Assembly: GCA_019359375.1 (NCBI GenBank)
Contig: JAHHHL010000061.1
Location: forward strand, 1 to 32,969
Length of the DNA stretch: 32,969 nt
Source of the DNA: Lyngbya sp. HA4199-MV5
GTDB taxonomy: Bacteria; Cyanobacteriota; Cyanobacteriia; Leptolyngbyales; Leptolyngbyaceae
Direction of reading: 5' to 3'
The position numbers were made by a program, and so were the translations under genes. The notes below the pieces were generated by a model. The model made no database searches. It had not been told where the DNA came from and saw nothing but the letters and a program-made list of their open reading frames with translations. Positions 1-32,969 of the stretch are shown one piece after another. Each line of letters starts with the position of its first letter. Position 1 is the first letter of the stretch.

Positions 1-102
1 GACACCCAGCGCCCGGAAGCAACCAAACAACGCTTAGTCAAACGCTTGGAAAAGCTTGGCTACCAGGTCACTCTCCTGCCGCAATCCCCTGCCGCTGCCT
101 AG
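1..102 (+). CDS. C-terminal end of an unidentified protein (cut by window edge)
   Basis: An open frame runs in from the left edge and ends at TAG. It gives 33 residues, ending in a charged helix-like stretch (KQRLVKRLEKLGYQVTLLP) and a short alanine/proline tail. The lysine/arginine-rich helix followed by a beta-strand-like GYQVTL segment resembles the ends of some cyanobacterial transposases, but 33 residues are too few to assign a family. I call it coding because the frame is open and has a plausible amino-acid pattern. It is separated from the next gene by about 200 bases of repeats. Confidence 0.45.
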   Translation, partial: DTQRPEATKQRLVKRLEKLGYQVTLLPQSPAAA

Positions 103-180
103 CTGTGAAAATGATTTTCTAGCTAGAAGGCAAGGGATGAGGGATAAAGGATAAAGGCTAAAAAGCTGACCGTTGACCAC

Positions 181-235
181 CAAACTCAAAACTCTCTAGC
201 TTGTCGGCGCAAAGCGCTACTCAAAACTCAAAACT
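181..235 (+). repeat. 55-bp dispersed repeat, copy 1 (inverted relative to 4764-4819)
   Basis: This stretch reappears almost base for base, in reverse complement, at 4764-4819; I see one substitution and one single-base length difference. Its core GGCGCAAAGCGC can fold into a small hairpin, flanked on both sides by AACTCAAAACT-type sequence. The 103-180 region before it holds heptamer-like GGATAAAGGCTAAA repeats. No promoter for the downstream methyltransferase gene is obvious. Confidence 0.8.
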
Positions 236-303
236 TCCCACTCCCCACGCCCCCGCTTCCCATCTATGCTTTACTAATCCCTTAACTCCTTATCCCCTCC
301 ACC

Positions 304-1161
304 ATGACTTCGACGCTTAATCAGCAAATTCAGCAGTTCTACGATGCCTCTTCCGGTCTGTGGGAGCAGATCTGGGGTGAGCATATGCATCATGGCTACT
401 ACGGTGCGGATGGTGCTCAGAAAAAAGACCGTCGGCAGGCGCAAATTGATCTCATTGAGGAACTGTTGCAATGGGCATCGATCGCACAGCCAAAGCACAT
501 CCTGGATGTGGGTTGCGGGATTGGCGGCAGTTCGCTCTACCTGGCAGAGAAGTTTAACGCCAATGTGACAGGCATTACGTTGAGTCCTGTACAGGCAGGA
601 CGAGCCATCGATTGCGCCAGAAGTGCAGGCATGGCAGCAGGGACAGGCGCGATCGCCCAATTCCAGGTTGCCGATGCCTTGAATATGCCCTTTGCCGATC
701 AATCCTTTGACTTCATCTGGTCGCTGGAAAGTGGTGAACACATGCCAGATAAGGCGAAATTTATGCAGGAATGCTATCGGGTACTGAAACCGGGCGGCAC
801 CTTTTTGATGGTGACGTGGTGCCATCGACCCATCGATCGCCAACCCCTCACCGCCGAGGAACAAAAGCATCTCGCCGATATCTACCGCGTGTATTGCCTG
901 CCCTACGTGCTGTCGCTACCAGAGTATGAGGCGATCGCCCACTCGCTCAACTTTCAGCATATCCGCACCGCCGACTGGTCTACAGCCGTAGCACCCTTCT
1001 GGGATGTGGTGATTGATTCTACCTTTAGTTTCGAGGCGATCGTAGGATTGCTCACCTCCGGCTGGACAACCATTCAAGCCGCACTGTCGCTCGGACTGAT
1101 GCAGCGCGGCTATCAAAGTGGGTTAGTTCGCTTTGGCTTACTGTCAGCCACACGGCAATAA
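304..1161 (+). CDS. gamma-tocopherol C-methyltransferase (SAM-dependent)
   Basis: The 285-residue protein belongs to the gamma-tocopherol methyltransferase family, which transfers a methyl group from S-adenosylmethionine to gamma-tocopherol to form alpha-tocopherol, the last step of vitamin E synthesis. Visible marks are the family N-terminus (SSGLWEQIWGEHMHHGYY, ~17-34), SAM motif I LDVGCGIGGSS (~66-76), the acidic post-I region, WSLESGEHMP (~139-148), and YRVLKPGGTFLMVTWCHRP (~158-176). It closely resembles what I remember of Synechocystis Slr0089 along most of its length, but lacks that protein's extra N-terminal ~30 residues. The start ATG follows CCTCCACC with no clear Shine-Dalgarno. 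It stands alone, not in an evident operon. A related phytyl/solanesyl quinol methyltransferase is the main alternative, which I think less likely. Confidence 0.88.
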   Translation: MTSTLNQQIQQFYDASSGLWEQIWGEHMHHGYYGADGAQKKDRRQAQIDLIEELLQWASIAQPKHILDVGCGIGGSSLYLAEKFNANVTGITLSPVQAGRAIDCARSAGMAAGTGAIAQFQVADALNMPFADQSFDFIWSLESGEHMPDKAKFMQECYRVLKPGGTFLMVTWCHRPIDRQPLTAEEQKHLADIYRVYCLPYVLSLPEYEAIAHSLNFQHIRTADWSTAVAPFWDVVIDSTFSFEAIVGLLTSGWTTIQAALSLGLMQRGYQSGLVRFGLLSATRQ

Positions 1162-1258
1162 CTTTGCTGGCATTTCATCAAGTCATGAAGAAAGGGCAAT
1201 CTGCACCATTGTTTGATCCACAAACCAGATCAATCGGAGCAAGCTAGAACGTGCCCAG

Positions 1259-1516
1259 ATGAGGAACGTTTTGATGCGCTGGATACTTGCGTTTTGCCTT
1301 GGGTTGGCGATCGCGTGCCTGCAACTATTGGTGCCAACCCCTCTCTGGTCAGCACCTTCTGGTTGTGATGCTGCCTATCCCGATGTGTGCATCTCGTCGC
1401 CACCGCCCGACCTCGACTGCAAGGATATTACCTTCAGAAATTTTCGCGTCCTGTCGCCTGACCCCCATCGGTTCGATCGCGACGAAGACGGCATCGGTTG
1501 CGAATCCCGCTCTTAA
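1259..1516 (+). CDS. Secreted excalibur-type calcium-binding domain protein
   Basis: This small 85-residue protein has an N-terminal hydrophobic signal sequence (about residues 6-31, ending near LWSA), so it is probably exported. The mature part has paired cysteines and ends with the excalibur signature: CKDI..RNF, then DPHRFDRDEDGIGCES, where the DxDxDGxxCE loop resembles an EF-hand calcium site. Excalibur domains are found in bacterial surface and nuclease-associated proteins; calcium binding is inferred from the motif. There are no clear operon partners, and the DUF4058 gene converges from the other strand 35 bases downstream. Confidence 0.8.
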   Translation: MRNVLMRWILAFCLGLAIACLQLLVPTPLWSAPSGCDAAYPDVCISSPPPDLDCKDITFRNFRVLSPDPHRFDRDEDGIGCESRS

Positions 1517-1551
1517 GTTCTGAAGCCTTGCGATTGAAGTAACCCCTCTGC

Positions 1552-2313
1552 CTAGGTCGCATCCTCACTGGAGAGCGGAGGCGTTGGCGGCTGGCTGTAG
1601 TCGATCGCGAGATGATACCTGCCTCGTTCGTACACCGTTTGCAAAATTGCCTGGAGCGATAACACGGGTTCCTCATCGGTAGCCGTCAGCGGCATGACGA
1701 TCGACGGAATCGGTTGGCGCACGCTGAAGGCATAGAGTTGAGCGGTGGGACGACGATCGCTGCGGCTAATCAACATACGGTAATGCGAGGGCTGACTTCC
1801 CCGCATGGGCAGCGATTGCCCACCTCTCAGCCAATCGATTTCAACTAAATGGGTCAGGCTGGCGAGTACCTGATAGCGCTTCCGTTCGTAGGCGTTTCGT
1901 CCTTCACCGGGACGCTTGTTTTTAGGAGAGAGGAGTTCGATCGCTGTGATCACGGCTCCAGTAGCAACTTCTCGCACCTCTAGGTAGCGCTCCTGCACTT
2001 CCTCAACCTGCGGTAACGTCACAGAAATCGGTTCGATTAGCGTCGCTAAATTGGCAGTCCGCCCTGGCAGGGTCTCATTACTACGTCTTGTAATCACTGA
2101 AACATCAGGAATGCCTACCAGGAGACTCTCATCTTCACTGCTGAAATAGGTGCGTTTTTCGATCGCCACTCGATACTTTTCGCTGAGGTGCTCCGTCAAC
2201 GCATCGGCGATCGCCACGATGAGACGGCTGTGGACTTCTGCCCATAGCTCCGGTGCTTCCAGATAAGGGTCTACTCCCGGAAAGGGCGATCGCATCGCAA
2301 GCTCTTGCTGCAT
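1552..2313 (-). CDS. DUF4058 family protein
   Basis: A 253-residue protein whose N-terminus MRSPFPGVDPYLEAPELWAE is the hallmark of DUF4058, a family abundant in cyanobacteria and planctomycetes with no established function. Other family-like segments are IELLSPKNKRPGEGR (~124-138), where the E..SP.NK pattern recalls nuclease-fold proteins such as Uma2, and PSHYRMLISRSDRRP. Two starts are possible: the longer one at 2313 (MQQELA) or the ATG at 2295 (MRSPF). The second matches the family start better. It is transcribed toward the excalibur gene, and its function cannot be inferred from context. Confidence 0.85.
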   Translation of the reverse strand: MQQELAMRSPFPGVDPYLEAPELWAEVHSRLIVAIADALTEHLSEKYRVAIEKRTYFSSEDESLLVGIPDVSVITRRSNETLPGRTANLATLIEPISVTLPQVEEVQERYLEVREVATGAVITAIELLSPKNKRPGEGRNAYERKRYQVLASLTHLVEIDWLRGGQSLPMRGSQPSHYRMLISRSDRRPTAQLYAFSVRQPIPSIVMPLTATDEEPVLSLQAILQTVYERGRYHLAIDYSQPPTPPLSSEDAT

Positions 2314-2446
2314 TATGTTGTTGCTGCAATCTTAGCAAGCAAATATATCCTCAGGCTGATTGGTCTCTTGGGGAAACAGGCGATCGTAGACAAGCTCTCG
2401 ATCGCTTGGAGTCGAGGGGCGATGATGCCGTAATCAGGACGCACGC

Positions 2447-3910
2447 ATGGACATTCAGACACCCGATTGGGTTAAGCACGCCGTTTTTTACCAGATTTTT
2501 CCTGATCGCTTTGCTCGTAGCCAGCAGCCCCGCAAGCGTTTGTTGAAAAATGCCCGTTGGGAGGACTGGAACGCCATGCCCACTCTTCAGGGTTACAAAG
2601 GCGGCGATCTCTGGGGCGTGATGGAAAAGCTGGACTATCTTCAAGATTTCGGTGTTACTGCCATTTATTTCACGCCGATCTTTCAATCTGCCAGCAACCA
2701 TCGTTATCACACCCACGATTATTACCAGGTTGACCCCATGCTGGGCGGCAATCCTGCCTTCAAAGAGTTATTGGAGGAAGCGCATCGACGCGGGATGAAG
2801 GTCGTTTTGGATGGTGTGTTTAACCATGCCAGTCGGGGACTGTTCTTTTTTCATGACATTTTAGAAAACGGTCCCCATTCGCCGTGGGTCAACTGGTTTA
2901 AGATTCACGGCTGGTCTCTGGCTCCTTATACAGGCGACTTTCCCGCAAACTATGAAGGCTGGGCTGGCAACCGGGCATTGCCCGTGTTCAACCACGACAA
3001 TCCCGAAGTGCGCGAGTATTTAATGGAGATTGCCGAATACTGGATCAAGTTCGGTATTGACGGCTGGCGGCTGGATGTGCCGTTTGAGATTAGAACGCCC
3101 GGTTTCTGGCAGGAGTTTCGCGATCGCGTCAAAGCTGCCAATCCCGAGGCGTATATCGTGGGTGAAGTCTGGGGCGACTCACGCGCATGGCTCGACGGCA
3201 CCCAGTTTGATGGCGTGATGAATTACCTCTTTGCAGGTCCCACGATCGCCTTCGCAGCGGGCGATCGTGTGGACATGGAGCAGGTACAGGGACGCGACTA
3301 CCAGCCCTTCCCACCACTGTTTGCCAGAGAATACGGCGAAAAAATGCAGGCATTGCTGGCACTCTACCCCTGGGAGATTCAACTCACCCAATTGAACCTG
3401 CTGGCAAGCCACGATACCGCTCGTTTGATCACGATCGCTGGGGGCGATCGCCCCAGTGTGGAACTGGCAACCCTACTGCTACTCACCTTTCCCGGCGCAC
3501 CCAGCATTTACTACGGCGACGAAGTGGGATTACCCGGCGCCATCGACCCCGATTCTCGTCGCGGCTTTCCCCTAGAAACCGCTTGGGACACCGAAATTTG
3601 GGAATATCACCGTCAACTGATTGCCCTGCGCCATGCCCATCCTGCTTTGAGAACGGGTGATTATCGCGTGCTGTATGCCAAAGGTACAGTCTATGCGTTT
3701 GCCCGTACCCTGGAAGCGGAGACGATCGTCGTTGCGGTTAATATTGGCAACACCACAGGCAAAGCCAGCATTGTGCAAGAAACCGATGCGCTGGAGCGAT
3801 TACCTGAGACAATCATCTTTGGAGTGGGGCAGTTAGAACTCCACACAGGAGACGACCCAAACGGTTTCACCCTGGAGCTACCACCCCGCAGTGGTTGCAT
3901 TCTGTCTTAG
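2447..3910 (+). CDS. GH13 alpha-amylase family glycosidase (neopullulanase/cyclomaltodextrinase-like)
   Basis: This 487-residue enzyme has the GH13 barrel from its first residues (WVKHAVFYQIFPDRFA), with no signal peptide or N-terminal carbohydrate module, so it is likely cytoplasmic. It hydrolyses alpha-glucosidic bonds in maltodextrins or glycogen-derived oligosaccharides. The four GH13 regions are visible: DGVFNH (~122-127), GWRLDVP with nucleophile D210, IVGEVW with acid/base E240, and LASHDTAR with stabiliser D323. The YKGGDLWGV and FDGVMNY segments resemble neopullulanase-type enzymes. A short C-terminal beta domain follows from about residue 400. The stop codon TAG abuts a TA-flanked repeat element at 3910-4034. 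Exact substrate (pullulan, cyclodextrin or maltooligosaccharide) cannot be read from the sequence. Confidence 0.88.
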   Translation: MDIQTPDWVKHAVFYQIFPDRFARSQQPRKRLLKNARWEDWNAMPTLQGYKGGDLWGVMEKLDYLQDFGVTAIYFTPIFQSASNHRYHTHDYYQVDPMLGGNPAFKELLEEAHRRGMKVVLDGVFNHASRGLFFFHDILENGPHSPWVNWFKIHGWSLAPYTGDFPANYEGWAGNRALPVFNHDNPEVREYLMEIAEYWIKFGIDGWRLDVPFEIRTPGFWQEFRDRVKAANPEAYIVGEVWGDSRAWLDGTQFDGVMNYLFAGPTIAFAAGDRVDMEQVQGRDYQPFPPLFAREYGEKMQALLALYPWEIQLTQLNLLASHDTARLITIAGGDRPSVELATLLLLTFPGAPSIYYGDEVGLPGAIDPDSRRGFPLETAWDTEIWEYHRQLIALRHAHPALRTGDYRVLYAKGTVYAFARTLEAETIVVAVNIGNTTGKASIVQETDALERLPETIIFGVGQLELHTGDDPNGFTLELPPRSGCILS

Positions 3911-4034
3911 GGCGTGTCATCAATTAGCTCCGAAACCTTGCAATACCAGCAGTGTCACGCCCGTCCCAACACACCAGGCTAGGGGCTGGAACCCTTGCTG
4001 CAAGCAATGTGTAGCAGTAATTGATGACAGCCCC
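3910..4034 (+). mobile_element. ~125-bp MITE-like element, copy 1 (TA-flanked, at a stop codon)
   Basis: This is one of three related copies, with others at 8770-8895 and 30693-30816. The left end GGGCGTGTCATCAATTA and the reverse complement of the right end, GGGGCTGTCATCAATTA, match at 15 of 17 bases. The dinucleotide TA borders both ends; the left TA (3908-3909) is part of the TAG stop of the GH13 gene. Such size, inverted ends and TA borders fit a non-autonomous element moved by an IS630/Tc1- or IS427-type transposase. No transposase is encoded in it. As a large foldback sequence it could also work as a terminator. Confidence 0.75.
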
Positions 4035-4084
4035 TAGCACCCTTCGAGCATCCCTTCAAATCTTCACCAGAGAGCCCTTAGCCC

Positions 4085-4732
4085 ATGCCGTTGTCACCCC
4101 CCAGCAAAATCCTCGTTGTCCTCAATGGCAAAGGAGGCGTTGGTAAGACGACAACCGCAATCAACTTAGCCGCTGCGTTCGCCGAAACTGATCGCGTCCT
4201 TCTCGTCGATGCCGATCCGCAAGGCTCTGCAACCTGGTGGGCAGGACGGGGCGATCGACCCATGCGCTTTGACCTCAAACAAGAAACCAACCCTGTACAA
4301 CTCACTGCTCTGCGTCAGGGAGAAGATTACGCGATCGTCGTTGTTGATACCCCACCCGCCCTGGCTTCAGACGCACTTGCCGCCGTGATTCCGATCGCCG
4401 ACTACATCCTTCTGCCCACACCACCCGCCCCGATGGATTTAACCGCTCTGATTGAAACCGTCCGATCAACCGTCACCCCCAAAGGCATTGCCCATCGCGT
4501 ACTCCTCACCCGCGTCGATCCCCGTAGCCTGAACGAAGCCGTAGAAGCGCAAAACACGCTCAGAGAATTAGGCATTCCCGCGTGTAGTGCCTTTATCCGT
4601 GCCTACAAGGCACATGAACGAGCAGCACTTGAGGGACTCCCGATCATGCAAATGCACGGCAACAATGCACGGGAAGCCGAAGCCGATTATCGATCGATCG
4701 CAGAGGAAATTCGGCGTGATTGGGAGGGGTAG
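4085..4732 (+). CDS. Small ParA/MinD-type positioning ATPase
   Basis: A 215-residue ParA-family ATPase. It has the deviant Walker [11 protein letters not shown] with the signature lysine K16 and P-loop lysine K21, switch I VDADPQGS (~41-48), and Walker B IVVVDTPP. The protein is short and lacks the N-terminal helix-turn-helix of large plasmid ParA proteins, so it resembles ParF-, McdA- or cargo-positioning ATPases that form dimers on nucleoid DNA. The next gene, 304 bases downstream on the same strand, encodes a basic-tipped coiled-coil protein that would suit the role of its adaptor. No ParB is nearby, so cargo positioning (for example carboxysomes or another assembly) is more likely than plasmid segregation. 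The cargo is unknown. Confidence 0.82.
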
Positions 4733-5036
4733 GGAGTGGGGAGTAGGGAGTGGGGTGTGGGGAAAGTTTTGAGTCTTGAGTAGCGCTTTGCGCCGACAAG
4801 CTAGAGAGTTTTGAGTTGATTCTGACTCCTGGCTTCTGTCTCCATCCTTCATCCCTCATCCCCCACCTCCTGCCTCCTGCCTCCTGCCTTCAAAACTCTT
4901 ACCTCTTGGCGTGTGCGAGTTGGTTCTCAAATGGCAGTATGGTTTGTAGAGATACTTAAACAGGCATCCACACATCGCGTTACCTGAACGGGTATCGATT
5001 AGAGTATTAGTACGATGCATTGGGAGCGGAGAACGC
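4733..5036. repeat. Intergenic region of STRR repeats and the second copy of the 55-bp repeat
   Basis: No gene is seen in this 304-base gap. It begins with GGGAGTG/GGGGAGTA heptamer-like repeats (4728-4762). The reverse complement of the 181-235 repeat follows at 4764-4819. Tandem CCTGCCT heptamers lie at about 4866-4890. The final ~130 bases before 5037 are non-repetitive and would have to hold the promoter of the coiled-coil gene, if it has its own; I cannot pick out a convincing -35/-10 pair. Confidence 0.7.
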
Positions 5037-5576
5037 ATGGCAAGGAGACGACTGTCAGATTTATTGCGCGAGGAAGCAAACAAACCCTCAGATGATTCGG
5101 TGGCGGAACCGCCAGCAGAGGTAACGAAGGAACCGATCGCGCCTAGCAAGTCCCCTGCCAAAGCGACCACTGCTGCCAAAAGTCGATCGACCAAGCAAAC
5201 TGCGGCTCCAGCAGACACTAAACCTATGACGACAAAACCACAGGATGACAGCTTACAACAGCAAATTGCCGAACTCACGGCAGCGTTGGAAGCTCAAACA
5301 GCGACGACTAAGCAATTGCAGACCGAACTGGAGCAAATGCACTCCCTAAAAACGGAACTAGAGAAAACCCGCAAAGAGCTACATGAGCTGACAGCGGCAA
5401 ACGCTAAGCTGACAAAAGAATTGAAAGCCGCACAACCCAAAAGCACACCAACAAGCGCGCTTGCAATTACCAAGGCAAGCTCTTCCGAAGCGTTGAATCT
5501 GGCACCCCCTCCTCCCTCAGGAGCACCCGAAGATTCACTGGCTGCCTTTAATCGCGATGTGGGTTGGTTTGATTGA
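5037..5576 (+). CDS. Coiled-coil protein, candidate adaptor of the ParA-type ATPase
   Basis: This 179-residue protein has four visible parts. There is a basic N-terminal tip (MARRRLSDLLREEA), a disordered Ala/Lys/Pro/Thr-rich stretch (~15-70), a long coiled coil (~72-131, repeated LxxxL/E patterns) and a low-complexity tail ending in an aromatic motif DVGWFD. ParA-family partners typically use a short basic N-terminus to stimulate ATPase activity, and McdB proteins have a disordered segment, coiled coil and an invariant tryptophan near the C-terminus; this protein shows both types of feature (R3-R5, W177). The ATG follows GGAGAACGC, with a GGAG Shine-Dalgarno. I do not recognise it as a named family, so the role as ParA partner is inference from architecture and adjacency. 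Confidence 0.7.
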   Translation: MARRRLSDLLREEANKPSDDSVAEPPAEVTKEPIAPSKSPAKATTAAKSRSTKQTAAPADTKPMTTKPQDDSLQQQIAELTAALEAQTATTKQLQTELEQMHSLKTELEKTRKELHELTAANAKLTKELKAAQPKSTPTSALAITKASSSEALNLAPPPPSGAPEDSLAAFNRDVGWFD

Positions 5577-5674
5577 GCTATGCACGATCGCGATCGCTAC
5601 GGGTGCTCTTAAGCTCCAGGGCAGCAAGCCAATTTGCGGGGGGGTGCGTTGGTTTCAATGGATTGACATCTGGT

Positions 5675-6400
5675 ATGGCAGACAAAAAAGGGCTTCAAAC
5701 CCTGTCAGTAGATATTGGTGGCAGTGGCATCAAGGTGATGGTGCTAGATGAGGCTGGCAATCCTGTGACCGATCGCGATCGCGTCGAAACCCCTCAGCCT
5801 GCCAAACCAGAACCCGTCATCGCTGCTGTTGTTGGATTGGCAAAGGGAAAGGCGTTCGATCGGGTTTCCGTTGGGTTTCCGGGTGTTGTCAAAGCAGGCA
5901 TCACCAAAACCGCTGCTAACCTCGACCCCGATTGGCTGGATGTTGACCTGGCAAGCATTCTGGCTCAACAGTTAGGTAAGCCTGTACAAGTGATCAATGA
6001 TGCGGACATGCAAGGGTTAGGAGCCATTGCGGGTCAGGGCGTTGAGTTGGTCATCACGCTAGGCACAGGGATGGGGGGCGCGCTCTTTCTCAACGGCAAG
6101 TTAGTGCCAAATTTAGAACCAGGGCACCATGAGTTTCGGAAGGGCAGTACCTACGAACAGCAGTTGGGTAACGCGGCGCTAGAAGAAGTCGGCAAAAGGA
6201 AGTGGAACGATCGCCTGAGCAAAGCGATCGCCTCTCTAGAACACCTCTTCAACTACGACGCGTTATACATTGGTGGCGGCAACGCTAAATACATCACGCT
6301 CGACCTCCCCAAAAACGCCAAAATTGTGCCCAACATTTCCGGCTTGCTGGGCGGCATTGCGCTGTGGCGAGAAGAGAAAGGGGTGAGGAGAGAGGGGTGA
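5675..6400 (+). CDS. ROK-family glucokinase, polyphosphate-glucokinase-like
   Basis: From the ATG at 5675 the protein has 241 residues. It phosphorylates glucose, probably using polyphosphate and/or ATP. Visible motifs are phosphate-1 loop DIGGSGIK (13-20), catalytic INDAD with D109, phosphate-2 loop LGTGMGGAL (~129-137), and PNLEPGHHEF, where the histidine-containing ROK signature lacks the CxCGxxGC zinc cluster. The following KRKWNDRL segment resembles actinobacterial PpgK. The frame is open 34 codons further upstream, but the earlier residues are unlike the family, so I use the internal ATG. The last residues (EEKGVRREG) read into a repeat tract and look like a recent C-terminal extension. 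A PF02685-type glucokinase is also encoded at 28704-29756. Confidence 0.8.
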   Translation: MADKKGLQTLSVDIGGSGIKVMVLDEAGNPVTDRDRVETPQPAKPEPVIAAVVGLAKGKAFDRVSVGFPGVVKAGITKTAANLDPDWLDVDLASILAQQLGKPVQVINDADMQGLGAIAGQGVELVITLGTGMGGALFLNGKLVPNLEPGHHEFRKGSTYEQQLGNAALEEVGKRKWNDRLSKAIASLEHLFNYDALYIGGGNAKYITLDLPKNAKIVPNISGLLGGIALWREEKGVRREG

Positions 6401-6597
6401 GGAGCGAAGAGTGAGAGGAAGGCAGGGGGCAGAAGGCGAGGGATGAGGGATGAGGGATGAAGGCTAAAGGCTAAAGGCTAAAAAACTGTAGCTTGCTTTC
6501 CGCAGGGTTGGCTGACTCCCTACTCCCCACTCCCTACTCCTACCCTCTTTACCAGGCAAAAGACAGGTTAAGATAGACAGCGTACTGACTACCATCT
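6401..6597. repeat. STRR repeat tract upstream of tRNA-Ser
   Basis: Heptamer repeats fill this gap: GGGATGA three times (6440-6460), then GGCTAAA three times (6463-6483). At 6484-6510 comes ACTGTAGCTTGCTTTCCGC, a dispersed sequence found again in reverse complement near 20961-20984 and in part at 31142-31165. The segment ACTCCCTACTCCCCACTCC follows. No gene is present. Confidence 0.7.
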
Positions 6598-6682
6598 GGA
6601 GAGGTGGCAGAGTGGTCGAATGCACTCGACTTGAAATCGAGCATCGCGAAAGCGATCGGGGGTTCGAATCCCCCCCTCTCCG
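6598..6682 (+). tRNA. tRNA-Ser(UGA)
   Basis: The 85-nt sequence folds as a class II tRNA. The acceptor stem GGAGAGG pairs with CCTCTCC (6675-6681), and discriminator G follows. The anticodon stem CTCGA/TCGAG encloses a loop containing TGA. The long variable arm (ATCGC-GAAA-GCGAT) is typical of serine tRNAs, and the T-arm GGGGGTTCGAATCCCCC is perfect. CCA is not encoded. A T-run (TTTTTT, 6683 onward) just after the gene may end transcription. Confidence 0.96.
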
Positions 6683-6711
6683 TTTTTTCCCATCTCTACC
6701 CCAACACAGCC

Positions 6712-7653
6712 TTAGTGTGGATTAGACGCTTTGAGCATGTGATACGCGATCAACAGTTGGGTGATCGCCAGGGGATAGCTTTTGAGTGTTTCGCCTGTCG
6801 TGCCAATCACCGTGCCTAACTCTAGATTGCTGTTGCTGTTGAGATCGCACGCTGCCAGCAGATTGGGGATTTCGTCACAGATAAACCGCTCCAGGCGCGT
6901 CACCTGGTCGCTGGTGGCATGTCCGTCAACTTCTAGCACGTCAACGGGTTTGCCCATATCTCGATCGAGACCCAAGCGAATGGCAGAATCGGTATCGGCA
7001 GCGCCTGTGCTCACCACCTGCGTCAGATCTGGGTGGGGAATGTTGGGTCTCAGGATCAGACGCACATTGAGGTGCCCGTTGTTGGTACTACTGGTGTCAG
7101 AGGGGTAAAAGCTCACGACCAGATCTGCCCATTGCCGCTGCGGGCGAATGTATGCGTCAGAATCAGGTTCGCGTTTGACCATTTCTGCGCGCACTTGCTC
7201 TTCGGTGTAGCCCCGCTTTTGGGTATCGCGCTTAATCTTCCACTGGGTTCGCAATTCTTCTGGTGGCGCAAGATAGACTTTCACATCGTAGGCATTCCGC
7301 ACGCCCCGCGTCGAGTAGCCAAGCAACCCCTCTGCAATCACGTATTTGTTGGGCTTGATGTACTCCGGTGGATCAAACGTTCCCGTTGTGTGGTTATAGA
7401 TCGGTTTCAAGATCGGCTGCCCGGTGCGGAGTTGGGAAAGGTGCTGCTGCATGATATCCAGGTAGTTGCAGTCTGGATGGAGCGCGGTGATACCCAGTTC
7501 GGTACGCTGTTTGCGATCGTAGCGATGGTAGTCATCGGTACAAATCACGGTCACGTTTTCGGGGCCCAGAAATTGCACGATGCCCTTTGTGAGGGTAGTT
7601 TTACCAGCGGCACTGTCACCAACGATGCCTAGAATAATGGGGCGATCGGACAT
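6712..7653 (-). CDS. Phosphoribulokinase/uridine kinase family protein (divergent PRK paralogue)
   Basis: A 313-residue P-loop kinase resembling cyanobacterial phosphoribulokinase. Shared marks are the Walker A GDSAAGKT (12-19), VICTDDYHRYDRKQR (~36-50), LKPIYNHTTGTFDPPE, and the EGLLGY segment. True PRK converts ribulose-5-phosphate to ribulose-1,5-bisphosphate in the Calvin cycle and has a regulatory cysteine inside the P-loop (GDSGCGKS). Here that cysteine is replaced by alanine (A16), while the second one is retained (C38), so the usual thioredoxin-controlled disulfide cannot form. Regions after residue 150 also diverge. It is therefore more likely a paralogue with a different substrate or regulation than the main PRK. 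It is a single gene, divergent from comB. Confidence 0.8.
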   Translation of the reverse strand: MSDRPIILGIVGDSAAGKTTLTKGIVQFLGPENVTVICTDDYHRYDRKQRTELGITALHPDCNYLDIMQQHLSQLRTGQPILKPIYNHTTGTFDPPEYIKPNKYVIAEGLLGYSTRGVRNAYDVKVYLAPPEELRTQWKIKRDTQKRGYTEEQVRAEMVKREPDSDAYIRPQRQWADLVVSFYPSDTSSTNNGHLNVRLILRPNIPHPDLTQVVSTGAADTDSAIRLGLDRDMGKPVDVLEVDGHATSDQVTRLERFICDEIPNLLAACDLNSNSNLELGTVIGTTGETLKSYPLAITQLLIAYHMLKASNPH

Positions 7654-8032
7654 GATTCCTCCAGGGCGAGCCGTTTAATAACGGATTTTACGAATTTGGC
7701 TTATTTTAGGAAAGTAGCAACAGAGACACAATTAAGTTTGCACAGACATCGCTCCTTTCAGGCAAGAACGACTGCACTCCGCCCAGGCGAAACTGTGTCA
7801 CAACGGTGATCCCTTACCTTCAAACCAGGGCTGGAACTTTAAGTGCTCAGGCTTTCCTCTATTATCAGTAATGCTACACCTTTGGAATCTTTATTAAGAA
7901 TTGTTCGGCATTGCGGTAGGGTGACGTTAAACCTTCCAGCTTTGAACGCATTCTTAAGTAACGATGAGACTTTAGTCATGCGCTAAAGTCGCCAGGTTGC
8001 ACTTGATCTCCCACTGCACTTACGGAACCCCT
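7654..8032. promoter_or_regulatory. Divergent intergenic region between PRK-like gene and comB, with a hairpin
   Basis: This 379-base gap lies between two divergent genes, so it should carry both promoters. A perfect 8-bp hairpin GACTTTAG/CTAAAGTC with a 7-base loop lies at 7968-7990, about 43 bases before the comB start. AT-rich segments near 7857-7868 (TCTATTATCAG) and 7888-7902 (TCTTTATTAAGAATT) could be promoter elements, but I see no convincing -35/-10 pair. No gene is seen. Confidence 0.4.
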
Positions 8033-8770
8033 ATGAAAGTCTCTGTTTTCCATACCCCTGAACTAACGCCAGCGACGGTGGTGGCTGACTGCGCGATCGC
8101 AGTAGATGTGCTGCGCGCTACAAGCACGATCGCTACGGCTCTAGGGTCTGGGGCAGAAGCAGTGCAAGCCTTTAGCGATTTAAACAAGCTGATGGCTGTA
8201 AGCGAGACCTGGGCACCGGACAAGCGCATTCGGGCTGGGGAACGGGGCGGGTCGCAGGTAGAAGGCTTTGATTTTGGTAACTCGCCTTTGGATTGTACGC
8301 CAGAGCGTGTGGGTGGTCGTCGTCTTTTTATCAGCACCACCAATGGTACACGGGCGCTCCAGTGCATCGAAGCCGCACCGATCGTGCTGGCGGCTGCCTT
8401 GATTAACCGGGACGCGATCGTGCAGCACCTCCTTCAGCACAAGCCCGAAACCGTTTGGATTGTCGGCTCTGGCTGGGAGGGCAGTTTCTCGCTTGAAGAT
8501 ACCGTTTGTGCAGGTGCGATCGTCCACGGACTGCAACAGGAACTCGGTTGTTCGCTGGATGATCTGGCTGGCAATGATGAGACGATCGCGGCAGTCAGCC
8601 TCTTCCGTCAGTGGGAAGGCGATTTGCTGGGGCTTTTCCACCACGCCAGCCACGGCAAGCGGTTACTGCGTCTGGGGATTACCGAAGACTTGAAATATTG
8701 CTCTCAGCTAGATATTTTGGATGTTTTGCCCATCCAGCACGAGTTAGGCGTGCTCATCAAGCAAGCTTAA
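8033..8770 (+). CDS. comB: ComB family 2-phosphosulfolactate phosphatase
   Basis: A 245-residue ComB-family protein starting at the ATG in CCCCTATGAAAGTC. ComB dephosphorylates 2-phosphosulfolactate to sulfolactate, a step in coenzyme M synthesis in methanogens; homologues are widespread in cyanobacteria, where the physiological substrate is not settled. Conserved segments are [11 protein letters not shown] (~23-33), AGERGG (~68-73), [15 protein letters not shown] (~102-110) and [17 protein letters not shown] (~145-161). The frame stays open 12 codons upstream, but the internal ATG fits the family start [10 protein letters not shown]. Its TAA stop overlaps the left TA border of repeat element copy 2. 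It is monocistronic as far as can be seen. Confidence 0.86.
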
Positions 8771-8895
8771 GGCGCGCCATCAATTCAGCTCCGAAAGCTT
8801 GCGGTAGTAGCATGATTGCGCCCGTCCCAACGCACAAGGCTAGGGGCTGGAACTCTTACTGCAATTGGTGTGTAGTCGCCACTGGTAACAGCCCT
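8770..8895 (+). mobile_element. ~126-bp MITE-like element, copy 2 (TA-flanked, at a stop codon)
   Basis: This is the second copy of the element at 3910-4034. Shared interior blocks include ATCAATT, CGCCCGTCCCAAC and GGCTAGGGGCTGGAA. The right end TAACAGCCCT has drifted from copy 1 (TGATGACAGCCCC), so the terminal inverted repeat is weaker here. TA dinucleotides flank it at 8768-8769 and 8896-8897, and the left TA is inside the TAA stop of comB. Confidence 0.72.
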
Positions 8896-8950
8896 TAGTG
8901 CGATCGCTTTCAAGGAGTTACCGTGAGCAGCGAAATGAGACGGAATCTGT

Positions 8951-9496
8951 TCACCCTCTCGATCGATAGCGGTAGCCATCCAGCAGAGTAAATTTGTCTT
9001 CTTCCCACAGGCACTCCAGTTGCCAAAACTGTCCGGGTTTCGGCTCTGGCAAAAAACCTGACACTTTAATCAAAAACGGTTTCTCGGTCGTGTTGACTTG
9101 ATTTCGATGTAGCCGAATCAACTGGGTTGAGCCTTTGGTAGTGACTAACTGCCCGTCAATCTGAAAAACGCCTACATCATCGGCGGGTACCGCTGTCTCA
9201 AAAGACTTCAACCAAAACGTTGTGCCCGTACGGGTGGACTTGGGATACAAGCCAAAATACCCTGTCAGCGGAAGTTCCTGCGTATGCAGCCACCGCTGTA
9301 ACCGATCGCTGCAACCGGTGATGGTCAGCGGTTGGTCATTTACAAGCAGCGAGTACGGCTCCGATGCTCTGGTTAACGTGCCCGTTACAAAACCAAACGC
9401 CTGATATTCAAACCCTTGAGGTGGTGGTAAAGAAGGCATCTGGGATGAACGCTGCGCTGATGGGTGGCTACGTTTAGGGACGGATGAATTTGGCAC
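8951..9496 (-). CDS. Conserved-looking hypothetical protein
   Basis: This 181-residue ORF has no motif I recognise. It has no signal peptide or membrane segment. It is rich in beta-strand-like alternation (GYFGLYPKS, FWLKSFETA, LIKVSGFLPEP, FWQLECLWEEDKF) and ends RYRSRG, suggesting a small beta-rich domain. The first ~19 residues are basic and low complexity; the ATG at 9439 (MPSLPPPQGFEYQAFGFV) may be the true start. Codon use and HIP1 content match the neighbours. No operon partner is evident. Confidence 0.65.
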   Translation of the reverse strand: MPNSSVPKRSHPSAQRSSQMPSLPPPQGFEYQAFGFVTGTLTRASEPYSLLVNDQPLTITGCSDRLQRWLHTQELPLTGYFGLYPKSTRTGTTFWLKSFETAVPADDVGVFQIDGQLVTTKGSTQLIRLHRNQVNTTEKPFLIKVSGFLPEPKPGQFWQLECLWEEDKFTLLDGYRYRSRG

Positions 9497-9629
9497 GGGT
9501 CAAGTTTCACGAAAAGGGTCAATGGCTACAGTGGCAGACTCAAGGCATCGAGCTTACCAACACTCTCTAATCTAGGCGACAGGCAGGCACGATCGCCCGT
9601 ATTCTGCCCGAAATCTACCTGAAGACCGA

Positions 9630-9764
9630 ATGTTAGTATACGCCGATAACGATCGCTTCGGGTGCAGTGAACAGACGGATCTAGCCTTGCTCACATCACT
9701 CGCTCAACGTGCGCTAGTTCAGCAAGGCTCAGCTATAATCCAACCATTTCTGAGGAGGGCATGA
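9630..9764 (+). CDS. Possible 44-residue small protein upstream of 9764
   Basis: A short frame from ATG at 9630 to TGA at 9762-9764. The TGA overlaps the ATG of the next gene (TGATG), which is typical of translationally coupled pairs. The peptide begins MLVYADNDRF, then has a leucine/alanine-rich helix (LALLTSLAQRALVQQ). There is no clear ribosome binding site before the ATG. It could instead be the decayed end of a larger gene. The preceding 9497-9629 stretch holds no other supported feature. Confidence 0.25.
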   Translation: MLVYADNDRFGCSEQTDLALLTSLAQRALVQQGSAIIQPFLRRA

Positions 9765-10009
9765 TGCAACAGTTCCTCTCAGCGTTAAACGGGGGCGAAA
9801 TGACGTGGATGCAGCCTCCGGAGGCATCGCCAGATGACCCGCTGATTTTGTGGCTAAAGCCTCGATCGTCTCTACGCTGGCAACCCTACACCCAGTTTCC
9901 AGCCTTGATGCAGCCAGATGGAGACGGCGATCCAACGCAATCCAAAGGGATAGCAACGATGCATTTCCTTAAAGCGCGGGGATGGCGAATGGTTGCACCA
10001 CCAGGGTGA
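9764..10009 (+). CDS. Small conserved-looking hypothetical protein
   Basis: An 81-residue ORF with a strong Shine-Dalgarno GAGGAGG (9752-9758) placed 5 bases before ATG 9764; a second ATG at 9761 is too close to that site. The sequence contains ILWLKPRSSLRWQPYTQFP (~25-43) and ends MHFLKARGWRMVAPPG, a compact Trp-rich pattern that I take as a real protein. No named family is recognised. It lies at the end of a possible two-gene unit with the 9630 ORF. Confidence 0.55.
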   Translation: MQQFLSALNGGEMTWMQPPEASPDDPLILWLKPRSSLRWQPYTQFPALMQPDGDGDPTQSKGIATMHFLKARGWRMVAPPG

Positions 10010-10313
10010 GAGCAGAAGGCAGAAGAAGTTGTTAGTTGTTAGTTGTTAGTTGTTAGTACATGAACCGTTCCTGACTTTCTCTAAAAACCAAAGCGATTTC
10101 CACAAAAAAGATTCAGCATAGTACGGGCATCTTTTCGTGTCATAAGCGAGGTGCGGGCACTATGGCATCAATCGAGTAGATTCTTTAAGAGAAATTACCT
10201 AATAATTTTTCTTGAATGCCCTTTCTTGTGTACTGAAAGGCTTTATGGGCTGTGCAACTAACTTTCTATAACTCCTGACTCCTTCTAACAACTAACAACT
10301 AACAACCAACAAC
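10010..10313. repeat. Intergenic region bounded by inverted heptamer repeats
   Basis: No gene is seen in these 304 bases. The left side has a run of GTTGTTA heptamers (about 10028-10058). The right side has the complementary TAACAAC-type run (about 10285-10314), just after the minus-strand glycosyltransferase stop. The ~225 bases between are AT-rich and contain no open frame of note. The paired inverted arrays could form a long stem in RNA. Confidence 0.6.
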
Positions 10314-11030
10314 TTAGCGGGTTGCTCGCTTTCCCAAGCTGCGATACCAGACTGCTAAACGTGCTGGAGAAACGCCTAGCAGATACCCAAGAATGATGAT
10401 CTGATTGATCAGCGTGGTGCGGCAGACGTTGAGTTTTTGCCAGCGACGATCGGACGTGAGCACGGTAGCTGGGACGATCTCAATCCGTCCGCGTTGCTTT
10501 AACCGCCGCATCAGCTCAAAATCTTCCATGATGGGCAAGGCTGGAAAGCCACCGATCGCACGAAAGGTCTTGGCTGACATGAAAATTGCCTGATCCCCAT
10601 AAGGCATCTGGCAGAGGCGCGATCGCACGTTTACGCCCCATTCCACCAGACGCACTCCTGGGATGTGTCCCTCAATGGCTAACTCAAATGCTCCAGCAAT
10701 GACCTTTGGTTGCGTCAAGGCTTGGCGAACGAGATCGGCAAACCCAGCAGGAAGGCAAGTATCGGCGTGTAAAAATAGCAACACGTCACCGTGAGCCGCC
10801 TCTGCACCCAGATTCATCTGATGGGCACGTCCCGCGACTGGTGAGCCAATGACCTTAGCACCATAAGACCGTGCCACGCTGATCGTGTCATCCCAACTCC
10901 CACCGTCTACTACAACCACTTCTACCAATGAAATGGTTTGTAAAGCTTGCAGCGATCGCGGCAAGTTGTGGGCTTCATTGAGCGCAGGAATGATGATGGA
11001 AATCAAGCGGTTAGTGATTGGGGAAGCCAC
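10314..11030 (-). CDS. TIGR04283-type family 2 glycosyltransferase
   Basis: A GT-A fold glycosyltransferase of about 238 residues. N-terminal ISIIIPALNEAHNLP and VVVVDGGSWDDT are the nucleotide-sugar binding strand and DxD-like region. LLFLHADTCLP, GAFELAI, YGDQAIFM and MEDFELMRRLK match the family called rSAM/selenodomain-associated transferase 2. No ATG occurs before the first conserved strand; the most likely start is GTG at 11028-11030 (VASPITNRL). The frame stays open upstream into the permease gene, but those residues are not glycosyltransferase-like. It lies 98 bases downstream of the permease gene on the same strand and may be its last operon gene. Acceptor unknown. Confidence 0.78.
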   Translation of the reverse strand: MASPITNRLISIIIPALNEAHNLPRSLQALQTISLVEVVVVDGGSWDDTISVARSYGAKVIGSPVAGRAHQMNLGAEAAHGDVLLFLHADTCLPAGFADLVRQALTQPKVIAGAFELAIEGHIPGVRLVEWGVNVRSRLCQMPYGDQAIFMSAKTFRAIGGFPALPIMEDFELMRRLKQRGRIEIVPATVLTSDRRWQKLNVCRTTLINQIIILGYLLGVSPARLAVWYRSLGKRATR

Positions 11031-11128
11031 AGCCTGGTAAGGGTGAGTGTGTAGGTGTGTGGTGAATGCAAATGGAATCGGCTGTAAGAACCATTCAATG
11101 CACGGCTGACTCCTGACTCCTGACCGCT

Positions 11129-12832
11129 CTACCGCAGCGATCGCCGTACCTGAGCACTGATTGCATCCACCCCAAACGTCAGCATCAGAAAGCCACCCAG
11201 CGTGACGATCGTACCGCGATAGTCGAAGCTGCTCAATTGCTCCGTTAGCATCCGTCCCAAGCCCCCGGCACCCACCAAGCCCACAATCACGGTTTCGCGC
11301 ATGCACACTTCCCAGCGATACAAATCATACGCCAGAAAGCGAGGCAGACTCAGCGGCAGCACGCCATAGAAAAAGACCAGCGAACCCGGCGTACCCTGAG
11401 CTTTCAACGCTTCCAAAGGACGGGTATCCAGGTTTTCGATCGTCTCTGCCTTTAAGCGACCGAGAATGCCTAAGTTGTGAATACCAAGGGCGATCGCGCC
11501 TGGTAGAATCCCTGGAAAGAGGACAAAGAGCGCGACTAATGCCCAAATGGGTGCTGGAATCGCCCGCGCCATCAGCAACACAGCCCGCGACAGTAGAAAC
11601 AGCCCAAATGTAATCCCGTAAGCTGCACGACTGGGATTGAGTACGCCGCCAGAGAGAAAGATAGTGGATGCAGACGGAAACGCCAGCAGCATCCCGCCTA
11701 CCCCTGCCAGCGCGATCGCCAGAATGGACATGGCAATCGTTTCCAGCGAAAGGGGTAATAGTTGAGGTAGTAAACTCCAGTCTGGCGGTAGGGACGATCG
11801 CGCCAGTTCTCCCAGCAGTTGCCGCGTTCGGCTTGCCCAAAGCTTGCTGTAATCGGGATGAATTGACCAGAACGAGAAGATAATCAGCCCTAAAAGCGTG
11901 ATCCCAATGAGGCTTCCTTGTAGTCGGGGATTGCGCGATGAAGGGTTGGTGTGAGTAACTGATTGGCGCTGCGATCGCCTGACGGACGGTAAATTTAATT
12001 CCAGGCGGTTTGCACAGTTTAAATAGCGGCGCAAGCGGGCACTGCTAAAATCCACCAGTCCATTCAACCCAAAGAGCGCATAGAAAAACGTCCAAAGTTG
12101 TTCGTATTGCAGGGATTGCAGGCTGAGCAGAATTTCGTAGCCCAAGCCGCCTGCCCCAATGATGCCCAGCACCGCTGCCGATCGGATGGAGCACTCAAAC
12201 CGATAAAAAGCATAGGAGATCAGATTCAATCCCGCCAGCGGTAATAAGCCGTAGCAAAACGCGATCGGTTCCGACACGCCGCTATGCAGCAATGCCTGTA
12301 AGGGCTGTCGAGGCGTTTCATCCAAAATTTCGGCAAACACCTTCGCAGTGATGGCTCCAAAGGGAATCGCGATCGCCAGCATTGCCGTCAGCGGATCTAA
12401 GCCCCAGAGGTTGAGAAAGAATAAGCCCCAGATCAGTTCGTGAATCGCACGGGGCACAGCGAGAAGGAACCGAGTGCCGTACCACCAGGAAGACACTTGC
12501 GGCTGACGCTGCGACAATACCGTCTCCCACCAGACCTGCGACACCAAAATGCCCCCGATCGCGCCCAAGATCAGGCTGAACAGGGTGCCACAAACCGCAT
12601 AGGCAAACGTCGTCACCGTGGCACTCAGCGTCACCTGAAGTAAGCTCTGACTGAGATCGGGATGGATTGCCGCCTGGAGAAATTGCCAGAGTTGAGGCAC
12701 CCCATCCACATTGATCAACTCTCGTCGGAAGAGTCCCGCTGACAGCAATGAAAGGACAATCGCCCCCAGCCCCACTAATCCCCAGCCAAGGGAAGCAGTT
12801 AAGAATGGTGGACGGAGTACAGTGGCTCTCAT
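11129..12832 (-). CDS. PhnE-type ABC transporter permease, two permease units fused
   Basis: This 567-residue integral membrane protein is about twice the usual PhnE length. Each half ends with the same PhnE-like cytoplasmic loop: GLLPLAGLNLISYAFYRFEC then LGIIGAGGLG (~first half), and GVLPLSLPRFLAYDLYRWEV then VGLVGAGGLG (second half). Thus two permease domains, normally separate or homodimeric, are joined in one chain. The start overlaps the end of the ATPase gene by 4 bases (ATGA), showing translational coupling. With the upstream ATPase and binding lipoprotein it forms a transporter for phosphonate, phosphite or a similar oxyanion. No phosphonate-degradation or phosphite-oxidation gene is in the window. 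Confidence 0.85.
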   Translation of the reverse strand: MRATVLRPPFLTASLGWGLVGLGAIVLSLLSAGLFRRELINVDGVPQLWQFLQAAIHPDLSQSLLQVTLSATVTTFAYAVCGTLFSLILGAIGGILVSQVWWETVLSQRQPQVSSWWYGTRFLLAVPRAIHELIWGLFFLNLWGLDPLTAMLAIAIPFGAITAKVFAEILDETPRQPLQALLHSGVSEPIAFCYGLLPLAGLNLISYAFYRFECSIRSAAVLGIIGAGGLGYEILLSLQSLQYEQLWTFFYALFGLNGLVDFSSARLRRYLNCANRLELNLPSVRRSQRQSVTHTNPSSRNPRLQGSLIGITLLGLIIFSFWSIHPDYSKLWASRTRQLLGELARSSLPPDWSLLPQLLPLSLETIAMSILAIALAGVGGMLLAFPSASTIFLSGGVLNPSRAAYGITFGLFLLSRAVLLMARAIPAPIWALVALFVLFPGILPGAIALGIHNLGILGRLKAETIENLDTRPLEALKAQGTPGSLVFFYGVLPLSLPRFLAYDLYRWEVCMRETVIVGLVGAGGLGRMLTEQLSSFDYRGTIVTLGGFLMLTFGVDAISAQVRRSLR

Positions 12833-13590
12833 TCCTGAGGTTCCAACCGATAGAGGGCATCAAACATCGCGCCCGTAACCGCTTCAGTGGGAGCATCAAA
12901 CACAATCTGCCCCTGCCGTAACCCAATCAACCGCTGACAATATTGACGCGCCATTACCACATCATGCAGGCTCACAATGAGAGTTTGTCCGGTTTGTTCA
13001 CCCAGCGATCGCAGCAGCGCCATCACGTCTCGGCTGCGCTCTGGGTCAAGGCTGGCGATCGGCTCATCTGCCAAAATTGCCAGTGGGTTTTGCACCAGCA
13101 CCCGCGCGATCGCCACCCGTTGCTGCTCGCCACCAGAAAGGCGATCGGTGCGGGCATACAGCTTATCGGGAATGCCCACCTGCGCCAAAGCCTTAGCGGC
13201 TGTTTCCACCTCCAACGGCACCAGCAACGACAGCAACGCTTTGGGCAATGACCAGCGACCCAAATGTCCCGCATTGACGTTATGGATGACCCGCAACGTA
13301 TCAATCAGGTGAAACTGCTGATAAATCGTGCCAATTTGCCTTTGCACCTGCCGTAAACGCTTTGGTGGGATCTGGTTGAGGTTGCAGCCCAATGCCCAGA
13401 CCTCCCCTTGAGTGGGCGAAAGCGTTCCATTAAGCAATCGCAAGAGGGTACTTTTCCCCGCACCACTGGAGCCAACTAGCGCAATACGTTCACCCGGATA
13501 GAGTCGCAGGCTAATGTCTGACAGTGCCAGACAGGTTCCGAAGCGCTGGGAGACATGTTTTAACTCAAACAGCGGGGCGATCGTGGTCAT
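12829..13590 (-). CDS. PhnC-type ABC transporter ATPase
   Basis: This 253-residue ATPase energises the permease encoded next. Walker A GSSGAGKST (40-48), Q-loop GTIYQQFHLI, signature LSGGEQQRVAIAR and Walker B LAILADEPIASLD are all intact, followed by the switch histidine in VSLHDV. The pattern (LYPGERIALVGSSGAGKSTLLRLLNG) is typical of phosphonate/phosphite importers. The gene begins 120 bases after the binding-protein gene and overlaps the permease gene by 4 bases. Confidence 0.88.
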   Translation of the reverse strand: MTTIAPLFELKHVSQRFGTCLALSDISLRLYPGERIALVGSSGAGKSTLLRLLNGTLSPTQGEVWALGCNLNQIPPKRLRQVQRQIGTIYQQFHLIDTLRVIHNVNAGHLGRWSLPKALLSLLVPLEVETAAKALAQVGIPDKLYARTDRLSGGEQQRVAIARVLVQNPLAILADEPIASLDPERSRDVMALLRSLGEQTGQTLIVSLHDVVMARQYCQRLIGLRQGQIVFDAPTEAVTGAMFDALYRLEPQE

Positions 13591-13710
13591 CCGTTTATCT
13601 TGAAGAAAGGCAGAGGGCAGAAGGCAGAGGGCAGAAGGCGTGAGCGATTCTGACTCCTGGCTCCTGACTCCTGACGGCTTTCATTCCTTCCTCTATGCCG
13701 TTCATTCAAG
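13591..13710. repeat. STRR tract between binding protein and ATPase genes
   Basis: Tandem GGCAGAA/GGCAGAG heptamers (about 13608-13640) and a CTCCTGACTCCTG tract (13655-13673) separate two genes that otherwise look like one operon. The repeat sits inside the transcription unit, so it would be part of the transcript. Confidence 0.65.
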
Positions 13711-14643
13711 CTACTTAATTTTGCCGATTTCTCGCCCAACCTGCTCAATTTGGGCATAGTTGGCATTTTGCGTCGGCACGAATTTTTTAGCATTAAATAA
13801 GTCCAGAATTTCCTTCTGTTCGGGTACAGCCGGGTTCAGCTTGAGCAGCGCCGATCGCACCTTCTCCTCAAAATCTGCCCCAAACTGCTGCTTCACGGCG
13901 GGATTGATGACCCAGTGGTAATCATAGTAAGCCGGAGTCCGCCAGATCGCTTCCACTTTGCTGGTGTCAACTTTGCCTTCTTTCAAACGGCTGAGCCACA
14001 CTTTCTCATTCAGCACACCCGCCTCGTAGGAGCCTGCCTGCACTAATTTGAGGGTGGCATCGTGATTTTTAGAAAAGCCCACTTCTCCCTTAAAATCGGT
14101 TAGCTTGACATTTGCCTGCTGCAAAAAATATTGAGGCATCAAGCGCCCAGACGTGGAAGATTCGCTGCCAAAGGTAAAGGTTTTGCCCTTTAGTGCCGTT
14201 AAGCCTTTCTGATCCGTAATCGGAGCCAGTCCGCTCTTTTTGTTTGCAATAAAAATGCTGTGAAAGTTAGAATCCACTTCTCGCTGGGCGATCGCCTCTG
14301 CTCCGGGAACCTGCAACCGCGCCTGCACACCCGTTAGCCCCCCAAACCAAACCATCTGCAAATCGCCCACTTTGAATGCCGTAACTGCTGCCGTGTAATC
14401 TGTGACAGGCTTATAGGTCACTGGAACATTCAATTCCTTCTGCAAGTAAGTGGATAGCTTGGTATAAAGCCGCTGAAGCTGCTCTGGATCTTGATCGGGA
14501 ATCGCGCTGATCGCAAACACCGCTTTCGTTGCCGCCTCTTTGGTCGCTTCAGGCGCAGTCGCTACTGGAGGCTGAGGCGAACAGGCAACGCTCAAACCGG
14601 ACAGTATGATGAGGGCAAGGGCGATCGACCAATGACGTTTCAT
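13711..14643 (-). CDS. PhnD-type phosphate/phosphite/phosphonate-binding lipoprotein
   Basis: From ATG 14643 the product is 310 residues: a basic tip MKRHW, a hydrophobic signal and a lipobox-like LSVAC with the lipidated cysteine at 21. Mature features match PhnD-type periplasmic binding proteins: FAISAIPDQDPEQLQRLYTK (~41-60), LQMVWFGGLTGVQAR, FTFGSESSTSGRLMPQYFL and DATLKLVQAGSYEAGVLNE. It captures the oxyanion outside the inner membrane and passes it to the fused permease. An in-frame ATG 15 codons upstream exists but would add residues before the signal. It is the first gene of the minus-strand operon; no Pho-box repeat is recognisable upstream. Selectivity is not readable. Confidence 0.87.
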   Translation of the reverse strand: MKRHWSIALALIILSGLSVACSPQPPVATAPEATKEAATKAVFAISAIPDQDPEQLQRLYTKLSTYLQKELNVPVTYKPVTDYTAAVTAFKVGDLQMVWFGGLTGVQARLQVPGAEAIAQREVDSNFHSIFIANKKSGLAPITDQKGLTALKGKTFTFGSESSTSGRLMPQYFLQQANVKLTDFKGEVGFSKNHDATLKLVQAGSYEAGVLNEKVWLSRLKEGKVDTSKVEAIWRTPAYYDYHWVINPAVKQQFGADFEEKVRSALLKLNPAVPEQKEILDLFNAKKFVPTQNANYAQIEQVGREIGKIK

Positions 14644-14970
14644 ATATCCTTTCAAGATCTCAACACACCCTGACATCGTAAACCCCAATGGTTTTTTGCG
14701 ATACAGAAGTTAGGAGTAAGGAGCTAGGAGTAAGGAGTCAGCAGAAAGGCGGGGTAATGAGGTTCCCGATTGTTGATCCCTGCCTCTTAGCGACTAACAC
14801 ACTACACTAATGGCAATTAGCGATCGCACTATGGTAGAGGCGATCGTACAAACAGAAAGTCAGAGGAGATACACAGAAGCTTTCGATGTGCCCACTTAAA
14901 TCAGGAAGATATACGGAAAGTTTTCGTATAATCTTAGTTATTAGGCTCAGTACTATCAGCCAAGATCAGG
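14644..14970. promoter_or_regulatory. Divergent control region with a -10 box and palindrome before the Mrr-like gene
   Basis: This 327-base gap separates the binding-protein gene from the nuclease gene. STRR-like TAGGAGTAAGGAGC repeats lie at about 14710-14740. At 14910-14930 two 10-base arms, TATACGGAAA and TTTTCGTATA, form an inverted repeat around one central base (9 of 10 pairs). The right arm overlaps a consensus -10 box TATAAT at 14927-14932, about 40 bases before the nuclease ATG. I see no good -35. The placement suggests a repressor-binding operator. Confidence 0.5.
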
Positions 14971-15873
14971 ATGATGAGTTCCTCTAGGTTTCAGCGTCTC
15001 GTCTATAAAAATTACTTAACTTACGATCATCTTGAAGCTGATATAGGAGGAATTGATTTTGAACGTGTAGAAATTGAAGGAATTTGTCCGTTCTGCCAGT
15101 TGCGCTTTAAGCAATATACATACGAGCCACAACTTACTTTTTGTAAAAAACGAGAAGATATGATGACAAAGCGACTACACTTTTGCAGTGCTTGTGGTTG
15201 GTGGCTATTAACCCTTGAAGAAGAATTAGAAATCAATGGAAAAAAGCAGTTAAGTATATGGTGGGAACAACATCATGCAATTCTTGCTCATATAGATATT
15301 TCATCTAACAATGCTGCTGTCGAAGATTTAAAAACTCATTTGGCTAAATATTGGGACGACCGGAAATATATAAGTGCTCAGAAAGCTGAAGATTTAGTTG
15401 CAGGCATTTTAAGGGATCATTATGAATGTGATATTCACCGTGTAACTGCTAATGCGAACTCAGCTGATGGTGGAATCGATCTTTTTCTGGTAGAGGATAA
15501 TGGAAAAATTTATAGCGCAGTTCAGGTAAAAAGGCGTATAGATCGTAATGTAGAAGCAGTTAAAGAAGTTCGAGACTTTGTTGGTGCTTTAATCCTCGAA
15601 GGATTAGAGAAAGGTATCTTTGTTACGACAGCACAGAGATTCTCAGCTCCAGCACAGAGAATTACCAAGAATCCTAACCTGGCAAAGCATAAACTTGAGC
15701 TTAAGTTGATAGATGGAGAAAGACTTTTGGATCTGTTAAGATATTCTATTTCTTTAAGTCCTCTAGCTCTTCCAGTTTCTATAGATTGCAACACCCCCTG
15801 GTCAGACCAAAATGGGAAAATACTTTCTACTTTTGATCTTCTCTTTTCTCCAAATGTCGATGTCTTTGGTTAA
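14971..15873 (+). CDS. Mrr-like restriction endonuclease-fold protein with zinc ribbon
   Basis: A 300-residue protein with two parts. The N-terminal half has CPFC (C39/C42) and CSAC (C72/C75), a likely zinc ribbon. The C-terminal half has a PD-(D/E)xK nuclease fold of the Mrr_cat type: helix with E140, SADGGIDLFLVE with D170, and AVQVKRR with Q185-x-K187, the catalytic D...QxK arrangement. Mrr proteins cut modified DNA or act in phage defence. No methyltransferase is adjacent. The gene is strikingly AT-rich, uses many TTT/AAA/ATA codons and lacks the GCGATCGC octamer common in its neighbours, so it looks recently acquired. The start is the first of two ATGs. An intact active site suggests it is functional. 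Confidence 0.78.
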   Translation: MMSSSRFQRLVYKNYLTYDHLEADIGGIDFERVEIEGICPFCQLRFKQYTYEPQLTFCKKREDMMTKRLHFCSACGWWLLTLEEELEINGKKQLSIWWEQHHAILAHIDISSNNAAVEDLKTHLAKYWDDRKYISAQKAEDLVAGILRDHYECDIHRVTANANSADGGIDLFLVEDNGKIYSAVQVKRRIDRNVEAVKEVRDFVGALILEGLEKGIFVTTAQRFSAPAQRITKNPNLAKHKLELKLIDGERLLDLLRYSISLSPLALPVSIDCNTPWSDQNGKILSTFDLLFSPNVDVFG

Positions 15874-16164
15874 GGATCACTAGTAACGAAATCGAGAGTT
15901 TTTAAATCTAACACGTCACGCGGCGGACGGATGGAGGTCACAGCGCTTAGTGCAGGAATCTATGCCCTTGCTACATTTCGCCGTTACGCCACAAACACTT
16001 TGCAAAGAAACTTTTTGGAGCTTACAGAATAGGAGTGGAACGGTCCATTCTCTTCCAGAAATGCAAGCTACCAAATCCGGTTGGCTGACAGCAAAAACTT
16101 GAGAAAATTAGTAGCTCAAAGGATTTAAATTGATTTGTTTAAATATTCCTCAAAGGGGGTGAAG
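15874..16164. other. Intergenic region without recognisable feature
   Basis: These 291 bases contain no credible ORF, repeat array or hairpin. Base composition changes from AT-rich near the nuclease gene to mixed. Just before the antitoxin gene, AAAGGGGGTGAAG (16151-16163) contains a Shine-Dalgarno-like GGGGGTG. Confidence 0.4.
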
Positions 16165-16410
16165 ATGAAAGCACTTAAAGTTATGGCAACCATTGATGGA
16201 CAGGGACAACTGGCGTTAGATCATCCTTTATTAACAGGTAAAAACAGTCGTGTTGAGGTCATTGTCTTGATTCCAGAAGCATCAGAAGCCGAAGAGGAAG
16301 AGCAATCTAAGTCAGCACTGCTGCACGACTTTCGGCAAGCTTGGCACGAAGCTATGACTGGGCAAACGATTCCCGTTGCTCAAGTGTGGGAAGGGCTTGA
16401 GAGTGACTGA
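16165..16410 (+). CDS. Type II antitoxin-like protein
   Basis: An 81-residue protein from the ATG in GTGAAGATGAAAGC. It has a short beta-rich N-terminal region (KVMATIDGQGQLALDHPLL), an acidic linker (EAEEEEQS) and a helical tail (LLHDFRQAWHEAMTGQTIPV..VWEGLESD). This layout is common among cyanobacterial antitoxins that precede RelE/ParE-type toxins. The stop overlaps the start of the toxin gene by 8 bases. It would neutralise the toxin and probably repress the pair. The exact antitoxin family is not identified. Confidence 0.72.
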   Translation: MKALKVMATIDGQGQLALDHPLLTGKNSRVEVIVLIPEASEAEEEEQSKSALLHDFRQAWHEAMTGQTIPVAQVWEGLESD

Positions 16411-16753
16411 TCCATCCTTCATTCAGGTTAAAGCGTCACCAACGTTCAATCGAAATCTGCGCGCACTTGCCAAGAAATATCGGAGTATTCGGAATGATCT
16501 ACAACCCGTCATTGAACAACTTGAGCAGGGAGAGTTGCCGGGAGATCAAATTCCTGGAGTTGGCTACACAGTTTTCAAGTTGAGAGTCCGCAATAGCGAC
16601 ACTCAAAAAGGAAAGAGTGGTGGTTATCGTCTGATTTACTATGTCAAAACAGCAAAAGGAATCATTTTACTGACTGTTTATGCAAAATCTGAACAAGTCG
16701 ATATTGCAGCAGAGGACATTCAGAGCATCATCACAGAATATGAACAGCTTTAG
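16403..16753 (+). CDS. RelE/ParE-superfamily toxin
   Basis: This 116-residue basic protein starts at GTG 16403, inside the last codons of the antitoxin gene. The pattern PTFNRNLRALAKKYRSIRNDLQPVIEQL (helix pair), then KLRVRNSDTQKGKSGGYRLIYYV and GIILLTVYAKSEQVDI matches RelE/ParE toxins, in which the central strands carry the mRNA-cleaving or gyrase-binding residues. An upstream TTG start at 16376 is possible but would lengthen the overlap. Together with the antitoxin it is a compact, co-translated module. Whether it acts on ribosomes (RelE) or gyrase (ParE) is not decidable here. Confidence 0.8.
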   Translation: MTDPSFIQVKASPTFNRNLRALAKKYRSIRNDLQPVIEQLEQGELPGDQIPGVGYTVFKLRVRNSDTQKGKSGGYRLIYYVKTAKGIILLTVYAKSEQVDIAAEDIQSIITEYEQL

Positions 16754-16794
16754 GATGGTGGATCCAGTACGATCAAGTCTTTGAAAAGTACGAG

Positions 16795-17190
16795 ATGAAT
16801 ATTTTTGCATTGAGGCTCAAGCCTGGGCAGGATTTGAAGCAGGGATTAGCGGCATTTGTTGCGGCAAAGCAAATTCGGGCAGGGTTTATTTTGTCGGCGA
16901 TCGGGAGCCTGCGAACAGCCGCAATTCGGTTTGCCAATCAGCCGACGAGTGAAATATTGCATGAGAAGTTTGAAATTGTGGCGTTGAATGGGACGCTTTC
17001 AATTCACGGGATTCATCTGCATCTGGCGATCGCAGACAAAACAGGTCGCATGTTGGGCGGACATCTCACAGAGGGTTGTATTATCTACACGACAGCCGAA
17101 ATCGTGATTGGTGAAAGTCCCAACCTTGCGTTTGTTCGCACTCCAGATGCACAAACTGGCTTTTTAGAATTGGACATTAGAGAACGTTGA
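16795..17190 (+). CDS. PPC (DUF296) domain protein
   Basis: A 131-residue single-domain protein of the PPC/DUF296 type. Signs are NIFALRLKPGQDLKQGLAAFV (start), AGFILSAIGSLRTAAIRFAN, LNGTLSIHGIHLHLAIAD and GGHLTEGCIIYTTAEIVI with the GGHL..G motif and conserved histidines. PPC domains occur as trimers in bacteria, and in plants they are joined to AT-hook DNA-binding motifs; the bacterial function is unclear. No AT-hook is present. The gene follows the toxin by 41 bases and may be co-transcribed, but its HIP1 content marks it as native. Confidence 0.82.
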   Translation: MNIFALRLKPGQDLKQGLAAFVAAKQIRAGFILSAIGSLRTAAIRFANQPTSEILHEKFEIVALNGTLSIHGIHLHLAIADKTGRMLGGHLTEGCIIYTTAEIVIGESPNLAFVRTPDAQTGFLELDIRER

Positions 17191-17281
17191 GTAGAGGCAG
17201 GTTGTGTCAAAGTCTTTACAGCCAACCACAAAATGATTTACTAAACTTGCCCCTACCGACATTTTGACGGCTAAAAAACTT

Positions 17282-18391
17282 CTAAAGCTGCGAATGATGC
17301 AGACTTAAGGCATTTGAATTTGAGGAGTTAGCGTTGGTGTTGAATGGGTTGACGTGATTCAAGGGCTGAAGGTTGTTTAGCTGACGCGATCGCGCCACTA
17401 AAGCATTCACAAGCTCAGTCTCTTGCAGTCCCGTCACATCAATGGATGTCACATCAACCTGTCGGCGCTTCAGGTCATAATGATAAGCCTTGTCGTAATA
17501 GTCCAACACGGTATCCACAGCGGCGGCAAGATTCCCTTCTTGAATAAAATTGACTGCCTGTTGGGTGCGTTCACTGCCAAGACGCTTTTTCAACCGCACC
17601 GTCGCTTCTAGCAGCGCGCCCCGATCAACAACGCCATAGTCTTCTAGCAACAAGTGAATGCGTTCTTGCCGCGATCGCTCAACCTGCAACACCGGAGCAG
17701 AAACCATCTGCTGAAACAGCCCATCGGGAACTCGACAGGAGCCAATCATGCGGCTTTCGGCTTCGATCCAAATGGGGCGATCGCGGGTTAACTGGCTCCA
17801 TTCGATCGCAATCAGGTTTTCAAACTGCTCAGTGCTGGGCTGAGGTGGCAAGCCAAGATTGCCGTAGCTGCTGCCCCGATGATTTGCCCATTGTTCCAAA
17901 TCCAGAATTTGTTCCCCCTGTTTGCGCAACGTATGCAGGATGGTGGTTTTGCCTGTTCCCGTCATGCCACCCAGCGTCACGATCGGCTTCGGTTCCATCA
18001 GTGCAGCATGAACCCAATAACGAAAGCCTTTGTACCCACGATCGAGCAGCGTCACCTGAAAACCTGCCGTTTCCAGCAGCCATGCCATACTGCCGCTCCG
18101 CATCCCTCCCCGCCAGCAATGGACTCGCACGGCGCGATTGGGTGCCAGCACTTTGGCTTGTGCGACGAAGGTTGCTAGTTTTGGACCCACGATCGACAGC
18201 CCCAGTTCTACCGCTTCATCCCGTCCTTGCTGCTTATAACAGGTACCCACCTGTGCCCGTTCGTCATTGCTGAACAGGGGAAAACTCACGGCTCCGGGAA
18301 TGCGTCCCTGCTTATGCTCAGCCGGACTCCGCACATCCAGAATGGCTCCGGGTGCTGTGAAGAAGTCGGCAAGGGGGAGGGAGGGGGGCAT
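17282..18391 (-). CDS. mnmH: tRNA 2-selenouridine synthase (MnmH/SelU)
   Basis: A 369-residue enzyme that replaces sulfur by selenium at the wobble 2-thiouridine of tRNAs for Lys, Glu and Gln, using selenophosphate from SelD. The N-terminal rhodanese domain (LDVRSPAEHKQGRIPGA, ~18-34) has its catalytic cysteine in VHCWRGGMRS (C92). The second part is a P-loop domain with GGMTGTGKTT (141-150) and ESRMIG. The C-terminus (~350-369) is Asn/Ser-rich and looks extended. It is on the same strand as the SelD fusion gene, 184 bases downstream, consistent with a shared pathway and possibly one transcript. The ATG at 18391 directly precedes the family-typical PLADFF start. Confidence 0.92.
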   Translation of the reverse strand: MPPSLPLADFFTAPGAILDVRSPAEHKQGRIPGAVSFPLFSNDERAQVGTCYKQQGRDEAVELGLSIVGPKLATFVAQAKVLAPNRAVRVHCWRGGMRSGSMAWLLETAGFQVTLLDRGYKGFRYWVHAALMEPKPIVTLGGMTGTGKTTILHTLRKQGEQILDLEQWANHRGSSYGNLGLPPQPSTEQFENLIAIEWSQLTRDRPIWIEAESRMIGSCRVPDGLFQQMVSAPVLQVERSRQERIHLLLEDYGVVDRGALLEATVRLKKRLGSERTQQAVNFIQEGNLAAAVDTVLDYYDKAYHYDLKRRQVDVTSIDVTGLQETELVNALVARSRQLNNLQPLNHVNPFNTNANSSNSNALSLHHSQL

Positions 18392-18575
18392 GGGAAGAAG
18401 GCTAAAGGATGAAGGCTAAAGGATAAAAAATGAAAAGGATAAAAAATGAAGGCTGAAAAGTTTGAGTGGCAAGAGAGTGGGGCACATTGCTTGCGTCCGC
18501 TCATTGTGAAATGAAAAGTGTTTAAATGCGCTTTTTAGCCTTTATCCTTTAGCTTTTATCCTTTGCTTTTTGCCC
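18392..18575. repeat. AT-rich STRR tract between selD and mnmH
   Basis: GGCTAAAGGATGAA, GGATAAAAAATGAA and related heptamers occupy about 18399-18455. Near the other end, TTTAGCCTTTATCCTTTAGC (18533-18552) is their complement, so the two ends can pair in the transcript. No gene is present. Confidence 0.65.
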
Positions 18576-20873
18576 TTACACGATCGTAATCGGTTTTGCC
18601 CGATCCAACGGAGGTGTGGTGTACCCGATGATCGCGCTGTGTTGATAGCCGAGTGCATGAAGGGCAGCCAAGCAGCGATCGCTCTCGTCTAGAGGAACAG
18701 AAGCCAATAATCCACCAGATGTTTGCGGATCGAAGAGGAGTGAAAAGTATGGATGGGTGTTCGTCTCAGAAACATTGGCGATCGCTGGCAGTGCTTGCAG
18801 GTTTTGCGGTTGCAGGGAACTGAGGATGCCCATTGCCGCGGTTTCCAGGGCACCGTCTAACAACGGAATGGTGGCTAAGTTGAGCGTGACGGACACGTTT
18901 GAGGCTTGCACCATTTCTACAAGATGCCCCATGAAGCCAAACCCAGTTACATCGGTGCAAGCTGTGGCGTGATGCTCCAGCAGACAAGTTGCTGCTTGCT
19001 GATTGGATTGCTGCATGGAGGCGATCGCGCCATTCAGCCAGTGTCCTTTTGCTTTGAGCTGCATGTGGGCGGCAAAGAGTGTGCCTGTACCGATCGCTTT
19101 CGTTAAGATCAACGCTTGACCGGGTTTCATGCCACCTTTGCGGAGCAGGCGATCGGGTTGTGCCAAGCCATTACAGGACAGTCCAAACGCCAATTCTGCG
19201 CCTTCGGTCGTGTGCCCACCAATCAACACCGCTTGCGCTTTGGATAAAACCGACATCGCACCGGAAAGGAGCTGATACAAAGTTTCTTCCACGTTGGCAG
19301 GTTGGGCATAGGGAATGGTGGCGATCGCCAGCGCACTTTGCGGTTGAGCACCCATCGCAAACAGATCGCTCAGGGCATGGTTCGCGCTAATTTGCCCAAA
19401 GACAAACGGGTCGTTCAGTAATGCTGGAAAGTAGTCAATCGTCTGTACTATGACTGATCCTGCTGGAACCTGCACCACTGCCGCATCATCAGGAGACTCT
19501 AACCCGATGAGAATATCCGATCGCTGAGCCAAACTCCCGCCTTCCTGCTGCACTCGTTGCAATACACGCGCCAAAATGCTGCTGCCCACCTTCGCCCCAC
19601 ACCCCGCACAGCGCATTGTGGAAGCCTTCTGAATCGTCTGAACATCAGCAAGGTTGTGGTTCCCTTCTGCCTCCTGCCTTCTGCTCTCTGCCTTCTGCCT
19701 CCCTTCCTCCATCTCCGGCAACTCTCTAAACCGCTCCACAAACGCCCGATCGATCCAATCTTTCCAGCGCCACAGCAACGGTGACTGCCAACCCAACGAT
19801 CCACGCGCCGCGATCGCCTCCCCATCACCTGTACCAATCAAGCTGAGGTATTGCGTCTGTGGTCGAAAGGGCTTCAAGGGCTTATTTTGCACCGCACGCC
19901 GGAGATTGTTGACCAACGGTTTTCCCTGCCGCACCGCAAAAACGCCTGCCTTGGGTCGCGGATGGTTGAGCATCGTTGCCGTATCGCCTGCTGCAAAAAC
20001 ATCGGGATGAGAGACCGATCGCAGCGTGTCATCCACCAACACAAAGCCGTCCTCGTCTACAGCCAATCCTGCCTTTGCCAACCAGTCGGGTGCGGCTGCC
20101 TGTGTCACCCAAAAGATGTAGTCGCAAGCGATCGTTAAACCCGATGCACCAATCACCTGATGCGATTGGACAGAGTGGACAGGCTCCTGCAAGTGGAGTT
20201 GGATACCGCGCTGAGTTAGCAAGGCGTGAAAGCGATCGCGTACCCAATGGTTTTGGGTCGGTAACAACGTCGCGTCTTTTTGAAACAGATGCACGGTTAG
20301 ATTGGTGAGCGGCTGTTGCGCTGCCCACAAAAGTTGTTGCAAGCGATGTTGCATCGTCAGCGCCAATTCCACCCCCCCTGCGCCACCACCCACAATGCCG
20401 ATCGTTCTGGCTTTCTCAGGAGTTCGCGCAAAGTCTGACACGACCTGATCCCAATGCTCTAGAAACTGACGGACAGGTTTTGCTGGAATGATGGCATCTC
20501 GATCGCCCATCACATCCGGCAGCTTCGGTGTACTGCCAATATTGATCGACAGCAAATCAAACCCAACAGGCGGACGGTTGGCACAGAGAACGCGCTTTTG
20601 GGCTAAATCTAACCCGATCGCGCGATCGACACAAAACTGTGCGCCCGCAAACTGAGCCAGCCGACGCAAATCCATATGGCATTCTTCTCGGCTATAGAAC
20701 CCCGCCACATGCCCCGGCAGCATTCCCGAATAAGCAGTATCGGAAGCCTCCGTCAACAGCGTCAAACGCACTCCCGGCATCGGCTTCATGCCCAACATCC
20801 GCAGAGCGATCGCGTGCGAATGCCCACCACCAAGCAACACCACGTCTTTGAAAATTGGCTGAGATTGATTCAT
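18576..20873 (-). CDS. selD: Oxidoreductase-SelD fusion (selenide, water dikinase)
   Basis: A 765-residue two-domain protein. Residues ~8-370 form an NDH-2-like pyridine nucleotide-disulfide oxidoreductase (VVLLGGGHSHA FAD-binding loop, IGIVGGGAGGVELAL NAD-binding loop, VFAAGDTAT FAD site). Residues ~415-765 form SelD, which makes selenophosphate from selenide and ATP. The SelD active loop reads RCAGCGAKVGSS: the residue equivalent to E. coli Cys17 and the lysine are present, while the second cysteine is alanine. The ATG at 20873 gives the family start; the frame runs 23 codons further into repeat DNA (PYTPHP), which I reject. The linker (~395-412) is coded by an STRR tract. It lies upstream of mnmH on the same strand. 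Confidence 0.92.
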   Translation of the reverse strand: MNQSQPIFKDVVLLGGGHSHAIALRMLGMKPMPGVRLTLLTEASDTAYSGMLPGHVAGFYSREECHMDLRRLAQFAGAQFCVDRAIGLDLAQKRVLCANRPPVGFDLLSINIGSTPKLPDVMGDRDAIIPAKPVRQFLEHWDQVVSDFARTPEKARTIGIVGGGAGGVELALTMQHRLQQLLWAAQQPLTNLTVHLFQKDATLLPTQNHWVRDRFHALLTQRGIQLHLQEPVHSVQSHQVIGASGLTIACDYIFWVTQAAAPDWLAKAGLAVDEDGFVLVDDTLRSVSHPDVFAAGDTATMLNHPRPKAGVFAVRQGKPLVNNLRRAVQNKPLKPFRPQTQYLSLIGTGDGEAIAARGSLGWQSPLLWRWKDWIDRAFVERFRELPEMEEGRQKAESRRQEAEGNHNLADVQTIQKASTMRCAGCGAKVGSSILARVLQRVQQEGGSLAQRSDILIGLESPDDAAVVQVPAGSVIVQTIDYFPALLNDPFVFGQISANHALSDLFAMGAQPQSALAIATIPYAQPANVEETLYQLLSGAMSVLSKAQAVLIGGHTTEGAELAFGLSCNGLAQPDRLLRKGGMKPGQALILTKAIGTGTLFAAHMQLKAKGHWLNGAIASMQQSNQQAATCLLEHHATACTDVTGFGFMGHLVEMVQASNVSVTLNLATIPLLDGALETAAMGILSSLQPQNLQALPAIANVSETNTHPYFSLLFDPQTSGGLLASVPLDESDRCLAALHALGYQHSAIIGYTTPPLDRAKPITIV
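19663..19709. repeat. STRR heptamers inside the selD coding sequence
   Basis: On the plus strand this reads CTTCTGCCTCCTGCC and so on, six or so TCTGCCT-type heptamers. In the minus-strand frame it encodes a charged EEGRQKAESRRQEAEGN peptide between the oxidoreductase and SelD domains. Because three heptamers equal seven codons, insertion kept the frame open. The same peptide type appears in DnaX at 27597-27663. Confidence 0.85.
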
Positions 20874-20875
20874 GG

Positions 20876-21055
20876 GGGAGGAAGGGTGTGGGGTGTAGGG
20901 TGTAGGGTGTGGGGTGTAGGGTGTTTTGAGTTGATTGAGCAATCAGCCGTCAGCTGACCCTGTGGGAAGCAAGCTACAGTAAAGCTTTTTATCCTTTAGC
21001 CTTTATCCCTTATCCTTCGACCCTCTGCCCTCTGCCCTCTGCCTCCTGCCTTCCC
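20876..21055. repeat. STRR tracts upstream of the selD fusion
   Basis: GTGTGGG/GTGTAGG heptamers at 20888-20924 lie directly before the selD start and could influence its mRNA leader. AAGCAAGCTACAGT (20967-20980) is a copy, in reverse, of the dispersed sequence at 6484-6510. CCTCTGC/CCTCCTGCC heptamers occupy about 21018-21053. No gene is present. Confidence 0.65.
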
Positions 21056-21430
21056 CTAATCAACCCGCTCCAACTGCCACAAAATCTGATTCCCTTCACG
21101 TCGCACGCGAGACACTACCCAGTTGCGCCAGACCCAATGATCGCCACGACTGGTGACGGCGCTGGCGTTTACATCCATCAGATCGGCGAGTTCAGAGCTG
21201 GTAATCAAGTACCCTTTGCTAGAAATTTCATCGGCAAAATGTAGCGTGTCTACCAGATCGCGCAGTTGCGCCACTCTAACTTCACGCGGTAAATCGATCG
21301 CATCCGTTTGGGAGTGAGAAGGGACATCCATTGTGGAATTCACTACCTGTAGAGACTGCGTTTGCTTATCAACGAAAAATGATGGTTGCGTCAGTCTGAC
21401 GCATGGCAGTCCGTAAGCGTTTAAACTCAT
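21056..21430 (-). CDS. Small cyanobacterial protein, possible winged-helix-like domain
   Basis: A 124-residue protein with no named family recognised. The N-terminal ~45 residues look flexible. The C-terminal part (REVRVAQLRDLVDTLHFADEIS, GYLITSSELADLMDVNASAVTSR, WVWRNWVVSRVRREGNQILWQLERVD) has the helix-turn-helix-wing rhythm of small DNA-binding domains, where ITSSELADLM..NASAV would be the recognition unit. It stands next to rnhA on the same strand, 126 bases after it. DNA binding is inference only. Confidence 0.65.
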   Translation of the reverse strand: MSLNAYGLPCVRLTQPSFFVDKQTQSLQVVNSTMDVPSHSQTDAIDLPREVRVAQLRDLVDTLHFADEISSKGYLITSSELADLMDVNASAVTSRGDHWVWRNWVVSRVRREGNQILWQLERVD

Positions 21431-21556
21431 TGCTTAAGATATTGCAACGAATTTAGAGGGTCTGTACGAAACCGCAAGGGTATGACACAAGCATTTACAA
21501 AACTTACTGATTTCGTAAAACTACTCAACAAAGACTGTGCTGTTAGGAAGGCTGGT

Positions 21557-22039
21557 TTATGACAATGGGAGCTGCGTTAGGTTGGGCACCTTACCCAGAG
21601 AGTAGGCACGAGCGATCGTGTCACAGCGTTCGTTCCCCACATTTCCCGTATGTCCGCGCACATAGCGCCACTGGATTTTGGGTGAGTTTAAGGCATCCAT
21701 TTGCTGCCACAGGTCAGGATTCAGCACCGCTTTGCCCGTTGAGGTCTTCCAGCCTTTTTTCTTCCACCCGTGAATCCATTGCGTGATGCCGTTTTTGACA
21801 TATTCGCTGTCAGTATAGAGTTCGATCGGCTCTGTATACCCTGTGTCCTTTAAAAACTGGAGTGCTGCGATCACCGCCTGCATTTCCATCTGATTGTTGG
21901 TGGTGTGCGCTTTGGCTCCACCCATTTCGTGTACCGAACCATCTGCAAAATAGACAACCGTTCCCCAGCCCCCAGGACCAGGATTGCCTGAGCAAGCGCC
22001 ATCGGTGTAAATCGATTGAATTTTTAAGCGATCAGCCAT
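21557..22039 (-). CDS. rnhA: Ribonuclease HI
   Basis: The 160-residue enzyme cleaves RNA in RNA-DNA hybrids during replication and repair. All four metal-binding acidic residues are visible: D13 in YTDGACSGNPG, E52 in NNQMEMQA, D77 in LYTDSEY and D140 in NERCDTIA, with the accessory histidine H130 in VRGHTG. Length matches E. coli RNase HI, including the basic handle region GWKKKGWKT. Single gene; the downstream 124-residue protein could be co-transcribed. Confidence 0.95.
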   Translation of the reverse strand: MADRLKIQSIYTDGACSGNPGPGGWGTVVYFADGSVHEMGGAKAHTTNNQMEMQAVIAALQFLKDTGYTEPIELYTDSEYVKNGITQWIHGWKKKGWKTSTGKAVLNPDLWQQMDALNSPKIQWRYVRGHTGNVGNERCDTIARAYSLGKVPNLTQLPLS

Positions 22040-22433
22040 AAGTCATGCGGTTAGTCACGTTCAGTCACGAGCTATTCAGGTTAACATACGGACGATCGCG
22101 TAAAGAATCGTCTCATTTTTGGGTTGGATCATCGCTGGTATGGAGTTGCTCGGTTGCAACCGAAACTGCTCAAGCTGAAAGGGGTTTTGAGCCGTAAACG
22201 GTTGTTTCAAAACACCTTGCTTGGCAGCAAACTTTTGGCTTAGTCTACAGGGGCTATTTTGCCCGTGCTGCGATCGTGCTGCCTATCCATTGCCCACCGT
22301 GGCAGAGATAGTAGAGCAAACGTAGGTGCGGTTGGTTGCTCCGTGCGACTAAACCGTAGCTGCACTTGCCTGCCCAGGGGCTTGAGCTTGCCAGCCAAAG
22401 ATGGAGAAATAATTTAGTTATGGAAGCGGCATC
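22040..22433. other. Divergent intergenic region between rnhA and crtW
   Basis: This 394-base gap should contain the promoters of both genes. GCGATCG-type sites occur, but I find no convincing promoter pair or tandem repeat. A stop-free plus-strand stretch of about 50 codons ends at TAG 22241-22243 (contains LQPKLLKLKGVLSRKRLF) but lacks an ATG start, so it is at best a gene remnant. Confidence 0.4.
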
Positions 22434-23243
22434 GTGCTGGAGACAGAAAGACGCATTTACGCAGAATCAGCCTTGAACCAACTTGACGATTATTGGCAGC
22501 CATCAGGACAATCAACGGCACACACGCTTACAAGCAGCAACACATATGAGGGGGTAGCGATCGCAGCCTCCATCCTAAGTTTGTGGCTCATCAGCCTGGT
22601 GAGTCTGCTGAGACTGGATCACCCACTGCCGATCGTCTGGATGGCGTTGGCAATTCTGGGTCAAACATTCCTCTATACAGGGCTATTTATCACAGCGCAT
22701 GATGCGATGCATGGGTGCGTTGTTCCTCAACATCCGAGGCTCAATCACGCGATCGGGTTTTTAGCGCTGCTGCTGTATGGGTTTTTGCCGTACTACAAGT
22801 TACGCACGGCTCATTGGCAGCACCATCAATATCCGGCGAGCGATCGTGACCCGGACTACCACAACGGCAAGCAAACAAACGGGCTGTTCTGGTATGTGCG
22901 CTTTATGGTGCGCTATTGGGGCTGGTGGCAGTGCGTTGGCATCACCGCCGCGTATCATTTTATGCATCGAGTTGTAGGTGTTTCAGAATTGAATCTAGTG
23001 GCATTTTGGGCAACACCTGCGCTCTTGAGTTCCCTGCAACTGTTCTACTTCGGCACTTTTTTGGCGCATCGTGAACCCGCAACAGGGTATCAAAATGCTG
23101 CCCGTGCCAATAGTATTTATCGTCCGATACTCTGGTCATTCTTAACCTGCTACCATTTTGGCTACCACAACGAACACCACGAGCATCCGCATGTGCCCTG
23201 GTGGAAACTGCCCGCGATCGTGCGCTCACAATCGACGGAATGA
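22434..23243 (+). CDS. crtW: Beta-carotene ketolase, CrtW type
   Basis: A 269-residue membrane di-iron oxygenase that adds 4-keto groups to beta-carotene, giving echinenone and canthaxanthin. The histidine clusters of the CrtW/fatty-acid-hydroxylase family are intact: HDAMH (89-93), HWQHH (127-131) and HNEHHEHPH (245-253), with extra conserved FLAHREPATGY and SFLTCYHFGYHNEHH. Four or so hydrophobic membrane segments flank them. The start is GTG at 22434; the nearby ATG at 22420 is out of frame. It is a single gene. Ketocarotenoids of this kind serve photoprotection and, in some cyanobacteria, supply the orange carotenoid protein. Confidence 0.92.
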   Translation: MLETERRIYAESALNQLDDYWQPSGQSTAHTLTSSNTYEGVAIAASILSLWLISLVSLLRLDHPLPIVWMALAILGQTFLYTGLFITAHDAMHGCVVPQHPRLNHAIGFLALLLYGFLPYYKLRTAHWQHHQYPASDRDPDYHNGKQTNGLFWYVRFMVRYWGWWQCVGITAAYHFMHRVVGVSELNLVAFWATPALLSSLQLFYFGTFLAHREPATGYQNAARANSIYRPILWSFLTCYHFGYHNEHHEHPHVPWWKLPAIVRSQSTE

Positions 23244-23261
23244 GCTATCGACGGTCAGTTT

Positions 23262-23378
23262 GAGAGTTTTGAGTTTTGAGTTAAATACAGTACGTGTTAT
23301 TCATTTCCCCTGCTTCCCCCGCTTCCCCTGCTTCCCCCACCTTCTGCCTTCTGCCTCCTGCCCTCTGCCTTCTGCCTT
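23262..23378. repeat. STRR tract upstream of the ABC-2 exporter genes
   Basis: GAGTTTTGAGTTTTGAG, then CCCCTGCTTCCCCCGCTTCC, and TTCTGCC/TCCTGCC heptamers fill the space right up to the permease ATG. No Shine-Dalgarno remains visible before that ATG. Confidence 0.65.
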
Positions 23379-24179
23379 ATGCAAACATCCACTACCCAAC
23401 AACTCAAACGCGATTACCAGGGAACCGTTGCGATCGCTCAGCGCATTTTGCTGGAACTTTGGCGACGTAAGGTAAGCCTCATCTGCTGGGTCGTGTTTCC
23501 TGCTTCGATTTTGGTGGTGAATGGTCTGATTTTGACGGAGCGTGGACAGCTTTCGACAGGGGAAGCCTTTGCCCAATCGGTGCCGCCTTGCCTGGTAGGA
23601 ACAGCGCTGTTTTTTAGCTGTTTGGGGGGCAGTATTGCGACGATCGTGGCAGAGCGGGAGCAGCGGACGCTGAAGCAACTCCTGATTTCGCCGCTGCGAG
23701 GGATGGCTTACTTTCTGGGTATCTTTCTGGCGTATGGGATGATCGGGGTGGGGCAAACGCTGCTGGTGTATGCGATCGCGGCATTTACTGGCGCTACCTT
23801 TGAGGGATCAGTACCGTTCGCCGCGCTGATTATCGGGTTGAGCATGATGGCATATGTAGGCACAGGTTTTTTTATTGGTGCAAAACTGGCTCGTCGCACG
23901 GAGGATGTCAACGCGTTGATTGCCGCCCTGGGTGTGCCGTTGCTGCTGCTGAGCGGAGCCTTCATCCCCATTAACTTTTTCCCCGAAGCTCTGCGAAACA
24001 TTGCTCACTACAACCCGATCTATCACATGATTGAGGCACTCGCAGCCGCATCTGTAGCCACGATTCGCATGGCAGACTTGATGCCTCACCTCTGGTTTTT
24101 GGTTGGCTTTACCATCCTGACGGTTGCAGCAGGCTGGCTTGCCTATCGAGAAATGCTTCACCGTGAGAGGAGATCGTAG
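23379..24179 (+). CDS. ABC-2 type exporter permease
   Basis: A 266-residue membrane protein with about six hydrophobic segments (for example LICWVVFPASILVVNGLIL, SMMAYVGTGFFIGA, GVPLLLLSGAFIPINFFP) and the ABC-2 motif ERE..TLKQLLISPL in the first cytoplasmic loop. The GAFIPI..FPEALRNIAHYNPIYHMIEA segment is typical of NodJ/DrrB-like permeases. Its stop lies 5 bases before the ATPase gene, so the two form an operon. The start follows repeat DNA. The substrate is unknown. Confidence 0.88.
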   Translation: MQTSTTQQLKRDYQGTVAIAQRILLELWRRKVSLICWVVFPASILVVNGLILTERGQLSTGEAFAQSVPPCLVGTALFFSCLGGSIATIVAEREQRTLKQLLISPLRGMAYFLGIFLAYGMIGVGQTLLVYAIAAFTGATFEGSVPFAALIIGLSMMAYVGTGFFIGAKLARRTEDVNALIAALGVPLLLLSGAFIPINFFPEALRNIAHYNPIYHMIEALAAASVATIRMADLMPHLWFLVGFTILTVAAGWLAYREMLHRERRS

Positions 24180-24184
24180 GGTTC

Positions 24185-25159
24185 ATGCTCCAGATTCAAG
24201 ACCTTTATAAGTCCTACGGCGATCGGGCTGTTTTGCAAAACCTGAACCTGAGCATTGCTCCGGGTGAAATTTACGGGCTGCTGGGACCCAATGGCGCGGG
24301 TAAAACCACCACCATTCGCATTCTCTGCAACCTGCTGACTGCCGATCGTGGTCATGTCATCGTCTCTGGGCACCCCCTTTCCGAAGCAACGAAACCGCTG
24401 ATTGGTCTGGTGCCCCAAGAAAACTTGCAGTACGCCAGCCTCACCTGTGCCGAAAATCTCGACTTTTTTGCCCGCTTGTATGGTCGATCGCGCCAGCAAC
24501 GGAAAGAACAGGTGCCTGCCTGCCTGGATGCCGTGGGCTTACTCTCCCGCGCCAACAGTCCCGCTGAAACCTTGAGCGGTGGCATGAAACGTCGCCTGAG
24601 TCTGGCGATCGCGCTGGTGCATCATCCCAAACTCCTGATTCTGGATGAGCCAACTACTGGGCTGGATATTGAAGCACGCATCGACCTGTGGCGGCTGATC
24701 CGGCAGTTGCAGAGTCAGGGAATGACCATCCTTCTCACAACCCATTTGCTGGATGAAGCCGAGCGATTGTGCGATCGCCTGGGCGTTCTCAAGCAGGGGT
24801 GCCTCCTGGCAGAAGGCAGTCTCGCAGACCTGCGCCAATGCATTACCGCGCAAGAAATTCTCATCGTGCGTACCACAGCAGAAGCGGAGGCGATCGCCCG
24901 TGCCGAAGTCCTTGGCTTTCCCCACCGTCGCTACGGCGATGACCTTGCCTTCTGGCTCCCCGAACCGCTGGAGATGAAGACCATCATCGATCGCTTTGAT
25001 GGCATCCCGCTGGACTCGATCGCCCGCCAACCCGTGCGTCTGGAACACATTTACGATGAAGTGCTGCGATCAGAACGGGATGGGCGATCGCGGGTCTTTC
25101 CAGCGGTTCAGACCTCGGAGGTCTCTGAGACCTCGGAGGTCTTGTTTACACAAAAATAG
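24185..25159 (+). CDS. ABC-2 type exporter ATPase
   Basis: A 324-residue ATPase of the NodI/DrrA group. It has Walker A GPNGAGKTT (34-42), Q-loop GLVPQENL, signature LSGGMKRRLSLA, Walker B LLILDEPTTGLD and switch TTHLLDEAERLCD. A C-terminal accessory domain follows from about residue 215. The final ~15 residues (QTSEVSETSEVLFTQK) are encoded by a palindromic tandem repeat and look like a late addition. It partners the permease encoded 5 bases upstream. Confidence 0.9.
   Translation: MLQIQDLYKSYGDRAVLQNLNLSIAPGEIYGLLGPNGAGKTTTIRILCNLLTADRGHVIVSGHPLSEATKPLIGLVPQENLQYASLTCAENLDFFARLYGRSRQQRKEQVPACLDAVGLLSRANSPAETLSGGMKRRLSLAIALVHHPKLLILDEPTTGLDIEARIDLWRLIRQLQSQGMTILLTTHLLDEAERLCDRLGVLKQGCLLAEGSLADLRQCITAQEILIVRTTAEAEAIARAEVLGFPHRRYGDDLAFWLPEPLEMKTIIDRFDGIPLDSIARQPVRLEHIYDEVLRSERDGRSRVFPAVQTSEVSETSEVLFTQK
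25110..25143. repeat. Two tandem palindromic 15-mers in the ATPase 3' end
   Basis: AGACCTCGGAGGTCT occurs at 25110-25124 and again at 25128-25142, 18 bases apart. Each is a perfect 7-bp inverted repeat around one base. They are coding in the ATPase frame (SEV.SETSEV). Such small hairpins near the gene end may stabilise the transcript or act in termination. Confidence 0.8.
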
Positions 25160-25176
25160 TTCATCCGTTCGCATCA

Positions 25177-25198
25177 ACTCTCGCTTACGCTAGAGAGT
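25177..25198. other. Hairpin shortly before dnaX
   Basis: ACTCTC (25177-25182) pairs with GAGAGT (25193-25198) around a 10-base loop. It lies between the ATPase stop and the dnaX ATG. No T-run follows, so a terminator role is uncertain. Confidence 0.35.
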
Positions 25199-25217
25199 AA
25201 GGATTGGCACTCGATCG

Positions 25218-28200
25218 ATGACCTATCAACCGCTTCATCACAAATATCGTCCGCAGAGCTTTAGCGATCTGGTCGGGCAGGAGGCGATCGCCACAACTCT
25301 AACCAATGCGCTCCAACAAAAGCGGATTGCACCTGCCTACCTATTCACAGGCGCACGCGGTACGGGCAAAACCTCCAGCGCCCGCATTCTGGCAAAATCG
25401 CTGAATTGCGTGAAGTCCGATGTGCCAACCGCCCAACCTTGCGGCGTGTGTGACGTGTGCCAGTCGATCGCCAAAGGTTCCGCGCTGGACGTGATTGAAA
25501 TCGACGCTGCCAGCAATACTGGAGTAGACAACATTCGAGAACTGATCGAGCGATCGCAGTTTGCCCCCGTCCAGTGCCGCTACAAAGTGTACGTGGTGGA
25601 TGAATGCCTGGTCGGAGACTCCCTCATTTGGACTGATCAGGGGTTCTTTCGGATTGATGATCCCACCCTTCTAGGTAAGAACGTTCTTAGCTATAACGAC
25701 GCGCTGAATCAGTGGGAATTTAAGCCTGTCCTTCGCTGGCTTGATCAAGGCATCCGGCAGACGTATCGCATCAAAACCTCAACGCAAGAAATTTGCTGCA
25801 CAGGCAATCACCTCATCAGGACAGAGCAGGGATGGATAGCCGCAAGGGACGTAAAAGAAGGAGCGAAGATACTATCCCCTGCGAATGTGGATGCGGCACC
25901 TTCATTTATAAATTTGGGACAGACGGGCGCATACGTCGCTTTGTCAGAGGGCACCAGTTTAAGGGGAACACCTACGGGCAAAAAAGCTACGACCTCAGTA
26001 CCATTCTTGAACACGCTGAACCGCTTCGTCCGTTCTGCTTGTGTGGATGCGGTGAACGGCTTGAAGTACCTGCCTTCATGCGACAAAAGGGCTACGGTAT
26101 CAACGGTATTTTGTCCCACTGGCAGAACCATCCGTTCAAACCTAAACACGGCATTTGGCAGGCAAGAACTGAAACCTTTGTCTCCAAGTTGGGTAGCCTA
26201 TCACCCGACAGTTTGGGACTTATTTACGGCACCTTGCTGGGCGACTGCGCCATTACCTATCCAAACAAGCACAGCCGCTTTCCAAGGTTATCCTGGACGC
26301 ACGGAATGCTTCAGCGAGAGTGGCTGGAGTACAAAGCAACCCGTTCGTCAGAGTTACGTCCCAAGCTGTGGGTCGCTACCAACCAAGGGTTTGGGGACGA
26401 ATCAATTTGTTGCAACACAGCCTGCCATCCTCAGCTTGTCGAAGTGTTTGCACGGGTTAAACCTGAAGGAGCCAAGAAACGAGTTTCTCTGGACTGGCTC
26501 AGTTGCATTACGTCTGAAGGGCTTGCCTGGTGGTACATGGATGATGGATCGCTTCGCCTCAGCCCTCAAGGGAGTCCAAGCATTCACTTTCATACCGAAG
26601 GTTACTCCGCGGAAGAGAACCAGCTTATCGCTCGCTGGTTTACTTCAAGAGGATACGCAGCGAAAGTACAAGTCTACCGAAGTGTCAGCAGAGGCAAAGA
26701 TTACTACCTTATTTCGATCGGGGCAAAGGCTTCTAGAAGGTTTCTGGAAGAGTTACAGCCCTACGCGATCCCAGCAATGGCATACAAATTTGGAGGTGGT
26801 AGAATCTGTCCGCTTCGCTGGAGTTGAACACGTTTACGATATTGAAGTTGAGGACAACCATAACTTTGTGGCGAATGGTTTGCTTGTCCACAATTGCCAC
26901 ATGCTTTCCACAGCAGCGTTTAATGCCTTGCTGAAGACGCTGGAAGAACCGCCCGATCGCGTCGTCTTCGTCCTGGCAACAACCGATCCCCAACGGGTGC
27001 TACCGACGATTATTTCGCGCTGTCAGCGGTTTGACTTTCGGCGCATTCCTCTGGAGGCAAGTGTCAAACATCTCCGCTCGATCGCTACTAAAGAAACGAT
27101 CGCCATTACCGATGATGCCATCACGCTCATTGCCCAACTTTCTCAGGGTGGAATGCGCGATGCCGAAAGCCTGCTCGATCAACTGAGCCTGGTCGCAGGT
27201 GAAGTCAGCGTCGATAAAGTGTGGGATCTAGTGGGGTCAGTGCCCGAACGCGATTTGATGTCACTGCTGGAGTCGATCGCGCAAGATAACCCCGAAACCC
27301 TGCTCGATAGCGTCCGGCGACTGATGGATCGGGGACGCGAACCGCTGATCGTCCTGCAAAACCTCGCCAGCTTTTATCGCGATTTGCTCATTGCGAAGAC
27401 TGCGCCTGCCCGAAACGATCTGGTCGCACTCACCGCTCCTACCTGGGCGACCCTCTGTGACTTTGCCCAAACCCTGGATCTGCAAACCATTCTGGCAGGA
27501 CAACAGCAACTCCGCAAAAGTGAAGACCAGATTAAAAGCACGACGCAGCCGAGACTATGGTTAGAGGTGACGTTGATGGGGCTGTTGCCGTCGGCGATCG
27601 AGAGTCGGGAGTGGGGAGTCGGAAGGCAGGAGGCAGAGGGCAGGAGGCAGAGGGCAGAAGGCAATTTGGCGATCGCGGCTGGTGGGAGGGTGAGTCCTTC
27701 TAGTCAATCGGAAGAGCCGCCCCAAAGGGAGCCGATCGCGCCAATCATCCCGGTAGAGCAACCAGAGGCGATTGCAGAGCCAGTCGATCGTTCTGTGGAA
27801 GCCGCTCTGCCTGATGTGACGAGCCAGCCAGATAGCGGTGCCAGTAGCGATCTCAGTCAGATCTGGTTAGAAATCTTGAGCCACATTGACCTGAAAGGCA
27901 CCCGCGCCATGCTGAGCGTAAACTGCCACTTACTCAGCCAGCATGACCACGAAATTCTGGTGGGTGTGAAGGCTCAAAGTATGCTCAAGATGATTACGGG
28001 TATGATCCCGCAGCTTGAGAAAGCCGCTGCCAAAACGTTTAAGACGAAAATTAAAGTCTCCCTTCAGGTGGCAGAAGCAACGGCTTCAGCGGCTCCCGCA
28101 ACACAGCAACCGAATGCGATCGCTCACTCACCGTCTGAAACCCATCAGCGCGATCGCCCCACAAACCCATCTCTCCCTGACCCAAACCAGAAATCTAAAC

Positions 28201-28538
28201 CTGAGTTCCCGATCGCGCCAACCGCTTCAGGTGCTCAAACGAACACGAATCTTCAACCTCCCTCAATGCCCAAACAGCCCTCCTCTAACCACGCTATAGA
28301 GGCGGCAGCAAACTACCATACGGCTGATCAATGGCAGCAAGAAGATGATGTCACCCGTGCCGCCAAACAACTAGCTGAATTCTTTGGCGGTAGAGTCGTC
28401 GATATGAGCGACAGTGACACCGTAGCGGAAGCCCCCAAACTAGCAGAAATCGACCCAGCCAGCCTGAAGGAGAAAGCAGCCGAAGCGTTACCAGAAACCG
28501 ACTACGAACCAGACGAAGATGATGATGTGCCGTTTTAG
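25218..28538 (+). CDS. dnaX: DNA polymerase III tau/gamma subunit with an intein
   Basis: The frame encodes 1106 residues; removing the intein (130-559) leaves a 676-residue clamp-loader ATPase, the tau/gamma subunit. Visible are the start YQPLHHKYRPQSFSDLVGQ, Walker A GARGTGKTSS (45-54), zinc cysteines C64, C75, C78, C81, Walker B VYVVDE interrupted by the intein just before CHML, sensor 1 VLATTDPQRVL, and the sensor 2-like GGMRDAESLLDQ. Domain III follows. After ~790 come a repeat-coded linker (RQEAEGRRQRAEGN), a domain with NCHLLSQHDHEILVGVK, and a proline/serine-rich linker ending in an acidic tail DEDDDVPF. Activity requires protein splicing, since the insertion splits the ATP-hydrolysis motif. 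It follows the exporter genes by 58 bases. Confidence 0.95.
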   Translation: MTYQPLHHKYRPQSFSDLVGQEAIATTLTNALQQKRIAPAYLFTGARGTGKTSSARILAKSLNCVKSDVPTAQPCGVCDVCQSIAKGSALDVIEIDAASNTGVDNIRELIERSQFAPVQCRYKVYVVDECLVGDSLIWTDQGFFRIDDPTLLGKNVLSYNDALNQWEFKPVLRWLDQGIRQTYRIKTSTQEICCTGNHLIRTEQGWIAARDVKEGAKILSPANVDAAPSFINLGQTGAYVALSEGTSLRGTPTGKKATTSVPFLNTLNRFVRSACVDAVNGLKYLPSCDKRATVSTVFCPTGRTIRSNLNTAFGRQELKPLSPSWVAYHPTVWDLFTAPCWATAPLPIQTSTAAFQGYPGRTECFSESGWSTKQPVRQSYVPSCGSLPTKGLGTNQFVATQPAILSLSKCLHGLNLKEPRNEFLWTGSVALRLKGLPGGTWMMDRFASALKGVQAFTFIPKVTPRKRTSLSLAGLLQEDTQRKYKSTEVSAEAKITTLFRSGQRLLEGFWKSYSPTRSQQWHTNLEVVESVRFAGVEHVYDIEVEDNHNFVANGLLVHNCHMLSTAAFNALLKTLEEPPDRVVFVLATTDPQRVLPTIISRCQRFDFRRIPLEASVKHLRSIATKETIAITDDAITLIAQLSQGGMRDAESLLDQLSLVAGEVSVDKVWDLVGSVPERDLMSLLESIAQDNPETLLDSVRRLMDRGREPLIVLQNLASFYRDLLIAKTAPARNDLVALTAPTWATLCDFAQTLDLQTILAGQQQLRKSEDQIKSTTQPRLWLEVTLMGLLPSAIESREWGVGRQEAEGRRQRAEGNLAIAAGGRVSPSSQSEEPPQREPIAPIIPVEQPEAIAEPVDRSVEAALPDVTSQPDSGASSDLSQIWLEILSHIDLKGTRAMLSVNCHLLSQHDHEILVGVKAQSMLKMITGMIPQLEKAAAKTFKTKIKVSLQVAEATASAAPATQQPNAIAHSPSETHQRDRPTNPSLPDPNQKSKPEFPIAPTASGAQTNTNLQPPSMPKQPSSNHAIEAAANYHTADQWQQEDDVTRAAKQLAEFFGGRVVDMSDSDTVAEAPKLAEIDPASLKEKAAEALPETDYEPDEDDDVPF
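25605..26894 (+). other. DnaX intein (430 residues; splicing blocks in the dnaX frame)
   Basis: The intein begins with C130 and ends with N559; the next extein residue is C560. Block A is CLVGDSLIWTDQG; block B is CCTGNHLIRTEQGW with the T-x-x-H motif; block F is VEHVYDIEVEDNHNF; block G is ANGLLVHN followed by C. A DnaX intein at this VDE/CHML site is known from Synechocystis. Splicing-type sequence covers only ~90 residues at the N side (to ~25874) and ~34 at the C side (from ~26793). The ~306 codons between do not resemble any domain in this frame. In the -1 frame the same DNA encodes a LAGLIDADG endonuclease (25832-26827). Confidence 0.93.
25832..26827 (+). CDS. LAGLIDADG homing endonuclease nested out of frame within the intein
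   Basis: This 331-residue protein is in the -1 frame relative to dnaX. It has two Cys-rich knuckles, CECGCG (17-22) and CLCGCG (69-74), each followed by a histidine region, which look like zinc-binding DNA-contact units. Two LAGLIDADG helices follow: LGLIYGTLLGD ending at catalytic D138 and GLAWWYMDDGS with D237/D238. A typical LAGLIDADG_2 C-terminus follows (FLEELQPYAIPAMAYKF, ~304-320). The ATG at 25832 comes after AGAGCAGGG, a moderate ribosome binding site, and lies inside intein block B. A TTG at 25793 would add 13 residues. The TGA at 26825 falls just before block F. Its natural target is probably intein-less dnaX, by analogy with known inteins. It appears intact. Confidence 0.82.
   Translation: MDSRKGRKRRSEDTIPCECGCGTFIYKFGTDGRIRRFVRGHQFKGNTYGQKSYDLSTILEHAEPLRPFCLCGCGERLEVPAFMRQKGYGINGILSHWQNHPFKPKHGIWQARTETFVSKLGSLSPDSLGLIYGTLLGDCAITYPNKHSRFPRLSWTHGMLQREWLEYKATRSSELRPKLWVATNQGFGDESICCNTACHPQLVEVFARVKPEGAKKRVSLDWLSCITSEGLAWWYMDDGSLRLSPQGSPSIHFHTEGYSAEENQLIARWFTSRGYAAKVQVYRSVSRGKDYYLISIGAKASRRFLEELQPYAIPAMAYKFGGGRICPLRWS
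27597..27663 (+). repeat. STRR heptamers inside the dnaX coding sequence
   Basis: GGGAGTGGGGAGTCG is followed by AGGCAGG/AGGCAGA/GGGCAGA heptamers. In the dnaX frame they encode the charged peptide WGVGRQEAEGRRQRAEGN at residues ~797-816 (about 367-386 of the spliced protein), between domain III and the downstream linker. The same repeat type and peptide occur in the selD linker. Confidence 0.85.
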
Positions 28539-28703
28539 CTGGTTGGACGCGATCGCCTTGTGTGGCATTGGTTCTAGGAGATTTCTAGCAAACAAAATAC
28601 CCGTAGGGGCGGGTTTGACCCGAACGCGATCGGCTGAAGGCAGCGAGGCTGGCAAAACCTGCCCTCTACCAGATATGAAGAGAATCGGTTCTCCTTGCGC
28701 TTC
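28539..28703. other. Convergent gap between dnaX and glucokinase
   Basis: This 165-base region has an ACCCGTAGGGGCGGGTTTGA stretch (28599-28618) with short inverted elements (CCCG/CGGG), resembling a dispersed cyanobacterial repeat and possibly serving as a bidirectional terminator. No gene is seen. Confidence 0.35.
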
Positions 28704-29756
28704 TCAAAGCTTCGAGGCATACAACGCCGCACCGATTAGCCCTACTGTAGGATTGAGCACAATGTGGACAGGGACAGCTTCTAGCAGGGGCAGCATCCGC
28801 CCTTTATCAATCAGAGAGCTAAGGAAGGTACTGTCTTGAATGAGCGGCAAAATTTTGGGAGCGATGCCGCCAGCCACATACAAGCCGCCATAGGGCAGCA
28901 GTTTGAGTGCCAGATTTCCGGCTTCGGCACCATAGGCATCCACAAACAGATGCATTGTTTGTTCAGAAAGGCGATCGCGCTTCTCTAAGGCAGCTTGTGA
29001 AATGGCAGCGGCTGGATCAACGCTCCTTTCACGACCCGTTTCGCGCTCCCAGGTACGCACGACTTGCTCGACATCGGGTGATTCTTCCGCCAGTTGTCGA
29101 TCGCGCAAGAACTGGTAGATCGCGACGATGCCCTGCCCCGAAACCACTCGCTCGACTGAAAGGCGCTGAATGTTGTGCTTATCCAGCAAATAGCGCGAAA
29201 GCTGAAATTCAACTTCGGTACGCGGGGCAAAATCGGCATGTCCCCCTTCGGTTGGGTACACTTTGTAATCGCCCTCCTGAGCAATGACAAAGCCTTGTCC
29301 CAAACCCGTTCCAGCACCAATAATGGCGATCGGGGCATCGGCTTGAGGTTTTCCAGGCTGTAGCGTGAGTAGGTCTGATGGCTGTAAGCCGAGCACACCG
29401 TACCCAACCGCTGCAAAATCGTTAATGAGGGACACCTGAGCCATGTCCAACTGCTGGCTTAACCGTGTGACACTTAATGACCAGGACAAGTTGGTGAGCT
29501 TTGATGTGTGGTTAAGAACGGGACCCGCGATCGCAAAACACGCCTTCTCTGGTATCGCCGCATACCCTAACGTCTGCTCTGCTTCCATTAGAAACTGCTG
29601 CACCATTGGCACAAGGTCAATGAAGTTGGCGCTCACGTAGCGATTTTCGTGCAGCGTCTTCAACGTTGTCTCTGGAGTTGATTGGCTGATGGCTGCGTCT
29701 ACTAAACGAAGCGCTGTTTTCGTTCCACCAATGTCGCCAGCTAATAATAACGTCAT
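28704..29756 (-). CDS. glk: Glucokinase (PF02685 type)
   Basis: A 350-residue hexokinase-fold enzyme that phosphorylates glucose with ATP. Motifs include LLAGDIGGTKTALRLVD (phosphate-1), CFAIAGPVLN, SLINDFAAVGYG with catalytic D113, IIGAGTGLGQGFVI (phosphate-2), TEGGHADFAPR (substrate binding), ERVVSGQGIV and YVAGGIAPKILP. The length and motif order match cyanobacterial Glk. It differs in family from the ROK kinase at 5675-6400. The ATG overlaps by 4 bases the TGA of a weak upstream ORF on the same strand. Single gene. Confidence 0.92.
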   Translation of the reverse strand: MTLLLAGDIGGTKTALRLVDAAISQSTPETTLKTLHENRYVSANFIDLVPMVQQFLMEAEQTLGYAAIPEKACFAIAGPVLNHTSKLTNLSWSLSVTRLSQQLDMAQVSLINDFAAVGYGVLGLQPSDLLTLQPGKPQADAPIAIIGAGTGLGQGFVIAQEGDYKVYPTEGGHADFAPRTEVEFQLSRYLLDKHNIQRLSVERVVSGQGIVAIYQFLRDRQLAEESPDVEQVVRTWERETGRERSVDPAAAISQAALEKRDRLSEQTMHLFVDAYGAEAGNLALKLLPYGGLYVAGGIAPKILPLIQDSTFLSSLIDKGRMLPLLEAVPVHIVLNPTVGLIGAALYASKL

Positions 29757-30112
29757 GCCTTGCCTACTCCACGATTTAAACCAGCTTGCTTGCGTCCATA
29801 GTTGCCAAAGGCTCGTCTAACAGTATTGAATGGTAGCCAGCCCTTGCCGCGTTGCCTTAGACACGATCGTTCTAATAGACCGAAACAAACGTTTTGCAAC
29901 ACCATAGTGTGAGCGTCTCGCTCACGACGCGGACAAGATGCCCGCACGACGTTCCATCATTTTCTGTTTGCTCTACTAAAAAGGTGATCGCACCAAAAAG
30001 AGAGTGAGCCGTCCGACGGCAGTTACATCATAGCTGCATGTTCTAGCTTCACCCCATCCTGCATCAACCCACCAAAGTTGGATTTATTCCCCTTACGTTT
30101 GCTTGCCCTGGT
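29757..30112. other. Intergenic region with a perfect hairpin
   Basis: This 356-base gap separates glucokinase from the TPR gene, which run divergently. A perfect 7-bp hairpin GTGAGCG-TCT-CGCTCAC lies at 29909-29925, followed by GACGCGGACAAGATGCCCGC, a sequence type often dispersed in cyanobacterial genomes. A minus-strand ORF of 64 codons (29753-29947) spans it but is unconvincing. No promoter pair is clear. Confidence 0.45.
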
Positions 30113-30688
30113 ATGAAGACAAAACTCGCTATCCTCTTTCCACGCTACAAGGTTGATCGCCTCGTCGGGCTGACGGGTTGTAGTGCGATCGCGCTACTAC
30201 TGGCATTAGCACCCATACTGACGGTGCAGGCTGCGGACGATCGCCCGCTGGATCAAACACCAGGGCTGAATGAATCGACATCACGCCCCCCAACCGGAAC
30301 GATCTTGCCCGAACCGAAGACCGCTCCAGATTTTGTCAGACGTGGAATCGAAAAGACGAATCAGAAAGACTTTGAGGGCGCGATCGTCGATTTTAATCAG
30401 GCACTTCAGCTCAAGCGTGACTATGCGCTGGCGTATTACCACCGGGGCAACGCTTACACCAAAATCAACAACATTCGTGCCGCGATCGCCGATTACAGTC
30501 AGGTGATTTTGCTCAAACCCAACAATGCCTATGTTCGCTACGACCGGGGCATTTTACGAGCCAATACAAAGGATACGCCAGGGGCGATCGTAGACTTTCA
30601 GCAAGCCGCCGCGCTGTTCAAGCAACAATTGAACCGCCCCTGGGAGCAAAAAGCGCTGGACAACATCAAACAACTTCAGCAGTCGTGA
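30113..30688 (+). CDS. Exported TPR-repeat protein
   Basis: A 191-residue protein with an N-terminal signal sequence (hydrophobic ~20-38, cleavage likely after VQA at 40), then a proline-rich linker (~44-70) and three tetratricopeptide repeats (~73-171). The repeats have the usual G..Y/A..DF..AI.DF/YSQAL..P pattern: IEKTNQKDFEGAIVDFNQAL, GNAYTKINNIRAAIADYSQV and GILRANTKDTPGAIVDFQQA. TPRs mediate protein-protein contacts; the partner is unknown. It is probably periplasmic or thylakoid-lumenal. Repeat element copy 3 begins 4 bases after the stop. Confidence 0.85.
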   Translation: MKTKLAILFPRYKVDRLVGLTGCSAIALLLALAPILTVQAADDRPLDQTPGLNESTSRPPTGTILPEPKTAPDFVRRGIEKTNQKDFEGAIVDFNQALQLKRDYALAYYHRGNAYTKINNIRAAIADYSQVILLKPNNAYVRYDRGILRANTKDTPGAIVDFQQAAALFKQQLNRPWEQKALDNIKQLQQS

Positions 30689-30692
30689 GGTA

Positions 30693-30816
30693 AGGGCGCG
30701 TCATCAATTAGCTTCAAAACCTTGCAGTATCAGCATGATCGCGCCCACCCCAACGCACGGTTAGAGGCTGGAACCCTTGCTGAAAGAAATGTGTCGTAGT
30801 GATTGATGACAGCCCC
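30693..30816 (+). mobile_element. ~124-bp MITE-like element, copy 3 (just after a stop codon)
   Basis: Third copy of the element at 3910-4034 and 8770-8895. The left end GGGCGCGTCATCAATTAGC and right end TGATTGATGACAGCCCC match those of copy 1. The left border is TA at 30691-30692, 2 bases after the TGA of the TPR gene. The right border reads AAAC, so the TA duplication is lost or never existed there. Interior blocks (CGCCCACCCCAACGCAC, GAGGCTGGAACCCTTGCTG) are shared. Confidence 0.75.
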
Positions 30817-30877
30817 AAACATCTGCTTAAACTGGCTCTTTCTTGACAGTCGCTTTTGCTTGACAGTCAACGGTGAA

Positions 30878-31234
30878 CTTGAACGCTTCCATGACAAGCC
30901 TCAAAGCCTTGGCGTTGAAGCTATAACACTCATCGACAAGGTTCAACCACTCAACAGCGAGGTGCAAACACTCGCGCACGAAGCTCCGAGATTCAACGGT
31001 GAAGTTCAAAGATTCACGCGTGAGTATCAAAGACTCAGCGACGAGGTGTAACCACTCACGCATGAGGTGCAAACACTCAACGGTGAAGTTCAAAGATTCA
31101 CGCGTGAGTATCAAAGACTCAGCGACGAGGTGTAAACATACTCCTACGGAGAAGCAAGCTACAACGGCGAGGCTTAAAGACTCAACCACGAGGTGCAAAC
31201 ACTCGCGCATGAACCTCAGAGCATCAATCACCAG
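30878..31234 (+). repeat. 21-bp tandem array, 17 units (decayed coiled-coil coding repeat)
   Basis: The array is exactly 357 bases, or 17 units of 21 bp in one register. Typical units are GTGCAAACACTCAACGGTGAA, GTTCAAAGATTCACGCGTGAG and TATCAAAGACTCAGCGACGAG (each 21 or fewer bases apart from wobble). Read on the plus strand, the units are heptads such as VQTLNGE, VQRFTRE and YQRLSDE, with a hydrophobic a and d position as in a coiled coil. TAA stops occur in three units (31049, 31133, 31175), each at a position where neighbours have CAA. Units 14-15 carry foreign GGAGAAGCAAGCTACAA sequence. The remaining parts of the 30817-31432 gap contain no other feature. Confidence 0.85.
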
Positions 31235-31432
31235 AAGCCGGGTTCTTGACGGGTGCTGTTGGAGTCATCCAATTGCAGCCAGAATCCAGGTTCTCTGCTT
31301 GTCGAGCGCGCATCACTTCATCGCCAAGTTCGTCACCTCTCCCATAAACGGGGCGTTGCCAAGTTTCAGCAAATGTAGAGTTTAATTGAGGGAACTTGAG
31401 AGAGTCAAACCATCATCAACGCTTCCAACTCT

Positions 31433-32773
31433 ATGGCTGTCGATTCTGCTGTCTTGGATGATATTTTTAATGCGCTTGAACCGTACAAACCGTTAGAAGC
31501 AAACAGTCCAGCGTATGTGGATTGTGATGCAGTGCGCGGCGATGGCGATATTTTGGATGACCTGGGTAAGCGTATTCGTCGATCGCGCGAGATGACCTAC
31601 CAACTCTACTCCGGGCATCGCGGCGGCGGGAAATCGACGGAACTGCTGCGGCTGAAAGGGAACCTGGAAACAGAGAGTTGCTTCGTGGTTTACTTCTCGG
31701 CGATTGAAGAAGATGTCAAAAGCGGCGACATTGAATATACCGACATTTTGCTGGCGTGTACGTCTCACTTATTGGCAGCACTCAACGAGATTGGTAACGC
31801 CCAACCGCTGCAAGAGTGGCTGAAAGAGCGCTGGGACGAGCTGAAGGATCTGGCGCAAACAAAGGTGACACTGGACGGTCTGAGTGTGAAGGTTGCCGTT
31901 GCAAAGTTTGCCGAACTCACTGCGAATCTGCGGACGGAGCCAGCGCTACGATCGCAGATTCGTGAAAAGATCAATCCCCATACGCCCACGCTGATCAAGG
32001 CATTGAACGAGTTCATTCGGGATGCCAAGACGAAGCTACCAGAGGGGAAAACCAAGCTGGTGCTGATGGTGGATAACCTGGATCGGATTGCGCCCATTTA
32101 CGATGACCGGAGCGGGCGGAGCAACCATGAGGAGATTTTCATCGATCGCAGTGAGCAGTTGAAAGCGCTGGACTGCCACATCATTTACACCATTCCTTTT
32201 GCCATCCTGTTCTCGAAGTGGGCAAACGACCTCAACCAGAACTACAACGATTCCAAGATTCTGCCGATGATTATGGTGCGATCGCCCAACGGTGAGATTC
32301 ACGCACCCGGAGTTGCAACGATCAAAGAGATTCTGGCGCAGCGCATCAAGCCCTTTGCGGCTGCTTTAGACCTGAACACTGAGATATTTGAATCGGCGGC
32401 AACGTTAGAGCGGCTGTGTTTGATGAGCGGTGGGCATGTACGGGGCTTGCTGCGGCTGGCGCAGGAGGCAGTGAACCGTACCGACACCCTCCCCATTTCA
32501 GCAAAAGCCGTGCAGCGGGCGATCACAGAAGAGCGCGATAGCTACCGACGCGCCGTAGAAGAACACCAGTGGGAGCTGCTGGCAGCCGTTTCTCGCGACA
32601 AGCAAATTCAGCACGATCCGCAGCACCGAAGCTTGTTGTTTAGCCTTTGCCTGCTGGAGTATAGCTATCTGGATGAGCAGGGCGAAAAACAGACCTGGCA
32701 TGATGTGCATCCGCTGATTGAAGCCATTCCCCAGTTCAAAGCTGCCCAAGATAAGGGATCTGCCAACAAATAA
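31433..32773 (+). CDS. P-loop ATPase (AAA/STAND-like), function unknown
   Basis: A 446-residue ATPase with Walker A GHRGGGKST (61-69) and Walker B KLVLMVDNLDR with D214. The order (P-loop, a helical insert ~100-200, Walker B, a sensor-like HIIYTIPFAIL, then helical GGHVRGLLRLAQEA) resembles AAA-type and Orc1/Cdc6-like bacterial ATPases that often occur in accessory regions. There is no membrane segment or recognisable effector domain. The ATG follows TCCAACTCT with no clear Shine-Dalgarno. The gene after it lies beyond the window, so no partner can be named. It may act in defence or DNA metabolism, but this is open. Confidence 0.65.
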   Translation: MAVDSAVLDDIFNALEPYKPLEANSPAYVDCDAVRGDGDILDDLGKRIRRSREMTYQLYSGHRGGGKSTELLRLKGNLETESCFVVYFSAIEEDVKSGDIEYTDILLACTSHLLAALNEIGNAQPLQEWLKERWDELKDLAQTKVTLDGLSVKVAVAKFAELTANLRTEPALRSQIREKINPHTPTLIKALNEFIRDAKTKLPEGKTKLVLMVDNLDRIAPIYDDRSGRSNHEEIFIDRSEQLKALDCHIIYTIPFAILFSKWANDLNQNYNDSKILPMIMVRSPNGEIHAPGVATIKEILAQRIKPFAAALDLNTEIFESAATLERLCLMSGGHVRGLLRLAQEAVNRTDTLPISAKAVQRAITEERDSYRRAVEEHQWELLAAVSRDKQIQHDPQHRSLLFSLCLLEYSYLDEQGEKQTWHDVHPLIEAIPQFKAAQDKGSANK

Positions 32774-32969
32774 AATCCCGGCTCGAAGGAGGTAGATGGG
32801 TGGATGAGTCGATGAGCAGTGGGACGTTATTTTCTGGCAAGCCCCTAAGCTCGACTTTAGCCATTTGGAGGAAGAGGGACAAGGTATAGAAGAATGGGGT
32901 GAGCGGAACAAAGTCCATCTCACCCCTGAAAAGTTGTGTTTACTATACCAGAACCCACTGCGGCAATCT
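32774..32969. other. Right-edge region without recognisable feature
   Basis: These last 196 bases hold no credible ORF or repeat. Short open frames on the minus strand have no coding pattern. Confidence 0.4.

Follow-up and report, generated by a model that had tools for sequence, protein, structure and literature searches.

How can an intein carry a homing endonuclease that lies outside its own reading frame? In inteins of the PI-SceI and PI-PfuI type, the endonuclease forms the middle domain of the excised intein and is read in the same frame. For the dnaX gene of the cyanobacterium Lyngbya sp. HA4199-MV5, it was proposed from the DNA alone that a LAGLIDADG endonuclease gene occupies the -1 frame of a DnaX intein, with its own ATG and its own TGA. 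The window analyzed here, the whole stretch of 32,969 nucleotides on contig JAHHHL010000061.1, bears this arrangement out: the coordinates agree, and Pfam searches of both frames, which the original prediction had called for, identify LAGLIDADG_2 in the -1 frame and Intein_splicing in the dnaX frame, both above cut-off. The host gene (25218..28538; this and all following features are on the + strand) codes for DNA polymerase III gamma/tau as a single uninterrupted frame of 1106 residues (NF011510, 822 bits). Its N-extein (25218..25604) terminates with 'VVDE', which we take to be a Walker-B-like motif, while its C-extein (26895..28538) begins with the residues CHMLS. The intein in between (25605..26894) is 430 residues long and runs from Cys1 (CLVGDS) to His429-Asn430 (VHN), followed by Cys+1.

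The nested gene extends from 25832 to 26827 in the -1 frame and codes for 331 residues, its TGA stop being located at 26825-26827. The extent first given, 25832-26827, is thus right for the nested gene, and the intein proper covers 25605-26894. The program-made list of open reading frames gives the -1 frame as 25793-26827 with a TTG start. The nested ATG (25832..25834), at the residues 'GW' after intein block B, arises across the junction of the dnaX-frame codons GGA (Gly) and TGG (Trp), and a possible Shine-Dalgarno-like site, AGGA (25818..25821), is found 10 nt 5' of it. The third frame of the intein has a longest open stretch of only 87 codons.

In the dnaX frame, Intein_splicing (PF14890) is found as a single match with 50.5 bits (cut-off 35.8), spanning DnaX residues 153-559. 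AlphaFold2 modeling of the dnaX-frame intein predicted both halves of the splicing (HINT) domain with a pLDDT of about 95. The N-terminal half (25605..25892) consists of intein residues 1-96, with block means of 92-97 up to residue 90, and the C-terminal half (26772..26894), with blocks F and G, of residues 390-430. Between them, residues 97-389 (25893..26771) are predicted to form a 293-residue unstructured insert, with pLDDT below 50 throughout and block means mostly of 24-31 (about 26). The folded halves superimpose on the Mtu RecA intein (2imz; Z 23.5, rmsd 1.6, 139 aligned) and on the Spirulina platensis DnaX mini-intein (PDB 7cfv; Z 21.7, 61% identity over 136 residues). Residues C1, T66, N68, H69, H429, and N430 are invariant in 31/31 inteins, and all 72 complete inteins of the collection described below possess Cys+1 and are sited between DE and this residue. 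Based on these conserved residues and models, the element looks like a splicing-competent mini-intein. As in canonical bifunctional inteins, a HINT domain and a LAGLIDADG endonuclease are combined in one element at a conserved site; in contrast to them, the endonuclease is a predicted protein of its own, encoded in the -1 frame, and the in-frame middle is predicted to be unfolded. The window element was therefore rejected as a canonical bifunctional intein: the endonuclease is in the -1 frame in 76/76 loci, and the in-frame middle has a pLDDT of about 26. With about 20 codons at its 5' end and 18 at its 3' end, the endonuclease gene reaches into the folded splicing domain, so that both ends are dual-coding.

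The nested protein belongs to the I-SceI / LAGLIDADG_2 group, as established by its profile match, by two motifs with acidic residues, and by its predicted fold. LAGLIDADG_2 (PF03161) matches the -1 frame with 68.2 bits (cut-off 25); an NCBIfam search returned no match for the nested endonuclease. The first LAGLIDADG motif (LGLIYGTLLGD, 26213..26245) ends with D138 and the second (EGLAWWYMDDG, 26516..26548) contains D237/D238. Two Cys-rich knuckles precede them, the first (C17-x-C-x-C ... H41) at 25880..25954 and the second (C69-x-C-x-C ... H100) at 26036..26131. The catalytic acidic residues and both knuckles had been described as intact, and comparison of 25 aligned endonucleases agrees: D138, D237, and D238 are invariant in 25/25, as are C69/C71/C73, while C17/C19/C21 and H41 are nearly invariant. 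AlphaFold2 predicted the nested protein with a mean pLDDT of 85.9, and the solved structures best matching the model are I-WcaI (E 5.5e-12) and I-SceI (2e-11), with a TM score (target) of 0.74. The likeness to I-SceI-type enzymes is also found by sequence, the match beginning at residue 211. While fold and motifs are common to the nested protein and to I-SceI / I-WcaI (PDB 1r7m, 6x1j), the latter are intron-encoded with no overlap with a splicing protein, and the knuckles of the nested protein fall outside the matched region.

As I-SceI-type endonucleases are known from group I introns, the insert might itself be such an intron, carrying the endonuclease gene and leaving the transcript by RNA splicing. 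However, an Rfam search of 24000-29000 on both strands gave no RNA element at E<=1, and the host frame continues without a stop across the insert, encoding C1, TxNH, HN, and C+1 with a HINT fold, which makes such an intron highly improbable.

The reading that we favor, with a probability of roughly 0.88, is that the element is a mini-intein with an overlapping homing endonuclease gene that would be translated separately; splicing in the host, cleavage specificity, and homing are likewise presumed. A two-gene mobile element would sit at the DE/C codons (Walker-B-like) of dnaX. In the dnaX frame, residues 1-96 and 390-430 would fold as the splicing domain and excise themselves together with the 293-residue unfolded insert. 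The -1 frame would be a separate gene for a free I-SceI-type (LAGLIDADG_2) endonuclease of 331 residues that bears two Cys knuckles in its N-terminal part and would most likely be translated by internal initiation on the dnaX mRNA at the ATG inside GGATGG. Copies of dnaX that lack the intein would be cut by this free enzyme at their uninterrupted site, after which repair templated by the occupied copy would duplicate the whole element. Selection would keep the endonuclease protein in its own frame, while selection on the dnaX frame would mainly exclude stops and keep the splicing residues in the dual-coding ends.

Is this arrangement peculiar to the window? When 388 genomes of the class were searched at the protein level, 36 had matches, two of which (G314 and G377) contributed nothing but a distant relative that lacks a spanning host frame. 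Scanning 84,980 species genomes yielded 54 loci; 44 (L033-L076) are cyanobacterial and 10 (L077-L086) belong to Bacillus-like genera. Among the cyanobacterial loci with a DnaX N-extein (L001-L076, with some genomes represented by two loci and L003 being a duplicate of L002), 76/76 have the endonuclease sequence in frame -1 with respect to dnaX. The comparison of both frames in collected dnaX inteins, which the original prediction had recommended, thus found the -1 design in every dnaX intein holding endonuclease sequence; relatives with an in-frame endonuclease, named there as the outcome that would overturn it, number 0/76, and the window is no lone oddity. The same result bears on sequencing or assembly error, in which two compensating indels would have shifted an in-frame endonuclease. 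All 76 loci, drawn from many assemblies, share the frame, and one of them (L050) lies on the complete Microcoleus vaginatus HSN003 chromosome. This explanation can be given practically no weight.

Whether the out-of-frame gene is constrained as a protein was examined through codon-position rates. In 31 collinear elements of 1290 nt, p-distances at dnaX positions 1/2/3 are.19/.14/.56 in the N-extein,.28/.18/.54 in the N-part of the intein,.10/.06/.51 in its C-part, and.28/.15/.57 in the C-extein. In the middle they are.18/.46/.26. As dnaX position 2 is endonuclease position 3, the wobble position switches frame at the edges of the nested gene, and this switch of the fastest-changing position shows that the nested frame is under purifying selection, as is the dnaX frame on either side of it.

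Shuffling of synonymous codons was applied to 43 elements (the 42 with an intact endonuclease plus L033), which had been picked for a long -1 frame and not for an open dnaX frame. When the endonuclease protein and its codons were kept, the dnaX frame remained open in 14/12,900 shuffles (mean 5.7 stops); when the dnaX-frame protein was kept, the -1 frame was open in 0/12,900 (mean 13.8 stops). The coexistence of the two open frames exceeds chance. Differences at four-fold degenerate sites of the nested frame amount to.52, compared to.59-.66 in the N-part of the intein and in the exteins, and this value is.44 where a dnaX-frame stop could arise versus.50 where it could not. Identity of the dnaX-frame middle is.42 versus.32 after independent shuffles, a difference that shared ancestry alone can yield. 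Strong selection on the dnaX-frame middle was not seen, constraint there going little beyond stop avoidance. It had been suggested that the host intein adapted to the invading gene; this part of the proposal stands solely as the absence of stops in the dnaX frame.

The two frames also differ in how they decay. Leaving aside L003 and three loci that end before the intein does (L006, L053, and L060), 72 complete inteins (61 distinct) were compared. Every length is divisible by 3, with zero dnaX-frame stops. Of the 61 distinct elements, 42 retain an intact endonuclease, 7 have kept their full length but contain a stop within the endonuclease, and 12 are internally deleted. The endonuclease is thus broken or deleted in 19/61 and the dnaX frame in none, as predicted for an essential host gene with a selfish passenger. 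In the genome of the window itself, a second dnaX-intein copy (contig C8) has its endonuclease interrupted by a TGA. These losses, including that broken second copy, would also be expected if the endonuclease frame were a functionless relic decaying after a frame shift in an ordinary large intein. We consider such a relic very unlikely: 42/61 elements are intact, 31 of these show purifying selection in the nested frame, the catalytic residues are invariant in 25/25, and two compensating indels would have to be common to all, with in-frame dnaX relatives at 0/76.

How the nested gene would be translated was addressed through its start region. The ATG is retained in 42/42 intact elements, the Gly codon being GGA in 41 and replaced by GCA in one; in the latter, the dnaX frame has Ala instead of Gly and the ATG is still formed (GCATGG). 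Elsewhere in these inteins, conserved Gly positions show mixed codon usage: GGA is found in 22/42 at residue 4, 24/42 at residue 13, and 18/42 at residue 49. However, the ATG is also retained in 29/30 elements without an intact endonuclease, these including 7/7 mini-inteins with no remaining endonuclease match (out of 30 loci inspected), so that ATG conservation alone is no proof of use. Recent loss of the endonuclease is a possible cause of its retention in these elements, since the codons just downstream of the ATG share the same bias. The Arg codon upstream of the ATG is AGG in 22/42 intact elements and in 19/30 without an intact endonuclease, against a background of 61/1365 Arg codons in exteins and 29/224 in intein residues 1-60. 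The energy of the anti-Shine-Dalgarno duplex is only mildly favorable (mean z -0.79, mean rank.36). A strong conserved Shine-Dalgarno was rejected on this energy test, although AGG is far commoner at the upstream Arg codon than elsewhere.

The dnaX genes of some bacteria use -1 ribosomal frameshifting and the nested frame is precisely the -1 frame, so the endonuclease could alternatively be made as a DnaX-intein fusion by frameshifting and not by internal initiation. In the stretch searched, a slippery heptamer X XXY YYZ is present in 17/42 intact elements, in 14 of them at intein position 305. The other 25/42 have none, and a conserved programmed -1 frameshift site was rejected. Moreover, some intact elements have a -1 stop one codon before the ATG (in L044, the frame opens at 224 and the ATG is at 227), and the ATG is retained in 42/42. 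We thus regard a frameshift product as unlikely, and internal initiation remains part of the reading that we favor.

If the overlapping genes form a mobile element, close relatives without it would be expected. Among six sampled congeners, dnaX is continuous across the site in five (88-95% protein identity) and the sixth gave no full match; it is likewise continuous in the 5/5 other family members tried (77-85% protein identity). Within the class, the intein N-domain was matched in 50/388 genomes, one of them (G319) weakly, at 32%. Thirty further loci were fetched among these N-domain matches, of which 11, outside the first set, have shortened inteins of 387-579 nt. Over 465 pairs, Spearman correlation of identities is.86 between endonuclease and splicing domain and.48 between endonuclease and host exteins; these values are ungapped, the L062 exteins may be misaligned, and the splicing-domain/endonuclease pair shares about 80 nt of overlap. 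The higher correlation is the expectation if splicing domain and endonuclease move together.

Several known systems resemble parts of this design. In fractured genes, reportedly described by Dassa in 2009, split inteins are said to flank a free endonuclease gene. The endonuclease is there also a separate protein within an intein locus, but the host gene is split, whereas in the window host and endonuclease share the same nucleotides. Two DnaX inteins have the same host gene as that of the window, the Spirulina platensis mini-intein (7cfv) and the Ssp DnaX intein. According to excerpts of the respective papers, the latter is counted with the inteins that have a putative endonuclease domain, be it complete or partial, and, once this putative region is deleted, splices (+++) as a mini-intein in E. 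coli (PMC3620165); it has also been used as a 150-aa version (PMC3443213). These excerpts mention no second reading frame, and those of PMC7765530 and PMC5050341 contain nothing on a nested out-of-frame intein endonuclease. In the open-licence PMC literature searched, no report of such an endonuclease in an intein was found. The nearest published case in the literature searched is an out-of-frame HNH insertion in a phage methylase (ShiLan type), which keeps the host frame open and in which the authors find neither an intein nor an intron (PMC11855218). It shares with the window an out-of-frame homing endonuclease with an open host frame; it differs in being HNH and not LAGLIDADG and in that the insert would remain in the methylase. 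With LAGLIDADG_2 and Intein_splicing both present, the window element was ruled out as an insertion of this type.

Should the favored reading hold, it would revise the view of the intein endonuclease as an in-frame domain of the spliced-out protein, add a long overlap between bacterial genes in which the comparative signal is clean, and explain how an intein keeps an insert of roughly 290 residues predicted to be unfolded. Homing and splicing would be genetically separable, as one synonymous change of the GGA codon would abolish the endonuclease start while sparing DnaX and the splicing protein. Surveys of the host frame only would overlook such an endonuclease.

The design appears, from the sequences compared, to be wider than first supposed, beyond one strain and beyond dnaX. 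A -1 nested endonuclease was also found in Xanthomonas phage FoX3 gp40 (L087) and in two IMG/VR contigs (L092 and L094), the hosts of which match both ResIII helicase and Intein_splicing above the Pfam cut-offs. A +1 design was found in L095 (L096 being a near-identical second contig) and in L098. Their hosts match the phage terminase GpA_ATPase with 25.0 bits for L095 (cut-off 25.6) and 37.6 bits for L098, while Intein_splicing gave 26.2 bits for L098 (below the cut-off of 35.8) and no match for L095, so that these two are classed as inteins on motifs recognized by eye. LAGLIDADG_2 is matched above cut-off by each of the five nested frames, and each of the five inserts lies, by eye, between DE and a Cys. 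When the nested protein was kept in shuffles, the host frame was open in 7 (L087), 0 (L092), 20 (L094), 0 (L095), and 0 (L098) of 1000 each, the intein starts of L095 and L098 having been cut by motif and possibly being off by about one codon.

How did the nested state arise? The original prediction suggested that a free-standing gene invaded a mini-intein out of frame, which is plausible. Alternatively, the nested state could be a shared frame switch of an in-frame intein endonuclease. In-frame related endonucleases do exist in intein-like genes (L090, L091, L099, L111, L114, and L115; Pfam checked for L099 and L115), that of L115 being in a UvrD-type helicase intein after 'VDE', and other family members have an endonuclease without a spanning host frame. 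In a tree of 49 rows, the -1 nested class, represented by 24 rows (21 chosen cyanobacterial ones plus L087, L092, and L094), forms one group (99/96), the rest being weakened by long branches. AU tests did not reject a single clade for all nested members (p 0.34), for all in-frame members (p 0.21), or for the two +1 members (p 0.595). As none of these one-clade hypotheses was rejected, the tree leaves the direction of change undecided. Separate origins of the -1 and +1 nested groups received no support (AU p 0.34 for one clade). That a single clade of all nested members was not rejected speaks for a shared frame switch; however, the tree is weak because of its long branches, knuckle-bearing relatives outside the nested group (L088, L089, and L093) have no spanning host frame by eye, and the six in-frame members appear by eye to lack CxCxC knuckles. 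We consider a frame switch possible but rather doubtful.

Collectively, we lean towards the view that overprinted inteins make up a widespread class, which may have evolved more than once, at Walker-B-like DE/C codons of P-loop ATPases, present in cyanobacterial DnaX, phage helicases, and terminase-like ATPases. An independently translated -1 or +1 endonuclease would overlap the splicing protein, expression of the homing enzyme would be uncoupled from splicing, and the in-frame middle would be non-functional filler. The +1 cases, being weaker inteins, tell somewhat against such a class. A plasmid search gave one match to the endonuclease, in frame within an RNA-ligase gene.

Among the cyanobacterial dnaX-intein loci, the N-terminus of the nested endonuclease gene varies in length (L016, L017, L069 and L022 versus L018-L020, L068 and L070), through steps which preserve both reading frames. 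These differences apparently correspond to the presence of more or fewer Cys-rich knuckles. In the window itself, the C-terminal part of dnaX contains a short tandem repeat (27622-27663), made of 2.8 copies of a 14-nt unit.

On another contig of the same genome (C8), a second dnaX-like gene (locus L110, 3000-5400, minus strand) is itself the host of a divergent nested intein. The endonuclease of this intein is interrupted by a TGA, and the dnaX-like host frame stops about 60 codons past the intein. An extra dnaX-like gene, with no intein at the site, is also present in several of the sampled relatives (genome:contig G217:C36, G276:C629, G251:C2, G135:C104, G135:C30 and G105:C2); these second genes are open over 457-491 codons, with an identity of 56-74%.

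Beyond cyanobacterial dnaX, the gp40 helicase of Xanthomonas phage FoX3, named "head morphogenesis" protein in another record of that phage, contains an intein with an unannotated LAGLIDADG endonuclease in the -1 frame (L087, 2777-3718). A terminase-like gene (L098, 3166-6915) contains a nested +1 ORF, open for 512 codons, in which a LAGLIDADG part is followed by a long charged tail and a Cys motif is also present. In a UvrD-like phage helicase (L115, 1496-4099), the intein lies after "VDE" and its LAGLIDADG_2 endonuclease is in-frame.
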